A stretch of 64,000 bases of DNA from Geodermatophilus poikilotrophus (GTDB lineage: Bacteria > Actinomycetota > Actinomycetes > Mycobacteriales > Geodermatophilaceae): assembly GCF_900111455.1 (NCBI RefSeq), contig NZ_FOIE01000002.1, positions 434,001-498,000 on the forward strand. The letters are read 5' to 3'. Made by a program: the position numbers and the translations under genes. Each line of letters begins with the position of its first letter. Position 1 is the stretch's first letter. Below the pieces are notes generated by a model. That model was given only the letters and a program-made list of their open reading frames with translations, was not told the origin of the DNA and made no database searches. This document shows positions 1-64,000 of this stretch, piece by piece.

Positions 1-750
1 GACCCCGTGCACGAAGCCGACCAGCATCCACCGGGCGACCAGGGACGCCTGGGCCGCCACGACGGCGTCGAACAGGGCGAGGTACGGCTGCTCGGCGTCC
101 GCCGCGGCGGGGTGGTGCCGGGCGATCGCGTGGTCGGCGAGCCGGCGGAGCAGGTCGACGTCCCCCGTGGCCCGGGCGTACTGGAAGCTGCCGACGCGCA
201 GGTGGCTGCTGGCCACCCGGGCCAGGACGGCGCCCGGCAGCAGGGTCTCCCGGCGCACCGGCCGGCCGGTCGCGACCACGGCGAGGGAGCGCGTGGTCGG
301 GATGCCGAGGGCGTGCATCGCCTCGCTGACCACGTACTCGCGCAGCATCGGCCCGACCGCGGCCAGCCCGTCGCCGCCCCGCGAGAACGGCGTGCGGCCC
401 GACCCCTTGAGGTGCAGGTCGCGCAGCCGGCCCTCGACGTCGGTCAGCTCGCCGAGCAGCAGCGCCCGGCCGTCGCCGAGACGCGGGACGAACCCGCCGA
501 ACTGGTGCCCGGCGTAGGCCTGCGCGACCGGCTTCGCGCCGTCGGGCACGGCGGTGCCGACCAGCAGGCGCACGCCCTCGGGGCTGCGCAGCGCACCGGG
601 GTCGAGGCCGAGCTCGGTGGCCAGCGCGTCGTTCAGCACGAGCAGGCGCGGGTCCGGCGCCTCGTCGGCCCGCCACGGGACGGCCATCTCCGGCAGCTCA
701 CGGGCGAAGCGGTCGTCGAACGACACGGTCGGTGCGGGGGCGACGCTCAC
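1..750 (-). CDS. selO: SelO/YdiU protein adenylyltransferase (3' end cut by window edge)
   Basis: The reverse strand reads open from a GTG at 750 to the left window edge, 250 codons with no stop, so the C-terminal half lies outside. Recognisable SelO blocks are GHQFGG (residues 81-86), PRLGDGR (89-95) and [12 protein letters not shown] (113-124), the glycine-rich nucleotide loop of this pseudokinase fold. SelO proteins move AMP from ATP onto Ser/Thr/Tyr side chains of target proteins and are linked to redox stress. The family is usually about 480-500 residues, so about half is visible. The gene stands alone and diverges from the ANTAR gene at 1028. Open frames on the plus strand here are shadows. 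Family identity is firm; target proteins are unknown. Confidence 0.93.
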
Positions 751-1027
751 ACGGTGGACAGCACGCCCGGCACCGCCGGTGTTCCCGTGGACCGCCAGCC
801 GGTGGTGGACGGGTCGGCCCGACACCGGACACCGGTCTCGCGGGCAGGAACCTCACACCCCGGTGCCCCGTGCACAACAAGGTGGCCGCCACCCGAGTAG
901 CGTGGGGTCGCGCCGGGCCGCCCCCGCTCCCCCGGCGCGGACGGCGAGCACTCGTCACACGCGGATCCCGGGTACGGGCTTCGGGGCTGAGCTCAACCGG
1001 GGTCCGGCGAGCCGGAGAGGGACGCCG

Positions 1028-1753
1028 ATGTCCCCGGAACGACAGCCACACCCATCCGCCGTCGGTGAGGTCCTGGAGTACCTGGGCCGGCCGTCGGGAC
1101 GTGAGCAGCCGATGGAGGAGGCGCTGCAGCGCGTCACCGACCTGGCCAGGACGGTGCTGCCCGGCAACCCCGAGGCCTCGGTCACCCTGGTGGTCCGGGA
1201 GCACCCGTCCACCGTCGTGGCCACCGGCCTCCTCGCCGTGGAACTGGACGAGGGCCAGTACGAGTGCGGTCTGGGCCCCTGCCTGCACGCCGCCGGGACG
1301 GGGCAGCTCGTGGACGTCCCCGACACGCGTACCGAGACCCGCTGGCCGGAGTACGCGCGGCGCGCCGCCGAGCACGGCACCCTGAGTTCCCTGTCGGTGC
1401 CGCTGGTCATCGACGCTCCGCAGGTGTCGGGAGCGCTCAACCTCTACGCGCAGCGGACGAAGGGCTTCGACGAGGTGAGCCGGTCGACCGCCACGCGGTT
1501 CGGGCACTACGCCGCGGTCGTCGCCGGGAACCTGTCCCGCTACCGACGCGCCGTGGAGCGGGCGGACCACCTGGAGGCGGCGCTCGCGTCACGGGCGGTC
1601 ATCGAGCGGGCCAGGGGCATGCTCATGGAGCGCCACGGGGTGACCCCCGACGGGGCCTTCCGCATCCTGGCCCGGGCGTCGATGCACACCCACAGCACGG
1701 TGCGCCGCCTGGCCGAGCACCTGGTCCACACCGGCGAACTCCGCTGCCGGTAG
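1028..1753 (+). CDS. GAF-ANTAR domain RNA-binding regulator
   Basis: A 241-residue protein. Residues about 25-165 form a GAF-like sensory domain, and the last ~55 residues are an ANTAR domain (the RAVIERARGMLMERHGV stretch, then AFRILARASM and the RRLAEHLV helix). ANTAR proteins bind paired hairpins in nascent RNA and block termination; the GAF part would sense a small ligand or redox state. The ATG at 1028 follows a GGAGAGGG ribosome site, so the longer open frame upstream is not needed. No partner kinase is fused. The neighbouring signalling genes suggest a stress-response cluster, but the RNA target is unknown. Confidence 0.88.
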   Translation: MSPERQPHPSAVGEVLEYLGRPSGREQPMEEALQRVTDLARTVLPGNPEASVTLVVREHPSTVVATGLLAVELDEGQYECGLGPCLHAAGTGQLVDVPDTRTETRWPEYARRAAEHGTLSSLSVPLVIDAPQVSGALNLYAQRTKGFDEVSRSTATRFGHYAAVVAGNLSRYRRAVERADHLEAALASRAVIERARGMLMERHGVTPDGAFRILARASMHTHSTVRRLAEHLVHTGELRCR

Positions 1754-1891
1754 GTCCGCACCGGCCGGGGACGGAGCGGCAGCCACCACGGGCTGCGCAG
1801 CCGGCCGCGGCAGGCGAGCGCCGCCGTCGGACCGGCTCAGCGGACTGGCGCCGGCCACTCGCGGACCCGGTCGTCAACCGGCCGCACCGCC

Positions 1892-1897
1892 TATAGT
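1892..1897 (+). promoter_or_regulatory. -10 box of the kinase gene
   Basis: TATAGT is a strong TANNNT-type -10 in otherwise very GC-rich DNA. It lies 84 bases before the preferred GTG start of the kinase at 1976. No convincing -35 is seen at 17-18 bases, so the transcript start near 1904 is an estimate. Confidence 0.5.
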
Positions 1898-1975
1898 CCT
1901 GGCCGCCGGTTCCGCGGGATGACATCGGGGCACCCCGTCGTGCAGCCCGGCCGGCGGCGAGATGCGGGAGGCGAC

Positions 1976-3793
1976 GTGCCGCACCCGACCACCTCGCTGG
2001 TGCGGACGACCTGGCTGATGCTGGCGCTCGGTGCGCTCTACGCGCTCACCCTCGTGCCGGGGGTGCGCCCCACGCCCGGCTACCAGGTGGGTCTCGACTG
2101 GTGGCTCAACATGGCCGTCGACGGACTCGTCATCCTCGTTCTCGCGCTGCGCGTCCTGGCCGACCGGACGGACCGGGCGGCCTGGTCCTTCATGACCGCG
2201 GGGCTCGTGGCCGCCTTCGCCGGCAGCACCAGCTACTTCGCGTACTACCAGCACCTCGAACCGGTCCCGAGCCCGTCGTGGGCCGACGCCGGGTGGTTGC
2301 TCTTCTACACCCTGCTCGCCGTCGGGCTGGTCCTGCGGCTGCGCACCCGGGCCCGCAGCATGCCGTTCAGCCTCTCGCTGGACGGGCTGATCGCCGGCCT
2401 GACGGCCGCGGCCCTGGCGGAGAACTACGTCGACGGCGCGGACGTGCCCCTCGGCGCGGACGGTGTCGGGACGCTGACCACGGCCTACCCGCTCACCGAC
2501 CTGCTCCTGCTGGCCCTGGCGGTCGCCGCGCTCGCCATGCTCGGGAGGGGTGCCGGCTGGTCCTGGTGGCTGCTGTGCGCGTCGTTCGTGACCTTCTTCG
2601 TGACCGACGCGGTCTACGCGGGCCTGGTGGCGGACGACGCCTACGTCGGGGGCGAGCCGGTCGACCTGGGGTGGCTGCTGGCCCGGCTGCTGCTGGCCGG
2701 TGCGGCGCTGGCGTCCCTGCGCTCGGTGGAGTCCCGGACCGTGGACCTGCAGGGGGTCACCGTCCTGGTCCTGCCCGGCGTCTGCGGCCTCGCCGTCCTC
2801 GGGCTGCTGTTCCACGGCAGCGTGTCCGGGATCAGCCCCTTCGCCGCGGTCCTCGCGCTGGCCGCCGGCGTGCTCATGGTCGGTCGGACGGCCCTGACGT
2901 TCCGGGAGCTGCGCGTGCTCACCGAGGCCCGCCAGCGCGCGCTGAGCGAACGCCTCGTCGAGGCCCAGGACGACGAGCGGGCCCGCATCGCCGCCGACGT
3001 CCACGACGACTCGGTCCAGGCGCTGGCGGCCGTGGACCTGCGCCTGGGCGCCCTCCGGAACCGGTTGCGCGCGCGGGCGCCGGAGGAGGCCGCCGGGGTC
3101 GAGACGGTGGTGGACGCCGTCCACGGCGCGAGCGTGCGGCTGCGCGCCCTGCTGTTCGAGCTGGAGACGCCGGTCCTCGACGCGTCGCTGACCGACGGGC
3201 TGCGCGACGCGGCGGCCCAGGTGTTCGAGGACGGCGACGTCGCGTGGTCGGTCGAGGAGCGCGGGCAGGCGCCGCTCCCGCAGCAGGTGCGGGTGTCGGC
3301 GTACCGGATCGCCCGCGAGGCGATGGTCAACGCCCGCAAGCACGCACGGGCCCGCCAAGTCACCGTGACCGTCGACGCGACCGGTCGCGGCGTGGAGGTG
3401 CACGTCGTGGACGACGGCAGGGGGGTCGACGCCACCGCGTCGGCGCGCTCAGGACGCCGGCACTCCGGTGTGGTCGCGATGCGCGACCGAGCGCTGGCGT
3501 CGGGCGGGTGGTGGCGGTCCCGGCCCGGACCGGGCGGTGCCGGCACCGCCGTGTCGTTCTTCCTCCCCCTGCCGGGCGCGGGAGTCGCCGGCGACCCGTC
3601 GGCAGGCCCGGGGCTAGGGGCAGAGCAGCCGGCGGACCAGGTCGGCCGCGCCGGGCACGCCCACGACGAGGTGGCCCTGCACGCACCGGCGCAGCAGCAC
3701 GGGGAGGTCGCCGGCGAGGCTGCCCTTGAGCAGGTAGGCGGATCCGCCGGCCGCCAGCACGCGCGTCCACGTCGCCGGGTCCGCCTGCGCTGA
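1976..3793 (+). CDS. NarL/DesK-type membrane sensor histidine kinase
   Basis: The N-terminal half has about nine hydrophobic segments with no known sensory domain. It is followed by a HisKA_3 dimerisation domain (ERARIAADVHDDSVQAL, phospho-acceptor His) and a HATPase with N box (REAMVNARKHA) and G1 box (DDGRG). The GTG at 1976 is preferred because GGGAGG lies four bases before it; an in-frame ATG at 1919 would add 19 residues. The reading frame continues about 60 residues past the HATPase as low-complexity sequence lying antisense to the receiver gene. The LuxR-type regulator at 4161 is a plausible partner. Its signal is unknown. Confidence 0.85.
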   Translation: MPHPTTSLVRTTWLMLALGALYALTLVPGVRPTPGYQVGLDWWLNMAVDGLVILVLALRVLADRTDRAAWSFMTAGLVAAFAGSTSYFAYYQHLEPVPSPSWADAGWLLFYTLLAVGLVLRLRTRARSMPFSLSLDGLIAGLTAAALAENYVDGADVPLGADGVGTLTTAYPLTDLLLLALAVAALAMLGRGAGWSWWLLCASFVTFFVTDAVYAGLVADDAYVGGEPVDLGWLLARLLLAGAALASLRSVESRTVDLQGVTVLVLPGVCGLAVLGLLFHGSVSGISPFAAVLALAAGVLMVGRTALTFRELRVLTEARQRALSERLVEAQDDERARIAADVHDDSVQALAAVDLRLGALRNRLRARAPEEAAGVETVVDAVHGASVRLRALLFELETPVLDASLTDGLRDAAAQVFEDGDVAWSVEERGQAPLPQQVRVSAYRIAREAMVNARKHARARQVTVTVDATGRGVEVHVVDDGRGVDATASARSGRRHSGVVAMRDRALASGGWWRSRPGPGGAGTAVSFFLPLPGAGVAGDPSAGPGLGAEQPADQVGRAGHAHDEVALHAPAQQHGEVAGEAALEQVGGSAGRQHARPRRRVRLR

Positions 3794-4060
3794 CAACCCG
3801 GCGACGACCGGCCGGTGGGGCAGCGCGACCAGTCGGCGGACCAGCTCCGGGCCGCCTCCCGGCATCCGCACGTCGGTCAGGACGAGTGCCGCGCGGTGCT
3901 CGCGAGCCGCCGCCACCGCGGCGTCGCCGTCGGCCACCTCCGCCACGACGCGGAAGCCCGGCTCCTGTCCCAGCAGCCCGGCCACGGCGGATCCGATCCG
4001 GGGGTCGTCGTCGGCGATCACGACGGTGATCTCGCCGCGGACTGGGGTCACCAGGAGCAC
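3614..4060 (-). CDS. stand-alone response-regulator receiver protein
   Basis: A 148-residue protein with only a CheY-like receiver fold: the acidic pair in IADDD, phospho-acceptor Asp in LTDVRMPGG, the Ser switch in GLSAQ and the conserved Lys in YLLKGS. There is no output domain, so it may act by protein contact or as a phosphate sink. It is convergent with the kinase gene and overlaps its 3' end by 180 bases. A second in-frame GTG at 4051 could be the true start. The conserved residues on this strand, against low complexity on the other, make this the functional coding strand of the overlap. Confidence 0.82.
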   Translation of the reverse strand: MLLVTPVRGEITVVIADDDPRIGSAVAGLLGQEPGFRVVAEVADGDAAVAAAREHRAALVLTDVRMPGGGPELVRRLVALPHRPVVAGLSAQADPATWTRVLAAGGSAYLLKGSLAGDLPVLLRRCVQGHLVVGVPGAADLVRRLLCP

Positions 4061-4160
4061 GCTGGCGCAGCCCGCTCCGGTTGTCGTGATGCGCGCGCAC
4101 CGCCCGGGTAGTGCACCCGCACCAGACGATCACCCGCTCGGTGCGTGGCAGACTCCGAGA

Positions 4161-4835
4161 GTGACCCGGTCCGGAACTCCCGACGGGCCCTTCCCGGCCA
4201 CGGTGCGGGTCCTGGTCATCGACGACCACCAGATGTTCGCCGCCAGCCTCGCCCAGGCCCTGCAGTCCGAGCCGGACCTGCTCGTCGTCGGGCAGGGGAC
4301 GTCGATCGCCGCGGCGCGGGACCTGATGGCGTCGACCGCGCCGGACGTCGTCCTCCTGGACCACCGCCTGCCCGACGGCGACGGTGTGGGGGCGATCGCC
4401 GGGCTGCACGCCGTCCGGCCCTCCGCGAAGATCGTGGTGCTGACCGCCACGACCTCCGATCGAGTCCTCGTCACCGCCATGGAGGCCGGTGCCGCGGGGT
4501 TCATCGCCAAGACGCAGCGGCTGGACGACGTCATCGAGGGCGTGCGGGCTGCGGCCCAGGGCGAGTCCGTGGTCAGCGCCAAGCTGCTCACCCGGCTCCT
4601 GCCCCGCCTGCACCGGCAGAGCGGCGGCAGCAGGGCCCAGCTGACCGAGCGGGAGCACGAGATCCTCGACCTGCTGGCGCGTGGGCTGTCCAACGCCGAC
4701 ATCGCCCGGCAGTTGACGATCAGCGTGCACACGGTCCGGAACCACGTGGCGAACCTCTCGGCCAAGCTCGGCGCGCACTCCAAGCTCGAGGTCCTGTCGA
4801 TCGCCGTCCGGGACGGCCTGGTCGACGGCATCTGA
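4161..4835 (+). CDS. NarL/FixJ-type response regulator (receiver + LuxR HTH)
   Basis: A 224-residue two-domain regulator. The receiver covers about residues 14-130, with acidic residues in VIDDHQMF, phospho-acceptor Asp in VVLLDHRLPDGDG and the conserved Lys in FIAKTQ. The LuxR helix-turn-helix occupies roughly 155-215 (LTEREHEILDLLARGLSNADIA, then VHTVRNHV). The GTG at 4161 starts 13 residues before the receiver. The gene diverges from the receiver gene at 4060 and lies close to the DesK-type kinase at 1976, the best candidate partner. Regulated genes are unknown. Confidence 0.9.
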   Translation: MTRSGTPDGPFPATVRVLVIDDHQMFAASLAQALQSEPDLLVVGQGTSIAAARDLMASTAPDVVLLDHRLPDGDGVGAIAGLHAVRPSAKIVVLTATTSDRVLVTAMEAGAAGFIAKTQRLDDVIEGVRAAAQGESVVSAKLLTRLLPRLHRQSGGSRAQLTEREHEILDLLARGLSNADIARQLTISVHTVRNHVANLSAKLGAHSKLEVLSIAVRDGLVDGI

Positions 4836-4979
4836 CCGCCGTCCGGGTGCCGGCGCTAGTGCGAGCGCACCAGGCGGTTGGCACGGGTGCACCTGGTCAC
4901 GGCTCCGCCGCCGCAACAGGCTGGAGGGTGGTCGGTGCGCGTCCGCGCGCCGGGTCACCACCGACACGGGAGCAGTCAC

Positions 4980-6755
4980 GTGGCCAGGACACAGCACGGA
5001 GCGGAGGCGCCGGCCGACGCCGAGGACGACGCCGGGCACCCGCACACCGCGGCTGCCGCGCGCGACAGGACGGCCACGGGCGTCCCCGGCGCCGGCGGAC
5101 CGCCGACCGCGCTGCTCACCTGCTCGCTGTCCGGCACGGTGCTGACGGCCGGCGCCGCGCTCGGCCGGTCGTCCGGCCGACCCCTGGGTCAGGTGCTCGG
5201 CGTCCCGCTGCACGAGCTGCTGCACGAGTGCTCCCACGCCCTGCTGCAGTACGTGCTGCGGGTGGCACGCGGCGGCGCGGGGTCCGGGTCCGCGACCTTC
5301 CGGCTGCGGCACGCCGACGGCCACCTCGTCGACGTGCCCACGTCCTGGTCGGTGCTGGCCGGCGCGAGCGCGGACGCCACCCAGCTGGTGTTCGTCCACG
5401 CCGGCGGAGCGGTCGCGGACCTGACCTACGGCCCGCGGGCCAGGCCGCAGCTGGGAGCCGCCGCGTTCCCGGACGGACCGCGGCAGCAGCCGGACCGCCC
5501 GCAGCTCCTCGACGCGGTGGCCGAGCCCTTCCACGTCGACGACGCCACGGTGCAGCTCACGGCGTCCATCGGCGTCGCCGTCGCTCCTGCGCAGCCGGCG
5601 GTCCCGGCGACGGACCTGCTGCGCCACGCCGACACGGCCGTGCACGCCGGGAAGAGCGCCGGCCGCAACCGGGTGCACGTCTTCGAGCAGACGCTGGACG
5701 AGGACGTGGAACACCGGCATGCGCTGACCACCGACCTGCCGGCGGCGCTCGCGGACGGAGCGGTCCACCTGGAGTACCAGCCGATCGTGGACCTGCGGTC
5801 GGGGGCCGTGGTCGGCCTGGAGGCCCTGGCCCGCTGGACGCACCCGGAACGCGGCCCGGTGCCGCCCAGCAGCTTCGTGACCGTCGCGGAGCTCAGCGGG
5901 CTGGCGCCCGAGCTCGACCGGTGGGTCCTCCGGCAGGCCCTGCAGGACGTGGCCCGTCTCCGCCGGGCGGACGTCGTGCCCCGGGACGCCTACCTCGCCG
6001 TGAACCTGTCGGCCGCCAGCCTGACCGGGACCTCCGTCCTCGACGACCTGATCAGCTCGACCGAGGCGTCCGGCCTGCCCGCCACCCAGCTGGTCCTCGA
6101 GATCACCGAGACGGCGATCATGCAGGACACCGAGGTCGCGGTGCGGCTGCTGCGGGAGCTCCGCGAGCACGGCTTCCGGGTCGCGATGGACGACTTCGGT
6201 ACGGGGTACAGCTCGCTGGCCCACCTGCGCGACCTGCCCGTCTCCGCGCTGAAGATCGACCGCAGCTTCGTCGCGGACATCGCGGAGCAGCGGGACGCCC
6301 TGGCCATCGTCGCGTGGATCGTCGACCTCGCCCGGGCCGTGGGTGTCGCCGTCGTCGCCGAGGGCGTCGAGACCGCCGAGCAGGTCGCGCTGCTCAAGGA
6401 ACTGGGCTGCGTCACCGCGCAGGGCTGGTTCTGGGGTCCCGCCGTGCCGGTGGACGCGCTGCTGGGCCGGCGCGCGTGGAGCCCGTTGACGACGACGGTG
6501 GCCCCGGTCGCCGCTCCGAGGACGCCGCAGCGCGACGCCGGCGTGTCGCAGGGTCCCCAGAGGCTGCTCGAGCTGCACCGGGACGGCGCGTCCGCCACCA
6601 CCATCGCCGCGACCCTCAACGCCGAGAGGCTCCGCACCCCGACGGGGGTGCGCTGGCACGGGGCCGGCGTCGCCCGCGTCCTCGCCCACCGGATCCGGCG
6701 GTGCGCCGGCCCGCCCGACGCCGTCGCCGGCCCGAGGCGCCTGGCGTGGCGCTGA
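4980..6755 (+). CDS. PAS - truncated GGDEF - EAL protein with recombinase-like C-terminus
   Basis: The start is GTG 4980, with GGGAGC upstream. After a PAS-like segment the sequence passes from VADLTYGPRARPQ straight to LLDAVAEPF and TASIGVAVAPA, so most of the GGDEF domain, including the GGDEF loop, is missing. The EAL domain looks complete: EALARW, VNLSAAS, EITETA, DDFGTGYSS, LKIDRSF, AEGVET and QGWFWG are all present, so c-di-GMP hydrolysis is plausible. The C-terminal ~55 residues (IAATLNAERLRTPTG, WHGAGVARVL) resemble the helical domain of large serine recombinases, sometimes attached to signalling proteins. Likely a phosphodiesterase; whether PAS controls it is inference. Confidence 0.85.
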   Translation: MARTQHGAEAPADAEDDAGHPHTAAAARDRTATGVPGAGGPPTALLTCSLSGTVLTAGAALGRSSGRPLGQVLGVPLHELLHECSHALLQYVLRVARGGAGSGSATFRLRHADGHLVDVPTSWSVLAGASADATQLVFVHAGGAVADLTYGPRARPQLGAAAFPDGPRQQPDRPQLLDAVAEPFHVDDATVQLTASIGVAVAPAQPAVPATDLLRHADTAVHAGKSAGRNRVHVFEQTLDEDVEHRHALTTDLPAALADGAVHLEYQPIVDLRSGAVVGLEALARWTHPERGPVPPSSFVTVAELSGLAPELDRWVLRQALQDVARLRRADVVPRDAYLAVNLSAASLTGTSVLDDLISSTEASGLPATQLVLEITETAIMQDTEVAVRLLRELREHGFRVAMDDFGTGYSSLAHLRDLPVSALKIDRSFVADIAEQRDALAIVAWIVDLARAVGVAVVAEGVETAEQVALLKELGCVTAQGWFWGPAVPVDALLGRRAWSPLTTTVAPVAAPRTPQRDAGVSQGPQRLLELHRDGASATTIAATLNAERLRTPTGVRWHGAGVARVLAHRIRRCAGPPDAVAGPRRLAWR

Positions 6756-7216
6756 GGCTCGGCCGGGGACGACGGACTGGTGGCCGTGCGAGCCGGGAGA
6801 GCACGGGGAGGCACCGGCCTGGAACCGGGTGAGCGGGTCACCTGAGCGGACCGCCCGCGCCGTCGACGGGCAGCGGCTGTCGGCTGGGTGGACGGGCGGC
6901 CCGCCGGCTCCGACCGTCCGCGCGGCTGCCGCCTCGGCTCCGGGCAGCTCCACGCCCTCGCCGCCGGACGTGGACGACCTGCGGTCGACGGGCCGGCACG
7001 AGGCGTCGCCCGGTAGCCGTCGGGTCGGAGCGCTCACCCGGCCCCGGAGGCGGTCCGGCCCCGCACCACGAGCCTGACCGACGACCGCGTCGGCGTGGCC
7101 GCCGCCGTCCGGCTGACCGCGTGCGGCGGAGGGAATCCTGACGCCGGCCGGCCGGGACGTCGGGACCACCTCGCCGACGAACGCGCGCTCCGACGCCGGA
7201 GGACCTGGAAATGCGC
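6756..7216 (+). other. intergenic region, no supported gene
   Basis: About 460 bases between the EAL gene and the MerR-type promoter. Short open frames exist on both strands, but none has a ribosome site or recognisable composition. No clear hairpin terminator was found. Confidence 0.5.
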
Positions 7217-7247
7217 TTGCCCTCGAGCGCACTCGAGGTCGCATGCT
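7217..7247 (+). promoter_or_regulatory. MerR-family-type promoter/operator before the ABC exporter
   Basis: The -35 TTGCCC (7217-7222) and -10 CATGCT (7242-7247) are separated by 19 bases, the over-long spacing typical of MerR-activated promoters. The spacer holds a perfect dyad: CCTCGAG (7221-7227), CGCA, CTCGAGG (7232-7238). The 7-4-7 layout matches the SoxR/MerR operator class. No MerR-family gene is in the window, so the regulator would be encoded elsewhere. Confidence 0.72.
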
Positions 7248-7253
7248 GACGGC

Positions 7254-7316
7254 ATGACTGCGCGCGGGACCACCGCTGTCGAACTGTCGGTACCCAGGAA
7301 CAGGATCCCCGCATGA
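7254..7316 (+). CDS. 20-residue leader ORF overlapping drrA start (candidate)
   Basis: An ATG at 7254 lies seven bases after the -10 box, which is where transcription should start, so it would be translated leaderless. The frame encodes 20 residues (MTARG...NRIPA) and its TGA overlaps the ATG of the ABC ATPase gene as ATGA. That arrangement would couple translation of the exporter to the leader. No similarity to a known peptide is recognised. It could be only a coupling device, or the frame could be coincidental. Confidence 0.42.
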   Translation: MTARGTTAVELSVPRNRIPA

Positions 7317-8290
7317 ACGCCGCACCTGCGGTCGAGGCGATCGACCTGGTCAAGCACTTCGGCGAGACCCGAGCCGTCGACGGGGTGAGTTTCGTGGTCC
7401 CGGAGGGCTCGGTCCTCGGCCTGCTGGGGCCCAACGGGGCGGGCAAGACCTCCCTGGTGCGGATGCTGACCACGTTGAGCGTCCCCACGAGCGGGACGGG
7501 TCGGGTGGCCGGTTTCGACATCCTGAGGCAGCCGACCGAGGTCCGCCGCAGCCTGGGCCTCACGGGTCAGGCGGCGACCGTCGACGAGATCCTCACCGGA
7601 CGGGAGAACCTCAAGCTGATCGGCAGTCTCTACGGCCTGCCCAGGACGTTCGTCCGGGAGGCGACCGAGCGGCTCTTCGCCCGCTTCGACCTCACCGACG
7701 CGGCCGACCGGATGGCGAAGACGTACTCCGGCGGGATGCGTCGCCGCCTCGACCTGGCGGTGAGCCTGCTGGCGGCACCGCCGATCCTCTTCCTGGACGA
7801 GCCCACGACGGGCCTGGACCCGCAGAGCCGGTCGGGGCTGTGGGCGGTCCTCCGGGAGCTGGTGAGCGAGGGCACCACGCTCGTCCTGACGACGCAGTAC
7901 CTGGAGGAGGCCGACCACCTGGCCGACGAGATCGTCGTGGTGGACAAGGGCAGGGTCATCGCCGCCGGCACGCCGACGCAGCTCAAGGACCAGGCGGGCC
8001 GGGCCAGCGTCGTCGTCACCCTGACCCACGCCGCTGATCTCGACCGGGCGGCGGAGCTCATGAACTCCTGCTGCCAGGAGGTGCACGTCGAGCGGGGCAG
8101 CCGGCGGCTGACCGCACAGGCCGGCGGGCTCGGCGACATGACGCGCATCGCGGCGGTCTTCGAGACCAGCGGCATCGAACTGGACGACCTGGGTCTGGCC
8201 CGGCCGAGCCTGGACGACGTCTTCCTGCACCTCACCGGGCACCGGGCCGAGGACGCCTCGGACCTGACGAACGAGGGAGTCACCCCGTGA
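7313..8290 (+). CDS. DrrA-like ABC exporter ATP-binding protein
   Basis: A 325-residue ABC ATPase with Walker A GPNGAGKTS (about 43-51), Q-loop region LTGQAATV, signature YSGGMRRR, Walker B ILFLDEPTTGLDP and a switch region ending in TTQYLEEAD. It has the DrrA-type C-terminal extension (PSLDDVFLHLTG near 305). DrrA proteins pair with DrrB-like permeases to export antibiotics, lipids or other amphipathic compounds. Its last four bases (GTGA) overlap the permease start, so the two are translationally coupled. The MerR-type promoter upstream points to induction by a drug-like or redox signal. The substrate is unknown. Confidence 0.92.
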   Translation: MNAAPAVEAIDLVKHFGETRAVDGVSFVVPEGSVLGLLGPNGAGKTSLVRMLTTLSVPTSGTGRVAGFDILRQPTEVRRSLGLTGQAATVDEILTGRENLKLIGSLYGLPRTFVREATERLFARFDLTDAADRMAKTYSGGMRRRLDLAVSLLAAPPILFLDEPTTGLDPQSRSGLWAVLRELVSEGTTLVLTTQYLEEADHLADEIVVVDKGRVIAAGTPTQLKDQAGRASVVVTLTHAADLDRAAELMNSCCQEVHVERGSRRLTAQAGGLGDMTRIAAVFETSGIELDDLGLARPSLDDVFLHLTGHRAEDASDLTNEGVTP

Positions 8291-9129
8291 CCGCCGTCCA
8301 GGCCACCCGGGCACCGGCCGCCCGACCGCCCATCTCCCCGCCGTCCCTGCTGCGGGCGTCGTCGACCATCGTGTGGCGCAACCTGCTGCACATCCGGCGG
8401 ATGCCCGAGATGCTGCTCGACGTCACGGTCCAGTCGGTGATGTTCGTGCTGCTGTTCGCCTACGTGTTCGGTGGCGCGATCGCGGTGCGGGGCGCCGACT
8501 ACAAGGAGTTCCTGCTCCCCGGGATCATGGTCCAGACCATGGTGTTCTCCTCCGCCATCGTGGCCATGGGCCTCACCAACGACCTGCAGAAGGGGATCGT
8601 CGACCGGTTCAAGTCGCTGCCCATCGCGCGGTCGGCTGTCCTGGTCGGCCGGAGCATCTCCAGCCTGATCCACTCCAGCATCGGCGTCGCCGTGATGGCC
8701 CTCACCGGCCTGCTGATCGGCTGGCGGATCCGCAACGGGGTCGTGGACGGGGTGCTCGCCTTCCTGCTCCTGCTGCTGTTCGGCTTCGCGCTGATCTGGC
8801 TCGGCATCTGGGTCGGGTCGATGATGCGCACCGTCGAGGCAGTGCAGGGCTTCATGTTCACGGTGATGTTCCCGCTGACCTTCGTCGCGAACACCTTCGC
8901 GCCGCCGGAGAGCATGCCCGCATGGCTGCGGGCGATCGCCGAGTGGAATCCCGTCTCCGCGGTCACCCAGGCCTGCCGGGAGCTGTGGGGCAACAGCCCG
9001 CCTGCGGCGCCGGATGCCGCGTGGCCGCTGCAGAACCCGGTCGCGGTGTCGATCGCCTGGTCGGTCATCCTCACGGCGGTCTTCGCGCCGCTCGCCGTCT
9101 CGGCATTCCGTCGCCGTTCCCGCGACTGA
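8287..9129 (+). CDS. DrrB-like ABC-2 type permease
   Basis: A 280-residue integral membrane protein of the ABC-2 family, about six hydrophobic segments, with the family pattern of an early VWRNLLHIRRMPEMLLDVTVQ stretch and a late FVANTFAPPESMPAWLR motif before the last helices. It would form the membrane channel of the exporter with the ATPase at 7313, sharing a GTGA overlap. The final residues are basic (FRRRSRD), consistent with a cytoplasmic tail. Substrate cannot be told from sequence. Confidence 0.9.
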   Translation: MTAVQATRAPAARPPISPPSLLRASSTIVWRNLLHIRRMPEMLLDVTVQSVMFVLLFAYVFGGAIAVRGADYKEFLLPGIMVQTMVFSSAIVAMGLTNDLQKGIVDRFKSLPIARSAVLVGRSISSLIHSSIGVAVMALTGLLIGWRIRNGVVDGVLAFLLLLLFGFALIWLGIWVGSMMRTVEAVQGFMFTVMFPLTFVANTFAPPESMPAWLRAIAEWNPVSAVTQACRELWGNSPPAAPDAAWPLQNPVAVSIAWSVILTAVFAPLAVSAFRRRSRD

Positions 9130-9279
9130 GCCGAGACCGGTGCCGAGCAGCGGTGCAGTGGCGGATCGGACGGAGGCTCCCGGCTCCGTCTGCCTGAGCG
9201 CCCCGCTGTGGGACACCCGACGTCAGCGCCGTCGTCACGGGAGCTCGGTCCAGGACGACGGCTGAGGGGGTCGCAACGC

Positions 9280-9846
9280 CTAGGGACGTCGGACGGCGTA
9301 GCGCAGCAGGACGACACCGTTGCCGAACCGCCGGTCCTCCACCAGCTCCAGGTCGGTCGGGTCGTCGGCGGTGTCGAACAGCCGTCGACCGCGGCCGATG
9401 ACGACCGGGTTGACGTAGAGCCGGTACTCGTCGACCAGGTCCAGCCGGCGGAAGGTCTCGACCAGGTCGACCCCGCCGAGCGTCATGTCGCCGCCGGGCT
9501 GCTGCTTCAGCGCGCGGATCTCGTCGGGGTCCACCTCTGCCCGCAGCGAGGCGTTGGGGCCGACCTCCTGCAGCGTGCGGGAGAACACGATCTTCGGCAC
9601 CGCCCGCCAGATGCCGGCGAACTCCCGCATGACCGGCGGGTGGTCCGGGTCCTGGTCGGCGGCCGGCCAGAACGCCTCCATGAGCTCGTAGGTGACCCGG
9701 CCCTCCATGAAGGCGCTGTTGGTCGCGAGCTGCTCGTTGAAGTGCGCGTGCAGCTCCTCGTCGACGCGGTGCCAGCTCAGGTCGTGGTCCGGCCCCTCGA
9801 AGTAGCCGTCCAGCGACAGCATCATGTGCACGACGATCTTCCGCAT
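9280..9846 (-). CDS. DHFR/RibD C-terminal-like reductase
   Basis: A 188-residue protein of the RibD_C/dihydrofolate reductase-like family. It opens MRKIVVHMMLSLDGYFEG, has the FMEGRVTYELM segment, GGDMTLGGVDLVETF, and a C-terminal YVNPVVIGRGRRLF motif. Members are NADPH-binding reductases of unknown substrate, common in soil actinobacteria and unlikely to be the housekeeping FolA. The ATG at 9846 follows an AGGAGG ribosome site six bases upstream. It is convergent with the permease gene and stands alone. Confidence 0.87.
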   Translation of the reverse strand: MRKIVVHMMLSLDGYFEGPDHDLSWHRVDEELHAHFNEQLATNSAFMEGRVTYELMEAFWPAADQDPDHPPVMREFAGIWRAVPKIVFSRTLQEVGPNASLRAEVDPDEIRALKQQPGGDMTLGGVDLVETFRRLDLVDEYRLYVNPVVIGRGRRLFDTADDPTDLELVEDRRFGNGVVLLRYAVRRP

Positions 9847-10026
9847 GCGTCCTCCTGGTCCACGATCCGGTCCGGGAGCTCGGACCGGCGGACGCGGACG
9901 ATCTCATCGGTCCCGCGGGGCGCCTGGGCCACCTGCCGCGGTGGCCGCCGTGCTCGGACGAGTTTCGGACCCTGTGCGGGCCGACGCCCGCCTCCGACTG
10001 CACTCCTGCGGGTCGGAGGCGGGCGA

Positions 10027-10435
10027 CGGACGAGTCGGCCTGTACGCCGGGTTCTGTCCACGGGTGCCTCACGGCATCCCGATGGGCGGTCATCCATCTA
10101 GGCCTGCCGTTGCCGGCAGGCTCCAGCGGTCCACCCGCAGGCATCGGGCGGGCAGCCCTCGAACGCCTGCGCAGGACGGCGGTGCGACCGTCGTCCCTCT
10201 CGACCTTGCTCCGGGTGGGGTTTACCGAGCCGCACCGGTCACCCGGTGCGCTGGTGGTCTCTTACACCACCGTTTCACCCTCACCGACGGCGTGCCGCCG
10301 GCGGTCTGTTCTCTGTGGCACTGTCCCGCGGGTCACCCCGGGTCGCCGTTAGCGACCACCCTGCCCTGTGGAGCCCGGACGTTCCTCGGCGACGGGGTCT
10401 CCCCCGTCGACGCGACCGCCCGGCCGACTCGTCCG
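10027..10435 (-). ncRNA. rnpB: RNase P RNA (bacterial type A)
   Basis: Read on the minus strand, the element opens with CGGACGAGTCGGCC and closes with its exact complement, a 14-bp P1 helix. Inside are hallmark conserved stretches: GTCCGGGCTCCACAGGGCAG near the 5' end, then ACAGAGAACAGACCG, GGTAAACCCC near the loop, and GGACAGAACCCGGCGTACAGG before the 3' end. It is the catalytic RNA that trims the 5' leader of tRNA precursors. Length of about 409 bases fits the type. Coding frames across it are shadows. Exact ends are set from helix P1. Confidence 0.95.
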
Positions 10436-10446
10436 TCGTGCCGCCC

Positions 10447-10452
10447 ATCCTA
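10447..10452 (-). promoter_or_regulatory. -10 box of rnpB
   Basis: On the minus strand TAGGAT lies about 12 bases upstream of the RNase P RNA 5' end and matches TANNNT. A weak TGGACC lies about 20 bases further up, longer than usual spacing, so the -35 is uncertain. Confidence 0.5.
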
Positions 10453-10824
10453 GTGCCGGCCGGTCGTGGCGAGGTCCATGGCCTCGTCACCGCATCGGCG
10501 TGCCGCCATGACGATGCGGCCGTGATCCGCGGGCTCCCTCGACGCCGTGCTCCTCACGGTTGCCCTCCATCGGCCTACGGCTCCAGCCGCTCGAGATGGG
10601 CCTCATGGGTTTGGTGGTGCTGCCCGTCCTCGGATCGACGCTCGTCCCGATCGTCGGAGCGCAGCGCCGAGACGACCTCCCTGAGCTGCTCGGTCCGCGG
10701 GTCACCGACCTGACGGCCGAGGACCGGCCTGCCGCTCACCGACCGCCGCCCGCGCCAACCGCTCGGCGTCGTCCACGGGCGGCCGGACCGTCTCCCCGAC
10801 CACCGGCCGCGCCTGACCTCCGCA
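10453..10824 (-). other. intergenic region between rnpB and the TIR-WD40 gene
   Basis: About 370 bases. A short minus-strand frame ending at 10575 has a charged, His/Glu/Arg-rich C-terminus that looks somewhat protein-like, but it has no convincing start or ribosome site. No hairpin terminator for the upstream minus-strand gene was found. Confidence 0.45.
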
Positions 10825-13800
10825 TCAGCTCGGGTAGCGAGCGACAGGGGCGTCCCGCGGGGCACCTTCTCCTGCGGGCAGTTCCGGACACGTCCGCTCG
10901 TAGGCCATCCCGGGAGCCAACTGCTCCCACTCGGTCATGGAGAGGTTCCGGCTGACCATCGTGCAGCCGGCCTCGACCCAGGACGTGAACTCGGTGTCCC
11001 ACAACCGCACCAGGCCGTCACGGCTACCGGTCGCCACCCACCGGCCTCCCGGGCTGAACTCCACTCCTCGTATCTCGTCCCGGTGTCCCGTCAGCGACGG
11101 GCCGTGAGCCTGCCCGGTCGCCACGTCCCACAGCCGCAGCGTCCGATCGTCCGCCACGCTCGCCAGCAGCCGACCGTCCGGGCTGAACGCCACGCTCAGC
11201 ACGGTGTTGGTGTGCCCCCTCAGCGGCTCCCCGTGCGGCTGCCCGGACGCGACGTCCCACAGGCGGACGGTGTTGTCCGTGCTGCCCGAGGCCATCAGGC
11301 GGCCGTCGGGGCTGAACGCCACGTCCTGCACGTAGCCGGTGTGGCCGGCCAGCGGCTCACCGCGGGGCTCTCCCGTCGACACGTCCCACAGCCGCACCGT
11401 CTGGTCCCCACTGGCACTGGCCAGCAGCTCCCCGTCCGGGCTGAACACCACCCCACTCACCCAGTCGGTGTGACCGGTCAACGGCTCACCGCGGGGCTCT
11501 CCCGTCGCCACGTCCCACAGCCGCACCGTCCGGTCCTCGCCCGCGCTGGCCAGCAGGTGCCCGTCCGGGCTGAACGCCACCTTGAGCACCCAGTCGGTGT
11601 GACCGGTCAACGGCTCACCGCGGGGCTCACCGGTCGCCACGTCCCACAGCCGCACCGCCTGGTCATCACCTCCGCTGGCCAGCAGGTCCCCGTCCGGGCT
11701 GAACGCCACCCCGTTCACCCAGTCGTTGTGACCGACCAGCGGCTGACCGGTCGGCTGGCCGGTCGACACGTCCCACAGCTGCACCGTCTGGTCGGCACTG
11801 GCGCTCGCCAGCAGGTCCCCGTCCGGGCTGAACACCACCTCGTTCACCACGTGGGTGTGGCCGGCGAGCGCCTGACTGACGGAGGACGTCTCGGTCACGT
11901 CCCAGATCCGCGCCGTCTGGTCGAGGCTCACGCTGGCGACCCGGGACCCGTCCGGGCTGAACGCCACGCCGTCCGCCCACATGGTGTGGCCGACCAGCGG
12001 CTGCGAGTAGGGCTGCCCCGACGCGGTGTCCCACAGCTGCACCGTCCCGTTCTGGGTCGCGCTGACCACCAACCCGCCGTCGGGGCTGAACGCCACCGCC
12101 CAGACCGGCCCCGAGTAGCCACCGAGCGGCTGCCCCAGGGGCTGCCCGGTGACCGCGTCCCACAGCTGCACGAACCGGTCGGCACTGGCGGTCGCCAGCA
12201 GTGTCCCGTCGGGGCTGAAGGCCACTCCGCGGACCTCCTCCTCGTGCCCGGTCAACGGCTCCCCCCGAGGCTGTCCGGTCGCCACGTCCCACAGCCGCAG
12301 CGTCCGGTCGACGCCGACGGTCGCCAGCCGGGTGCCGTCCGGGCTGAAGGCCACGTCGCGGACCTCGTCCGTGTGCCCGATCAGTGGCGGGCCCTGCGGT
12401 CGGCCGGTCGCCACGTCCCACAGCCGCAGCGACCGGTCGGCACCCGCCGTCGCCAGCAGGCTCCCGTCGGGACTGAACGCGACCGCCCACAGCCCCGCGG
12501 CATGGCCGGTGAGCGGTTGGCCGTGCGGTTGCCGGGTCGCCACGTCCCACAGCCGCAGTGTCTGGTCGCCACCGGCGGTGGCCATCAGAGTGCCGTCCGG
12601 GCTGAACACCACGTCCCTGACGGCGGCCGTGTGCCCGGTCAGCGGATCGCCGACCGGCCGGCCGGAGTCGGCCTCCCACAGCCGCACGGTCCGATCCCCG
12701 CTGCTGGTGGCCAGCAGCCGACCGTCCGGGCTGAACGCCACCCCCCACACCGGGCCGGTGTGGCCGCTGAGGAGCTGGGACGTGTGCGTCATCTGGGCCA
12801 GGCCGGTGATCAGCCCGTCCGGCGGCATGGGGTCCGGCTGCTCGCCGCCGGCCAGGCTCATGCTCTGCAGGCCGGCGAGGATCGCCGTGTCGGGCTTGCC
12901 CTGGACGAGGTCGCCGGACTCGGCCGCGATCTGGCGGGACATGGCCAGGCGCGCCTGCCCCTGCGCCTCGCGGTTCTGGTGCAGGGCCAGTCCCCCTGCG
13001 GCGACGGCTGCCACCAGCAGGACCGCCAGACCGGCGGCCAGCACGCGCAGCCGCCGGTTCGAGCGCCGGGCCGTCTCCAGCTCGCGCGCGGCCAGCGCCC
13101 GGCTGGCCTGCAGGTACTGGCTCTCGACCGGTCCGAGCTCGCGGACGTGTTCGTCGGCCCACTCGCCGATGGCCGCGAGTCGCCCGCCGCGCAGCAGGTA
13201 GGACTCGTCGCGGTTGCCGTGCTTCCAGTCAGCGGCGTGCCGCTCCAGTTCGGACCGCAGCTGGAGGTCGAACCGGTCGGCCTCGACGGCCTCCCGCAGC
13301 GGAGGCCACTGCCGCAGCAGGGCCTCGTGGGCGACCTCGACCACGGCAGCTCCGGCGACCTGCCCACCGGGTGGAGCGGACGGTTCGTCGTGACTGACGA
13401 GCAGCCGGGCATCGACGAAGGCGTCGACGACCGCGCGCTCCTCGTCGCCCAGCGCGTCGCAGGACACCCGGCGTCGGGTCGTCTCCCCCTCCGGGCTGAC
13501 CGTGACGAGCTTGAGCAGGGTGGGGACGACGTGGGCGCCGAGCCCACGACGGGAGAGCTCGTCGCAGACGCGGTCCGCGTGGCGCTGGAGCGCACCGACC
13601 ACACCGCCCACGGCGTCGTACTCGGCCAAGTCCATCCGGCCGTCGGGCCCGGCCCGCTCCGCCAGCTCTCGCAGGGTGTAGGCCAGCAGCGGCAGGGCGT
13701 CCCCGCCGGCGGTGTCCTCCACCATCCGCTCGACCAACCCGGCCTGCAGGTCCATCCCCGCCCGCTGGGCCGGCCGGGCGATGACCTCGGCGAGCCGGCC

Positions 13801-14898
13801 GCGGCCGAGTGGTTCCACCACGAGGGGGTCGTCGATCACCTCGGCGAGCCCGGCCCGCTCCGGGGCGGTGGCGAGGAACTCGGAGCGGACGGAGGCGACC
13901 ACCCACAGGGGCGTGTCCTCACCGAGCGCACCGTCCAGGAGCCTGAGGAACGACTGCTGCTCTCGTGTTCCGCAGACGGTGACCAGTTCCTCGGCCTGGT
14001 CGATCACCACCAGCGAGGCCGGCTGACCGGTTCCCTTCCCGGCCAGATCGGCCAGCTCCCGGGCGAGGAGGACCAGCCCCTCCGGCCCACGGCCGAGGAC
14101 GCCCTCGACGTCGGCGGTGGAACGGGGGTGTCCGCGCTCGGTGAAGGCCTCGGCCAGGCAGTTGGCCAGGTGGTGGGTGGGGCGGCTCCCCGGTCGCAGC
14201 GGCGGCACGAGGACCCAGTTCGTCGGCGACCGGGCGAGCCGGGGCAGCAGCCCGGCGCGCAGGAGCGAGGACTTACCGCTCCCGGACGGGCCGACGACGG
14301 CCACGAACCGGCCTGCGCCGTGCTGCAGGGTCGGGTGCAGCAGCTCGAGCAACCGCTCGGTCTCCCGTTCCCGGGCGAAGAAGACCGCGGCGTCCTCCGG
14401 GTCGAAGGGAGCCAACCCCGGGTAGGGCGACCGGTTCGGGTCCCAGGAGAACGCATCCGCCGGGTCGAGACCTGCCGCCCGCAGACCCGCCAGGAGCTTG
14501 AGCAGTCCAGGCGGCCGGCCGGTTCCGTCCCGGTCGGGCCCGTCGGAGGCGAGATCGGCGTCGGTCACGTCGATCCACTGCACGTCCGCCAGCAGTGGGA
14601 GTCGCACCCCGGGCTCGAGACCCAGGGGGAAGACGGGATGCCCCAACGACCGCGCCAGACTGAGCTCCGCGAAGCACCACCGGGACGCCGTCGCGGCGTG
14701 ACTCGCGAGGAAGACCACGGCCTCGGTACGACGCAGCTGGGCGTACAGCTCGCGTTCCCAGTTCCGCCCCGCTGGTATGCCGTCTTCTGGGTCGAAGTCC
14801 ACGAACACCGTGGTGAAACCGGCTCGCCGCAGCCAGCTGCTCACTCGCTCCGTCGCGACCCAGTCCTGGTTGCTGTGACTGATGAACAGAGCAGGCAT
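10825..14898 (-). CDS. TIR - nSTAND1 NTPase - TM - 14x WD40 protein
   Basis: A 1357-residue protein. Residues 1-~115 are a TIR domain ([20 protein letters not shown] with a Glu at 79 in the place of the catalytic Glu of NAD-cleaving TIRs). Residues ~156-540 are an nSTAND1-type NTPase: [14 protein letters not shown] entry motif, Walker A GPSGSGKS (203-210), Walker B-like [10 protein letters not shown] (297-306). A hydrophobic helix lies at 617-639. Residues 709-1310 hold 14 WD40 repeats of 43 residues, enough for two seven-bladed propellers. The ATG at 14898 has GGAGGGGGA before it and starts the TIR fold exactly. The architecture suggests ligand-triggered assembly and NAD depletion as in antiphage STAND systems; that role is inferred. 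Confidence 0.93.
10968..12774 (-). repeat. 14 tandem 129-bp WD40-coding repeats
   Basis: The DNA repeats with a strict 129-base period and no indels. Repeats 9-12 (about 11230-11740) are close to identical over long runs; for example the 40-odd bases beginning at 11457 recur at 11586. Repeats near either end differ more. Each unit encodes a GHT-x(n)-AFSPDG-x(n)-LWD blade. The similarity suggests recent duplication or gene conversion within the array. Confidence 0.9.
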
Positions 14899-15086
14899 CG
14901 GGTCCCCCTCCATCCGGGGAGAGGGGGCCAGCGCAGACCGTTGATCGGGACCTGTCAAGGACTCCCGTCATCACGGCACGGGGATCCCGCTCAGGCCTGG
15001 CCGTGTCTGCACACGCCTATGCGGTTGGACGCAGCGAGCGTGCAGCCGCCTCCGACGTCGCCGTGCTGGCGGTCCGGGGACCGGCC

Positions 15087-15809
15087 TCAGCCCCAGTAGA
15101 GGCGGAAGCCCACGCGGCGCTCGTCGGCCTCGGTCAGCGTCGCCATGTCGATCTGTCGACGCGCCTGTTCCTCGACCGGCTCGTCGGAGAGCGCCTCGAG
15201 GTAGCGGCGGTGCTCGGTCAACGAGGCGACCGCCTTCTCCACCCCCGCGCTGACGTCCATCACGTGCGGCGGGTCGGGGTCGATGGTGTGCACCGCGACG
15301 TACTGGACGCCGGACCACCGCTCCTCGGTCAGCTCCGGGAAGATCCACTCGTTGGCGGCGTCGGCCACCGCGTCGAGCACGCCCTGGGTGAGCGCCCGGT
15401 GGTCGGCGGAGTTCAGGTAGCCCGGGGTGACGCCGGGCGGGGTCCAGGTGGGGCCGCCGTACATGGTCAGCACCAGCTCCGGCCGGTGCCGGCGGATCGC
15501 GGCGGCCAGGTCGCGGCGAAGCGCCACCCCGGCTTCCAGCACGCCGTCCCGGTGGTCGAGGAACTCCACCTCCGTCACCCCGACGACGGCCGCCGAGCGG
15601 CGCTCCTCGTCCTCGCGCAGCGGGCCGGCCTCGGCCGGCGACATGCCCGCGATCCCGGCCTCGCCGCGGGTGGCCAGCAGGTAGTGCACCTCCTTGCCGG
15701 CCGCCGTCCAGACCGCGACGGCCGCCGCGGCGCCGTACTCGATGTCGTCGGGGTGCGCGGCCACGACCAGGGCGCGCTGCCAGTCGTCGGGCATGGGGAG
15801 CGAGGGCAT
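15087..15809 (-). CDS. PIG-L (LmbE-like) family N-deacetylase
   Basis: A 240-residue zinc hydrolase with the zinc motif AHPDD (residues ~18-22), RGEAGI, and the later His in YLNSADHRA. The family removes N-acetyl groups from GlcNAc-type sugars; relatives include mycothiol enzymes MshB and Mca, but this shorter form is not clearly either. A second ATG lies 15 bases inside. It diverges from the deaminase gene at 15857. Substrate unassigned. Confidence 0.88.
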   Translation of the reverse strand: MPSLPMPDDWQRALVVAAHPDDIEYGAAAAVAVWTAAGKEVHYLLATRGEAGIAGMSPAEAGPLREDEERRSAAVVGVTEVEFLDHRDGVLEAGVALRRDLAAAIRRHRPELVLTMYGGPTWTPPGVTPGYLNSADHRALTQGVLDAVADAANEWIFPELTEERWSGVQYVAVHTIDPDPPHVMDVSAGVEKAVASLTEHRRYLEALSDEPVEEQARRQIDMATLTEADERRVGFRLYWG

Positions 15810-15856
15810 GCCGGGCAGTCTGCTCCGGCAGGACGGCGGACGGCGAGGTCGTCAGG

Positions 15857-16339
15857 ATGGGCTGCATGGTCGACGACGCGGACCTCGCCCACCTGCGCCG
15901 CTGCGTGGCGCTCGCCCGTGCCGCGCTCGAGGCCGGCGACGAGCCCTTCGGGTCGGTGCTGGTCGACGCCGAGGGCCGGGTCCGCTTCGAGGACTCCAAC
16001 CACGTGGCCGGCGGCGACGCCACCCAGCACCCCGAGTTCGCCATCGCCCGCTGGGCCGCCGAGCACCTGACCCCCGAGGAGCGGGCCGCCGCGACCGTCT
16101 ACACCTCCGGCGAGCACTGCCCCATGTGCGCCGCCGCGCACGGCTGGGTGGGGCTGGGCCGGATCGTCTACGCCACCTCGTCGGCCCAGCTCGCGTCCTG
16201 GCTGGCCGAGCTCGGCGTCCCGCCGCCCCCGGTGCGGACCCTCCCCGTCAACGAGATCGCCCCGGGCGTACCGGTCGAGGGCCCCGTGCCCGGTCTCGAC
16301 GAGGAGGTCCACGAGCTGCACCGCCGCCTGCACGGGTAG
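15857..16339 (+). CDS. nucleoside/nucleotide deaminase family protein
   Basis: A 160-residue cytidine-deaminase-fold protein with the zinc site split as expected: HPEF (His ligand and catalytic Glu) and EHCPMC (two Cys ligands). Members deaminate guanine, cytosine or related bases and nucleosides; the spacing resembles guanine-deaminase/TadA-like proteins, but the substrate cannot be fixed. GAGG lies eight bases before ATG 15857; a second ATG at 15866 is possible. Confidence 0.87.
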   Translation: MGCMVDDADLAHLRRCVALARAALEAGDEPFGSVLVDAEGRVRFEDSNHVAGGDATQHPEFAIARWAAEHLTPEERAAATVYTSGEHCPMCAAAHGWVGLGRIVYATSSAQLASWLAELGVPPPPVRTLPVNEIAPGVPVEGPVPGLDEEVHELHRRLHG

Positions 16340-16364
16340 CGGCGGCCGTCCAGGGCTCAGCCCG

Positions 16365-17375
16365 TCAGCGCCGGGCCAGCACGGCGACCAGCGGCTGCCC
16401 CGGTACCAGCTGCCGGGCCGGTTCCGGCTGCAGCCCCGCGTCGGCGAGCTGCCGGCGCAGCGGCTCGACCTCGGGCAGCTCCATGCCCTCCCCCTGGGCG
16501 CGGAGCAGCAGGTCGAAGTGCCGGCTGAACGGGTCCGGCGTTGCGGCGGTCGTCGTGACGAGGAGCGCGCCGCCTTCGGACAGCAGCCCCGCCAGGGCCC
16601 GGAACAGCGGGACCCGTTCGGCGAGCGGCAGGTAGTAGACGACGTTCGCGAGGAGCGCGAGGTCGTAGGGGCCGCCGGCCCCGCCGCCGGCCGCCAGGGC
16701 CAGGACGTCGCCGCGCAGCACGCGAGCCCGCCCGGCCAGCCCGCGCTGCGCGAGCAGCCGCTCGGCGATGTCGGCGACGGCCTCGTCGACCTCGATCCCC
16801 GTGCCCTCGGCCGCCGGAGCCGCGGCCAGCAGCGCGGCCAGGTTCTGCCCCGCCCCGCACCCGACGTCCAGGATCCGCGTGGGCCGCACCGTGCGCGCCG
16901 CGGCCACCAGCGCCGCGTGCAGGACCGGCTCCATCGCGCGGGTGAGCTGGGCGATCGTCTCCCCCTGCTCCGCGATGTCGCGGCGGGCCGGCCCGCCGTG
17001 CAACTGGGCGGGGAGCTCCCGGTAGAGCCCGGTGTGGTACCCGGCGAACCCCTCGTACGCCGCGCGCACCACCTCGTCGTCCAGCAGCCGCCGTCCGCGC
17101 CGGGACAGGGACCACCGGCCCGCCGACGCGCGCACGAGTCCGTGGCCCTGCAGCACCCGAAGCCACGGCTCGAGCAGGTCCCCGTCGTCGAGACCGAGCC
17201 GCGCGCGCACCGACGCGGTGTCGGCCGGCCCGTCCTGCAGGCACTCGAGCACGCCGGTCGACAGGCCCGCTGCGCCCACCGCGACCCGGACGGCGGCCAG
17301 ACCGTCACGCGAGGCGCGCAGCCACGGCAGCCCGCCCCCGCGCAGGAGCTTCGCGACGGCGACGAGGCGGCTCAT
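16365..17375 (-). CDS. SAM-dependent methyltransferase with N-terminal winged helix
   Basis: A 336-residue protein. Residues ~30-105 form a winged-helix dimerisation domain like that of small-molecule O-methyltransferases (STGVLECLQDGPADT, VLQGHGLVRAS). Residues ~165-320 form a class I methyltransferase fold with motif I ILDVGCGAGQN. The ATG at 17375 follows GGGGGAG. The lone minus-strand gene downstream of the hydrolase at 17423 has only 47 bases between, so co-transcription is likely. Substrate unknown. Confidence 0.88.
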   Translation of the reverse strand: MSRLVAVAKLLRGGGLPWLRASRDGLAAVRVAVGAAGLSTGVLECLQDGPADTASVRARLGLDDGDLLEPWLRVLQGHGLVRASAGRWSLSRRGRRLLDDEVVRAAYEGFAGYHTGLYRELPAQLHGGPARRDIAEQGETIAQLTRAMEPVLHAALVAAARTVRPTRILDVGCGAGQNLAALLAAAPAAEGTGIEVDEAVADIAERLLAQRGLAGRARVLRGDVLALAAGGGAGGPYDLALLANVVYYLPLAERVPLFRALAGLLSEGGALLVTTTAATPDPFSRHFDLLLRAQGEGMELPEVEPLRRQLADAGLQPEPARQLVPGQPLVAVLARR

Positions 17376-17422
17376 GCTCCCCCTTCCGACTCGAGGCCTG
17401 GCGTGGCACCGAGCGAGGCACC

Positions 17423-18127
17423 CTAGCGCCCGGCGACCGCCAGCAGGACGGCGGCCAGCTCGTTCGGAGCGCTGACCATCGGGTCGTGGCCGGTGGCCAG
17501 CTCGACCACCTCCCACCCCTGCTGCGACCGGACCAACCGCCGCGAGGGGTCGATGGTGGGCAGTGCGGGGGCGGTGCAGTCGACGAACGTCCGCGGCCGG
17601 GCGGCCCACCGGTCGGCATCGAAGTGCAGCGGCTCGTCGTACACCCCGCCCGGCTGCGGGGTCTGCTGCTGCTCGACCCACGCCGCGTCGCCCCCGGTGA
17701 GCCCGTAGGCCGACACCGGCGGCGGCGGGAGGTGCCCGCGCTCGGCGATGGCCGCCCGCCGGGCGGCCCGGACCTCCGGCGGGTTGCCGTCGGCCCAGCT
17801 CTGCCCCGGCTCCGGGACGACGGCGTCGACGTACACCAGCCGGCCGACCTCCTCGCCCAGCCGGTCGGCTGCACCGGTGACCACGAGGCCGCCGTAGCTG
17901 TGCCCGACGAGCACGGCGCCGCGGCACTCCTCGGCCCGCACCGCGGTGACGACGTCCTCGACGTGCGTGCCGAGGGTGACCTGCGGCGAGAGCTGGTGCG
18001 CCCGCTCCCCCACCCCAGTCAGCGGCACGGGGACGACGACGTGCCCGGCCCGCTCCAGCGGCGGCAGCACCCGCCGCCAGCACCAGGCGCCGTGCCAGGC
18101 CCCCGCCACGAGGACGACGGTGGTCAT
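17423..18127 (-). CDS. alpha/beta hydrolase (salicylate-esterase-like)
   Basis: A 234-residue alpha/beta hydrolase. The oxyanion entry is VAGAWHGAWCW, the nucleophile elbow GHSYGG with Ser near 80, and the terminal His is in LATGHDPM. The sequence resembles the plant-type methylesterase/EstC group. Its ATG overlaps the TGA of the DoxX-like gene (ATGA), so the two are translationally coupled. Substrate unknown. Confidence 0.88.
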   Translation of the reverse strand: MTTVVLVAGAWHGAWCWRRVLPPLERAGHVVVPVPLTGVGERAHQLSPQVTLGTHVEDVVTAVRAEECRGAVLVGHSYGGLVVTGAADRLGEEVGRLVYVDAVVPEPGQSWADGNPPEVRAARRAAIAERGHLPPPPVSAYGLTGGDAAWVEQQQTPQPGGVYDEPLHFDADRWAARPRTFVDCTAPALPTIDPSRRLVRSQQGWEVVELATGHDPMVSAPNELAAVLLAVAGR

Positions 18128-18483
18128 CGGGCCCGCGCCACGCGCAGCGCGATGCGGATGAGCGGCACCTGCAGCGGCAACCGCACGGCGGCGACCGTCA
18201 TCGGCAGCGCCCGTCGCGGCACGACCCGGAAGGTGTGCAGGTGCGCGGGCACGAACGCGGCCAGCAGCGCCGCCGCGGCCCAGCCCCCGGCCCGCCGCGT
18301 CGCCGGCACCGCCATCAGCCCGGCGGTCGCGATCTCGGCGACCCCGCTGGCGTGCACCCAGGCGCGGGCATCGCCCAGCTCCGGCGGCACCAGCCACTCG
18401 AAGGTCCGCGGCCGGACCAGGTGCAGCACCCCGGACCCGCCGAGCGCCGCCGCCAGGACCGTCGCCGTCCGCGTGAGCTCCAC
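18124..18483 (-). CDS. DoxX-like small membrane protein
   Basis: A 119-residue protein with about four hydrophobic stretches. LGGSGVLHLVRPRTFEWLVPPELG and the later VPAHLHTFRVVPRRALPM match the DoxX-like family of uncharacterised membrane proteins. GTG 18483 is the first plausible start. It is the first gene of a three-gene minus-strand set (DoxX-like, hydrolase, methyltransferase) and diverges from the TauE-like gene, whose GTG is only 24 bases away. Confidence 0.78.
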   Translation of the reverse strand: MELTRTATVLAAALGGSGVLHLVRPRTFEWLVPPELGDARAWVHASGVAEIATAGLMAVPATRRAGGWAAAALLAAFVPAHLHTFRVVPRRALPMTVAAVRLPLQVPLIRIALRVARAR

Positions 18484-18493
18484 GCGGTCACCG

Positions 18494-18499
18494 TAGGCT
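18494..18499 (+). promoter_or_regulatory. -10 box for leaderless TauE-like gene
   Basis: TAGGCT matches TANNNT and ends eight bases before GTG 18508, placing the transcript start at or next to the start codon. There is no ribosome site, as expected for a leaderless message. Confidence 0.5.
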
Positions 18500-18507
18500 C
18501 GCCGGTC

Positions 18508-19263
18508 GTGTCCGCCCTCGACCTGGCCATCGCGGCAGGCGTCGCCCTCGTCGCCGGCGTCGTCAACTCCGTCGCCGGTGGCGGATCGCTGATCCTCTTC
18601 CCCACCCTGGTGGCGCTGGGGCTGGGCACGGTCGCCGCCAACGTGACCAACTCGATCGCCCAGTGGCCGGGCTACCTCGGCGGCGTCCTCGGCTTCCGCG
18701 CCGAGTACGCCGGCCAGCGCGGCCGGCTGGTCCGTTTCAGCCTCGTCGCGCTGCTCGGTGGCGTCGCCGGCAGCGTCCTGCTGCTCACCACGCCCACCGC
18801 GGCCTTCGACGTCGTCGTCCCCGTGCTGGTCCTGCTGGCCAGCCTGCTGCTGGCCGTGCAGCCGCTGCTCACCCGGCGGCTGAAGCAGGCCGAGGACGGC
18901 GGACCGCGGCGCGACCCGGTCTGGCTCTACGTGGCGCTGTTCCTGGCGACCGTCTACGGCGGCTACTTCGGCGGCGCGCTCGGCGTCATCCTGGTCGGCG
19001 TCCTCGGGGTGGGCCTGCACCGGCTCAAGCTGGCCAACGCGCTGAAGTCGGCGCTCTCGGCGGTGACCGCCACCGTCACGCTCGTCGTCTTCGGCCTGTT
19101 CGGCCCGGTCGACTGGCAGGTCGTCGCCGTCGCCGCCCCCGCCAGCCTGCTCGGCGGCTTCCTCGGCGCCCGGATCGCCACCCGCATCCCGACCACGCCG
19201 CTGCGGGTCTTCATCGTGGTGTTCGGCGTCGTCGTGGCGATCTACCTCTTCACCCGGATCTGA
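18508..19263 (+). CDS. TauE/SafE-family (TSUP) membrane transporter
   Basis: A 251-residue protein with about eight transmembrane segments. It carries the family marks VVNSVAGGGSLILFP near the N-terminus, ANVTNSIAQWPGYLGG, and a second internal repeat GGYFGGALGVILV then ANALKSALSAVTA. The family moves sulfite, sulfoacetate or other organosulfur anions; substrate not determinable. The start appears leaderless (see -10 at 18494). Alone on its strand. Confidence 0.9.
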   Translation: MSALDLAIAAGVALVAGVVNSVAGGGSLILFPTLVALGLGTVAANVTNSIAQWPGYLGGVLGFRAEYAGQRGRLVRFSLVALLGGVAGSVLLLTTPTAAFDVVVPVLVLLASLLLAVQPLLTRRLKQAEDGGPRRDPVWLYVALFLATVYGGYFGGALGVILVGVLGVGLHRLKLANALKSALSAVTATVTLVVFGLFGPVDWQVVAVAAPASLLGGFLGARIATRIPTTPLRVFIVVFGVVVAIYLFTRI

Positions 19264-19381
19264 CCGCCGGCGGGTCCGCCGCGCTGTGGGCCGCGTTACA
19301 CGTGTGACGGAGGGGTCCACCCGCTCCCGGACACGCCCGGCGCTTCCCCGCCGAGCGCGGGGGCCTGCTTAGCGTCGGGGC

Positions 19382-19600
19382 ATGCGCGAGAACCGACTCC
19401 CCCCGGTCCGGAACGCCGCCCAGTGCCCCGAGGCCCGCGTCCAGCAGCTGCACCTCATCGCCGCCGCCCGCGTGGCGGCCGTGCGCCCGGCGACCCCGCA
19501 ACAGGTCTCCGACATCGTCCGCGTCACGGTCGACGACGAGGTCGACACCCGGACCTTCCGGGCCATCGTCACCGACATCTCCGACGACGTCCTGCGCTGA
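19382..19600 (+). CDS. small hypothetical protein, probably leaderless
   Basis: A 72-residue soluble protein of normal composition (MRENRLPPVRNAAQC... ending TDISDDVLR). A TAGCGT -10 at 19370-19375 sits six bases before the ATG, which supports a leaderless transcript. No domain is recognised. The stop is followed closely by a palindromic repeat. I think it is real but cannot give a function. Confidence 0.58.
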   Translation: MRENRLPPVRNAAQCPEARVQQLHLIAAARVAAVRPATPQQVSDIVRVTVDDEVDTRTFRAIVTDISDDVLR

Positions 19601-19639
19601 AGAAGGACCGCCGGCCCCGGCCTGGTGACGTGCTGGAAC

Positions 19640-19696
19640 GGCCACCCTTCAGGGCCCCGCGCTGAGCCTGCGAAGCGTGGGGGGAAGGGTGGTCCT
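19640..19696. repeat. dispersed nested palindrome, copy 1
   Basis: Outer arms GGCCACCCTTC and GAAGGGTGGTCC enclose a core with CCCCGCGCTGAGCCTGCG and CGTGGGGG. Lies between the small gene at 19382 and nadA and could serve as a two-way terminator. Confidence 0.7.
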
Positions 19697-19697
19697 C

Positions 19698-20729
19698 TCA
19701 CTCGCCGCCGCGGCCGGGCTCGCCGATGGAGATCATCGCCTCCACGGCCCGGCGGGCCCGGGCGGCGGTCTCGGCGTCGACGTCCACCGCTCCCTCGCCG
19801 GTGCGCAGGGTCTGCAGCAGCTTCGCCGGCGTGATCATCTTCATGTAGCGGCAGGCGGCGCGGTCGTTCATCGGGATGAACTGCGTCCCGGCGTTGAGCG
19901 CCCGCAGCTGGTGCAGGATGCCGACCTCGGTGGCCACCAGCACCTGGGGCGCCCGGGTGGTCGCGGCCTGCTCGACCATGCCGCCGGTGGAGAGCACCCG
20001 GGTGCGCTCGGCCGGCAGGTCGCCATGGCTGACCAGGTCCAGCACCGAGGTGGTGCACCCGCACTCCGGGTGCACCAGGATCTCGGCGTCCGGGTGGGCG
20101 GCCACCTGCGCGCGGACGTCGGACGGGCTGATGCCGGCGTGCACGTGGCACTCCCCCGCCCACACGTGGACGTCCTCCCGCCCGGTCACCCGCTTGACGT
20201 GCGCGCCGAGGAACTGGTCGGGGCAGAACAGGATCTCGCGGTCGGCCGGGATGGAGCGGATGACGTCGGCCGCGTTGGACGACGTGCAGCAGATGTCCGT
20301 CTCGGCCTTCACCGCCGCGGTCGTGTTGACGTAGCTGACGACGACGGCGCCCGGGTGCTCGGCCTTCCACTCGCGCAGCTGCTCGGCGGTGATCGAGTCG
20401 GCCAGCGAGCAGCCGGCGTCGTGGTCGGGCAGCAGCACGGTCTTGTCCGGCGAGAGGATCTTCGCCGTCTCGGCCATGAAGTGGACGCCGCAGAAGACGA
20501 TCTCGCGCGCGTCGGTCTGCGCCGCCACCCGCGACAGGTACAGCGAGTCGCCGGTGACGTGGGCGACGTCCTGGATCTCGGGCACCTGGTAGTTGTGCGC
20601 CAGGATCACCGCGCCGCGCTCCTCGGCCAGCCGGCGGACCTCCGCGGCCCACGTCTCGTACTCGGCCGGCGAGAGGGTGCGCTCGTCGCCGGGGACGGCG
20701 GAGGTGGCGGGCGCGGTGGTGGCGGTCAC
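19698..20729 (-). CDS. nadA: quinolinate synthase
   Basis: A 343-residue NadA. It condenses iminoaspartate with dihydroxyacetone phosphate to quinolinate for NAD synthesis and uses a [4Fe-4S] cluster. Expected cluster cysteines lie in [15 protein letters not shown] and [10 protein letters not shown]; other family blocks are [24 protein letters not shown] and TGGMVE. GTG 20729 is chosen because GAGGAGC precedes it; an ATG at 20762 would add 11 residues. Unusually for an actinobacterium, nadB and nadC are not next to it. Confidence 0.95.
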
Positions 20730-20841
20730 GGAGCTCCTCGGCTGGGTGGGCGGCGGCCACATGGTCCCCTGCACGGCACGGCTGGTGTGGCGCGGGGCAC
20801 CCCGGTCAACGCGGGCCGGGCCGCACCCCTTCCCGGCCGGG

Positions 20842-21933
20842 CTACCGCAGGTGGCCGGTGTCGTTGACCAGGCGGACGGCGGCGCGCCCGTCGGAGCGCC
20901 ACGCGACGGTGCAGAACGACGCCGCCTCGAGGAACACCCGGTGGACGACGTCGTCGGGGACGTCGAGGCCGGCGGCGAGCAGCAGCTTGATCGGCGTGAC
21001 GTGCGAGACGACCAGCACCGTCTTCCCGACGTGCCCGCGCAGGATGCGGGCCCGGGCGCGGGCGACGCGGTCGCTGACGTCGGCGACCGACTCCCCGCCC
21101 GGCGCGGCCACGGTGATGTCCTCGGCGAACCGGCGCGCGGCCAGCGGGTGCCGCCGCGCCGCCTCCTCGGCGGTGAGGCCCTCGAGGTCGCCGAAGTCCA
21201 GCTCGACCAGGTCGTCGTCGTATTGCACCGGCAGCCCGAGGACCGCGCCGACCACCTCGGCGGTCTCCCGGGTGCGGCGCAGCGGCGAGGCCACGATGAC
21301 GTCGACGTCCAGCTCGGCGGCCCGTTTCGCCGCCGCCTCGGCCTCGGCACGACCGGTGGCCGACAGCGGCAGGTCGTTGCGGCCGCTGTAGCGACGTTCC
21401 GGGGTGTGCTCGGTGCGGCCGTGCCGCAGCAGGTGCGTCACGGTGGTGACGGCGGGGGCGCGGGGGGCCACCGGCTGGACGTCGTCCCCGGCGGTGGTGG
21501 GCTCGGCGGCGAGGTCGCGGCGGACCGGCCGGCCGTCCATGGCGCTGTTGGCCAGCGCGTCGGCGGCGCCGTTCTGCGCCCGCGGCACCCAGGTGTAGCG
21601 GACGCTGCCCAGCTGGCGGGCGATCTGCCGGGCCTGCAGCGCCAGCTTCTGCATGTCCGGGTGCTTGACCTTCCAGCGACCCGACATCTGCTCGACGACG
21701 AGCTTGGAGTCCATCCGCACCTCGACGTCGGCGGTCGGGTCGAGGTCCAGCGCCGCCTGCAGCCCGGCGACGAGGCCGCCGTACTCGGCCACGTTGTTGG
21801 TGGCCCGCCCGACGGACTCGGCCCGCTCCGCCAGCACCTTCCCGGTCGTCGCGTCCCGCACGAGGGCGCCGTAGCCCGCCGGCCCGGGGTTGCCCCGCGA
21901 GCCGCCGTCGGCCTCGACGACGAACCGCTTCAC
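20842..21933 (-). CDS. bifunctional RNase H1 / acid phosphatase fusion
   Basis: A 363-residue two-domain protein. Residues 1-~135 are RNase H1-like: [31 protein letters not shown] and NGAADALAN supply the acidic active-site residues. After a linker, residues ~165-363 are a histidine phosphatase with [19 protein letters not shown] and VVSHVTP. The same fusion is Rv2228c in mycobacteria, where it hydrolyses RNA:DNA hybrids and alpha-ribazole phosphate. The GTG start overlaps the stop of the upstream zinc-ribbon gene as GTGA. Confidence 0.93.
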
Positions 21934-22670
21934 AGCCCGCTCTCCGCCGTGCGCACCAGGATCCGGCCGCAGTTGTCGCACCGCACGACCTCGTGGGGGT
22001 CGGCGTTGCGGACGGCGGCGAGCTCCTTGCCGAAGAGCTCGATGCGGCAGCCCTGGCACTGCCGCGCCTTGAGCACCGCCGCGCCGGTGCCGCCGGTCTG
22101 GGTGCGGATCCGCTCGTACAGCGCCAGCAGGTCGGCCGGGATGCCGGCAGCGGCCTCGGTGCGGGCGGCCTCGTGCCGCGCCGTCCCGTCGGCGATGTCG
22201 GCCAGCGCGTCGTCGCGCTGCTGCTCGGCGCGCGCCAGCTCGGCCGTGGCCGTCCCGTGGCCCTGCTGCGCCTCGGCGAGCGTGGCCTCGGCGGTCTCGA
22301 GCTGCTCCATGAGCTCGAGCTCCTGGTCCTCCAGGTCCGACTTCCGCCGCGCCAGCGACTGCATCTCGTGCTGCAGGTCGGTCATCTGCTTGGCCGAGAC
22401 GCTGCCGGAGTCGAGCAGCCCCTGGTCGCGGGTGACCCGCGCGCGCACCGTCTCGACGTCGCCCTCGAGCCGCTTGACCTCCCGCTGCAGGTCGCGGACC
22501 TCGGTCTCGGCGCGCACCACGGCGGCGGCCAGCTCCCGCTCCGACGCGGTCGCGGTCTCCACCGCGGCGTTCTCGGGGAGGGTGCGCCGGCGGTGGGCCA
22601 GCTGGCCCAGGGCGACGTCCTCGGCGGCCAGGGCCAGCAGCTTCTGCTGGTCGAAGTGGTCGGCCTTCAC
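21930..22670 (-). CDS. CdsZ-like coiled-coil zinc-ribbon protein
   Basis: A 246-residue protein. Residues ~30-165 are a long coiled coil rich in Glu, Arg, Ala and Leu. The C-terminal zinc ribbon has RQCQGC and RCDNCGR. It belongs to the family formerly DUF164, linked to RNA handling and named CdsZ in some species. It is commonly encoded beside nif3 and the RNase H/phosphatase fusion; here it overlaps the latter by four bases. Confidence 0.9.
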   Translation of the reverse strand: MKADHFDQQKLLALAAEDVALGQLAHRRRTLPENAAVETATASERELAAAVVRAETEVRDLQREVKRLEGDVETVRARVTRDQGLLDSGSVSAKQMTDLQHEMQSLARRKSDLEDQELELMEQLETAEATLAEAQQGHGTATAELARAEQQRDDALADIADGTARHEAARTEAAAGIPADLLALYERIRTQTGGTGAAVLKARQCQGCRIELFGKELAAVRNADPHEVVRCDNCGRILVRTAESGL

Positions 22671-22758
22671 CCGTCCAACCTACCGGGGCACCGCCCCGCC
22701 CCGGCCCCCGTGCGGGGGTACCACCGCTGACCTCGTCCCGGGTCCCGCCCTGAGCCTG

Positions 22759-22819
22759 GACGGCCCCCGTGCAGGGTCCCGCCGCGAGCCTGCGGGTCGC
22801 GGGGGCAAGAGGGCCCTCC
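22759..22819. repeat. dispersed nested palindrome, copy 2
   Basis: ACGGCCCCCGTGC ... core GTCCCGCCGCGAGCCTGCGG ... GGGGGCAAGAGGGCC. Arms are partly mismatched. It lies between the SSS symporter stop and the zinc-ribbon gene. Confidence 0.6.
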
Positions 22820-22839
22820 AAGGGGAGGGCGGGGTCCTC

Positions 22840-24483
22840 CTACCTGCGGGCCGGGCGCTCCCCCGCCGCTCCCGGTGGTGCCGACTCCAGCGGGTCGGGC
22901 AGCTCCCGGAAGGTGCGGTCGTCCCGCTCGGCGGTGTAGTCGCTCCCCGCCGTCCCGTCGACGCCGGGGTCCACCCCTGCTGCCCGCAGCGCGGCGGTGA
23001 CCAGCACGGTGACCACCAGGTTGACCAGCAGCGCGACGAAGCCGGCGTACACCGTGACGGTCGTGTCGAGGCCGAGGTCGGACAGCGCGAACGCCGACCC
23101 GCCGAAGTGCTCGCGCACGACGGTGCCGTCCGGGCCGACCCGCTGGGTGACGTAGAGAGCCAGCAGACCGGCGGCCATGCCGGCTGCCCAGCCGGCGATG
23201 AGGCCGCCGCGGTGCAGCCAGCGGGTGTAGAGGCCGATCGCCACCGACGGCAGCGTCTGCAGGATGATCACGCCGCCGATCAGCTGCAGGTCGATGGAGA
23301 ACTGCGGGTCGATGAAGATGATCGCCGCGACCGCGCCGAACTTGACCACCAGGGAGACGACCTTGGCGACCTGCGCTTCCTGCCGCGGGGTCGCGTCGCG
23401 CTTGAGGAACTCCTTGTAGACGTTGCGGGTGAACAGGTTGGCCGCGGCGATCGACATGATCGCGGCGGGCACCAGCGCACCGATGCCGATGGCGGCGAAG
23501 GCGATGCCGGCGAACCAGCTCGGGAACATCTCTTGGAAGAGCACCGGGACGACGGTGTTGCCGTCGCCGCCGATCGGCGTGACCCCGGCCGCGATGGCCA
23601 TGAAGCCGAGCAGGGCGATGAAGGCCAGGGCAAAGCTGTAGAGCGGCAGCAGGCTCATGTTCCGCTTGAGGACGGCACGGTCGCTGGCCGCCAGCGCGCC
23701 GGTGATCGTGTGCGGGTAGAGGAACAGGGCCAGCGCCGAGCCCAGCGCCAGCGTCGCGTAGTTCAGCTGCGAGGCCTCGCCCAGCACGATGCCGCCGGTG
23801 CCGGTGGTCGCGAACTTCGCCTCGGCGGCGCCGAAGATCGCGTCCCAGCCACCGAGCTTCGCCGGGATGACGATGACCGCGACGATGATCGTCAGGTAGA
23901 TCAGGGTGTCCTTGACGAAGGCGATCAGCGCCGGCGCCCGCAGCCCGGAGTTGTAGGTGTAGAGCGCCAGGATGACGAAGGCGACGACGAGCGGCATCTC
24001 GCCCTCCACGCCCATCGCCTTGAGCACGGCCTCGATGCCGACCAGCTGCAGCGCGATGTAGGGCATCGTGGCGACGATCCCGGTGATCGCGACCAGCAGC
24101 GCCATCGTCGGTGAGTCGAACCGGGCGCGGACGAAGTCGGCCGGCGTCACGAACCCGCGCACGTGGCTGACCGACCACAGCCGGATGACCACCAGGAACA
24201 CCAGCGGGTACACCACGACCGTGTACGGGACGGCGAAGAACCCCGCCGCGCCCGCCCCGAACACCAGCGCCGGGACGGCGACGAACGTGTACGCCGTGTA
24301 GAGGTCACCGCCCAGCAGGAACCAGGTGACCCAGGTGCCGAAGTTGCGCCCGCCCAGGCCCCACTCGTCGAGGTGCATGAGGTCCTCGGCCCGCCGCCAG
24401 CGGGCGGCGACGAAGCCCATCACCGTCACGAGCAGGAAGAGGGCGACGACGATGCTCAGCTCGACCACGTCGATCCCGTCCAC
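22840..24483 (-). CDS. sodium/solute symporter, monocarboxylate (MctP-like)
   Basis: A 547-residue SSS-family permease with about 13 transmembrane segments. Family marks are GRNFGTWVTWFLLGGDLYTA near residues 44-63 and SALALFLYPHTITG. Its partner is the DUF3311 peptide three bases upstream, the pairing seen with Rhizobium MctP, which takes up lactate, pyruvate and related acids. That substrate range is inferred. The pair sits between nif3 and cdsZ, which normally adjoin. Confidence 0.9.
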   Translation of the reverse strand: MDGIDVVELSIVVALFLLVTVMGFVAARWRRAEDLMHLDEWGLGGRNFGTWVTWFLLGGDLYTAYTFVAVPALVFGAGAAGFFAVPYTVVVYPLVFLVVIRLWSVSHVRGFVTPADFVRARFDSPTMALLVAITGIVATMPYIALQLVGIEAVLKAMGVEGEMPLVVAFVILALYTYNSGLRAPALIAFVKDTLIYLTIIVAVIVIPAKLGGWDAIFGAAEAKFATTGTGGIVLGEASQLNYATLALGSALALFLYPHTITGALAASDRAVLKRNMSLLPLYSFALAFIALLGFMAIAAGVTPIGGDGNTVVPVLFQEMFPSWFAGIAFAAIGIGALVPAAIMSIAAANLFTRNVYKEFLKRDATPRQEAQVAKVVSLVVKFGAVAAIIFIDPQFSIDLQLIGGVIILQTLPSVAIGLYTRWLHRGGLIAGWAAGMAAGLLALYVTQRVGPDGTVVREHFGGSAFALSDLGLDTTVTVYAGFVALLVNLVVTVLVTAALRAAGVDPGVDGTAGSDYTAERDDRTFRELPDPLESAPPGAAGERPARR

Positions 24484-24486
24484 GGG

Positions 24487-24750
24487 TCAGCGCTCCCGGT
24501 CCGTGCGGCCGGCGGTCGGGCGGCGCCGGGTCGCGCGGTGGGCGAGGAACGTGGCGAGGACGCCGAGGGGTACGAACGCCAGCTGCGCCCAGTAGAAGAA
24601 CGGCCAGCCGAAGAGCGTCGGCTCCACGCGGTTGTAGAGCGGGACCAGCAGCGGGACCACGACGGCGACCAGCAGCAGCCAGTTCCAGGGGCTGCGGTCG
24701 CTGCGGGCGGGCGCGGACCGGCCCGTCGGCGGTGGGGTCCCCGTGCTCAT
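24487..24750 (-). CDS. DUF3311 small membrane partner of SSS symporter
   Basis: An 87-residue protein with two transmembrane segments (NWLLLVAVVVPLLVPLYNRVEP, then FYWAQLAFVPLGVLATFLAH), the DUF3311 pattern. It ends three bases before the symporter ATG, so they form a unit. The first ~25 residues are Pro/Thr/Ser-rich. Its role is assumed to be assembly or function of the symporter. Confidence 0.88.
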   Translation of the reverse strand: MSTGTPPPTGRSAPARSDRSPWNWLLLVAVVVPLLVPLYNRVEPTLFGWPFFYWAQLAFVPLGVLATFLAHRATRRRPTAGRTDRER

Positions 24751-24796
24751 CGGCCGGCCTCCTCGACGACGTCGTCCGGCCGTGGCTGCGACCGGG

Positions 24797-25618
24797 TCAG
24801 CGGTCGGCCCCGGCGTGCGAGGTCCACGGATCGGTGCGCCGCCGGGACACGGCGACCTCCACCCGGCCGGACAGGTCGCGGGCGAGGACGTCGGCCGCGA
24901 CGGGCAGCCAGGGCCACTCGGAGGCGAAGTGTGCCACGTCACACAGCGCCGGACCCCGCACCTCCTGCGCCTCGGACACCGGGTGGTGCCGCAGGTCGCT
25001 GGTGAGGAGGACGTCGGCGCCCGCCGCGGCCGCGGACGTGAGCAGGGAGCCGCCGCTGCCGCCGCAGACGGCGACCGTCTCGATGCGCCGTCCCGGGTCC
25101 CCGGCCGCGCGGACGCCACCCACGGTCTCCGGCAGGGCCGCGGCGACGAGCTCGGCGAACCGCTGGAGCGTCACCGCCTCGGGGAGCCGGCCGACGCGGC
25201 CGAGCCCGGCGCGCGGGTCGGTCGCGGCCGGCTGGAGCGGGACGGTGCCGGTGAGGCCGAGGGCGGCGGCGAGGGCGTCGTTCACGCCGGAGCCGGACGC
25301 GCGGTCGGCGTTGGTGTGCGCGACGAACAGGCCGGCGCGGGCGCGGACGAGCCGGTGCACCAGGCGGCCCTTGGGGTCGTCGGCCGGGACGCCGTGGACG
25401 GCGGTGAGGAACAGCGGGTGGTGGGTGACGAGCAGCTGCGCGCCGGTCTCCACCACCTCGTCGACGACGGCGGTCACCGGGTCGACGGCGAACAGCACCC
25501 GGTCCACCGGCTCGTCGGGATCGCCGCAGACCAGCCCCACGGCGTCCCAGTCCTCGGCCAGCGCCGGGTCGTAGCGCGCCTCGAGCGCGGCGACGACCTC
25601 CCCCAGCGTCACGCTCAC
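24797..25618 (-). CDS. NIF3-like dinuclear metal-centre protein
   Basis: A 273-residue NIF3 family protein with the metal-binding pieces in order: VTHHPLF (near 64), AHTNAD (near 100), DLRHHP and DVAHFASEW near the C-terminus. The biochemical role is uncertain; some members are called GTP cyclohydrolase-like. GTG 25618 has no clear ribosome site. In relatives nif3, cdsZ and the RNase H fusion adjoin; here 2.1 kb of symporter genes lies between. Confidence 0.91.
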   Translation of the reverse strand: MSVTLGEVVAALEARYDPALAEDWDAVGLVCGDPDEPVDRVLFAVDPVTAVVDEVVETGAQLLVTHHPLFLTAVHGVPADDPKGRLVHRLVRARAGLFVAHTNADRASGSGVNDALAAALGLTGTVPLQPAATDPRAGLGRVGRLPEAVTLQRFAELVAAALPETVGGVRAAGDPGRRIETVAVCGGSGGSLLTSAAAAGADVLLTSDLRHHPVSEAQEVRGPALCDVAHFASEWPWLPVAADVLARDLSGRVEVAVSRRRTDPWTSHAGADR

Positions 25619-25805
25619 GCGTGCCGACCCTAGGACAGCGGCGTCCGCGGCGGCGGCACCAGATGGGGCAGCCTCTCGGCCGCCCGCTCTTGATCATGGG
25701 GTTGCTGCCGACACGCCAGGGCACGCGCCGAGCCCGACGACGAGTCCGACGACGAGCCAGTGACCGACGAAGGGAGTGCGTTCGACGGTCGCGTGACCGG
25801 CCGGA

Positions 25806-26306
25806 TCAGCGAGCGGCGTGCACCGGTTGTGCCATGGCGACGCGGCGACCGTGCCGGGTCAGGCCCTGCTCCTCCTCGTGCGCGGCGAGCGCCCGCAACT
25901 CGGGCCCGAGGTCGTCGACCACCTGCCAGCCGTGCCGGGCGTACCAGGGTGCGTTCCACGGCACGTCGGCGTAGGTGAGCAGCGTGACCCGCCGCGCGCC
26001 GACCACCCGGGCCGCGGACACCGCGGCCGCGAGCAGTGCCGCGCCGATGCCCTGCCGCATCGACGCCGGGTGCACCGAGAGCTGCTCCAGGTGCACGTCG
26101 CCGTCCACCCGGTCCAGGACGGCGAACCCGACCACCGGCCGCCCGACGACCAGCACCCGCCACGCCCGCGCGCGCAGCGCGGCCGGAGGCGCGGCCGGCA
26201 GGTCCAACACGCCGCGCGCACGGAACAGCTCGTCGGCGGCCTCCTCGACCGCGGGGAGCTCCCGCAGGTCCGCGGCGGAGGCGGCCCGGACGACGACACC
26301 TGCCAC
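25806..26306 (-). CDS. GNAT family N-acetyltransferase
   Basis: A 166-residue GNAT protein. Motif A with the acetyl-CoA pyrophosphate loop is LEQLSVHPASMRQGIGAALL (Q-x-x-G-I-G near 102-107), followed by RVTLLTYADVPWNAPWYARHGW. The acceptor is not predictable. GTG 26306 is chosen as it starts VVRAASAADL, the usual GNAT opening. It diverges from the FUSC gene 54 bases away. Confidence 0.87.
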   Translation of the reverse strand: MAGVVVRAASAADLRELPAVEEAADELFRARGVLDLPAAPPAALRARAWRVLVVGRPVVGFAVLDRVDGDVHLEQLSVHPASMRQGIGAALLAAAVSAARVVGARRVTLLTYADVPWNAPWYARHGWQVVDDLGPELRALAAHEEEQGLTRHGRRVAMAQPVHAAR

Positions 26307-26360
26307 GCGCGGAGCATCCCAGCCCGGCTCCCCGCGGCGGGGGTGGAAAGCTCGGCGACC

Positions 26361-28325
26361 GTGGCGGAGCGGGCGTTGCGTGCACCGGCCTGGCTCGAGG
26401 AGCTGGTGCGCACGACGCCTCCCCCGGTGCCGTGGCGGGACGTCGTCCGCTTCGCCGTCACCGTGCCCGCGCCGCTGGCCCTCGCGGTCGCCGTCGAGGG
26501 GGGCATCGAGCCCGGCCCGGTGCTCGGGGCCGGCGTCTTCGCCACGACCGGCGCGCTCGCCGGCAGCCTCGCTCCGCAGGGCGGACCGCTGCGCGACCGG
26601 CTGCGCCGCACGGCCGCGGCGACCGTCTTCGGCGGCATCGGGCTGGTCGTCGGCCAGTTCGCGGCCGGCGGCGGCTGGCTGCCGGTGCTGGTCGTCGCGC
26701 TCGTGGCCGTGATCGCGGCGTTCGTCAGCGCGGTGAACTCCGCGCTCTCCCTCGGCGCCCTCCAGCTGCTGGTCTACACCGCCCTGGCCTCGGGGCTGGT
26801 CACCCCGCTCTCCCCCGCGGCCGAGGTCGGCTGCTTCGTCGTCGGCGCGGCGTGGGCCACGCTCACCACGCTGGTCCAGTACGCCACCGAGCGGGACGAC
26901 CCCGACCGGACGGCGGTCTCCACCGTCTTCACCCGCATCGCCGAGCTGCTCGCCGCGGCCGGGACCCCGCAGGCCGAGGAGGCGCGGCGGGAGCTGACCA
27001 CCGCCCTCAACGACGCCTACGACCGGGTCATCCGCTCCCGCAGCCGCACCGCCGGGCGCACCCGCGAGCTCTCCGAGCTGGCCGGCGTGCTGAACGCGGC
27101 CGCGCCGCTGGTCGAGGGGACGGTCGCCACCGCCCGCGCCGGGCTGCCCGCCGACCCGCGGGACGTCGGCGCCGTCCACGCCTTGGCCGCCGCGGTCGCC
27201 GGCACGCAGGACCTGCCCGCGGGGCGCCCGGAGCACCTCGAGGAGGGCGAGCCCCACCGGCGGGCGGTCCGCCACGGGCTGCGGCTGGCCTGGAACGTCG
27301 TCGGCGACCCCGAGGAGCGGGCCGGCGCCGCGGTGCCCCCGCTGCGACCGGACTGGCGCCTCCGGCTGCGCGAGCTGGCCGACCGCACGGTCGTCAGCCC
27401 CGACACCCGCGCCTTCGCCGTCCGCCTGGCGCTGTGCATGACGATCGCCGAGGTCGCCCGCCAGTACCTGCCCATCGAGCGGCCCTACTGGGTGCTGCTC
27501 ACCGTCGCGATCGTGCTCAAGCCCGACTTCGGGTCGGTGTTCACCCGAGCGATCCAGCGCGGTGCCGGCACGCTGGTCGGCGTCCTCCTCGGCTCGCTGC
27601 TGCTCCTGGCGCTGCCGCGGAACGCCTGGGTGCTCGTGGCCATGGCCGCAGCCGCGGCGCTGCTGCCGTGGGGCCGGGCGGCCAACTTCGGCCTGTTCTC
27701 GGTCTTCCAGACGCCGGTGATCATCCTGCTGCTCGACCTCGCCCTCCCCGGCGGCCCGGGCCTGGTCGGCGCGCGGCTGCTCGACACCCTGATCGGCTGC
27801 GCGATCGTGCTGGTGTTCGGCTACCTGCTGTGGCCGCAGACCTGGCGGGCGCCGCTCGACGAGGCGCTGCGCGACGCCGCCCACGCCCTCGACGAGTTCG
27901 TCGAGGCGGCCTTCACCGGCAGCCCCACCGAGCGGCGCCGCGCGCGGCGGCGCAGCTACCGGGCCCTCACCGAGCTGCACACGCAGCTGCAGCGCCGGCT
28001 GGCCGAGCCGCCGCCGGTCAGCACCCGCGCCGCTGCCTTCTGGCCGGTCATCGTGCAGCTGGAGCGGACGTCGGACGCCGTCACCGAGGCCGTGATCGCC
28101 ACCCGCCACGGCGAGCCCGCGCCCGACCTCGCCCAGGTGGCCGTCCTGCGCCGGGCCATCCGCGAGCTCGAGGACGACATCCGCGCGCACCGGCCGCCCG
28201 ACGACGCCGAGCTCCACGCCGAGGGCGTCCTCGCGCCGGTCGCCCGCGAGGTGGACGCCGCCCGCCGGCTGGTCCGCGACGCCGCTCCCGGTCGCCGTCC
28301 CGGTACCGCCGTCGCCGACGAGTAG
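26361..28325 (+). CDS. FUSC family inner-membrane protein
   Basis: A 654-residue protein with two clusters of hydrophobic segments: residues ~25-175 and ~355-500. The second contains ERPYWVLLTVAIVLKPDFGSVFTRAIQRGAGTLVG, the FUSC signature. C-terminal ~150 residues are soluble and helical. FUSC proteins resemble AaeB and YccS and are proposed exporters of aromatic acids or other organic anions. GTG 26361 matches the start of homogeneous coding sequence. The hydrolase at 28355 follows after 29 bases. Confidence 0.88.
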   Translation: MAERALRAPAWLEELVRTTPPPVPWRDVVRFAVTVPAPLALAVAVEGGIEPGPVLGAGVFATTGALAGSLAPQGGPLRDRLRRTAAATVFGGIGLVVGQFAAGGGWLPVLVVALVAVIAAFVSAVNSALSLGALQLLVYTALASGLVTPLSPAAEVGCFVVGAAWATLTTLVQYATERDDPDRTAVSTVFTRIAELLAAAGTPQAEEARRELTTALNDAYDRVIRSRSRTAGRTRELSELAGVLNAAAPLVEGTVATARAGLPADPRDVGAVHALAAAVAGTQDLPAGRPEHLEEGEPHRRAVRHGLRLAWNVVGDPEERAGAAVPPLRPDWRLRLRELADRTVVSPDTRAFAVRLALCMTIAEVARQYLPIERPYWVLLTVAIVLKPDFGSVFTRAIQRGAGTLVGVLLGSLLLLALPRNAWVLVAMAAAAALLPWGRAANFGLFSVFQTPVIILLLDLALPGGPGLVGARLLDTLIGCAIVLVFGYLLWPQTWRAPLDEALRDAAHALDEFVEAAFTGSPTERRRARRRSYRALTELHTQLQRRLAEPPPVSTRAAAFWPVIVQLERTSDAVTEAVIATRHGEPAPDLAQVAVLRRAIRELEDDIRAHRPPDDAELHAEGVLAPVAREVDAARRLVRDAAPGRRPGTAVADE

Positions 28326-28354
28326 ACCGCCCGCGACCGGGTGAGGATGGCGGC

Positions 28355-29269
28355 GTGAGCGCACACGAGCTGACCGTCCGCACCGACGACGGCGTCGACC
28401 TGCACGTCGAGGTGGACGGGGTCGAGGACGCCTCGCTGACCGTCGTCCTCAGCCACGGCTTCACCGCCCGCCTGGGTGAGTGGGACCTGCAGCGGGAGGC
28501 GCTGCGCAGCCGCGCCCGGCTGGTGCTGTGGGACCAGCGCGGGCACGGCCGCTCCGGCTGGACGCCGCTGACCCGGGCGAGCATCGACCGCACCGGCCGA
28601 GACCTCGGCCAGGTGCTCGACGCCGTCGTCCCCCGGGGCCCGGTGGTGCTGGCCGGCCACTCGATGGGCGGGATGAGCGTCATGGCACTGGCCCGCCGGC
28701 GCCCCGAGCTGTTCGGCACCCGCGTCGTCGGCGCCTTCCTGCTGGCCACCTCCGCCGGCGGGCTGGTCACCACCGGGGTCGTCGGGCTCGCCGTGCGCCT
28801 GCTGCGCGCGCTCGGCCTGCTGCCGGTGTACCTCTGGCTGCTGCAGCTGTGGGCGCCGCTGCTGGAGCGCTTCCGCCGCCGCGGCACGCGGATCGGTCGC
28901 TGGTACACCCGCCGCTACCTGTTCGGCAGGGACGACGCCGACCCGGAGCAGGTCCGGGTGGTGCAGGACCTGCTGGAGGAGACGCCGCTGCCGGTCACGA
29001 TGGCCTTCTACGCGACCCTGATCGACCACGACGAGCACGCCGCCCTGCCGGTGCTGGCCCGCGTGCCGGTCACCGTCGTCGCCGCCACCCACGACCGGCT
29101 CACCCCGCTGCCCCACGGACGCCGGCTGGCGGCGGACATCGGCCCGGCGGCCGAGCTCGTCGTCGTCGACGGCGCCGGCCACAGCGTCAACCTGACCCGC
29201 CCCGCGATCGTCGACGCGGCGTTCCTGCGGCTGCTCGACCGGGCGGAGGCCGTCGGTCGCGCGGCGTGA
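28355..29269 (+). CDS. alpha/beta hydrolase
   Basis: A 304-residue hydrolase. Oxyanion motif SHGFTARLGEW, nucleophile GHSMGG with Ser near 108, late Asp in ATHDRLTP and catalytic His in GAGHSVNL. An insertion at ~140-180 is the cap. GTG 28355 is preceded by GAGG. It is probably co-transcribed with the FUSC gene. Substrate unknown; lipid esters or lactones are possible. Confidence 0.88.
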   Translation: MSAHELTVRTDDGVDLHVEVDGVEDASLTVVLSHGFTARLGEWDLQREALRSRARLVLWDQRGHGRSGWTPLTRASIDRTGRDLGQVLDAVVPRGPVVLAGHSMGGMSVMALARRRPELFGTRVVGAFLLATSAGGLVTTGVVGLAVRLLRALGLLPVYLWLLQLWAPLLERFRRRGTRIGRWYTRRYLFGRDDADPEQVRVVQDLLEETPLPVTMAFYATLIDHDEHAALPVLARVPVTVVAATHDRLTPLPHGRRLAADIGPAAELVVVDGAGHSVNLTRPAIVDAAFLRLLDRAEAVGRAA

Positions 29270-29399
29270 CCTCCGGTGGACGGAACCGCGGCCACGTGGT
29301 CGGGTAGGGCCCACCCGCAGGGGGTGACGGCGTTCCGCACGTCCCCGGGGAGCTGCGACGATGGCCCGCCGCCAGCCGGCGGGGTGGAGGGAGCCGACC

Positions 29400-30800
29400 G
29401 TGGACCGGATGAGTCCGACCGATGCCGGGTTCTACTACGCGGAGAGCGAGAACACACCGCTCCACGTGGGCTCCGTGGCGGTGTTCGAGGGACCGGCGCC
29501 CTCCTACGGCGACGTCGTGCGGCTGCTGCTCGGCAAACTCCCGCTGGTCCCCCGCTACCGGCAGCGGGTCCGGCGGGTCCCGCTGGACCTGGGCCGGCCG
29601 CTGTGGGTCGACGACCCGCACTTCCAGATCCTGTACCACGTCCGGCACACCGCGGTCCCGAGCCCGGGCGGTGAGGAGCAGCTGCGCAACCTGGCCGGCC
29701 GGGTCCTCGGGCAGCGCCTGGACCTCGCCAAGCCGCTGTGGGAGCTGTGGCTGGTCGAGGGCCTGGAGGACGGCCGCTGGGCGCTGATCTCCAAGGTCCA
29801 CCACTGCATGGTCGACGGCATCGCCGGCACCGACCTGATGCAGCTGGTGTTCGACCTCACGCCCGACGCCACGCACGGCGAGGCGCAGGACTGGACCCCG
29901 CAGCGCAACCCGTCGTCCCTCGAGGTGGTCGCCGGCGCCGTGCAGGACGCCGTCGCGCACCCACTGCGCGAGCTGACCCGGCTGCCCGGCGCGGGCGGGG
30001 TGCGCGGCGCCCTGCGGGCCGGGCGGTCGCTGGTCGCCGGCGCGCCCTCCGCGGCCCGCCAGCTCGCCACGCCGACCGCCCGCTCCCTCAACGGGCCGAT
30101 CGGCCCGCACCGGCGGTGGGCCTGGTCCGACGTGGGGTTCGACGAGCTGAAGGGCGTCCGGACGGCGTTCGGCGGCACGGTCAACGACGTCGTCCTGACC
30201 GCCATCACGGGCGGCTTCCGCGAGCTGCTGGAGCGGCGCGGCTCGCTGCGCGAGGGCCTGGTCGTGCGCTCGCTGGTGCCGATCTCGGTGCGCCGGCCGG
30301 GCCAGCGGGGGCAGCTGGGCAACCAGATCTCGCCGGCCTTCGTCGACCTGCCCGTCGCCGAGTCGGATCCGGTGGCCCGGCTGGCGTCGGTACGCCGCCA
30401 GATGGACCGGCACAAGGAGGTCATGCAGGCCGTCGACGCCCGCTCCATCATCGGGATGGGCGACTTCGTGGCGCCGACGATGCTGTCCCTGGGCGTGCGC
30501 GCCGCGATGTCCGCCGGGCAGACGTGGTGCCAGGCGGTCACCACCAACGTGCCCGGGCCACGGGTGCCGCTGTACGTGCTGGGCCGGCGGATGTGCTCCG
30601 CCCACGCCTACGTGCCGATCGCCGGCGGCATCCGGGTGTCGATCGGGATCTTCTCCTACCTCAGGACGATGACCTTCGGGATCAACGCCGACTTCGACGC
30701 CTTCCCCGACGTCGACGTCCTCTCCGCGGGCATCCGGCGCAGCATCGACGAGCTGGTCGCCGCCGCCCGGGACGCCGCCTCCTCCCCCGCGGTCACCTGA
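29400..30800 (+). CDS. WS/DGAT-type diacylglycerol O-acyltransferase
   Basis: A 466-residue protein from GTG 29400, which has GGAGGGAGC six bases upstream; an upstream ATG at 29361 and an ATG at 29409 are alternatives. The catalytic motif HHCMVDG is at 134-140, with the usual opening MSPTDAGFYY and the C-terminal NVPGP motif and PIAGGIRVSIGIFSY. The enzyme family joins acyl-CoA to fatty alcohol or diacylglycerol to make wax ester or triacylglycerol storage lipid. Confidence 0.93.
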   Translation: MDRMSPTDAGFYYAESENTPLHVGSVAVFEGPAPSYGDVVRLLLGKLPLVPRYRQRVRRVPLDLGRPLWVDDPHFQILYHVRHTAVPSPGGEEQLRNLAGRVLGQRLDLAKPLWELWLVEGLEDGRWALISKVHHCMVDGIAGTDLMQLVFDLTPDATHGEAQDWTPQRNPSSLEVVAGAVQDAVAHPLRELTRLPGAGGVRGALRAGRSLVAGAPSAARQLATPTARSLNGPIGPHRRWAWSDVGFDELKGVRTAFGGTVNDVVLTAITGGFRELLERRGSLREGLVVRSLVPISVRRPGQRGQLGNQISPAFVDLPVAESDPVARLASVRRQMDRHKEVMQAVDARSIIGMGDFVAPTMLSLGVRAAMSAGQTWCQAVTTNVPGPRVPLYVLGRRMCSAHAYVPIAGGIRVSIGIFSYLRTMTFGINADFDAFPDVDVLSAGIRRSIDELVAAARDAASSPAVT

Positions 30801-30837
30801 CGGGTTGGCCGCCGCGCCGGTCGGGTAGCCGGTCGGC

Positions 30838-31836
30838 GTGGCAGTCCCCGAGTCCGACCTCACCGTCGCCGTCACCGGTCCCACGGGGACCTTCGGCGCC
30901 GGCCTCGTCCCGCTCCTGCAGGCCGACGACCGCGTGCAGCGCATCGTCGGCATCGCCCGGCGGCCGTTCGACCCGGCCGAGCGGGGCTGGACGAAGATGG
31001 AGTACCGGCGCGGGGACGTCCGCGACCCGTCCGCGCTGCAGGAGGCGTTCGCCGGCGCCGACGTCGTCGTCCACCTGGCCTTCCTCATCACCGGCAACGC
31101 CTCGCGCGGGACCACCCGGGCGATCAACGTCGACGGCACGCTCAACGCCTTCCGCGCCGCCGCGGCCGCCGGCGCCCAGCGCTTCGTCTACGCCTCGTCG
31201 GTCGCCGCCTACGGCTGGCACCCGGACAACCCCGAGCCGATCGCCGAGGACTGGCCGGTGCGCCCCGCCGCCCGGCTGTTCTACGCGCAGGAGAAGGCCG
31301 AGCTCGAGCAGCTGCTCGACGCCGAGTCGGCCACCACACCTGGTCTCGCGCTGTACCTCCTGCGCCCGCCGATCGTGCTCGGGCCGAACGCCGTCGGCGC
31401 CAAGGACGTCCTGCCCGGCCCGCTGGCGCCGATCGGCCGCCGGCTGTTCGGCCGCCCCCGGCGGCTCCCGGTGAGCGTCCCGGTGGTGACGCCGGAGCTC
31501 CGGCTGCAGGTCGTGCACGAGGAGGACGTCGGCCGGGCGCTGCAGCTGTGCGTCGTCGCCGCCGGCCCGCCCGGCGCCTACAACATCGCCGGGGACGGGG
31601 TGCTGACCGCGGCCGACGTCGCCCGGGAGTTCGGCGCGCTGCCGATCCCGGTGCCCGCCGCCCCGGCCCAGCTGGCCGCCCGCGCCGTGGCCCGGCTGCC
31701 CTTCCTGCCGCCGGCCGCCGAGTGGGTGGAGGCGGCCAGCCGCCCGGTCATCATGGACACCGCCAAGGCCAAGCAGCAGCTGGGCTGGCGGCCCCGCTAC
31801 ACCGGGCGGGAGGCGCTGCGGGACACCCTGCGGTGA
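30838..31836 (+). CDS. NAD-dependent epimerase/dehydratase family protein
   Basis: A 332-residue extended SDR. Nucleotide-binding glycines are in VTGPTGTFGAGL (residues ~12-23). The active-site pattern is partly degenerate: YASSVAAYGW supplies the Ser, and FYAQEKAELE supplies a Tyr-x-x-x-Lys (Y-A-Q-E-K). The C-terminal half is substrate-binding. GTG start. It follows the acyltransferase by 37 bases, likely in one unit. Specific substrate unknown. Confidence 0.86.
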   Translation: MAVPESDLTVAVTGPTGTFGAGLVPLLQADDRVQRIVGIARRPFDPAERGWTKMEYRRGDVRDPSALQEAFAGADVVVHLAFLITGNASRGTTRAINVDGTLNAFRAAAAAGAQRFVYASSVAAYGWHPDNPEPIAEDWPVRPAARLFYAQEKAELEQLLDAESATTPGLALYLLRPPIVLGPNAVGAKDVLPGPLAPIGRRLFGRPRRLPVSVPVVTPELRLQVVHEEDVGRALQLCVVAAGPPGAYNIAGDGVLTAADVAREFGALPIPVPAAPAQLAARAVARLPFLPPAAEWVEAASRPVIMDTAKAKQQLGWRPRYTGREALRDTLR

Positions 31837-31838
31837 GA

Positions 31839-31892
31839 GGGCCCCCTGCTCCCCGCCCCTCACGAGCCCGCGGCGGGACCCGGCAGGGGGCT
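31839..31892. repeat. dispersed nested palindrome, copy 3
   Basis: GGCCCCCTGC (left arm) pairs with GGCAGGGGGC (right arm); the inner part CCCGCCCCTCACGAGCCCGC meets CGGCGGG. It starts immediately after the epimerase stop and could end transcription from both sides, as the next gene converges. Confidence 0.75.
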
Positions 31893-31911
31893 GCGGTGCC
31901 CTGCGGAGGGC

Positions 31912-32826
31912 CTACGGCGTCGGGACCACCGACGGCAGCCAGGCCAGCACGTGCTCGGCCAGCAGCTCCGGGCACTGCAGCTGCGGCACGTGCCCGACGC
32001 CGGGCAGCTCGACGTAGCCCCAGTCCGGGTGCCGGCGCGCGACGTCGCGGGCCACGGACACCGGCACCAAGCGGTCGCGGTCGCCGTGCACCAGCAGCAC
32101 CGGCACCCGCACGCCCGCCATCGCCCGGCGCACCAGCCGCGGGTCGGCCAGCAGCAGGAGCAGCGAGCGCGCCGCGGTGAGGAACGCGCGGTCCATGCCC
32201 GCGACGTCCCGCCGCTCGTCGACCAGCGCGACCGAGCGGTCGACCAGCGCCGGCGGGACGCCGTCGGGGTCGACGCCGCAGAGCTCCAGCATCTCCCGGA
32301 CCGTGCCCCGCGCACCGAGCCTGCGGCGACGGCCGGCCAGGTAGCGCTGGCCCGCGCCGGGCAGCGCGTAGAGCCCGAACGCCGCCGCGACGCGGGGGTC
32401 CGGTCGTCCCCGCGGGCCGGGCAGGGCGGCATCGACCAGCACCAGCCCGCTCACCTTCGCCGGTGAGCGCTCCGCCTCGAGGACCGAGACCATCCCGCCC
32501 ATCGAGTTGCCCACCAGCACCACCGGGCCGCCGGTCACCTCGCGCACGAAGCGGTCGAGCACCACCACGTTGTCCCGCACGTTCGCCGTCCGCTGCTCCG
32601 GCTCGCTGCGGCCGAAGCCGGGCAGGTCGAGGGCGTGCACCCGGGCGTGCGGGGTCAGCAGCGGGGCGAACAGGTCCCAGTTGAGGTGCGAGCCGCCCAG
32701 GCCGTGCACCAGGACGACGATCGGCCCGTCCGCACGGCCGCCGAAGTCGACGTGGTGCACCGGGCCGTCGATGTCCACGGTGCGGCTGCGCCCGGGGCTG
32801 CCCGCACCGCCGGTCTGGGCGTCCAT
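31912..32826 (-). CDS. alpha/beta hydrolase
   Basis: A 304-residue hydrolase: oxyanion motif VHGLGGSHLNW, nucleophile GNSMGG with Ser near 116, Asp in VHGDRDRLVP and His in PGVGHVPQL. The nucleophile elbow is Gly-Asn-Ser rather than Gly-His-Ser, a common variant in haloalkane- and C-C-bond hydrolase groups. ATG 32826 is used. The gene diverges from the esterase at 33011, with an inverted repeat between. Confidence 0.88.
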   Translation of the reverse strand: MDAQTGGAGSPGRSRTVDIDGPVHHVDFGGRADGPIVVLVHGLGGSHLNWDLFAPLLTPHARVHALDLPGFGRSEPEQRTANVRDNVVVLDRFVREVTGGPVVLVGNSMGGMVSVLEAERSPAKVSGLVLVDAALPGPRGRPDPRVAAAFGLYALPGAGQRYLAGRRRRLGARGTVREMLELCGVDPDGVPPALVDRSVALVDERRDVAGMDRAFLTAARSLLLLLADPRLVRRAMAGVRVPVLLVHGDRDRLVPVSVARDVARRHPDWGYVELPGVGHVPQLQCPELLAEHVLAWLPSVVPTP

Positions 32827-32924
32827 GTCCGTACCGTGCCACGCCCGCGTCCCCGCCCGTCCGCCAGGGCCCGGGTCCACGGGGTGTGTCACACGGCACT
32901 GCCGGACTGCCGATGGGTGTATCA

Positions 32925-32955
32925 GGTACCGCTCCGGAGTGTCAGGAGCAGTACC
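32925..32955. promoter_or_regulatory. inverted repeat between two divergent hydrolases
   Basis: GGTACCGCTCC (32925-32935) and GGAGCAGTACC (32945-32955) pair at 10 of 11 positions with a nine-base spacer. A further GGTACC follows downstream. The position between divergent genes suggests an operator. No regulator is adjacent. Confidence 0.4.
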
Positions 32956-33010
32956 CGGTGGTACCTGCGGGGCGGGCCGCCCACGGAGGCCGGCTGACGA
33001 GGAGGACGAC

Positions 33011-33805
33011 GTGACGCGAGGCGATGGACCGGCGCTGCCGCTGTACCTGACCGAACCGGGCCGGGCGGTGGCCGACTTCGGGCTGTACCTGGCGGCACGA
33101 CCGCTCCTGCCGCGGCTGCCGCAGGGCGACGGGCACCCGGTGCTGGTGCTCCCGGGGTTCCTCACCGACGACACGTCGACGAGGGTGCTCCGCTCGACGC
33201 TGCGCCGGCTGGGCTACCGCGTGCACGGCTGGCGCCTGGGCCGCAACATCGGCCCCACGGGCGCCTGCGTGGCCGGGATGCGGGACCGGATCGACGACCT
33301 CAGCGACCGCTACGGCCGGCCGCTGTCCCTCGTCGGCTGGAGCCTGGGTGGCATCTTCGCCCGCGACCTGGCCCGGCGGACGCCGGACTCGGTCCGGCAG
33401 GTGGTCACCCTGGGCAGCCCGATCCGGCTCAACCGGCACAGCCAGAGCCGGGCGTCGCGGGCCTTCGACCGGTACGCGCACCTGCACGTCGAGCGCCGCT
33501 CGCTGCCGCTGGAGCCCGACGGCTCGCCGCTGCCCGTGCCCACCACGTCGATCTACTCGCACTACGACGGCATCGTGCACTGGCGGACCTGTCTGGAGAC
33601 CCCCGGCGAGCGGTGCGAGAACATCGCCGTGATGGCCAGCCACCTGGGCCTGGGCCACCACCCGGCCGCGCTCTGGGCGATCGCCGACCGGCTCGCCCAG
33701 CCGGAGGGCACCTGGCGGCCGTTCAAGCCCCCGGTGTTCCTCCGTCCGGCCTTCCCGCGCCCCGACCTGCCCGCTCCGCTGACGAGCGCGACCGCCGCAG
33801 CCTGA
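33011..33805 (+). CDS. alpha/beta hydrolase, esterase/lipase-like
   Basis: A 264-residue hydrolase with VLVLPGFLTDD near the start and nucleophile elbow GWSLGG with Ser near 114, followed by VVTLGSPI. The Ser-elbow plus TLGSP combination resembles secreted actinobacterial triacylglycerol-lipase and PGAP1-like proteins. It ends in a Pro/Ala-rich tail. No signal peptide is seen. GTG 33011 has GAGGAGGA just upstream. Substrate unknown. Confidence 0.84.
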   Translation: MTRGDGPALPLYLTEPGRAVADFGLYLAARPLLPRLPQGDGHPVLVLPGFLTDDTSTRVLRSTLRRLGYRVHGWRLGRNIGPTGACVAGMRDRIDDLSDRYGRPLSLVGWSLGGIFARDLARRTPDSVRQVVTLGSPIRLNRHSQSRASRAFDRYAHLHVERRSLPLEPDGSPLPVPTTSIYSHYDGIVHWRTCLETPGERCENIAVMASHLGLGHHPAALWAIADRLAQPEGTWRPFKPPVFLRPAFPRPDLPAPLTSATAAA

Positions 33806-34467
33806 CCGCGCCGCCGCCCGACCCACCGCCGCCCGACCCCACCGCCGCCGAGGGCCCGACGACCGCACGGTCGCCGGGCCCTGGTGCATGCCGGCCGACT
33901 GCTGCCGGCGCTGCCCTCGGCCGACCGCGCGAACGCGACGAACCCCAGGTGAGCGCCGTCGACGTCCTGCTGTTCGTGCACCCCGGCGTTGCCGACCGCG
34001 TCCATTCTCGCAGGTCGGGACGACAGCCGTGAGGCGCCCGGACACCGCATTGCATGGCGCCCAATGGAATCGACCCGAGTTCTCCCCCGCCGCGTGGTCG
34101 ACGGACACGGTGTCGCCGCCCGCGGCGGTGAGCACCCGCGGCGGAGGCTGACAGGGCGGCGGTGGCCGCGGGCCGGGACCACCGCACCGACCGGCCAGCT
34201 CATCGACGTACCGTCAGGGTCCCGACACGCTGCGCTCGCGGGGTGCCCTCGAGCGGACTCCCGGACGCGGGGCCCCGCAACGGCGGGTGACATCTCCTCG
34301 TCGACTGCGCTCGGTGACGACGAGCCGTGCGACGCGGCGGGCGCGTGGCCGCCGGGAGACAAATCTCGTCGTCGTCCTTGCAGGGATCCTGGTCCCCACC
34401 CAGGGTTACCGGGACGTCGTCGCGGCTCCCCTCGCGACCATTCCCATCCCTTTCGCCCGGAGACGAC
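33806..34467 (+). other. long intergenic region before the exopolysaccharide operon
   Basis: About 660 bases without a supported gene. It includes CCGCATTGCATGGCG near 34045 and GGGAGACAAATCTCG near 34355, which are less GC-rich than the surroundings and may mark regulatory DNA. No known riboswitch fold was recognised. A long 5' leader or the operon promoter should lie here. Confidence 0.45.
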
Positions 34468-35562
34468 ATGCGCGTGGTCGCGCTCATCCCCGCACACAAT
34501 GAGGAAGAGACGATCGACATAGCGATCGACTCCCTGCGCAGTCAGTCGCGCCCACCCGACCGCATTGTCGTGGTCGCCGACAATTGCACCGACCGCACCG
34601 TGGAGTACGCCGTCGCAAAAGGAGTCGAGGTCTTTCCCACGACGGGGAACACCCACAAGAAGGGCGGCGCGCTGAACCAGGCGCTCGCGCGTGAGCTCCC
34701 GGGGCTCGACGACGAGGACGGCGTGTTCGTGATGGACGCCGACTCCAGCCTCGACGACGGGTTCTTCGAGTCGGCCATCGCCCTGCTGAGCCGGCCGAGA
34801 CCCGGCCGTCACGCCGCCGACCAGGGCACTCGCACAGCTCACGCGGGCCGCTACGGGGGGATCGGCGGCACCTTCCGGGGTCGCGACGGCGGCGGGTTCG
34901 TGGGATGGCTGCAGCGCAACGAGTACGCGCGCTATGCACGGGACGTCAGACGCCGTGGTGGCCGCGTGCTCGTCCTCACCGGAACGGCCACCCTGTTCCG
35001 CGTCCGCGCCCTCCGCGACGTCCACGAGGCACGGCTCGACGGTCGGCTGCCCGGGGTCGGCTACGTCTACGACACGCAGGTCCTGACCGAGGACAACGAG
35101 CTCACCTTCGCACTCCTGCACCTGGGATACCGGATCCGCTCGCCGAAGCACTGCACCCTGACCACGGAGGTCATGCCCACGTGGGGTGACCTCTACCGCC
35201 AGCGGCTGCGCTGGAAGCGGGGAGCGCTGGAGAACTGCCTGCAGTACGGCCTGACCAGGCACACGTTCGAGTACTGGTTCCGGCAGCTCTGGACCGGTCT
35301 GGGCGTCGTGGTCATCGTCGCCTACCTCCTCAGCATCGTCTGGGCCCTCGCCGTGGAAGGTGGCGTGGTCCTGCACCCCCTGTGGCTCGCGATCACCGTC
35401 CTCTTCGCCGTCGAGCGCGTGGTCACCGTCCGGTCGCGCGGCGCACTGGCGATGGTCGTCGCCTCGGTGGTCTTCGTGGAGATGACGTTCGACCTGTTCC
35501 TGCAAGGAGTGCACGGCAAAGCCGTCCTGGACTCCGTCACCCAACGAGAGAGAGCTTGGTGA
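34468..35562 (+). CDS. processive family 2 glycosyltransferase (polysaccharide synthase)
   Basis: A 364-residue GT2 enzyme. Donor-binding opening LIPAHNEEETI, the DAD metal motif at 90-92, acid TED at 207-209 and the processive QRLRW motif at 245-249 are all present. Two or three membrane helices follow (about 279-297, 304-318, 326-345). This is the layout of NodC, PgaC and HasA-type synthases that polymerise and extrude beta-linked polysaccharide; which sugar is not clear. ATG 34468 is first in a four-gene unit with the peptide, deacetylase and GH16 gene. It overlaps the next start as GTGA. Confidence 0.9.
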   Translation: MRVVALIPAHNEEETIDIAIDSLRSQSRPPDRIVVVADNCTDRTVEYAVAKGVEVFPTTGNTHKKGGALNQALARELPGLDDEDGVFVMDADSSLDDGFFESAIALLSRPRPGRHAADQGTRTAHAGRYGGIGGTFRGRDGGGFVGWLQRNEYARYARDVRRRGGRVLVLTGTATLFRVRALRDVHEARLDGRLPGVGYVYDTQVLTEDNELTFALLHLGYRIRSPKHCTLTTEVMPTWGDLYRQRLRWKRGALENCLQYGLTRHTFEYWFRQLWTGLGVVVIVAYLLSIVWALAVEGGVVLHPLWLAITVLFAVERVVTVRSRGALAMVVASVVFVEMTFDLFLQGVHGKAVLDSVTQRERAW

Positions 35563-35705
35563 GCGTGTACTTCACCCCCGCGGCCGCTGCGGCGGTCCTC
35601 CTCCCTGCGACCGGCAGCGACTACTTCTGGCTGTTCATGGCCGCATTCACCCTGGTGACCGCATTCGGCGCCCTCCTCCGCGTTCTGCCGCGCAGGGAGG
35701 AATGA
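35559..35705 (+). CDS. 48-residue LPATG-containing membrane peptide
   Basis: The GTG overlaps the stop of the glycosyltransferase (GTGA), and its own stop overlaps the deacetylase start (ATGA), so it is very likely translated. Residues 15-19 read LPATG, followed by a hydrophobic stretch (22-40) and a basic tail (R41, R45, R46), the layout of a sortase sorting signal. There is almost nothing before it: only 14 mostly hydrophobic residues and no separate signal peptide. It could be a wall-anchored primer or acceptor for the polymer, or simply a small synthase subunit in which LPATG is chance. Confidence 0.75.
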   Translation: MSVYFTPAAAAAVLLPATGSDYFWLFMAAFTLVTAFGALLRVLPRREE

Positions 35706-36481
35706 CGCGTTCTCATCCGCCCGCGAGGAGGGACAGGCCCGCCGCCGTCCTGCTGGGCCTCTCCTCGGCGGCGGCCATCCTGATGGTGCTGTGCCTCACC
35801 ACGGGGCTCATCTCGCCGTCGAGCGCGGACCCGCCCCCGCTGAACGCCTTGTCCCTCGACGACGACGCCACCTACGTCGGGGGCCACGCGACGGCCATCA
35901 TCACCTTCGACGACGGCCCGGATCCCGTGTGGACCCCACTGGTCCTCGACGTGCTTCGGGCAGCCGACGTCAGAGCGGTCTTCTTCCTCATCGGCGAGCG
36001 AGCGGCCGACCACCCGGACCTGGTACGACGGATCGCCGCCCAGGGGCACGTCATCGGCAACCACACGTACACGCACCCCGACCCCCTCGTGGTCACCGCC
36101 GGTCAGCTCGCCGAGGAGATCGACCGCACCAACGAGGTGATCGGGCGCATCACGGGCGTCCGACCCACCCTCTTCCGGCCTCCCTTCGGACACGTGACGA
36201 CGGCGGTGCAGGACCTGGTGGAGCGACGGGGGATGCACACCGTCATGTGGGACAACTCGTCAGGCGACTACGAGCAACCCGCTGCCTCGACCATGGTCGA
36301 CCGCGTCCTGGGGACGGCGCGACCCGGCCCGGGCACGATCGTCCTGCTGCACGACGGGGACGCCGGCAGGCGTTCCGGCAGCGACCGGCAGCAGACGTGT
36401 CTCGCGCTGGGACCGATCATCACCGGGTTGAGGGAGCGCGGGTTCACCATCAGCACCCATGTGCCCGTGCCCGACCCCTGA
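35702..36481 (+). CDS. NodB-type polysaccharide deacetylase, membrane-anchored
   Basis: A 259-residue protein with an N-terminal hydrophobic segment (about 14-36) that would export or anchor it. The NodB domain shows motif 1 TFDDGPD (68-74), motif 2 HTYTHP (121-126, metal His), motif 3 RPPFG (159-163), then WDNSSGDY and VLLHDG. These enzymes remove N-acetyl groups from GlcNAc polymers. Placed after a polysaccharide synthase, it suggests the polymer contains N-acetylated sugar. The GH16 gene begins one base before its stop ends. Confidence 0.92.
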   Translation: MTRSHPPARRDRPAAVLLGLSSAAAILMVLCLTTGLISPSSADPPPLNALSLDDDATYVGGHATAIITFDDGPDPVWTPLVLDVLRAADVRAVFFLIGERAADHPDLVRRIAAQGHVIGNHTYTHPDPLVVTAGQLAEEIDRTNEVIGRITGVRPTLFRPPFGHVTTAVQDLVERRGMHTVMWDNSSGDYEQPAASTMVDRVLGTARPGPGTIVLLHDGDAGRRSGSDRQQTCLALGPIITGLRERGFTISTHVPVPDP

Positions 36482-37482
36482 TGTCGGCCCGCACCGGTCG
36501 TGTTCGCCGTGACCCGGGCTCGCGCGCCCGCCACCTGGTGCGCTCGCTCTCCCCGCTCCCCGGAGCGTCCTCTCCTGCCCGGCGACCCTTCCGGCGGAGA
36601 CGCGCACGGCACGGTGCACCGCCTGCCCGGCGCGCCCGACCAGTGCTGTTCGCCTCGGCGGCCCTGGCGGCGATCACGACGGCGGTGCTCGTGACGCCCG
36701 GAGACCACGTGCGCCCCTGGCCCGGTGACGTCGACGTGCCATGGGCCCGGGAGCCGGCGTCCCTGGTGTGGTCCGACGAGTTCGAGGGTCCCGCCGGTAC
36801 GCCGCCGGACCCGCTGCTGTGGGACCTCGAGACAGGAGCCGAGTGGACCGAGGGCGAGCTGCAGTGCTACACGGCCGACCCCGCGAACGCCAGCCGGGAC
36901 GGGGACGGCCACCTCGTGATCCGCGCCCTCCGCAGTCCCGGCCACCGCTGCGAGGACGGGCGTGTCCGGGACTACACGTCGGCGCGCATGACGACTCGTC
37001 ACCACGCCGACCACGGCACCCTCGCCGTACGGGCCCGCCTCCCCACGGGTCGCGGCACGTGGCCGGCCATCTGGGCGCTCGGCAGCAACTACCCCGAGGT
37101 CGGCTGGCCGCAGTGCGGTGAGATGGACCTGGCGGAGGCCAGCGGGCAGGACCCCCGCAGCGTCGGCATCCACCTGCACGGCCCCGGCTACAGCCACGCC
37201 GACGCGCTCGGGACGAGGCACCGCCTGGAGGTCGAGGCGACCTACTTCCACGTGTACGCGGTGACCTGGAGCGACGATCGCGTGGACTTCTCCGTCGACG
37301 GGCGCCACGCCTGGGGGACGAGCCGGGACGACCTCCCCGACGGGGCGACCTGGGCGCTGGACCACTCCTTCTTCGCGATCCTGAACGTCGCGGTCGGCGG
37401 GACCCTGGCCGGGCCGCCTGATGAGACCACCACCTGGCCCCAGGAGATGACGGTCGACTACGTGCGCTTCTACAGCGCGTGA
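36481..37482 (+). CDS. GH16 family glycoside hydrolase (laminarinase-like), exported
   Basis: A 333-residue protein. After an Arg-rich ~45-residue leader comes a hydrophobic export or anchor segment (LFASAALAAITTAVLV). The GH16 domain has LVWSDEFEG, TEGELQCYT, the catalytic ExDxxE as GEMDLAEASG, and WPAIWALG. Family members cleave beta-1,3/1,4-glucans or galactans. In this operon it may trim or release the new polysaccharide. ATG 36481 shares one base with the deacetylase stop. Confidence 0.92.
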   Translation: MSARTGRVRRDPGSRARHLVRSLSPLPGASSPARRPFRRRRARHGAPPARRARPVLFASAALAAITTAVLVTPGDHVRPWPGDVDVPWAREPASLVWSDEFEGPAGTPPDPLLWDLETGAEWTEGELQCYTADPANASRDGDGHLVIRALRSPGHRCEDGRVRDYTSARMTTRHHADHGTLAVRARLPTGRGTWPAIWALGSNYPEVGWPQCGEMDLAEASGQDPRSVGIHLHGPGYSHADALGTRHRLEVEATYFHVYAVTWSDDRVDFSVDGRHAWGTSRDDLPDGATWALDHSFFAILNVAVGGTLAGPPDETTTWPQEMTVDYVRFYSA

Positions 37483-37528
37483 GACCGCGACGGGCTGCAC
37501 CGGCGACCGGAGGCCGTGGGGTGCACGG

Positions 37529-37600
37529 TGGGCGCGGCAGGGATCGAACCTGCGACCGCTCGCTTGTAAGGCGAGAGCTCTCCCGCTGAGCTACGCGCCC
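37529..37600 (-). tRNA. tRNA-Val (anticodon TAC)
   Basis: A 72-base cloverleaf on the minus strand: acceptor GGGCGCG with CGCGCCC, D arm GCTCAGCGGGAGAGC, anticodon stem CTCGC/GCGAG with loop CTTACAA (anticodon TAC), and T arm GCAGGTTCGATCCCTGC. The CCA end is not encoded. Confidence 0.97.
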
Positions 37601-37622
37601 CGCGCGCCCAGGGTAGTTGACG

Positions 37623-37676
37623 GACCGCCCTGTCCCCGCCACTCGCGGGCTCGCGGCGGGACCCTGCCGGGGGCCG
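37623..37676. repeat. dispersed nested palindrome, copy 4
   Basis: Core CCCCGCCACTCGCGGGCTCG then CGGCGGG. The outer arms (GACCGCCCTGTC and GGGGGCCGCC) are imperfect here. Located between tRNA-Val and the ahpE terminator. Confidence 0.65.
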
Positions 37677-37711
37677 CCGGTGGCGTGGCCGGCGCACGGC
37701 CACGCCACCGG
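37677..37711 (-). terminator. hairpin terminator of ahpE
   Basis: Fifteen-base perfect arms, CCGGTGGCGTGGCCG and CGGCCACGCCACCGG, around a five-base loop GCGCA. It begins six bases after the ahpE stop on the minus strand. There is no U-tract, as usual for actinobacteria. Confidence 0.75.
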
Positions 37712-37716
37712 CAGGA

Positions 37717-38178
37717 TCACGCGGCCAGCGCCGCCACCGCGTCCTTCCAGCCCGACTGCTCGCGGGCGTCCCCGGGGCCGTTGACCTCGGTGAACGCGAT
37801 GCGGCCCTCGGCGTCGACGAGGAAGGTGCCGCGCACGGCCATGCCCGCCTTGTCGTTGAAGACGCCGTAGGCCTGCGCGACGGAGCCGTGCGGCCAGAAG
37901 TCCGACAGGAGCGGGAAGTCGAAGCCCTCCTGCTCCTTCCACGCCTTGAGGGTGGGGGCCGGGTCGGTGCTGAGGGCCAGCACCCGGACGCCCGCGTCGG
38001 TGTAGGTCGTCAGCTCGTCGCGCAGCTGGCACAGCTCACCGGTGCAGATCCGCGAGAAGGCGAACGGGTAGAAGACGAGCAGGACCGGGGTCCCGCGCAG
38101 ATCGGTGAGCGACACGACCTGCCGGTCCTGGTCAGGCAGGTTGAACTCGGGCGCGGCGTTCCCGACGGAGAGGCTCAT
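37717..38178 (-). CDS. ahpE: AhpE-type peroxiredoxin
   Basis: A 153-residue peroxiredoxin. The peroxidatic Cys is at 45 in FYPFAFSRICTGEL, the same position as in mycobacterial AhpE; a second Cys at 50 (ELCQLRD) is close. The PxxxTxxC pattern is altered to PFAFSRIC, as in AhpE. It reduces hydrogen peroxide, peroxynitrite and lipid hydroperoxides. ATG 38178 fits the family start. Neighbouring DUF3052 and aceE match the order around Rv2238c. Confidence 0.92.
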   Translation of the reverse strand: MSLSVGNAAPEFNLPDQDRQVVSLTDLRGTPVLLVFYPFAFSRICTGELCQLRDELTTYTDAGVRVLALSTDPAPTLKAWKEQEGFDFPLLSDFWPHGSVAQAYGVFNDKAGMAVRGTFLVDAEGRIAFTEVNGPGDAREQSGWKDAVAALAA

Positions 38179-38260
38179 GCGCCGATCGTGCCGCACCGCC
38201 GGCGCGGACCGGACGGCCCCCCTGCGGGGTCCCCCCGCCGGTCCGGTGACATCAGGGAGC

Positions 38261-38316
38261 GGCCCCCTCGCAAGGCCCCGCGGCGAGCTCGCGAGCCGTG
38301 GGGCGAGGGGGGTCCT
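38261..38316. repeat. dispersed nested palindrome, copy 5
   Basis: Outer arms CCCCCTCGC (38263-38271) and GCGAGGGGG (38303-38311) pair exactly. Inside, GCCCCGCGGCGAGCTCGC meets GAGCCGTGGGG. Lies just after the DUF3052 stop. A degenerate half-copy may precede it at 38215-38240. Confidence 0.75.
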
Positions 38317-38319
38317 TGC

Positions 38320-38745
38320 TCAGCGGCGGCTGCGGGCGGCCTTGGGGGTGACCAGGCGGATGCCGGACCAGTCCTTGGCCGCCGACACGCTGCTGGTCTG
38401 CGACAGGCCCGCGGTGGGGGCGACCTCGGTGACGTCGCCGGGCTCGACGTGCCCCGGCCGGCCGGACTTGGGCACCAGCAGCCACACGACGCCGTCGTCG
38501 GCCAGCGACGTGATCGCGTCGGTCAGCGCGTCGAAGAGGTCGCCGTCGTCCTCCCGCCACCACAGGAGCACGACGTCGGCCACCTCGTCGGTGTCCTCGT
38601 CGACCATCTCGCTGCCGGACACCTCGACGATGGAGTCCCGCAGGTCCTCGTCGGCGTCCTCGTCCCAGCCGAGCTCCTGCACGACCATGCCCGGCTTGAT
38701 GCCCAGCCGGGCCGCCATGCTGGCGCTGCCCGAGTCGACGCTCAT
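38320..38745 (-). CDS. DUF3052 family protein
   Basis: A 141-residue acidic protein with MAARLGIKPGMVVQELGWDEDAD, DVVLLWWREDDGDL and SWLLVPKSGRPGHV-like blocks (here WLLVPKSGRPGHV) of the actinobacterial DUF3052 family (Rv2239c group). It has no known catalytic site and its function is not established. It lies between ahpE and aceE, as in mycobacteria, but on the strand opposite aceE. Confidence 0.88.
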   Translation of the reverse strand: MSVDSGSASMAARLGIKPGMVVQELGWDEDADEDLRDSIVEVSGSEMVDEDTDEVADVVLLWWREDDGDLFDALTDAITSLADDGVVWLLVPKSGRPGHVEPGDVTEVAPTAGLSQTSSVSAAKDWSGIRLVTPKAARSRR

Positions 38746-39100
38746 CCCTGCTGTTCCTCCATGGGTTCCGTTGCTGCTGACCGGGGAGCACGGACGTGCC
38801 CGCGCCGGTGGGGTGTCGTGGGGGTGGGTCTCGCCGCCCGGTGCGCGGGGTGCGGAGGACGGCGGCGGAGCAGGACACGACCAGCGGGAGACCTCCCCCG
38901 CAGCCCGGCCATGTCACCCCTTTCCGTCCGCACCGGTCCTCCCCGCCTCGGGTCGTCCGAGGCCACGGCCGGCGTAGGCGGAAGCGTAGGGCATGCCTGG
39001 TCACGTGCAAGTGTGTCGAGGGGGCTCGCTGGACCGGTCTCGTCCCGCCTGGTGAGCGGCGGGCGTGACGCGCACCCCACCTGCGGGGGACGATGTGCCC
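38746..39100. other. divergent promoter region of DUF3052 and aceE
   Basis: About 355 bases between two divergent starts. It contains AAGCGTAGGGCATGCC near 38980 and TCACGTGCAAGTGTGTC near 39001, which are candidates for regulator sites of pyruvate dehydrogenase, but I cannot assign a regulator. No gene was supported. Confidence 0.4.
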
Positions 39101-41914
39101 ATGAGCGCTCCGCAGCAGCCGGGTGGCGACCCCGCCCGCGACGCCGGCAACGAGACCGGACGGGCCCGCGCGGTCATCACCGACGGGCTCCCCAGCCAAC
39201 TGGTCGACACCGACCCCGACGAGACCAACGAGTGGCTGGAGTCGCTGGACGCCGTCGTCGACCACGCCGGTCGCGGCCGCGCCCGCTACCTCATGCTCCG
39301 CATGCTGGAGCGCAGTCGCCAGCAGCAGGTCGGCGTCCCCGCCCTGCGCAGCACCGACTACATCAACACCATCCCGCCCGAGCGGGAGCCGTGGTTCCCG
39401 GGCGACGAGGACGTGGAGCGCCGGATCCGCGCCTACATCCGCTGGAACGCCGCGATCATGGTGCACCGCGCGCAGCGCCCGGGGGTCGGCGTCGGCGGGC
39501 ACATCTCCTCCTACGCGAGCTCCGCGTCCCTCTACGAGGTCGGCTTCAACCACTTCTTCCGCGGCAAGGACCACCCCGGCGGCGGCGACCAGATCTGGTT
39601 CCAGGGGCACGCCTCCCCCGGCATCTACGCCCGCGCCTACCTCGAGGGCCGCCTCGACGAGAACCAGCTCGACGGCTTCCGGCAGGAGGTGAGCCACCCC
39701 GGCGGTGGGCTGTCGTCCTACCCGCACCCGCGGCTGATGCCGGACTTCTGGGAGTTCCCCACCGTCTCGATGGGCCTGGGCCCGATGAACGCGGTCTACC
39801 AGGCGCGGTTCAACCGCTACCTGCACGCCCGCGGCATCAAGGACACCTCCGACCAGCACGTCTGGGCCTTCCTGGGCGACGGCGAGATGGACGAGCCCGA
39901 GTCGCTGGGCGTGATCGGCCTCGCCGCGCGCGAGGAGCTGGACAACCTCACGTTTGTCATCAACTGCAACCTGCAGAGGCTCGACGGCCCGGTGCGCGGC
40001 AACGGCAAGGTCATCCAGGAGCTGGAGTCCTTCTTCCGCGGCGCCGGCTGGAACGTCGTCAAGGTGATCTGGGGCCGGGAGTGGGACCCGCTGCTGGCGG
40101 CCGACCGCGACGGCGCGCTGGTCAACCTCATGAACCAGACGCCGGACGGCGACTACCAGACCTACAAGGCCGAGGACGGCGCCTTCGTCCGCGAGCACTT
40201 CTTCGGCCGGGACCCCCGCACCCGCAAGCTCGTGGAGAACATGAGCGACCAGGAGGTCTGGAACCTCTCCCGCGGCGGGCACGACTACCGCAAGGTCTAC
40301 GCGGCGTTCAAGGCGGCGGTGGAGCACAAGGGCCAGCCCACGGTCATCCTCGCCAAGACCATCAAGGGCTGGACCCTCGGCAGCCACTTCGAGGGCCGCA
40401 ACTCCACCCACCAGATGAAGAAGCTGACCGCGGAGGACCTCGCCGGGTTCCGCGACCGGCTCTACCTGCCGATCCCCGACGAGCAGCTCGACAAGACCCT
40501 GCCGCCGTACTACAAGCCGGACCCGGACTCCGACGAGATGCAGTACATGCTCGAGCGGCGCCGGCAGCTGGGCGGCGCGGTGCCCCGGCGCCGGTCGGAG
40601 TTCAAGACGCTCAAGGCGCCCGAGGACAAGGCCCTCGACGTCCTGCGGCGCGGTTCCGGCAAGCAGGAGGTCGCCACCACGATGGCGTTCGTCCGCCTGC
40701 TCAAGGAGCTGCTCAAGGACAAGGAGCTCGGCCCGCGCTTCGTGCCGATCATCCCGGACGAGGCCCGCACCTTCGGGATGGACTCCCTCTTCCCGTCGCA
40801 GAAGATCTACAACCCGGCCGGCCAGCGCTACACCTCGGTCGACCGCGAGCTGATGCTGGCGTACAAGGAGTCCGAGCAGGGCGTGATCCTGCACGAGGGC
40901 ATCAACGAGGCAGGCTCCACGGCGTCGTTCACCGCCGTCGGCACCTCGTACGCCACGCACGGCGAGCCGATGGTCCCGATCTACATCTTCTACTCGATGT
41001 TCGGGTTCCAGCGGACCGGCGACTCGTTCTGGGCGGCCGCCGACCAGATGACCCGCGGCTTCGTCCTCGGCGCCACCGCCGGCCGGACGACGCTCAACGG
41101 CGAGGGCCTCCAGCACGAGGACGGCCACTCGCTGCTGCTGGCGCACACCAACCCGGCCGTCGTCTCCTACGACCCCGCGTTCTCTTACGAGGTCGGGCAC
41201 ATCACCAAGGACGCGCTGGCGCGCATGTACGGCGACGACCCGGGCGCCCCGCTGGGCGGCTCCCGCTCGCCCGACGTCATGTACTACCTGACGGTCTACA
41301 ACGAGCCGTACAACCAGCCGGCCGAGCCCGAGGGCCTCGACCTGCAGGGCCTGCTCGCGGGCATGTACCGCTACGCGCCCGGCCAGGGCGACGGCCACAA
41401 GGCCCAGGTGCTCGCCTCCGGCGTCGCGGTGCCGTGGGCGCTGCGCGCGCAGGAGCTGCTGGCCCAGGACTGGGGCGTGTCGGCCGACGTGTGGTCGGTG
41501 ACGTCGTGGAACGAACTGCGGCGGCAGGCCGACGCGGCCGAGGAGCACAACCTGCTGCACCCGGAGGAGGAGCCGCAGGTCCCGTACGTGACCCAGCGGC
41601 TGCAGGACGCCCCCGGGCCCGTCGTGGCGGTGTCGGACTGGATGCGTGCCGTGCCCGACCTCATCGCGCCGTACGTCCCCGGCGGGATGGCGACGCTGGG
41701 CACCGACGGGTTCGGCCTGTCCGACACCCGTCCGGCGCTGCGGCGGCACTTCCACGTCGACGCCGAGTCGATCGTCGTCCGGGTGCTCGCCTCGCTGGCC
41801 CAGCGCGGCGAGGTCGACCGGGACGTCGTCCGCCAGGCGGTGGAGAAGTACCAGATCCGGGACGTGCAGGCCGCGCCGGAAGAGGAGCGGTCGGACCCGA
41901 GCCCGGCCACGTAA
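39101..41914 (+). CDS. aceE: pyruvate dehydrogenase E1 component, homodimeric
   Basis: A 937-residue E1 that decarboxylates pyruvate with thiamine diphosphate and passes acetyl to E2. Blocks include the [14 protein letters not shown] region, [10 protein letters not shown] (the thiamine-binding GDG motif), IKGWTLGS and [16 protein letters not shown]. Length is typical of AceE. ATG 39101 is chosen; an ATG 36 bases upstream exists. The E2 and E3 genes are not in the window, as usual in actinobacteria. In mycobacteria FasR and fabD follow directly; here four genes intervene. Confidence 0.96.
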
Positions 41915-41915
41915 G

Positions 41916-41973
41916 AGGACCCCCCTTGCCCCCCGCCACTCGCAGGCTCGCGGCGGGACCCTGTAAGGGGGCC
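41916..41973. repeat. dispersed nested palindrome, copy 6
   Basis: Outer CCCCCTTGC pairs with GTAAGGGGG by one G-T step; inner CCCGCCACTCGC meets GCTCGCGGCGGG. It begins two bases after the aceE stop and ends 24 bases before the oxidase gene. Confidence 0.8.
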
Positions 41974-41997
41974 AGCGCCGGCGGCGGCCACCGGGAG

Positions 41998-42921
41998 GTG
42001 GCCGTCGTCGGCGGCGGGGTGGTCGGTCTGACCTGCGCGCTCGAGCTCGCCCGCGCGGGGCACCGGGTCCGGGTGCACACCGCCGACCCGCCCGAGGCGA
42101 CCACCTCCGCCGTGGCCGCCGCCCTCTGGTTCCCCTACCGGGCGGCGCCCGCGCACGCCGTCCTGCGCTGGGGCGCGACCTCGCTCGAGGTCCTCACCCG
42201 GCTGGCCGCCGATCCCGCGACCGGGGTGGCGCTCCAGCCGGGCACGTTCGTGCACCGCACGCCGGAACCCGACCTGTGGTGGACGCCTGGTGTGGCGGGC
42301 ATCCGTCCGGCGAGCGCGGAGGAGCTCCCACCCGGTGCGCCCGCCGGCACCCGGTGCACCCTGCCCGTGGTCGACATGGGCCGCTACCTGCCCTGGCTGG
42401 CCGACACCTGCGCGTCGGCGGGGGTCGAGACCGTGCCCGGCCGGGTGGGCGGGCTCGACGAGGTGGCCGGGAACGTCGTCGTGGTCGCGGCGGGACTGGC
42501 GTCCGGGGCACTCGTCGACGACGACTCCGGCGTCCCCGTGCAGGGCCAGGTGGTGCGGCTGGCCGACCCGGGGCTGACCGGCTGGCTGCTGGACGACGAC
42601 AACCCGGGCGGGCTCACCTACGTCGTCCCCCGCGGTGGCGACGTGGTCTGCGGCGGCACCGCCGTGGAGGGTGCCACCGGCACCGAGCCGGATCCGGAGG
42701 TCGAGGCCGCGCTGCTGGCGAGGGCGTGCGCCCTCGTCCCCGAGCTGCGCGGACAGCCGGTGCTCTCCCGGGCGGTCGGCCTGCGCCCCGGCCGGCCCAC
42801 CGTCCGGCTGGAACGGCTGGACGTCGCCGGGCGACCGGTGGTGGCCTGCTATGGGCACGGCGGAGCCGGTGTCACCCTCTCCTGGGGCTGCGCCGCCGAC
42901 GTGGCCGGCCTGGTCAGGTGA
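41998..42921 (+). CDS. FAD-dependent D-amino-acid oxidase-like protein
   Basis: A 307-residue flavoprotein of the DAO family. The FAD dinucleotide motif VVGGGVVGLTCALELARAG starts at residue 4. Later blocks are WFPYRAAP, QGQVVRLADPG, and the C-terminal GLRPGRP and GHGGAGVTLSWG, all typical of DAO. It would oxidise D-amino acids or glycine-like substrates, producing hydrogen peroxide. GTG 41998 is the only start compatible with the FAD motif, although the upstream repeat leaves little room for a ribosome site. Confidence 0.88.
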   Translation: MAVVGGGVVGLTCALELARAGHRVRVHTADPPEATTSAVAAALWFPYRAAPAHAVLRWGATSLEVLTRLAADPATGVALQPGTFVHRTPEPDLWWTPGVAGIRPASAEELPPGAPAGTRCTLPVVDMGRYLPWLADTCASAGVETVPGRVGGLDEVAGNVVVVAAGLASGALVDDDSGVPVQGQVVRLADPGLTGWLLDDDNPGGLTYVVPRGGDVVCGGTAVEGATGTEPDPEVEAALLARACALVPELRGQPVLSRAVGLRPGRPTVRLERLDVAGRPVVACYGHGGAGVTLSWGCAADVAGLVR

Positions 42922-43029
42922 GGGACCCCGTCCTCCCCGTGAAGGACCACCGCCACTCGCAGGCTCGCGCCAGGCCCCGTCCGGAGGCTCGCCGCGAGCT
43001 TGCGAGCGGTGAGGGAGACGGGGTCCTTC
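42922..43029. repeat. dispersed nested palindrome, copy 7 (long compound form)
   Basis: Outer GGACCCCGTC-type left arm (42923 on) pairs with GACGGGGTCC on the right. Inside are an incomplete CGCCACTCGCAGGCTCGCG unit and a complete CTCGCCGCGAGCTTGCGAGCG unit. At 108 bases it looks like two copies nested. Confidence 0.7.
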
Positions 43030-43078
43030 CACCTGCAAGTGGGCCGTCAGGGCTCGGGGCGGTGCCCCGGACCGGGCC

Positions 43079-44284
43079 TCAGGCGCCCAGCGCGTCCAGC
43101 GCCATCGCGGCGTGGAGGGCCGCCCCGGCCGGCAGCACGTCCTCGTCGAAGACCACCAGGTTGGAGTGGTTGCCCGCGGCGGCGTCCGGCTCGACCCCCG
43201 CCGGGCAGGCGCCCAGGAAGGCCATCGCGCCGGGTACCCGCTGCAGCACGTAGGCGAAGTCCTCCGCGCCCATCAGCGGTTCCGCGGCGAGGACGCTGCG
43301 CTCCGGTCCGACCAGCTCCCCTGCGACCGCGAGCACCCGGTCCGCCACCGCCGGGTCGTTGTCGGTCACCGGGTAGCCCTGCCGGTGCACGAACTCGACC
43401 TCCATGTCGTGCGCGGCGGCCACGTGCGTGGCGACCCGCCGGACCGAGGCGACGACGTCGGCCCGCCGCTCGGGCGAGAGCGTGCGGATGGTGCCCTGCA
43501 GGTAGGCGGTGTCCGGGATGACGTTGTCGGTGGAGCCGGCCGCCAGGTTGGCCACCGTCACCACCGCCGGGTCGAAGACCGGAGCGCGGCGGGTGACCAT
43601 CGTCTGCAGCGCCAGCACGATCTCCGCGGCGACCGGCACCGGGTCGGCGGCGGCGTGCGGCATCGAGGCGTGCCCACCCCGGCCGCGGACGGTGACCTCC
43701 CAGTGGTCGGCGGCGGCCATCATCGGCCCGGGCCGCACGCTGACCACGCCCCCGGGCTGGTTGGCGAAGACGTGCAGCGCGAACGCCCCGACGACCGGCG
43801 CCTCCGGGACGGCGTCCAGCAGGCCCTCCTCGAGCATGTAGCGCGCCCCGTGGAAGCCCTCCTCCCCCGGCTGCAGCATGAGCACGACCTGGCCGGCGAT
43901 CTCGTCGCGGCGCTCGGCCAGCAGCCGCGCGGCGCCCAGCAGCATCGCGGTGTGCAGGTCGTGCCCGCAGGCGTGCATGGCGCCGGGCACCTCGGAGGCG
44001 AACGGCAGCCCGGTGTCCTCGTGCACCGGCAGGGCGTCCATGTCGGCGCGCAGCAGGTAGGTGGGTCCGGGACGGGCGCCGCGCAGCACGCCGACGACCG
44101 AGGTCGTGCTCGTGCCCGTCGTCACCTCCACCGGCAGCCCGGCCAGCCCCTCCAGCACGGTGGCCTGGGTGCGCGGCAGGTGCAACCCGGTCTCCGGGGT
44201 GCGGTGCAGCCGGCGGCGCAGGTCCACGGTGCGGTCGGCGTCGTCACGGGCGGCGGCCAGCAGGTCCGCGGCGGTGATGGGCAT
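43079..44284 (-). CDS. M20 family amidohydrolase (carboxypeptidase-like)
   Basis: A 401-residue M20D metallopeptidase. Metal ligands and catalytic residues: RADMDALPVHE, HACGHDLHTAMLLGAA, LQPGEEGFHGA, ALHVFANQPGG and the late His in AEDFAYVLQ...GNHSN. The dimerisation domain carries GRGGHASMPH. Such enzymes act on N-acyl amino acids such as hippurate or indole-acetyl conjugates. Substrate is unknown. Convergent with the DAO gene. Confidence 0.91.
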   Translation of the reverse strand: MPITAADLLAAARDDADRTVDLRRRLHRTPETGLHLPRTQATVLEGLAGLPVEVTTGTSTTSVVGVLRGARPGPTYLLRADMDALPVHEDTGLPFASEVPGAMHACGHDLHTAMLLGAARLLAERRDEIAGQVVLMLQPGEEGFHGARYMLEEGLLDAVPEAPVVGAFALHVFANQPGGVVSVRPGPMMAAADHWEVTVRGRGGHASMPHAAADPVPVAAEIVLALQTMVTRRAPVFDPAVVTVANLAAGSTDNVIPDTAYLQGTIRTLSPERRADVVASVRRVATHVAAAHDMEVEFVHRQGYPVTDNDPAVADRVLAVAGELVGPERSVLAAEPLMGAEDFAYVLQRVPGAMAFLGACPAGVEPDAAAGNHSNLVVFDEDVLPAGAALHAAMALDALGA

Positions 44285-44463
44285 GCCGCCACTGTCACAC
44301 GACCGGGGAGGGCTCGGTCCCGGACCCCGCCGGCGGGGTCCGGCCCGACACGGGTCGCGGCGCCCCGGTGGTCATGGGACTGCGGTCGGGGCACGCCACG
44401 TGGAGTCGGCGCGTCGCCACCTCCCGCTCCATGGTCGTCGACGAGCAGCGACCCGGGGCACCG

Positions 44464-44515
44464 GCGGCCCCCTGCAGGGTCCCGCCGCGAACCCGCGAGG
44501 GGCGGCAGGGGCCGT
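44464..44515. repeat. dispersed nested palindrome, copy 8
   Basis: Left GGCCCCCTGC pairs with right GCAGGGGCC; inner GTCCCGCCGCGAACCCGCG is less perfect. Lies between the pirin-like gene stop and the peptidase start. Confidence 0.7.
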
Positions 44516-44518
44516 CCC

Positions 44519-45064
44519 TCAGCCGAGGGCCCAGGCCGGGCGGGTGACGTCCAGCTGCCAGACCACCGCGGTCGCGGGACCGGACACCGGCCCTCCCGCC
44601 TGCTGCTCCACGCGGACGCCGGCGGGCCCCGCGAGCACGAGCAGCCCGGGCGGCACGGTCGCCGACGTCCCGCCCGCCACCGTCTCGGTCCACAGCCGGG
44701 CGTCGGGCCGGCCGAGGTCCACCCAGCCGTCCGCGTTCGGGTGCACCTCGTGCGCGGCGTCGTCGTCCGGGCGGGCGCTGCGCAGGTGGGCCTGCAGGAC
44801 GTGCGCGCCGTCGTCCCCGGCGACCTCGTCGTGCTCCAGTCCGGTCCCGGCGCGCAGCACGGCGACGTCCCCGGCGGTCAGCACCGCGCCGCTGCCCCAG
44901 GCGTGCCGCAGTGAGCCGGCCAGCACGACCGCGACGACGTCGACCGCGCGGTGCGCGTGCCGCCCGTAGCCGGTGCCGGGCGCAAGCCGGTCGTCGGCCA
45001 GGCGCAGCAGCGGGCCGAGCGAGCCGTCGTCGGGCTCGAGCAGGACGTCGGAGGTCAGGGTCAC
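44519..45064 (-). CDS. pirin-like cupin protein
   Basis: A 181-residue bicupin-type protein. Metal-binding cupin pattern GTGYGRHAHRAVDVVAVVLAG is close to the pirin HxHxxxE/V stretch, followed by TAGDVAVLRAGTGLEHDEV. Pirin family members include quercetinase-like dioxygenases and transcription cofactors. GTG 45064 follows GAGGGAGC and overlaps the PAP2 stop (GTGA), so the pair is co-translated. Function unknown. Confidence 0.83.
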   Translation of the reverse strand: MTLTSDVLLEPDDGSLGPLLRLADDRLAPGTGYGRHAHRAVDVVAVVLAGSLRHAWGSGAVLTAGDVAVLRAGTGLEHDEVAGDDGAHVLQAHLRSARPDDDAAHEVHPNADGWVDLGRPDARLWTETVAGGTSATVPPGLLVLAGPAGVRVEQQAGGPVSGPATAVVWQLDVTRPAWALG

Positions 45065-45732
45065 GGCTGCTCCCTCGGTGGCAGGGCTCCGCGGCCGCCG
45101 GGGAGCGCGTCGAAGACGAGCGCCACCAGCAGCGTCCAGGCCGCGCCGAAGGCCCAGCCGCCGAGGACGTCGGAGAGGAAGTGCACGCCGAGCCACATCC
45201 GGGTCAGCCCGACGAGGACGACCAGGGCGGCCCCGGCGGCGAGGGCGAGCCGGCGCTGCCGGGCCGGGAGCCGCGGCCAGGCCAGGACGAGGGCGATGGT
45301 CACCAGCGTCGCGATGCCCGAGGAGTGACCGCTGGGGAAGCTCAGGCCGTCGTAGGTCGCGCCGCCGTTCTCGAACGCCGGGCGCACCCGGCCGAAGGTC
45401 TCCTTGAGCACGGCGGTGAGCGGACCCACCAGCACGTTGGCGGTGACCACCCAGGCCGCGGTGCGCCACGCCCTGCGGGTGCCCAGCCAGAACAGCACCG
45501 GCAGGGAGGCGACCACCCGGAACCACGTGGCACCGGGGGTCGTCAGCACCTCGAGCAGCACCCCGGTGAGGGTGGAGCGGTCGTCGCCGGCGTAGAGCGC
45601 ACGGCTCACCGCCTCGTCCAGCCGGACCTGCGGCGCCCAGCCGACCAGCACCCCGGCGCCGAGCGCGAGCACGACGCCGAGCCCGGCGCCCACCCCGGCG
45701 CCCGCCGTCCGCCGGGAGCCCCGCTGCAGCAC
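45061..45732 (-). CDS. PAP2 family phosphatase
   Basis: A 223-residue integral membrane protein, five to six hydrophobic segments. All three phosphatase motifs are present: KETFGRVRP, SFPSGHSSG and TRMWLGVHFLSDVLGG. It would dephosphorylate lipid phosphates such as phosphatidate or undecaprenyl diphosphate at the outer membrane face. GTG 45732 has GGGGGAG five bases upstream; GTG 45738 is an alternative. Downstream pirin-like gene overlaps by four bases. Confidence 0.9.
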   Translation of the reverse strand: MLQRGSRRTAGAGVGAGLGVVLALGAGVLVGWAPQVRLDEAVSRALYAGDDRSTLTGVLLEVLTTPGATWFRVVASLPVLFWLGTRRAWRTAAWVVTANVLVGPLTAVLKETFGRVRPAFENGGATYDGLSFPSGHSSGIATLVTIALVLAWPRLPARQRRLALAAGAALVVLVGLTRMWLGVHFLSDVLGGWAFGAAWTLLVALVFDALPGGRGALPPREQP

Positions 45733-45783
45733 GTCCACTCCCCCACTCTCCCTGACCGCGTCCTGCGTGCCACGCTGGCCGTC

Positions 45784-46962
45784 GTGTCCGACCGGGTCAG
45801 CAGGCGCCCGCCGTCCGCCGCCACGCTGCGGCGGCTGGAGCGCGCGTCCGGATCGCTGGCCACCCGCGCGGTGGCCCGGATGGACGACGAGCTGCCCTGG
45901 TTCCGCACCATGCCCGCCGACCAGCGCTCCTGGGTGATGCTCGTGGCGCAGGCCGGGCTGGCCTCCTTCGTCGAGTGGTGCCGCACCCCCGACCGCCCGC
46001 CGCGGCTGACCGGCGAGGTCTTCGGCGCCGCCCCGCGCGAGCTGGCCCGCGTCGTGCCGCTGAAGCACACCGTCGACCTGGTCCGGGTGACCGTCGAGGT
46101 GATGGACGACTTCGTCGGCACCGTCGCCGAGCCGGGGGACGCCGACGTGCTGCGGCTGGCGGTGCTGCAGTACAGCCGGGAGGTGGCCTTCGCCACCGCG
46201 CACGTCTATGCCACCTTCGCCGAGAGCCGCGGCGCCTGGGACGCCCGGCTGGAGGCCCTGCTCGTCGACGCCCTCGTCCGGGGCGAGCGCCCCGAGGAGC
46301 TCTCCGGACGGGCCTCGGCGCTGGGCTGGGCCGCGATGACCCCGGTGACCGTGCTGGTCGGCGCGGCCCCGCAGGACGGCGACGTGCACGCCGCCATCCG
46401 GCGAGCGGCGCGGCAGGTGCGCAGCGAGGTGCTCGTCGGGGTGCACGCCGACCAGCTGGTCGTGGTCCTGGGCGGCTCGCCGGACCTGCAGTCGGCGGCC
46501 GAGCGGGTCAGCGACGAGTTCGGCCCCGGCCCGGTCGTCACGGGCCCGGTGGTCGACGGCCTCGGCCGGGCGGGGGACTCCGCGTCGGCCGCGCTCGCCG
46601 GGCTGCGTGCCGCGCCCGCCTGGCCCGGTGCCCCGCGGCCGGTGGCGGCCGACGCGCTGCTGCCCGAACGGGCCCTGGACGGGGACTCGTCGGCCCGCAC
46701 GACGCTGCAGGAGCGGGTCGCGCAGCCGCTGCAGGCAGCCGGCGGCGAGGTGCTGGAGACGGTGCGCGCGGTGCTCGCCAGCGGGGGCAACCTGGAGGCC
46801 AGCGCCCGCGCGCTGTTCGTCCACCCGAACACCGTCCGGTACCGGCTCAGGCGAGCCACCGAGATGACCGGTGTGCCGGTCACCGACCCGCGCGGCGCGT
46901 GGACGGTGCAGGTCGCGCTGGCCCTCGCCGCCCTGGACCAGGAGCGCTCCCTCTGGCACTGA
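45784..46962 (+). CDS. fasR: FasR-type PucR-family regulator of fatty-acid synthesis
   Basis: A 392-residue regulator. The C-terminus is a PucR helix-turn-helix (ETVRAVLASGGNLEASARALFVHPNTVRYRLRR), and the N-terminal ~300 residues are the sensor region characteristic of Rv2242/FasR. In mycobacteria and Streptomyces FasR activates fatty-acid synthase genes, and it is released by long-chain acyl-CoA. Here it lies directly upstream of fabD on the same strand. A CACGCT box lies about 10 bases before the GTG. Confidence 0.88.
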   Translation: MSDRVSRRPPSAATLRRLERASGSLATRAVARMDDELPWFRTMPADQRSWVMLVAQAGLASFVEWCRTPDRPPRLTGEVFGAAPRELARVVPLKHTVDLVRVTVEVMDDFVGTVAEPGDADVLRLAVLQYSREVAFATAHVYATFAESRGAWDARLEALLVDALVRGERPEELSGRASALGWAAMTPVTVLVGAAPQDGDVHAAIRRAARQVRSEVLVGVHADQLVVVLGGSPDLQSAAERVSDEFGPGPVVTGPVVDGLGRAGDSASAALAGLRAAPAWPGAPRPVAADALLPERALDGDSSARTTLQERVAQPLQAAGGEVLETVRAVLASGGNLEASARALFVHPNTVRYRLRRATEMTGVPVTDPRGAWTVQVALALAALDQERSLWH

Positions 46963-47021
46963 GGAAGGGCCTCTTCGCCCCCCGCCGCTCGCAGGCTCCG
47001 GCGGGCCCCTGCGGGGAGGCC
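46962..47021. repeat. dispersed nested palindrome, copy 9
   Basis: GGAAGGGCCTCTTCGCCCC ... CCGCCGCTCGC-A-GGCTCCGGCGGG ... CCCCTGCGGGGAGGCC. Outer arms match only partly. It begins at the fasR stop and precedes the fabD promoter. Confidence 0.6.
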
Positions 47022-47087
47022 GCACCGGCGCACAGTGCGGTTCCCACCACGACGACCCGGACGACACGGCGCGCGAACCCGGTCCAG

Positions 47088-47104
47088 TTGTAGGAACCCT
47101 CCAA
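47088..47104 (+). promoter_or_regulatory. candidate FasR operator before fabD
   Basis: TTGTAGG (47088-47094) and CCTCCAA (47098-47104) form an imperfect inverted repeat, six of seven pairs, with spacer AAC. It lies about 70 bases before the fabD start, in an otherwise unremarkable leader and between fasR and fabD. Assignment to FasR is inference from position. Confidence 0.45.
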
Positions 47105-47171
47105 AGACCAGCGGTGTGCTTTCGTACCGCTCCCCAGTACGCGGCTCCGCCGACCCTGGCACGGTGAGGAC

Positions 47172-48374
47172 GTGCTGGCCGTTCTCGCCCCCGGACAGGG
47201 TGCCCAGAAGCCCGGGATGCTGACCGACTGGCTCGAGCTCCCCGGGGCCGAGTCCTTCTTCCGCTGGGCCGGTGCGATCGCCGACGCCGACCTGCTGGCG
47301 CTGGGCACCACCGGCGACGCCGAGGCGATCAAGGACACCGCGGTGACCCAGCCGCTGGTGGTCGCGATGAGCCTGTTCGTCGCCCGCGAGCTGGGCGGCC
47401 TGCCCGGCCCGGTCGCGCACACACCGCACACCGGCCGGGACGTCGTCATCACCGGGCACAGCGTCGGCGAGCTGACCGCGGCCGCCCTCGCCGGGGTGCT
47501 CAGCGTGGAGGCGGCGATCGCGCTGACGGCCGTCCGCGGCCGCGCGATGGCCGCCGCGTGCGCGCAGACGCCGACCGGGATGTCCGCCGTCCTCGGGGGC
47601 GACCCCGACGAGCTGGCCGCCGCACTGGAGGAGCACGGGCTGGCCCCGGCCAACATGAACGGTGGCGGCCAGGTCGTCGTCGCCGGGCCGCTCGACGGCC
47701 TCGCCGCCCTCAAGGCCGCCCCGCCGGCCAGGGCGCGGGTCCTGCCGCTGTCGGTGGCCGGCGCCTTCCACACCCGGTACATGGCGCCCGCCCGCGCCGA
47801 GCTCGAGGGCCTGGTCGGTGGCCTGCGCCCCGCCGACCCCAGCCGGCTGCTGCTGTCGAACGCCGACGGTGCCGCGGTGGCCACCGGCGCGGAGGTGCTG
47901 TCCCGGCTGGTCAGCCAGGTGACCAGCCCGGTGCGCTTCGATGCCTGCCTGGCCACCCTCCGCGACCTCGGCGTCACCGCCGTGCTCGAGCTGCCGCCCG
48001 CCGGCGCGCTGGCCGGCCTGGCCAAGCGCGAGTGGAAGGACAGCGACATCGAGGTCCTGGCCGTCGGCAGCCCCGCCGACCTCGACCGGGCCCGCGCCCT
48101 CATCGAGGCCGAGCGCGGCCGCCCGGAGCCCGACCACCTGCCCGACTGGCGGGTCGTCGTCTCCCCCGTGCGCGGCACGGTGAGCCCGGCCGACGTCGCC
48201 GAGGGTGCCCACCTGCCGGCCGGCACCCCGCTGGGCCGCATCCGCAGCCGCCGCCAGGAGGCTGACGTGTCGGCCGGGTACGACGGCGTCCTCGCCGAGT
48301 GGCTCGTGCAGGAGGGCGACCTCGTCGACGCCGGCGACCCGATCGCGCGGCTCTACCCGGAGGTGCAGTCATGA
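47172..48374 (+). CDS. fabD: malonyl-CoA:ACP transacylase with C-terminal lipoyl-like domain
   Basis: A 400-residue protein. Residues 1-~310 are FabD: GQGAQ (8-12), nucleophile GHSVGE with Ser97, and catalytic His in AFHTRYM. It loads malonyl from CoA to ACP for fatty-acid elongation. Residues ~325-400 form a biotin/lipoyl-attachment fold (VVVSPVRGTVSPADVAEGAHLPAG, LAEWLVQEGDLVDAGDPIARLYP) but the MKM hairpin is replaced by RQEADVSAG, with no lysine to modify. Typical FabD ends near 310. GTG start. The stop overlaps the fabH ATG (ATGA). Confidence 0.95.
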   Translation: MLAVLAPGQGAQKPGMLTDWLELPGAESFFRWAGAIADADLLALGTTGDAEAIKDTAVTQPLVVAMSLFVARELGGLPGPVAHTPHTGRDVVITGHSVGELTAAALAGVLSVEAAIALTAVRGRAMAAACAQTPTGMSAVLGGDPDELAAALEEHGLAPANMNGGGQVVVAGPLDGLAALKAAPPARARVLPLSVAGAFHTRYMAPARAELEGLVGGLRPADPSRLLLSNADGAAVATGAEVLSRLVSQVTSPVRFDACLATLRDLGVTAVLELPPAGALAGLAKREWKDSDIEVLAVGSPADLDRARALIEAERGRPEPDHLPDWRVVVSPVRGTVSPADVAEGAHLPAGTPLGRIRSRRQEADVSAGYDGVLAEWLVQEGDLVDAGDPIARLYPEVQS

Positions 48375-49339
48375 CCGGACTCCAGTTGACGACCGGAGCC
48401 CCCGGCGCCCGCATCCTCGGCTTCGGCAGCTACCGGCCGCGCCGCCGGGTCACCAACCACGAGCTCGCCGAGACCATGGACACCAACGACGAGTGGATCC
48501 AGGCGCGGGTCGGCATCGCCGAGCGCCGCTGGGCGGGGCCGGACGAGTCGCTGCTGGAGATGAGCGCCGCCGCCGGCGGCAAGGCCCTCGCGGCCAGCGG
48601 CCTGGACGCCTCCGAGGTCGACCTCGTCCTGCTCGCCTCGGCGAGCCTGCCGCGGCCGATCCCGGGCCTGGCCCCCGAGATCGCGCACCGGCTCGGCGCC
48701 CAGCGTCCCGGCGCGTTCGACCTCAACGCCGGCTGCGCCGGCTGGTGCTACGCGCTCAGCGCGGCCGCCGACGCGATCCGCAGCGGCTCGGCCCGCAACG
48801 CCCTGGTGATCGGCGGCGAGCGGCTGACCGACTACACCGACCTGACCGACCGGTCGACCGCGGTGATCTTCGCCGACGGCGCGGGGGCCGCCGTCCTCGG
48901 CCCGTCGGACACCCCGGCCGTCGGGCCGGTCGTGTGGGGCAGCGACGGCGACCAGTCCAGCGCCATCGCCATCCCCGAGGGCGAGAAGGCGATGAGCATG
49001 GCCGGCCAGGCGGTGTACCGGTGGGCCACCACCCGGCTCACCGCCACGCTGCTGACGGCCATGGAGCGCGCCGGCGTCGGCCCCGAGGACATCGACGTGT
49101 TCGCGCCGCACCAGGCCAACCTGCGGATCATCGAACTGATGGCCAAGCGGCTCGGGCTGCCCGAGCGCACGGTCATCGCACGCGACGTCGTGCGGTCGGG
49201 CAACACCTCCTCGGCCTCGGTGCCGCTGGCGCTGTCGGCGCTCCTCGAGTCCGGTGAGGCCAGGAGCGGTGACCTCGCCCTGATCCTGGGGTACGGGGCC
49301 GGCCTCACCTTCGCCGGCCAGGTCGTCGTCCTGCCCTGA
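48371..49339 (+). CDS. fabH: beta-ketoacyl-ACP synthase III
   Basis: A 322-residue KAS III that starts fatty-acid synthesis by condensing acyl-CoA with malonyl-ACP. The catalytic triad is visible: Cys122 in NAGCAGWCYAL, His247 in PHQANLRI, Asn278 in SGNTSSASVP. ATG 48371 overlaps the fabD stop. The position inside the fabD-acpP-fabF cluster matches Streptomyces rather than mycobacteria. Confidence 0.96.
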   Translation: MTGLQLTTGAPGARILGFGSYRPRRRVTNHELAETMDTNDEWIQARVGIAERRWAGPDESLLEMSAAAGGKALAASGLDASEVDLVLLASASLPRPIPGLAPEIAHRLGAQRPGAFDLNAGCAGWCYALSAAADAIRSGSARNALVIGGERLTDYTDLTDRSTAVIFADGAGAAVLGPSDTPAVGPVVWGSDGDQSSAIAIPEGEKAMSMAGQAVYRWATTRLTATLLTAMERAGVGPEDIDVFAPHQANLRIIELMAKRLGLPERTVIARDVVRSGNTSSASVPLALSALLESGEARSGDLALILGYGAGLTFAGQVVVLP

Positions 49340-49415
49340 CCGGCACCACAGATCCCCGGGCCACAGGGGCCCGACGGCGGGTGCACCCCGCCCCACCCGA
49401 GAGAGAGGACCGCGC

Positions 49416-49655
49416 GTGAGCGAGGACATCCAGACCGGTCTGGCCGAGATCCTGGAGGAGGTCGCGGGCGTGGCGCCCGCGGACGCCACCCCGGAGAAGT
49501 CGTTCACCGAGGACCTCGACGTCGACTCGCTGTCGATGGTCGAGATCGCCACCGCGGTCGAGGACAAGTTCGGCGTCGCCATCCCCGACGACGAGCTGGC
49601 CAACATCAAGACCGTCGGCGACGCCATGAGCTACATCCAGAAGAACAAGGCCTGA
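49416..49655 (+). CDS. acpP: acyl carrier protein
   Basis: A 79-residue ACP. Ser38 in DVDSLSMVE is the phosphopantetheine site. Acidic helices I-IV are complete. GTG 49416 follows GAGAGAGGA. It carries the growing acyl chain for FabD, FabH and FabF, which surround it. Confidence 0.96.
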   Translation: MSEDIQTGLAEILEEVAGVAPADATPEKSFTEDLDVDSLSMVEIATAVEDKFGVAIPDDELANIKTVGDAMSYIQKNKA

Positions 49656-49657
49656 AC

Positions 49658-49762
49658 GAGGACCCCGCTGCCCCCACCGTGACAGGACCCGTCCACCCCA
49701 CCCCTCGCACGCTTGGGGGGAGCCTCTGGACGGCGCCGGCGGCGGGGCCCTGCAGCGGGGCC
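49658..49762. repeat. dispersed nested palindrome, copy 10 (long compound form)
   Basis: Outer GGACCCCGCTGC pairs with GCAGCGGGGCC 90 bases later. Inner GTCCACCCC ... GGAGCCTCTGGAC forms a second hairpin around CCCCTCGCACGCTTGGGG. It follows the acpP stop by two bases. Confidence 0.72.
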
Positions 49763-49803
49763 ACGCCTGGCCCCCGACCGCACGTCCCAGGAGGAACCCC
49801 GTC

Positions 49804-51045
49804 ATGAGCACGTCCGACGGCGACGTCGTCGTCACCGGCCTCGGTGCCACCACGCCGCTCGGGAGCGACGTCGCCAGCACGTGGGACGCGCTGCTGGCCG
49901 GGCGGTCGGGGGTCAGCCGGATCACCGACGACTGGGTCAAGGACTTCCCGGCCCAGCTCGTCGCCCGGCTGGCCACCGATCCGGCCCAGCAGATCGACCG
50001 AGTCCGCGCCCGTCGGCTGGACCGCAGCCAGCAGGTGGCCGTGGTCGCCGCCGAGGAGGCCTGGCGCGACTCCGGGGCGGCCGACGCCGGGGTGGCCCAC
50101 GAGCGGGTCGCCGTCGTCTTCGGCACCGGCATCGGCGGGGCGCTGACCCTGCTCGGCCAGGACGACGTCCTGGAGGAGAAGGGCCCCAAGCGGGTCTCCC
50201 CGTTCACCATCCCGATGCTCATGCCCAACGGCCCGGCCGCCGCGGTCGGCCTCGCGGTCGGTGCCAAGGGTGGCGTGCACGCCCCGGTCAGCGCCTGCGC
50301 CTCCGGCGCGGAGGCGATCCGCTGGGGCCTGGACCTGCTGCGCTTCGACCGGGCCGACGTCGTGCTGGTCGGCGGCGCGGAGGCCTGCGTGCACCCGCTG
50401 CCGATGGCCGGCTTCGCCGCGATGCGCGCCATGAGCACCCGCAACGACGAGCCCGAGCGCGCCTCCCGCCCGTTCGACAAGGCCCGGGACGGCTTCGTCC
50501 TCGGCGAGGGCGCGGCCGCGCTCGTCCTCGAGCGGGGGGACGCGGCGCGGGCCCGCGGCGCCCGGATCCACGCCCGGCTGGCCGGGGCCGGCGGCACCGC
50601 CGACGGCTACGACCTGGTCGCCCCGCACCCGGAGGGCGAGGGCGCCGGCCGGGCCATCGCCGCCGCCGTCCGCGACGCCGGGCTGACGCCCGCCGACATC
50701 GGCCACGTCAACGCGCACGCCACCTCCACGCCGGTGGGCGACACCGCGGAGGCCGCAGCCATCCTCAGCACGGTCGGCGAGCACACCCTCGTGACGGCGA
50801 CCAAGAGCCAGACCGGCCACCTGCTCGGCGCGGCCGGGGCGCTGGAGTCGGTCTTCACCATCCTCGCGCTGCGCGACCAGCTCGTGCCGGCCACCGCCAA
50901 CCTCGACGACCCGGACGACGACGCGGCCGTCCAGGCCCTCGACATCGTGCGCCGCGAGCCGCGGCGCGCCCGGCTCGACGCCGCGGTCAACGACTCCTTC
51001 GGCTTCGGCGGCCACAACATCGCGCTGGTGTTCACCACCGCCTGA
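49804..51045 (+). CDS. fabF: beta-ketoacyl-ACP synthase II
   Basis: A 413-residue KAS II (KasA-like) that elongates acyl-ACP. Catalytic Cys165 lies in VSACASGAE, His residues in NAHATSTPVGD and KSQTGHLLGAAGA, and the C-terminal NDSFGFGGHN loop is complete. AGGAGGAA lies upstream of ATG 49804. Only one KAS follows here, whereas mycobacteria have kasA and kasB. Confidence 0.96.
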   Translation: MSTSDGDVVVTGLGATTPLGSDVASTWDALLAGRSGVSRITDDWVKDFPAQLVARLATDPAQQIDRVRARRLDRSQQVAVVAAEEAWRDSGAADAGVAHERVAVVFGTGIGGALTLLGQDDVLEEKGPKRVSPFTIPMLMPNGPAAAVGLAVGAKGGVHAPVSACASGAEAIRWGLDLLRFDRADVVLVGGAEACVHPLPMAGFAAMRAMSTRNDEPERASRPFDKARDGFVLGEGAAALVLERGDAARARGARIHARLAGAGGTADGYDLVAPHPEGEGAGRAIAAAVRDAGLTPADIGHVNAHATSTPVGDTAEAAAILSTVGEHTLVTATKSQTGHLLGAAGALESVFTILALRDQLVPATANLDDPDDDAAVQALDIVRREPRRARLDAAVNDSFGFGGHNIALVFTTA

Positions 51046-51047
51046 GA

Positions 51048-51105
51048 GAGGACCCCGCTGCCCCCCGCCGCTCGCACGCTCGCGGCGGGCCCCGGCAGCG
51101 GGGCC
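51048..51105. repeat. dispersed nested palindrome, copy 11
   Basis: The most regular copy: CCCCGCTGCC pairs with GGCAGCGGGG, then CCCGCCGCTCGC meets GCTCGCGGCGGG around a short centre. It starts three bases after the fabF stop. Confidence 0.82.
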
Positions 51106-51179
51106 ACCGTCCAGCCCCGGTGGGTCCCGCACCCACCCGGGCCGTCCCTGCACGCCTGCGTCCGGCCCGTGGAGGTCCC

Positions 51180-52592
51180 GTGAGCACGCTCCAAGCCGTT
51201 CCCCCCGTCGTCGCCCCGGACTCACGCGACCCCGAGGACCGCCTGACCCGGTTCTTCGACGCCGGCTCCACGTCGCTGCTGGCGTCCCGGGACACCTCCG
51301 GTGTGGTGGCCGCCCGCGGCACGGTGTCGGGGACCCGGGCGGTCGCCTTCTGCACCGATGCCACCGTCATGGGCGGTGCCATGGGGGTCGACGGCTGCCG
51401 GCACATCGTCGACGCCATCGACACCGCCCTGCGCGAGCGGCTGCCGGTCGTCGGCATCTGGCACTCCGGCGGTGCCCGGCTGGCCGAGGGGGTCACCGCG
51501 CTGCACGCGGTGGGCGAGGTCTTCGAGGCGATGGTCCGCGCCTCGGGACGCATCCCGCAGATCTCGGTCGTCCTGGGCCCGGCCGCCGGCGGCGCCGCCT
51601 ACGGCCCGGCGCTGACCGACCTGGTGATCATGGGCCCCGCCGGCCGGGTGTTCGTCACCGGTCCGGACGTCGTCCGCTCGGTCACCGGCGAGGACGTCGA
51701 CATGGAGAGCCTGGGCGGTCCGGACACCCACGGCCGGCGCAGCGGCGTCGTCCACGTGGTGGCCGGTTCCGAGCAGGGGGCGCTGGACACCGCGCGGCAG
51801 GCCGTCGACCTGCTCGCCGCGCAGGGGACCTTCGCCTCCGCCGAGGGCGAGCCCGACGTCGACCTGCGGGCCCTGCTGCCCGAGCAGGCCAACCGCGCCT
51901 ACGACGTCAAGCCCGTGGTGGCCGCCGTCCTCGACGGGCCGGCGCTGGAGCTGCACCCGCGCTGGGCGCCGAACATCGTCACCGCCCTCGGCCGGCTGGC
52001 CGGCCGGACCGTGGGCGTGATCGCCAACAACCCGCTGCGGCTGGGCGGCTGCCTGGACTCCGCATCGGCGGAGAAGGCGGCCCGCTTCGTGCGGATGTGC
52101 GACGCGTTCGGCGTCCCGCTGGTGGTGCTCGTCGACGTCCCGGGCTACCTGCCCGGCGTCGGTCAGGAGTGGGACGGCGTGGTGCGCCGCGGGGCCAAGC
52201 TGCTGCACGCCTTCGCCGAGGCGGTGGTGCCCCGGGTGACGCTGGTGACCCGCAAGTCCTACGGCGGCGCCTACATCGCGATGAACGCCCGCTCGCTGGG
52301 CGCCACGGCCGTCTTCGCCTGGCCGGGCGCCGAGGTGGCGGTCATGGGCGCCAAGGCGGCCGTCGGCATCCTGCACCGCAAGAAGCTGGCCGCCGTCCCG
52401 CCCGGTGAGCGCGAGGCGCTGCACGCCCAGTTGGCCGCCGAGCACGAGCGGATCGCCGGCGGCGTGAACCGGGCCCTGGAGATCGGGGTCGTCGACGAGG
52501 TGGTCGACCCGTCGCAGACCAGGCGACGGCTGGTGGCGGCACTCGCGGCCGCGCCGCCCGGCCGCGGGGCCCACGGCAACATCCCGCTGTAG
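51180..52592 (+). CDS. accD: acyl-CoA carboxylase carboxyltransferase (AccD6-like)
   Basis: A 470-residue biotin-dependent carboxyltransferase beta subunit. GAGR-like loop WHSGGARLAEGV, the LGPAAGGAAYGPALTDLVIM stretch and ANNPLRLGGCLDSASAEKAARFVRMCD are standard. It carboxylates acetyl- or propionyl-CoA with an AccA/AccE partner encoded elsewhere, supplying malonyl-CoA for the upstream FAS genes. It corresponds to AccD6 by neighbourhood. GTG 51180 follows GGAGG. It is the last gene of the fab cluster. Confidence 0.92.
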   Translation: MSTLQAVPPVVAPDSRDPEDRLTRFFDAGSTSLLASRDTSGVVAARGTVSGTRAVAFCTDATVMGGAMGVDGCRHIVDAIDTALRERLPVVGIWHSGGARLAEGVTALHAVGEVFEAMVRASGRIPQISVVLGPAAGGAAYGPALTDLVIMGPAGRVFVTGPDVVRSVTGEDVDMESLGGPDTHGRRSGVVHVVAGSEQGALDTARQAVDLLAAQGTFASAEGEPDVDLRALLPEQANRAYDVKPVVAAVLDGPALELHPRWAPNIVTALGRLAGRTVGVIANNPLRLGGCLDSASAEKAARFVRMCDAFGVPLVVLVDVPGYLPGVGQEWDGVVRRGAKLLHAFAEAVVPRVTLVTRKSYGGAYIAMNARSLGATAVFAWPGAEVAVMGAKAAVGILHRKKLAAVPPGEREALHAQLAAEHERIAGGVNRALEIGVVDEVVDPSQTRRRLVAALAAAPPGRGAHGNIPL

Positions 52593-52604
52593 CGGGGGCG
52601 GACG

Positions 52605-52648
52605 ACGGCCGGGCCCGGCACCCCCGCGGGGGTGCCGGGCCCGGCCGT
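52605..52648 (+). terminator. 44-bp perfect palindromic terminator of the fab operon
   Basis: The left arm is the 22 bases ending CACCCCCG and the right arm its exact complement starting CGGGGGTG, centre between 52626 and 52627. No base is mismatched and no loop bases remain at the DNA level. It starts 13 bases after the accD stop and is followed by TTCTC, so it would halt transcription of the cluster. Confidence 0.85.
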
Positions 52649-52763
52649 TCTCGGGGAGTGTCTCGTCGTCCGGACGCCGCTTCCCCGACGACGTCCGGAC
52701 GACCGGTCTGAGCCTACGACGAGAGGTGCGGGGCCGCCGTCCCGTCGTGGCCGGTTCGTGACA

Positions 52764-52819
52764 AAGGACCCCGGCCTCCTCGCCCCTCGCAGGCTCGAGG
52801 CGAGCCTCTGGCCGGGCCG
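52764..52819. repeat. dispersed nested palindrome, copy 12
   Basis: Outer GGACCCCGGCC pairs with GGCCGGGCC-like sequence; inner CTCGCCCCTCGC-A-GGCTCGAGGCGAG. Lies directly after the DUF3145 stop on the other strand and 115 bases after the fab terminator. Confidence 0.72.
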
Positions 52820-53320
52820 CTAGACCACCTGGTGCAGCCAGGTGACCGGACTGCCGTCGCCGGCGTGCCGGTAGACCTCGAGGTCGGCGTCCCAGGCGGC
52901 GCCGAGCAGCTCGTCGACCCCGTGCCGGAACGCCTCGATCGACGTGGCGTGGGCCGCGAGGTTGCGCAGCTGCTGCTCGCTCACCACCAGGTCGCCGTTG
53001 GCGCTCGTGGGGGCGCGGAAGACACCGTGACCGGGCACGTACGACATGCGCTCGCCGTCGTTGCCGTAGCTGGCCTCCTCGGTGACCTCGAAGCGCAGCA
53101 TCGGCCACGCGCGCAGCGCAGCGACCAGCTTGGCGCCCGTGCCGGGCGCGCCGGTCCAGGCGACCTCGGCACGGTAGGAACCGTGTGCCGCGGGCTGGTC
53201 GGCCCACGACAGGGAGACCGGCGCGCCGATGACGCGCTCGAGCGCCCACTCGACGTGCTGGCAGAGCGCCTTCGGGCACGCGTGCACGAAGACGACACCC
53301 TGGGTAGACCGTCGCTGCAC
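52820..53320 (-). CDS. DUF3145 family protein
   Basis: A 166-residue protein of the actinobacterial DUF3145 family: GVVFVHACPKALCQHVEWAL near the start, SWADQPA and MSYVPGHGVFRA. It is conserved in neighbourhoods of fatty-acid genes, but no biochemical role is known. GTG 53320 has GGAGG upstream. It is convergent with accD. Confidence 0.9.
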   Translation of the reverse strand: MQRRSTQGVVFVHACPKALCQHVEWALERVIGAPVSLSWADQPAAHGSYRAEVAWTGAPGTGAKLVAALRAWPMLRFEVTEEASYGNDGERMSYVPGHGVFRAPTSANGDLVVSEQQLRNLAAHATSIEAFRHGVDELLGAAWDADLEVYRHAGDGSPVTWLHQVV

Positions 53321-53333
53321 GGGGCACCTCCAT

Positions 53334-53375
53334 CGACTCGATCGGTCTCGTCTTCCCCAACGGACGATCGATTCG
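53334..53375. promoter_or_regulatory. inverted repeat upstream of DUF3145
   Basis: CGACTCGATCG (53334-53344) and CGATCGATTCG (53365-53375) pair at 10 of 11 positions across 20 bases. It is just upstream of the DUF3145 start. A regulator is not evident. The remainder up to about 53690 holds no supported gene. Confidence 0.35.
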
Positions 53376-53695
53376 GTGACAGGCTGTGTTCAGCGATCTC
53401 GGACCAGGGGGTCCGAGGACAGTGTGCACGATGGTCACCCCATCGCGCCAGTGCGGGCGTGGCGGTTGGGTCCGGTGTGACGAGTCGGTTCCGCGTGTCG
53501 CCCCTACGCGCTGGTCAGCGGGGGTGCCGCGTGGTCGGGACCACTGCGCAGAGATCCACCGCCACCCCACATCCCGTCCACAGGATCTCCCCCGCGGGTC
53601 CACAGACGGACGCCCCACGACCGGAGCCGTACCGGAAGCCCCTCACGGACCGTAGTGGGACGCCGGGCGCCCGGCCCCTGCCGAGAGCCCGCAGG

Positions 53696-54226
53696 TCACC
53701 GGGCGAGCGCGGTCACCCGGTCGCCGTCGGCGCCCTTGGACCGGTACACCGCCTGGTCGGCGCGGCGGAGCACCTCGCCGCCCTCGTCGCCGGGCCGCAC
53801 CACGGTGACGCCGACGCTCGCGGTGACCCCGGAGCCGGCGCCCACGACCGCCACGGCGTCCCGCAGCCGGGCGGTCAGCACCTCCCCCTCGTCGGGGCCG
53901 CCTCGGCCAGGACGGCGAACTCGTCGCCGCCGAGCCGGGCCACCGTGTCGGTCTCCCGGACCGCACCGGTCAGCGCCGCGGTCACCGCCCGCAGGACGGC
54001 GTCGCCGGCGGCGTGGCCGCCGCGGTCGTCGACGCCCTCGAATTCGTCGAGGTCGACCAGGCAGACCACCCACAGGAACGGCGCGGCCAGCACCGCGGTG
54101 CCGGCCACGGCCAGCGGGACGACCCTGCGCCCCGCGGTGCCCGGCGTCAGCAGGACGTACCCGATCACGGCCAGGGCGGCGACGACAGGCGGGAGAGACC
54201 CACGCCACGCCTGCCGCCGTCCGCGC
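53696..54226 (-). pseudogene. frameshifted, 5'-truncated GGDEF gene
   Basis: The minus strand reads two membrane helices, then jumps to [15 protein letters not shown] and reaches an intact [14 protein letters not shown]. It then goes out of frame near 53895-53905, where AAPTRGRC ends at a stop. Another frame carries on with [25 protein letters not shown] and RRADQAVYRSKGADGDR. A single missing G in a G-rich run would explain the break. No start codon lies in frame at the 5' end, and part of the domain before VVCL seems deleted. It was a diguanylate cyclase-like gene; sequencing error cannot be excluded for the frameshift alone. Confidence 0.75.
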
Positions 54227-54242
54227 GGGGTAGGAGGCCCGC

Positions 54243-55154
54243 ATGTCACCGCGCGGGGACACCTCCGGCCACCAGGGGATGGCCGACGCCGGACGGGACA
54301 CGGTTGGCCCCCTGGTGCTCGGCGCCTGGGACGCCTTCCTGGAGCGGGCCGGGTCCGTCGACCTCGACCGGCCGACCCGGCTGCCCGGTTGGCGGGCGCA
54401 CGAGGTGTGCGTGCACCTGGGCCTCTGGGCCGACCACGCGGCGCTGCCCGATCTCGTGGCCTCAGCGCGGGCCGGAGGGGCCGGGACGGCGCCGGACGTC
54501 GACGCGACGAACGCGCGGGTGACCGCGGCGCACCGGAACGCCTCACGGGAGGAGGTGCTCGCCGCGCTGCGCGCCAACCGGGACGCCACCGCCCGCTACC
54601 TGACGGAGGAGCCCCCGGAGCTGGACACCGCGCCCGCGGTCGCCGTCGTCGGCCGGCTGCCGCTGCTCAGCGTCGTCCTCGGCCAGGCCTACGAGCTGGC
54701 GGTGCACGGACTGGACCTGGTGCCCCTCGGCGCGCCCCCTCCCCCGCCGGCGGTGCTGCAGTCGGGCCTGGCCGCGCTGGCCGACGTGACCGGCGCGCTG
54801 GCGGCCCGGGAGCGCGTCCACGGCGGGGCGACGCTGGCGACGCCGGAGGGCGGCTGGGCCTTCGCGGTCGACGACCGCGGCTGGACGGTGCGTCGGACGC
54901 CCCCGGGGGAGGTCCACGGCCCCGTCGTCGAGGCAGCAGCGGACCTGTTGCTGGAGGCTGCCTCGGGCCGGGTCAACCCGGTGACCGCGCTGGCCCGGCG
55001 CCGGCTGCGCGTGCACGAGCTCGGCGGCCTGCTGGCCCTCGCGCCGATCGTCCAGTCCGCGCCGGGCATCCCCGGCGGCCCGATCCTGGCGCTGGCGGCG
55101 CAGACGCTCGGCGGGGTGGGCGGCCTGCTCGGCCGGCTGCGCGGACGCCGCTGA
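54243..55154 (+). CDS. mycothiol-type maleylpyruvate isomerase family protein
   Basis: A 303-residue DinB-fold protein. The N-terminal segment [19 protein letters not shown] resembles the mycothiol-dependent maleylpyruvate isomerase N-terminal motif with metal-binding His; a second His lies in [11 protein letters not shown] downstream segment acts as a sterol-carrier-like C-terminal domain. Substrate unassigned. ATG 54243 has TAGGAGG just upstream. Confidence 0.8.
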
Positions 55155-55226
55155 CGAGGACCCCGGGGCGACACCGGACCCCGTCCACGGGCTCGCCCCG
55201 AGCGGTGCGGGCGACGGCGTCCTCCC
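55155..55226. repeat. dispersed nested palindrome, copy 13
   Basis: GACGAGGACCCCGGGGCG ... CCACGGGCTCGCCCCGAGC ... GGGCGACGGCGTCCTC. The core is poorly preserved, so this copy is less certain. It starts at the stop of the isomerase-family gene and ends at the endopeptidase stop. Confidence 0.5.
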
Positions 55227-56420
55227 TCAGCAGGCGCCGCCCAGCGAGATGCCCTGCGACTGCAGCCACGGCATCGGGTTGACCCGGCTGGCGTAGAGCC
55301 CGCCCTGGTGCACCTCGAAGTGCAGGTGCGGCCCGGTGGACTGGCCCTTGTTGCCGACGTCGGCGATGTGGTCCCCGGCCTGGACGACCTGGCCGGCGCC
55401 GACGAAGAACTGGTTCACGTGCCCGTAGAGGGTGATCTGCCCGTCGCCGTGCTGGACGTAGACGGCCTGGCCGAAGCCGCTGGCCGGGCCGGCCTGCAGG
55501 ACGACGCCGTCCTCGGGCACGTAGATGGGGGTGCCGATGGGTGCGGCGATGTCGACGCCCTGGTGCATGGTCCCCCAGCGCGGGCCGTAACAAGAGGTGA
55601 CGCGGCCCGCCGTCGGCATGCCGGAGGTGCCGGACGCGCTGGCGAGGGCCTGCTGCTGCTGGGCCTGGCGGGCGCTCCACGCGGCCGCGGCGTCGGCCGC
55701 GCCCTGCGCGGCGAGCATGCGCTCACCGGCCTTGCGGAGCTCCTCGTCCAGGCGGGCCTTCTCCGCCGCGCGGGCGTCGTAGTCGGCCTGCGCGCGGGCG
55801 AGGTGGTCGTTGGCGGCCCGCTCGGCCTCGTCGGCGGCGCGGGCGAGCCCGTCGAGCTCGGCGACGGCGGCCTTGGCTGCGCGGTCCGCTGCCTCGACCC
55901 GGGCCTCGACGACGAGGAACTCCCGGAGCCGATCGGCGCGGTGGTCGCCGATGACCTCCATGGTCGCGGCCTGCTGCAGCAGCTCGGTGGGGCTCGTCGC
56001 GTCGAGCACCATCTCGAGGTCGCCGTAGCGGTTGTCGGCGCCCATGTAGGCCTCGCGGCCGAGCTCGGCGATGTCGTCCTCGGCCTCGGCGACGGCGACC
56101 TGGGCGGCGGCGAACTCCGCGGCGGTCCGCTCGGCCTCGGCCCGGCCGTGGGCGAGCTGCGCGCGGGCGACAAGGGCCGCGTCGGCGGCCGCCTCGGCTT
56201 CCACGGTCATCCGCTGCAGCTGCTCCTCGGCCGCCTTCACCTGGGCCTCGATCCGCTCGACCTGCTCGGCGAGCGCGGCCTGCTCGGAGGCGGCGGGAGA
56301 GGGAGCGGCACCGGCGACGACGGGAGTTCCGGCCAGGAGCCCGGCCACCGCGGCGGCGACGACGACGGCCCGGCGCGCTGCGCTCGGACGGCTGCGGGGT
56401 GAGGTGGCGCAGCGGACCAC
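55227..56420 (-). CDS. exported M23 peptidoglycan endopeptidase with coiled coil
   Basis: A 397-residue protein. Start GTG 56420 gives a Arg-rich signal peptide (SAARRAVVVAAAVAGLLAG) ending near AGAAP. Residues ~50-270 are a helical coiled coil, like EnvC or RipA helper regions. C-terminal ~120 residues are an M23 LytM domain with H and D of HQGVDIA and HLHF for zinc, and no obvious missing ligand. It cuts peptide crossbridges. A c-di-AMP riboswitch precedes it. Confidence 0.9.
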   Translation of the reverse strand: MVRCATSPRSRPSAARRAVVVAAAVAGLLAGTPVVAGAAPSPAASEQAALAEQVERIEAQVKAAEEQLQRMTVEAEAAADAALVARAQLAHGRAEAERTAAEFAAAQVAVAEAEDDIAELGREAYMGADNRYGDLEMVLDATSPTELLQQAATMEVIGDHRADRLREFLVVEARVEAADRAAKAAVAELDGLARAADEAERAANDHLARAQADYDARAAEKARLDEELRKAGERMLAAQGAADAAAAWSARQAQQQQALASASGTSGMPTAGRVTSCYGPRWGTMHQGVDIAAPIGTPIYVPEDGVVLQAGPASGFGQAVYVQHGDGQITLYGHVNQFFVGAGQVVQAGDHIADVGNKGQSTGPHLHFEVHQGGLYASRVNPMPWLQSQGISLGGAC

Positions 56421-56469
56421 GGTGTTCTGGCGGTGCAGGGTCGCCAAGGCGACGGTTCTCCCATCCTCG

Positions 56470-56664
56470 CAACCGCCTACCGAGTTAGCTGACGGGTTCG
56501 GGCCGGACGGCGCCCTACCCGCCTGCGCTTCCCCGACGCAGGCGGGATTCACCCCAGAGGTTCGGTGGGTCCCCGGTCCGCCTCGGCCCCGGGAGGGGAC
56601 GTCGGCGGTTCGGCGGGGCCGTGCCGAGGCCCTCGGTTCCCGAGGAGCTGAGCCCGGCAAGGCC
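56470..56664 (-). ncRNA. ydaO-yuaA c-di-AMP riboswitch
   Basis: On the minus strand this leader carries conserved ydaO pieces in order: GGGCTCAGCTCC, GGGGACCCACCGAACC, GGGGTGAATCCCGCCT, a variable GCGCAGGCGGG hairpin, GGGCGCCGTCC, and the very conserved CCGTCAGCTAACTCGGTAGG at its 3' end. In actinobacteria this class turns off cell-wall hydrolase genes when c-di-AMP rises. It leads straight into the M23 gene. Ends are approximate. Confidence 0.88.
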
Positions 56665-56671
56665 GTCGGGA

Positions 56672-56712
56672 AAGCTACACGGATCCGGGCGCCGGGTCAC
56701 GATCGGGTAACG
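56672..56712 (-). promoter_or_regulatory. riboswitch promoter with tandem 11-bp repeats
   Basis: On the minus strand TAGCTT (56672-56677) is a -10 for the riboswitch transcript. Upstream at 56691-56712 are two 11-base units, CGTTACCCGAT and CGTGACCCGGC, with eight shared positions. Tandem 11-base units in the -35 region are the form of PhoP boxes. Since pstS lies divergently beyond, a phosphate link is possible but weak. Confidence 0.38.
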
Positions 56713-57065
56713 GAGCCGGAGCGTTCCCTTGCCGCTGCGGACGGCATCCACCACGGGCTGTCATCACATGGCCGCGGAACCGTGACTGGTGGTGCAGTCG
56801 TGACGCGCGGGGCGAGCAGCAGGAACGCCGGAACGGCGCGGTTTCCCGGCCCGACCGGCCCTCACACCCCGTGCTGGCTGTGATGTCGCCCACGAAACGA
56901 CCCGATCGGGGGACCGTGGACGCCGTCCGGTCGCCGTCCACAGGGCTCGCCGCCGTCCACTGGAGTCGTGTACCGGGTGCCGATCGGTGGCGGCCGGGAG
57001 CGGCACCTAGGGTCGAGCCAGGACGCCCGGCGGGAGCGCGCGGGCCGGATGGCGGGAGGACGCGG
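56713..57065 (+). other. leader region of pstS, no gene supported
   Basis: About 350 bases between the riboswitch promoter and the pstS start. No transmembrane or protein-like frame is convincing. Phosphate control sequences would be expected here, but no clear box was found on the plus strand. Confidence 0.4.
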
Positions 57066-58163
57066 GTGTCGGCCCGGAGGAAGGTCGCCGCTGCCGTCGG
57101 GGTCGCCGCAGTGGCCGGCGCCGCGGTGGCGCTGTCGCAGTACGTGCCGCCCAACGAGCGCGGCCAGGCGGTCACGGCCGGGGACCTGAGCGGCTCACTG
57201 GTCGGCGCCGGGGCGAGCAGCCAACAGGCGGCCATGCAGGGCTGGACCGCCGGCTACTCGGGCGTGCAGCCCGGCGTGACCGTGGACTACGACCCGGTGG
57301 GCTCCGGCGGTGGCCGCGAGCAGTTCGTCGCCGGCGGCATCGACTTCGCCGGCTCCGACGCCCCTCTCGACGAGGAAGAGCTCGTCGCGGCGCGCGAGCG
57401 CTGCGGCGGGGAGGTCTTCGAGTTGCCGAACTACATCTCCCCGATCGCGGTGGTGCACAACGTCCCCGGTCTGCCGGACCTCGGCCTGTCCCCCGCGACG
57501 CTGGCCCGGGTCTTCGACGGCCGGATCACCACCTGGGACGACCCGGCGATCGCCGCCGACAACCCCGGCGTAACGCTGCCGGACCTGTCGATCACGCCGG
57601 TGAACCGCTCCGACGAGTCGGGCACCACCGAGAACTTCACCGAGTACCTGGCCGCCGCGGCCAGCGAGGCGTGGCCGTACGAGCCGGACGGCGAGTGGCC
57701 CGTGGCGGGCGGCGAGGCGGCCCAGGGGAACTCCGGGGTGGTGGCCGCAGTGGCCGGTGGCCAGGGGACCGTCGGGTACGCCGACCTCTCGCAGGCCGGC
57801 GACCTGGGTGTGGCGAGGATCGGCGTCGGCGGGGACTTCGTCGCGCCGACGCCGGACGCCGCAGCGGCGGTCGTCGAGGGGTCCGAGCCGCTGCCCGGCC
57901 GTGGCCCGTACGACTTCGCCCTCGAGCTCGACCGGACCACCGCCGAGTCCGGCGAGTACCCGATCGTGTTGGTCAGCTACCACCTGGGCTGCATCGGCTA
58001 CGAGGACCAGCGCACCGCCGACCTCGTCGCCGACTTCATGACGTACGTGACGAGCGAGCAGGGCCAAGCCGCGGCGGCCGAGGTGGCCGGCTCCGCGCCG
58101 ATCTCCGATGCGCTGCGCGACCAGGCCCGGACGGCGATCGATGCCATCGGCACCGCGTCCTGA
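57066..58163 (+). CDS. pstS: phosphate ABC transporter substrate-binding protein
   Basis: A 365-residue PstS. Phosphate-binding loops are visible: GAGASSQQAA, GSGGGREQF, SDAPL and SDESGTTENF. It has an N-terminal hydrophobic export segment (VAAAVGVAAVAGAAVAL) but no clear lipobox Cys, so it may be secreted or anchored by that helix. GTG 57066 follows GGGAGG. pstCAB are not adjacent on this side; the downstream tRNA breaks any operon. Confidence 0.92.
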   Translation: MSARRKVAAAVGVAAVAGAAVALSQYVPPNERGQAVTAGDLSGSLVGAGASSQQAAMQGWTAGYSGVQPGVTVDYDPVGSGGGREQFVAGGIDFAGSDAPLDEEELVAARERCGGEVFELPNYISPIAVVHNVPGLPDLGLSPATLARVFDGRITTWDDPAIAADNPGVTLPDLSITPVNRSDESGTTENFTEYLAAAASEAWPYEPDGEWPVAGGEAAQGNSGVVAAVAGGQGTVGYADLSQAGDLGVARIGVGGDFVAPTPDAAAAVVEGSEPLPGRGPYDFALELDRTTAESGEYPIVLVSYHLGCIGYEDQRTADLVADFMTYVTSEQGQAAAAEVAGSAPISDALRDQARTAIDAIGTAS

Positions 58164-58196
58164 AGCGGCCCACGCATCTGGCAGGCTGGACACCGC

Positions 58197-58270
58197 GGGG
58201 CGGTAGCTCAGCCGGTCAGAGCATGGGACTCATAATCCCTGGGTCGTGGGTTCGAGCCCCACCCGCCCCA
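58197..58270 (+). tRNA. tRNA with CAT anticodon (Met, or Ile2)
   Basis: A 74-base cloverleaf: acceptor GGGGCGG/CCGCCCC, D arm with TAGCTCAGCCGGTCAGAGC, anticodon loop CTCATAA (anticodon CAT) and T arm GTGGGTTCGAGCCCCAC. Read as elongator tRNA-Met; the Ile2 species with lysidine also carries CAT, so that cannot be excluded. Its 3' half recurs at 60091 and 61389. Confidence 0.93.
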
Positions 58271-58690
58271 CAACGAGCCTTCCACCAGCGTAGATGCGAG
58301 CGCAGAAGACGAAAGATCCCGCACAGCGCTCCTACAGCGGAGCATCCTCCGTCTCCGAGGTGAGACACCATGCTCCCGGCGATGGATGCCGGAGGACTCT
58401 GTCCCGTGCCGTACTCAGTGGGGGCTCCGAACCGACGCTTCGACGGGCCTCGCCTCATCCGCCGCCGCGACCGCGCCCGGGCGCACTGTGTACCTCAATC
58501 GGCTACTTCCGCCTCTTGCACCCGTGGGCGACCGGCGAAACAGTCTCCTGCACCTGACGGGGCGGTTCCTGGTCAGGCGGTGCTGCAGCCAAGAAGAGGA
58601 GCCCCTCCACACACCCCCGGGCAAGTTCCACGCGGCGGCGCCTCACCACTAGGGCTCGAGTGCCTCGTGGGTCCCGAAGGAGGTTCTGCC
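58271..58690 (+). other. region between tRNA and methyltransferase gene
   Basis: About 420 bases. Composition is less GC-rich and more mixed than the core genome. The hairpin GCTCCTACAGCGGAGC lies near 58328. No ORF has a ribosome site until ATG 58691. It probably belongs to the inserted segment. Confidence 0.45.
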
Positions 58691-59746
58691 ATGCCCCTCG
58701 ATGAGACCAGGCTCAACGAGCTGCTCGACCGCTTCGTCACCGACTTCGGCGGCAGCTACCAAGCCTTGAGCGCCGTCCTCGGTGATCGGCTCGGGCTGTA
58801 CCGGGCGCTGCGGACGACCATGCCGGCCACGCCCGGGGAGGTGGCGGCCGAAGCGCGCGCCGCGGAGCGCTACGTGCGCGAATGGCTGGCCGGCCAGGCG
58901 GCCGGCGGCTACGTCACCTACGACCCGGCCAGCGGCCGCTATTCGCTCACGGAGGAGCAGGCGTTCCTCCTCGCAGACACGGCCGGGCTGCAGGCGGCCG
59001 CCGCCTTCCACATCCCGGTTGCGGTGGCCAAGAACATCGAGGGGATCACCGAGGCGGTCCGTACCGGCGGCGGCTTCCCGTGGCACGACCACGACCCTGA
59101 GCTCTTCGAGGGCGTGGAGCGCTTCTTCCGCCCGGGCTACGCCATGAACCTCGTCTCCTCGTGGATCCCCGCCCTAGACGGCGTCGAGGCCAAGCTCAGG
59201 GCCGGCGCTCGGGTGGCCGATGTCGGTTGCGGGCACGGGTCCTCGACCCTGCTGCTGGCCGACGCCTTCCCCGCCTCGGAGATCGTCGGCTTCGACTACC
59301 ACCCCCCGTCGATCGACCTCGCCCGCAAGCGGGCCGTCGAGGCCGGACTCGCCGACCGGGTCTCCTTCGAGGTCGCCTCCGCCGCAGACTTCCCTGGCAC
59401 GGACTACGAGCTGGTGACCATCTTCGACGCCCTCCACGACATGCCTGACCCCCTGGGCGCGGCCAAGCACATCCGCGAGGTACTGAAGGAGGACGGCACC
59501 CTCCTCCTCGTGGAACCGATGGCCGGTGACCGGGTCGAGGACAACCTCAACCCAGTGGGACGGCTCTACTACGGGGCTTCCACGGTCATCTGCGTAGCGC
59601 ACTCCATGTCGGCGGAACCCCGGACCGCCCTCGGCGCGCAGGCGGGTGAGGCGAAGTTGACCGATCTCCTGCACGACGCCGGGTTTGGCTCGGTCCGGCG
59701 GGCCGCAGAGACGCCCTTCAACATCGTGCTGGAAGTCCGCATCTGA
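58691..59746 (+). CDS. class I SAM-dependent methyltransferase, island-borne
   Basis: A 351-residue methyltransferase similar to the Rv2258c group. N-terminal ~100 residues are a winged-helix dimerisation domain (LLDRFVTDFGGSYQAL, YVREWLAGQAAGGYV). Motif I is VADVGCGHGSSTLLL near residue 177, and motif II lies in FDALHDMPDPLG. ATG 58691 follows a strong AAGGAGG. It lies between the tRNA and the first att-like repeat, so it is probably cargo of a tRNA-site element. Substrate unknown. Confidence 0.88.
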   Translation: MPLDETRLNELLDRFVTDFGGSYQALSAVLGDRLGLYRALRTTMPATPGEVAAEARAAERYVREWLAGQAAGGYVTYDPASGRYSLTEEQAFLLADTAGLQAAAAFHIPVAVAKNIEGITEAVRTGGGFPWHDHDPELFEGVERFFRPGYAMNLVSSWIPALDGVEAKLRAGARVADVGCGHGSSTLLLADAFPASEIVGFDYHPPSIDLARKRAVEAGLADRVSFEVASAADFPGTDYELVTIFDALHDMPDPLGAAKHIREVLKEDGTLLLVEPMAGDRVEDNLNPVGRLYYGASTVICVAHSMSAEPRTALGAQAGEAKLTDLLHDAGFGSVRRAAETPFNIVLEVRI

Positions 59747-59860
59747 CCTGCTCGCTCAACGAGCGGAGGTCGGCGGTGGGTCCGCCCGGCCTGTCCGGGG
59801 GACCACCCTCTTCAGGCCGGTGTGCCCACTCCCTTGCCGCCGCAACGCCCCTCGATCACG

Positions 59861-59890
59861 AGGGCGCACCTGCCCGGGGAGGTGCGCCCT
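59861..59890 (+). terminator. hairpin terminator after methyltransferase
   Basis: AGGGCGCACC (59861-59870) and GGTGCGCCCT (59881-59890) are perfect ten-base arms around a ten-base loop. It lies about 115 bases after the methyltransferase stop. Confidence 0.6.
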
Positions 59891-60022
59891 CCGCCGCTTC
59901 GAAACCGGTCGCACACGAAGCGGAAGGAGGCGACCGGGAGCACGCCCTCGATGAGAAGGTGGCGAGCACCTTCAGACCGCGCACCTCAGCGGGGCGAGGT
60001 GCCTCGGGTCCGTCGCAGTGAT

Positions 60023-60126
60023 ACCCGAGTATTCGACGCCTTGCGCTCACGAGTGACCTGCGTCGACACGGGTGAGCACAGTGCGTGAGCACTCACAATC
60101 CTTGGGTCGTGGGTTCGAGCCCCACC
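60023..60126 (+). repeat. att-like repeat 1 (tRNA 3' half plus flank)
   Basis: 60091-60126 repeats the CAT tRNA from the anticodon loop to near the acceptor (ACTCACAATCC, then GGGTCGTGGGTTCGAGCC), with two substitutions. The preceding ~68 bases (ACCCGAGTATTCGACG... to GTGAGC) match those before repeat 2 but not those before the true tRNA. This pattern is expected of an attachment-site scar. The remaining stretch to 60338 holds no supported gene. Confidence 0.78.
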
Positions 60127-60338
60127 GCTGTTCGCCCTGGTGTCTTCTCCCGAGGGCGTCTGCACAGGTTGATCAGAGCATGTGTACGTGTTTATTGCTG
60201 ACACCGCGGGACTGCAGCAGAAGACCTTCGGCTTCGCGCCTGGCCGTCAGCGCAGGAGCGGCCAGAGCTGAGGAGCGATGCTCCCGGCCCATCCGCCCGC
60301 TTGGCCTACGCCAACCCGCAACTTCCTGGCCATGGAGG

Positions 60339-60782
60339 TCAGGCGCAGAACCTGACTGTCGTTGTTGCCGCCAGCTCATTGCGAACAAGAGCGCTCAGCT
60401 CGACAGGGGAAGCGCTGCAATAACTTTGATCGATCGGTCCATACGACTTTTCGATCATACCGCTGGAATCAGCCTGATCGAAGGTGAGGAAGTATGGTCC
60501 CATGTTGATAGTCACAGCGGCGAAGGGCGCATAGCCTGTTCCGCTGATCAGGAACCGCTGACCTGGTTGAACAACCGTCGGCGACACAGTGAGCCTCGGC
60601 CCTGACCCTCGCGACCCGTCTGGGGAGCTCTCAGGTGCAGCCGTTGCGCTGGGCGTCGTGGGTGGTGATGAGTCGCTGTCCGGTAAGGCTTTGATGCCGA
60701 AGTAGATGGCGACAATAACCCCGAGGATCCCGGCTACGGCGCCGATTGCGTCCCAGGGGTGCCCCGGCCTCACCATCAACAC
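60339..60782 (-). CDS. hypothetical membrane-anchored protein with Ig-like segment
   Basis: A 147-residue protein of lower GC than its neighbours. An N-terminal transmembrane helix (IGAVAGILGVIVAIYFGI, ~12-29) is followed by a Ser/Thr/Pro linker (~33-60) and a compact C-terminal part with SPTVVQPGQRFLISGTGY, similar to extracellular beta-sandwich repeats. Two Cys near the end could pair. Function not recognised. It lies between the two tRNA-derived repeats, so it is island cargo. Confidence 0.7.
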   Translation of the reverse strand: MLMVRPGHPWDAIGAVAGILGVIVAIYFGIKALPDSDSSPPTTPSATAAPESSPDGSRGSGPRLTVSPTVVQPGQRFLISGTGYAPFAAVTINMGPYFLTFDQADSSGMIEKSYGPIDQSYCSASPVELSALVRNELAATTTVRFCA

Positions 60783-61313
60783 CTTCCTCAGGCTCGGAGT
60801 GGACCATCCACCCCCTACGGACGACCGTTCAATCGGGAAAGCGGGGACTGCTCGGGCGGGCCTCCACTCGAAACGGACCCCGGGTCGACCCGTGCGGACT
60901 ATGCAAGGTCGATTGGGGCGGCCCCGAGTAAGTCAGCTCGGGGGCAGCAGGAGACATCGCCGGCGAACCACGGAGGTCCCACTCGGGGAGGACCCTCCAC
61001 GAGTTCTTGGCAAGACGTGACATCACGAACCATCACCACTCGGTTTCGCCTCGTCGCACGGCTTGGTGCACCCACGGTTTGGTGGCGCGCCTTGCTGGCG
61101 AGGCTAGGGCCACGGCGTCACCACTTCGTCACCCGACCGTCACCGGACGTCTGGCCCAGTGTTCACCGCTGCCCTGGTGCTGGACCGAGCGGTAGATCCG
61201 GCAGGTGTTCCGTTGTAGCTCAGCCCGGCAACGGTGATCTACTACGACCCAGGGCGGTATGCCTCGGTTGGAGTCGTCATCCCTCGTAGTCCGTAGTGGG
61301 GTGTTGCCAGAAG
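60783..61313 (+). other. gene-poor part of the tRNA island
   Basis: About 530 bases of mixed composition with no supported coding frame. A piece TGTAGCTCAGCCCGG at about 61212 resembles a tRNA 5' D-arm start, but the rest of a tRNA is missing. It may be decayed element DNA. Confidence 0.45.
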
Positions 61314-61432
61314 ACCCGAGTGTTCGACGACCTACGCTCCCCCGTGACCTGCGTCGACCCAGGTGAGCACAGCGCACAGTGCGTGAGCACTCATGATCCC
61401 TGGGTCGTGCCTTCGAGCCCCACCCGCCCCAC
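61314..61432 (+). repeat. att-like repeat 2 (tRNA 3' half plus flank)
   Basis: 61389-61432 repeats the tRNA 3' half up to the end of the acceptor and beyond (ACTCATGATCCCTGGGTCG ... CCCACCCGCCCCAC), with a two-base change in the T arm that would break the T stem. The ~75-base flank before it matches repeat 1. It would be the outer right boundary of the island. From 61433 to 61676 I see nothing else. Confidence 0.8.
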
Positions 61433-61676
61433 AGCACATGGGGAGCCCAGCGCCGGACCGGGTCGTCATGGCCCGCAGAGTTCGGCTCCAACAGGAGTGG
61501 TCGGGTGGTCCTCACCCCGGACTGCCCGAGAGGCATCCGGCCCGTGCGGCGTGGGCGACCGCCCCGCTCGCGGACCCTGACCGCCGGTCCCCGCACCGGA
61601 GCGACGGCTCCCTGCGTGCCGCAGCGAGCTGCGGAGGCCTCCCCCGGCCCCCGGACCCGCCGGCGCGTCCGTCCCG

Positions 61677-63167
61677 TCAGGCCGAGTGGCGCCACCTGCG
61701 GCCGTCCCGGGCGATCAGCGCGTCGGCCTCCGACGGACCCCACGTGGCTGCCTGGTACAGCGGGATGGGCCGCCCTCCTCCGGCCCAGTACTGCATCACC
61801 GGGTCGACGATGCGCCAGGACCGGGCGACCTCGTCGGCGCGGATGAACAGGGTGGGGTCGCCGATCAGCGCGTCGAGGATGACCCGCTCGTAGGCGTCGG
61901 GGGACTGCTCCTCGAAGCTCTCGTAGGAAAAGTCCATGGACGCCTTCTGCACCCGGAAGGCGTGCCCGGGCACCTTCGCGCCGAACCGCAGGCTCAGTCC
62001 CTCGTCGGGTTGCACGCGCACGATCAACGCGTCGGGCTCCAGACCCTCGGCCGTGCCGGGGAACAGCGGGAGCTGCGGCGGGCGGTGGAACTGCATGGCG
62101 ACCTCGGTGAGCCGCGCGGGCAGCCGCTTGCCGGTGCGCACGTAGACGGGTACGCCGGTCCAGCGCCAGTTCTGGACCTCCAGCCGCATCGCCACGAACG
62201 TCTCGGTCGCGCTCAACGGGTCGACGCCGGGCTCGTCCCGGTAACCGGGCATCAGGTCCTCGCGGGTGCCCCCACGGGTGTACTGCCCGCGCACCGCGTT
62301 CGCGGCGATCTCCGCCTCCTCGTCCAACGGCCGGATCGCGCGCAGCAGCTTGACCTTCTCGTCCCGGATGGCCTCCGAGTGGAAGGACGTGGGCGGTTCC
62401 ATGAGGAAGAGCGAGAGGACCTGCAGGACGTGGTTCTGGACGATGTCGCGCATCGCGCCGGTGGTCTCGTAGAACCCGCCTCGCTCGCCGACGCCCAGGG
62501 TCTCGGCGACGGTGATCTGCACGTTGTCGACCCAGGTCCGGTTCCAGATTGGCTCGAAGATCGAGTTCGCGAACCGGAGAGCCAGCAGGTTCTGCACCGT
62601 CTCCTTCGCGAGGTAGTGGTCGATCCGGAAGATCTGGTCCTCGACGAACGCCGAGGAGAGCTCCGCGTAAAGCTCCCGGGCGCTGGTCTCGTCCCAGCCG
62701 AACGGCTTCTCGATGACCGCGCGGATGAAGCTGTCGCCTGCGGGCACGGATAGTCCTGCCTTGCCGAGGCTCACCGCGATCGGCCCGAACAGCCGGGGTG
62801 GAGTGGCGAAGTAGTAGACCCGGTTGCCGGCGGTCCCGTTCCGCTGGTCGCACTCCGCCAGGACCTCGGACAGCCGCTGGTAGGTGGCCGGATCGTCGTA
62901 GTCGCCGCTGACGTAGCGGGCGGCCGCCGTCAGGTCCTCCCACCGCGGGGGACCGTCCCCCGACACGCTGCGACGGCACCGGTCCGCGAACTCGTCGTCG
63001 GTCATGGGCGTGCGGGCGACGCCCACAAGCGTGACCTCCGTCGGGAGGGCCCCGTACCCGGCCAGCCGCGCGAGTGCGGGCAGGAGCTTGCGGGCGGTGA
63101 GGTCTCCCGAGGCGCCGAAGATCACCAGGGCACACGGCGGAGAGCGACGATCTGTAGTGGCGTTCAT
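61677..63167 (-). CDS. zwf: glucose-6-phosphate dehydrogenase
   Basis: A 496-residue G6PD. NADP-binding VIFGASGDLTARKLLPAL (near 15-32), the substrate EKPFG motif, and the catalytic RIDHYLAKETVQN are present. It oxidises glucose-6-phosphate to 6-phosphogluconolactone. ATG 63167 was chosen by family alignment; no ribosome site is visible and a longer frame runs to 63311. The gene is single here, with no opcA, tal or tkt next to it. Confidence 0.94.
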   Translation of the reverse strand: MNATTDRRSPPCALVIFGASGDLTARKLLPALARLAGYGALPTEVTLVGVARTPMTDDEFADRCRRSVSGDGPPRWEDLTAAARYVSGDYDDPATYQRLSEVLAECDQRNGTAGNRVYYFATPPRLFGPIAVSLGKAGLSVPAGDSFIRAVIEKPFGWDETSARELYAELSSAFVEDQIFRIDHYLAKETVQNLLALRFANSIFEPIWNRTWVDNVQITVAETLGVGERGGFYETTGAMRDIVQNHVLQVLSLFLMEPPTSFHSEAIRDEKVKLLRAIRPLDEEAEIAANAVRGQYTRGGTREDLMPGYRDEPGVDPLSATETFVAMRLEVQNWRWTGVPVYVRTGKRLPARLTEVAMQFHRPPQLPLFPGTAEGLEPDALIVRVQPDEGLSLRFGAKVPGHAFRVQKASMDFSYESFEEQSPDAYERVILDALIGDPTLFIRADEVARSWRIVDPVMQYWAGGGRPIPLYQAATWGPSEADALIARDGRRWRHSA

Positions 63168-63448
63168 GCACCGGGAGGATGCTCGGATCGACCGACCACG
63201 GACAGGCTTTGACCCCGGAGCTCGTGCGCCGGCCGCCACGGGCCTCCCGCCGTGCAGACACGGGCTGTCCGAGGGCCGGGTCGGCACCCGGCCCGGCGTC
63301 CTCGGCTCCACCGGGGCCGAGAGCCGGCTGCTCGACAGGCCGGGTCGGGCCGAGCGCTCCTCCCCGCGGAGCGGGTCGGTGGCGGGTCAGGTCGACCGCC
63401 GGGTCACCAGGTGCGCGACGGTCGGCCAGGGCTCCCCGCGGCAGGGAC

Positions 63449-64000
63449 CTACCGACCGGGCCGTCGTGGCGGGTCGCCGGTCCGCCGTCGTGCTCCGCCC
63501 GCGCGAGGTGCGCTCAACGCGGGGAGCACCATGCCCCCCACCGGGGCGACGTAGACCGTGAACAGCCTCGGCAGCAGCAGGAGCGCAGCGATGACCAGCA
63601 GGAGGACCACCACGGCGATGGCCGCAGTGGCCCACGGGCTCCTGCGCGGCCGGGCGCGTCCGGCTGCCCCGTCCGGCTCGACGTCCCCGTCCACCGCAGC
63701 GGTCTCCCGGTCCGCGGCACCGGGTGCGGACGGCGACGGCTCCTGGGGTGCGCTGGTCGCGGCCGTGACGTCCACGGGCCGGTCGCGGTCGGGGGCGTCC
63801 GCGGCTCCTCGGGGCGACGGGGCCGGACCGCCGCCGACCGGTGGCCGAGGACTACCGGAGGTGCCCGCAGCCACTGGCCGGTCGGGCCGGCCGATCGTGC
63901 CGCGGGTGGGGGCGACGATCCGCTCCGCGCCCGACACGACCGGCATCCCGTCGGCGGAGAGCCAACCGGGCCCCCACGCCCGGGTGCCCGCCTCGGCGAG
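63449..64000 (-). CDS. hypothetical membrane protein, cut by right edge
   Basis: An open frame runs from the window edge to a stop at 63449 (184 codons visible). It shows a Pro/Ala/Asp-rich disordered stretch, then one hydrophobic helix (ATAAIAVVVLLLVIAALLLLP), then a basic tail. An in-frame ATG at 63946 may be internal or the true start. No domain is recognised. High-GC DNA makes open frames common, so confidence is moderate. Confidence 0.5.
   Translation of the reverse strand, partial: LAEAGTRAWGPGWLSADGMPVVSGAERIVAPTRGTIGRPDRPVAAGTSGSPRPPVGGGPAPSPRGAADAPDRDRPVDVTAATSAPQEPSPSAPGAADRETAAVDGDVEPDGAAGRARPRRSPWATAAIAVVVLLLVIAALLLLPRLFTVYVAPVGGMVLPALSAPRAGGARRRTGDPPRRPGR

Follow-up and report, generated by a model that had tools for sequence, protein, structure and literature searches.

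The small peptide encoded directly behind a GT2 polysaccharide synthase in Geodermatophilus poikilotrophus is, judging from sequence comparison, probably a small subunit of this processive synthase that has additionally come to serve as a substrate for sortase. The window (the whole stretch of 64,000 nucleotides that was analysed) contains all four open reading frames (ORFs) described here by the initial annotation, namely the GT2, the mini-peptide, a NodB-type deacetylase and a GH16 enzyme, in one tight operon, and the three larger ones matched Pfam families over the cut-offs (Table 1). A homologous peptide was found no more than 44 bp past the synthase stop in 79 of 80 named GT2 loci (the best 80 of 564 relatives, a sample biased towards close GT2s), which rules out a chance ORF and bears out the earlier view that the mini-peptide is real. 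Its pairing with one GT2 family spans the phylum.

Table 1. Features of the synthase locus, with positions in the window.
Feature	Positions	Strand	Basis
GT2 synthase P0001, 364 aa	34468..35562	+	PF00535/PF13632/PF13641 over cut-off
Mini-peptide P0002, 46 aa from the more likely start (48 aa from GTG at 35559)	35565..35705	+	ORF; homologue starts
Codons of LPATG, putative sortase pentapeptide	35601..35615	+	TIGR01167 match; motif conservation
Single transmembrane helix of the mini-peptide, ends approximate	35622..35678	+	Hydropathy, 97 peptides
Codons of RVLP, the conserved [KR]xxP edge motif	35679..35690	+	97/97 mini-peptides
NodB-type polysaccharide deacetylase P0003	35702..36481	+	PF01522, 120.9 bits, over cut-off
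GH16-family glycoside hydrolase or transglycosylase P0004	36481..37482	+	PF00722, 58.9 bits, over cut-off

The synthase and mini-peptide as the core of the locus

The start codon stood immediately 5' of a Tyr codon in most homologues, so that the window peptide more likely starts at GTG 35565, two bases past the GT2 stop, than at GTG 35559, where it would overlap the synthase as GTGA. Hence the overlaps once claimed for all four genes held for the ATGA shared by the mini-peptide stop and the deacetylase start and for the single base common to the deacetylase and GH16 ORFs, while the GTGA overlap probably has to be given up. Tyr was found at position 2 in 87 of 87 aligned peptides, partly by construction, as 79 named starts were chosen as a start codon plus Tyr; exceptions at the start were L008, with Ile (ATC) before Tyr, and L098, whose peptide begins MANY.

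The four-gene operon was rejected as a unit because the 3' neighbour of the mini-peptide varied between loci, which leaves the GT2 and the peptide as the core. In L012 this neighbour looked by eye like an enolase and in L010 like a sugar transferase; at other loci it was a sortase, GH26-like or GH16-like gene. The deacetylase and GH16 genes are recurrent near the pair, are not universal, and lie outside the core. In the window, both proteins have hydrophobic N-termini by eye, a signal or anchor in the deacetylase and an anchor in the GH16 enzyme, and the latter scored 74.9 bits against NF052454 (EglC), under the cut-off of 700.

The GT2 is predicted to be of the processive type, judged by its motifs and C-terminal membrane helices. 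DxD, TED and QxxRW were invariant in 30 of 30 relatives, and the AlphaFold model (pLDDT 89) showed a helical C-terminal part (helices 267-297, 304-324 and 335-358) and a catalytic domain with no helix preceding it. The nearest solved folds were PcManGT and the hyaluronan, cellulose and chitin synthases. The protein scored 68.5 bits against TIGR03937 (PgaC_IcaA), under the cut-off of 422.3. Searching PDB sequences with the GT2 alignment returned nothing at 1e-5, and six weak matches were obtained with the single protein (best E 0.092).

Unless stated otherwise, the counts below refer to 97 mini-peptides, 87 of which were counted in the alignment. L071, whose peptide is seemingly frameshifted, was outside both sets, and L103 and L104, without an upstream GT2, were left out. 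Also outside the 97 were six loci with a motif-less partner (L007, L112, L114-L116 and L143), three with a fused one (L121, L144 and L145), L122 with an unrelated partner, and L146, where the GT2 match was weak and the partner unread.

The helix, its edge and the tail of the mini-peptide

All 97 mini-peptides contained a transmembrane helix (mean hydropathy 2.25, minimum 1.74, over 17 residues) with a [KR]xxP end beyond residue 25. This edge motif lay within the last 22 residues in 95 of 97, compared with 1 of 19 control ends, which were weak matches to the family NF058583 and not proven sortase substrates. In 95 of 97 mini-peptides, net charge rose from the N-terminal to the C-terminal side of the helix. 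The window peptide, with LPATG, the helix and RVLPRREE in this order, has the shape of a C-terminal sorting signal: pentapeptide, hydrophobic helix and basic end. On reading the sequence, it opens with the tail itself and no signal peptide precedes this tail, so export would need translocation of the N-terminal tail, which is assumed.

The view that the peptide is practically only a sorting signal did not survive comparison with sister synthases. In 6 of 6 such loci a stand-alone, motif-less partner ended in KxxPK, and in L144 and L145 the helix was fused to the synthase (an AlphaFold model of one fused protein showed two extra helices, at a pLDDT of about 50-67). The helix with its [KR]xxP edge therefore looks like a module common to the partners of these synthases, and the mini-peptide resembles a synthase subunit. 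It might be that and nothing else, a structural or regulatory transmembrane subunit in a role comparable to that of IcaD/PgaD or the small Bcs subunits, with an incidental pentapeptide and with linked sortases that serve other substrates. I consider this rather unlikely, even though the motif-less relatives and fusions speak for it, as do the 39 of 97 peptides without L[AP]xTG and the better conservation of the Ala, Arg/Lys and Pro at the helix end (alignment columns 54, 57 and 60, 87/87 each) than of the motif Thr (48/87).

The frequency of the pentapeptide argues against a purely structural role. L[AP]xTG was present in 58 of 97 peptides, whereas 2000 shuffles gave a mean of 1.26 and a maximum of 7 for all 97, and 58 of the 66 peptides outside one clade carried it. 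This clade comprised 31 peptides, all with an [AS]P[FW]xG-like pentapeptide in place of L[AP]xTG. The remaining eight had neither motif, yet kept the edge (for instance LPFLE in Pseudonocardia and Actinomycetospora, or LTYAG in Arsenicicoccus), and in L060 and L100-L102 the L[AP]xTG was present but displaced along the tail. The expected conservation of LPxTG was seen in part of the family and in the relaxed form: the strict motif occurred in 7 of 97 peptides and LAxTG in 51.

The peptide could also be an ordinary small LPXTG wall protein that is merely co-transcribed with the synthase and functionally unrelated to it. The window peptide passed the cut-off of TIGR01167 (LPXTG_anchor; 16.9 bits, cut-off 15.9), and NCBI names a family of small LAXTG proteins, NF058583 (LAXTG_small_WW), which 24 of 39 mini-peptides matched weakly (E<=0.1). 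At a cut-off of 65, the window peptide scored 14.9 bits and three other mini-peptides 32.4-37.5. In 396 sampled genomes, weak NF058583 matches were seen in 72 and none over the cut-off; one weak match was the L095 mini-peptide, and L[AP]xTG was found in 14 of the 19 other loci read. A mere wall protein is made highly improbable by the phylum-wide pairing with a single GT2 family, by the specificity of the [KR]xxP edge and by the fusions to the synthase. The window peptide scored 13.9 against PF00746, below the cut-off of 20, a Pfam scan of 39 mini-peptides showed no family over its cut-off, and no description of the mini-peptide family was found in the literature searched. A plasmid collection yielded one match, without annotation.

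Outside the membrane, the predicted tail usually reads Met-Tyr-Asn and is rich in Gly and Ala. Asn at position 3 was kept in 71 of 87 aligned peptides despite the shortness of the tail, and 12 of 89 tails with a recognised motif contained Lys, which would suit a cleaved tail (~20 residues, MYNN...) that is released by sortase as a secreted signal or polymerised as a pilin-like unit. Such a role seems very unlikely, since the stretch from MYNN to the motif is variable and of low complexity, 77 of the 89 tails lack Lys, and receptor or pilin genes were absent among the annotated recurrent neighbours (17 proteins).

Sortases linked to the mini-peptide

A sortase gene was linked to 31 of the 80 named loci, where about 0.85 were expected, an excess of ~37 times (L048, with its sortase 2.9 kb downstream, was counted as linked; a sortase match at L103 was not counted). 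With L098 added, 32 linked sortases were compared; the L098 enzyme rests on Pfam's model, as its own sequence had gone into the sortase profile. A His and a Cys, which are expected to be the catalytic pair, were invariant in 32 of 32. Class F was the best NCBIfam model for 29, all matching NF033748 at E<=1e-30, and the six that were scored singly (L015, L024, L032, L046, L048 and L055) passed its cut-off of 166. Class E was best for the other three, with L098 (177.6) over the NF033747 cut-off of 160 and L077 (155.7) and L088 (142.3) under it. The sortase followed the peptide directly in four loci: peptide stop and sortase start overlap in L032 and L088, and are separated by 2 bases in L077 and by 57 in L098.

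Motif type and sortase class varied together among the linked loci: the 29 class F enzymes accompanied [AS]P[FW]xG-like peptides and the three of class E type L[AP]xTG peptides. Linked sortases occurred at three distinct points in the GT2 tree, which was a 'quick' tree with long-branch warnings (the 31-row fork had an unstarred support of 90). Other ORFs shaped like a sorting signal were absent from all but one of the 31 linked named loci in a scan whose patterns included [ASV]P[FWL]xG and which missed the locus's own peptide in 2 of 31 (L021 and L055). The excess of linked sortases, their position directly behind the peptide in four loci, the lack of an alternative substrate at 30 linked named loci and the joint change of motif and class all count against a subunit whose pentapeptide is incidental, and are in favour of a subunit that doubles as a sortase substrate.

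Homologues that keep the peptide and lose LPxTG had been named in advance as evidence against the use of the peptide by a sortase. The 31-peptide clade is such a case, but a class F sortase is linked to 29 of its 31 loci. The loss of the motif therefore looks like a switch to another sortase, and this line of refutation was dropped once these sortases were found. The idea that a sortase uses the peptide is favoured by the covariation of motif and class and by the three places in the tree, though not in its strict LPxTG form. As the [AS]P[FW]xG-like peptides form one clade, their class F link may go back to one ancient event with later rearrangements.

No sortase was linked in 49 of the 80 named loci (for those with L[AP]xTG, in 39 of 41), and none was found on the window's contig. 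The window genome encodes two class E and two class F sortases, one of the latter adjoining an ORF that weakly matches another sorting signal, which leaves room for further substrates of class F enzymes. The lack of any sortase gene, which would also have spoken against the initial annotation, was not observed: a sortase was present somewhere in 59 of 59 genomes searched (18 + 41, the 41 covering 41 of the 80 named loci). This proves little alone, and genome-level co-occurrence was discarded as a test because a gene present in every genome searched makes it uninformative.

A proposed mechanism and its nearest known counterparts

In the proposed mechanism, the C-terminal helix and its [KR]xxP edge would share the membrane with the synthase, with the basic end on the cytoplasmic side and the short N-terminal tail outside, ending in the sortase pentapeptide. 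L[AP]xTG tails would be cut by a sortase of class E, in most cases a housekeeping enzyme without linkage to the locus, and [AS]P[FW]xG tails by the linked class F sortase. Cleavage before Gly would leave the helix behind, and the tail would be passed on to an amine, for which lipid II or the wall is the most likely carrier. This would probably serve to link the making of the polymer with the wall: the tail may carry or hold the glycan as an anchor, or its removal may switch or free the synthase, and the deacetylase and GH16 enzyme might then modify or trim the polymer. The contact between peptide and synthase, the cleavage, the acceptor, the attachment of a glycan, the identity of the polymer and the sortase serving the window peptide are matters of inference.

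More tentatively, and at present doubtful, the Met-Tyr-Asn tail of the mini-subunit could bear the glycan, either during its growth or once finished, and a class E or F sortase would cut this tail free and join it to peptidoglycan. If true, Actinobacteria would have a glycan that is primed by or anchored on a protein and is covalently fixed to the wall. It is not well understood how Gram-positive bacteria keep synthase-made polysaccharides on their surface. In 2026, class F sortases were still reported to be without a known physiological role (PMC13251363), and such an anchoring would give them a first one. The genetic linkage of a mini-substrate, its synthase and a sortase of class E or F makes this a small, directly testable system of three genes, a ~20-residue product and a predicted class F pentapeptide, [AS]P[FW]xG.

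The nearest known shape is the exosortase XrtG/glycosyltransferase system of lactobacilli, which comprises a Firmicu-CTERM protein, XrtG and two XrtG-associated glycosyltransferases (PMC12854382). In contrast, the sorting enzymes proposed here are true sortases of class E or F in place of an exosortase, the target has ~50 aa, and there is a single GT2, which in the window scored 26.1 bits against the XrtG-associated glycosyltransferase model TIGR03111 (cut-off 363.95). The Firmicu-CTERM model matched 1 of 39 mini-peptides, weakly (E 0.0051). IcaAD/PgaCD, and BcsA with its small subunits, likewise combine a processive GT2 with a small membrane partner, which is not known to carry a sortase motif; the partner described here differs in its single helix, bounded by the [KR]xxP edge, and in its outside tail. 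PEP-CTERM/EpsH is an exosortase-type system, not a sortase one, and has many targets. It is a case of a protein sorting signal associated with exopolysaccharide genes (PMC1569441). In Actinomyces oris, a sortase fixes a glycopolymer-bearing protein to peptidoglycan (GspA/LcpA/SrtA; PMC6381275); the accessible part of that paper describes neither a synthase subunit nor a mini-peptide, and there an LCP enzyme attaches the glycan to the surface protein (PMC6381275). Next to these systems, the pairing of GT2 and mini-peptide suggests a way in which a polysaccharide might be coupled to the cell wall via a sortase-tagged partner of its synthase.

The window operon and its mini-peptide

The four ORFs that the initial annotation had placed in the operon were all found at their positions, and three of them exceeded Pfam cut-offs: the synthase with GT2 models, gene 3 with Polysacc_deac_1 and gene 4 with GH16. 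The deacetylase start overlaps the peptide stop (ATGA), and the GH16 start overlaps the deacetylase stop by one base. The peptide reached the cut-off of the NCBIfam LPXTG_anchor model (16.9, cut-off 15.9) and fell short of that of Pfam Gram_pos_anchor (13.9, cut-off 20). It held up as a real peptide, while its proposed length of 48 residues is less likely: most homologues start immediately 5' of a Tyr codon, and since the window has a GTG at the equivalent place, the peptide would comprise 46 aa and begin 2 bases past the synthase stop. A tRNA-Val gene lies 44 bp beyond the GH16 stop, and G+C is ~0.68-0.71 over the GT2, peptide and deacetylase genes versus 0.77 upstream; together with the patchy distribution described below, this suggests that the block was horizontally acquired.

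Coordinates of the features discussed
Feature	Sequence	Position	Strand
Favoured GTG start of the mini-peptide	window	35565	
tRNA-Val gene	window	37527-37600	-
Region compared for G+C	window	34250-36250	
Mini-peptide with apparent frameshift	L071, Pseudonocardia dioxanivorans	~8045-8281	
Class F sortase behind an ORF with a weak LAXTG-like end	G000 (window's own genome), C7	423725-424590	

I aligned 87 peptides, 79 from the named loci (the best 80 of 564 relatives by GT2 match) and eight, counting the window's own, from its family or order. An Ala and a Pro were each invariant, column 57 was Arg or Lys in 87/87, and the pentapeptide Gly (85/87), a Trp (81/87), Asn3 (71/87) and the Thr of LPxTG (48/87) were conserved to varying degrees; Tyr2 occurred in 87/87, partly by construction because the start was chosen as the codon before Tyr. 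Adding 10 peptides from a draw of the phylum gave a set of 97, in which the pentapeptide was LAxTG (51), LPxTG (7), [ASV][PS][FWL]xG (31) or neither (8). The third type is labelled [AS]P[FW]xG-like hereafter, as 28 of its 31 members carry exactly that motif (exceptions SSWLG, SPLFG and VPFLG). L[AP]xTG was present in 58/97 peptides, compared with a mean of 1.26 and a maximum of 7 in 2000 shuffles, and at loci L060 and L100-L102 the motif was kept though displaced along the tail. All 97 peptides had a strong helix, and positive charge was higher behind it than ahead in 95, which is the bias expected if the tail were outside and the end inside. At L067 and L087 (Actinomycetospora and Pseudonocardia), the helix and RVLPR were kept, the tail was longer and LPFLE replaced the pentapeptide; the flanking DNA examined gave no sortase match, and these peptides are possibly a sortase-free version.

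Distribution and partners of the synthase

The GT2-peptide pair proved real and widespread. The GT2 was present in 9/98 relatives, the window's own genome among them (E<=1e-30), and the peptide lay immediately behind it at 8 of these 9 loci, the ninth (L007) having another partner. Among the best 80 loci retained from 564 relatives, 79 had actinobacterial titles (L050 is merely a 'bacterium') and 79 had a like ORF that starts 0-44 bp past the synthase stop and has Tyr as its second residue. At the 80th, L071, from a complete genome, the N-terminal part of the peptide is apparently frameshifted. A peptide profile run against a 396-genome draw of the phylum, in a search whose first pass scores part of the candidates, gave 13 matches in 12 genomes, with a GT2 directly 5' of 10 matches in 9 genomes (the window's own excluded). 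With so few positive genomes the trait is patchy, subject to that partial scoring. L103 and L104 were discarded as false matches, no GT2 being directly upstream. One genome, G275, carries two separate GT2-peptide pairs (L098 and L106), with a class E sortase directly 3' of one.

The proposed four-gene unit did not emerge as the core. BLAST clusters of neighbouring genes comprised GH16-like genes at 20 loci (Pfam over cut-off for L051 and L057, under for L061, no match for L029 and L082), deacetylases at 5 (Pfam confirming L051) and GH26-like genes at 4 (Pfam confirming L077). The deacetylase and GH16 genes of the window therefore look like accessories outside the core.

The helix, in turn, ends at a conserved [KR]xxP edge, which lay past residue 25 in 97/97 mini-peptides and within the last 22 residues in 95/97, versus 1/19 sorting-signal-like control ends. 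The processive signature DxD, TED, QxxRW was found in 30/30 GT2s, and a model of the window GT2 (pLDDT 89) resembled PcManGT and hyaluronan, cellulose and chitin synthases, with no helix ahead of the catalytic domain. The phylum draw gave 17 GT2 matches, 11 with a mini-peptide (that of L098 begins MANY). L112, L114, L115 and L116 have a different one-helix partner with a KxxPK end, a tail such as RSETRSIxPD and no sortase motif; the same partner occurs at L007 and L143 (6/6 in all), and with its conserved tail it may be a family of its own. Several of these six sister GT2s have extra hydrophobic stretches ahead of the GT domain. L121 is frameshifted, and in the altered frame a helix prolongs the C terminus of its GT2; L122 is a distant GT2 beside an unrelated small ORF. 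At L144 and L145 an intact GT2 ORF runs on into additional helices, of which the final one ends in FRLIN or IRLIP; these fusions suggest that the peptide helix is part of the synthase.

Sortases linked to the pair

A profile built from five sortases and run on the 80 named loci (best 80 of 564 relatives) found a sortase adjoining the pair in 31; with that of L098, found with Pfam's model, there are 32 linked sortases. Chance would give ~0.85 in the 1.12 Mb of the named loci, judging from 206 sortase matches over ~273 Mb in 41 such genomes. Co-occurrence at the level of the genome proves nothing by itself, since sortases occurred in every genome searched (18/18 and 41/41). One His and one Cys are invariant in all 32. 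The best class was F for 29, of which six scored individually all exceeded the class F cut-off, and E for three, with L098 above and L077 and L088 below the class E cut-off.

All 29 class F genes accompany [AS]P[FW]xG-like peptides, and the two other loci of that type (L051 and L057) had no linked sortase in the flanking DNA examined. Peptides at the class E loci carry LAVTG, LAMTG and LPITG, and 39/41 L[AP]xTG loci among the best 80 of 564 relatives had no linked sortase. The sortase gene may be divergent upstream, same-strand upstream, 2.9 kb downstream (L048) or directly downstream, where its start overlaps the peptide stop (L032, L088) or follows it by 2 (L077) or 57 bases (L098). No other sorting-signal-shaped ORF was seen in 30/31 linked named loci, and L088 had one doubtful candidate. 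In a quick GT2 tree with long-branch warnings, the [AS]P[FW]xG-like loci grouped in a single fork (31 rows), the two Nocardioides loci in a second, and L098 branched separately; linkage is thus present in three places, although a single old linkage, inherited since, could also lie behind all linked loci.

The window genome encodes four sortases, two of class E and two of class F, and all of them lie on contigs other than that of the window. One of the class F genes sits right behind an ORF that ends in a weak match to a sorting model for small LAXTG proteins, so this class may have conventional neighbours too.

Proposed mechanism and known systems

In the likeliest scheme, a small subunit would attach to the synthase through its helix, and a sortase would cut and transfer its outside tail. 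Asn3, on a tail of ~20 residues and kept where LPxTG has changed, hints that the tail start may have a second function, e.g. holding or priming the glycan.

The mini-peptides weakly match NCBI NF058583, a narrow model of small LAXTG proteins, and the literature searched, itself only part of the field, held no description of a GT2/mini-peptide/sortase system. Class F sortases are described in PMC13251363 as without known physiological role as of 2026; in that study, loss of all four from Actinoplanes missouriensis left the phenotype unchanged. In Actinomyces oris, GspA is an earlier example of a sortase substrate that bears a glycopolymer (PMC6381275). The nearest known shape is the XrtG system, which, as outlined in PMC12854382, combines an exosortase, a sorting-signal protein and two glycosyltransferases.
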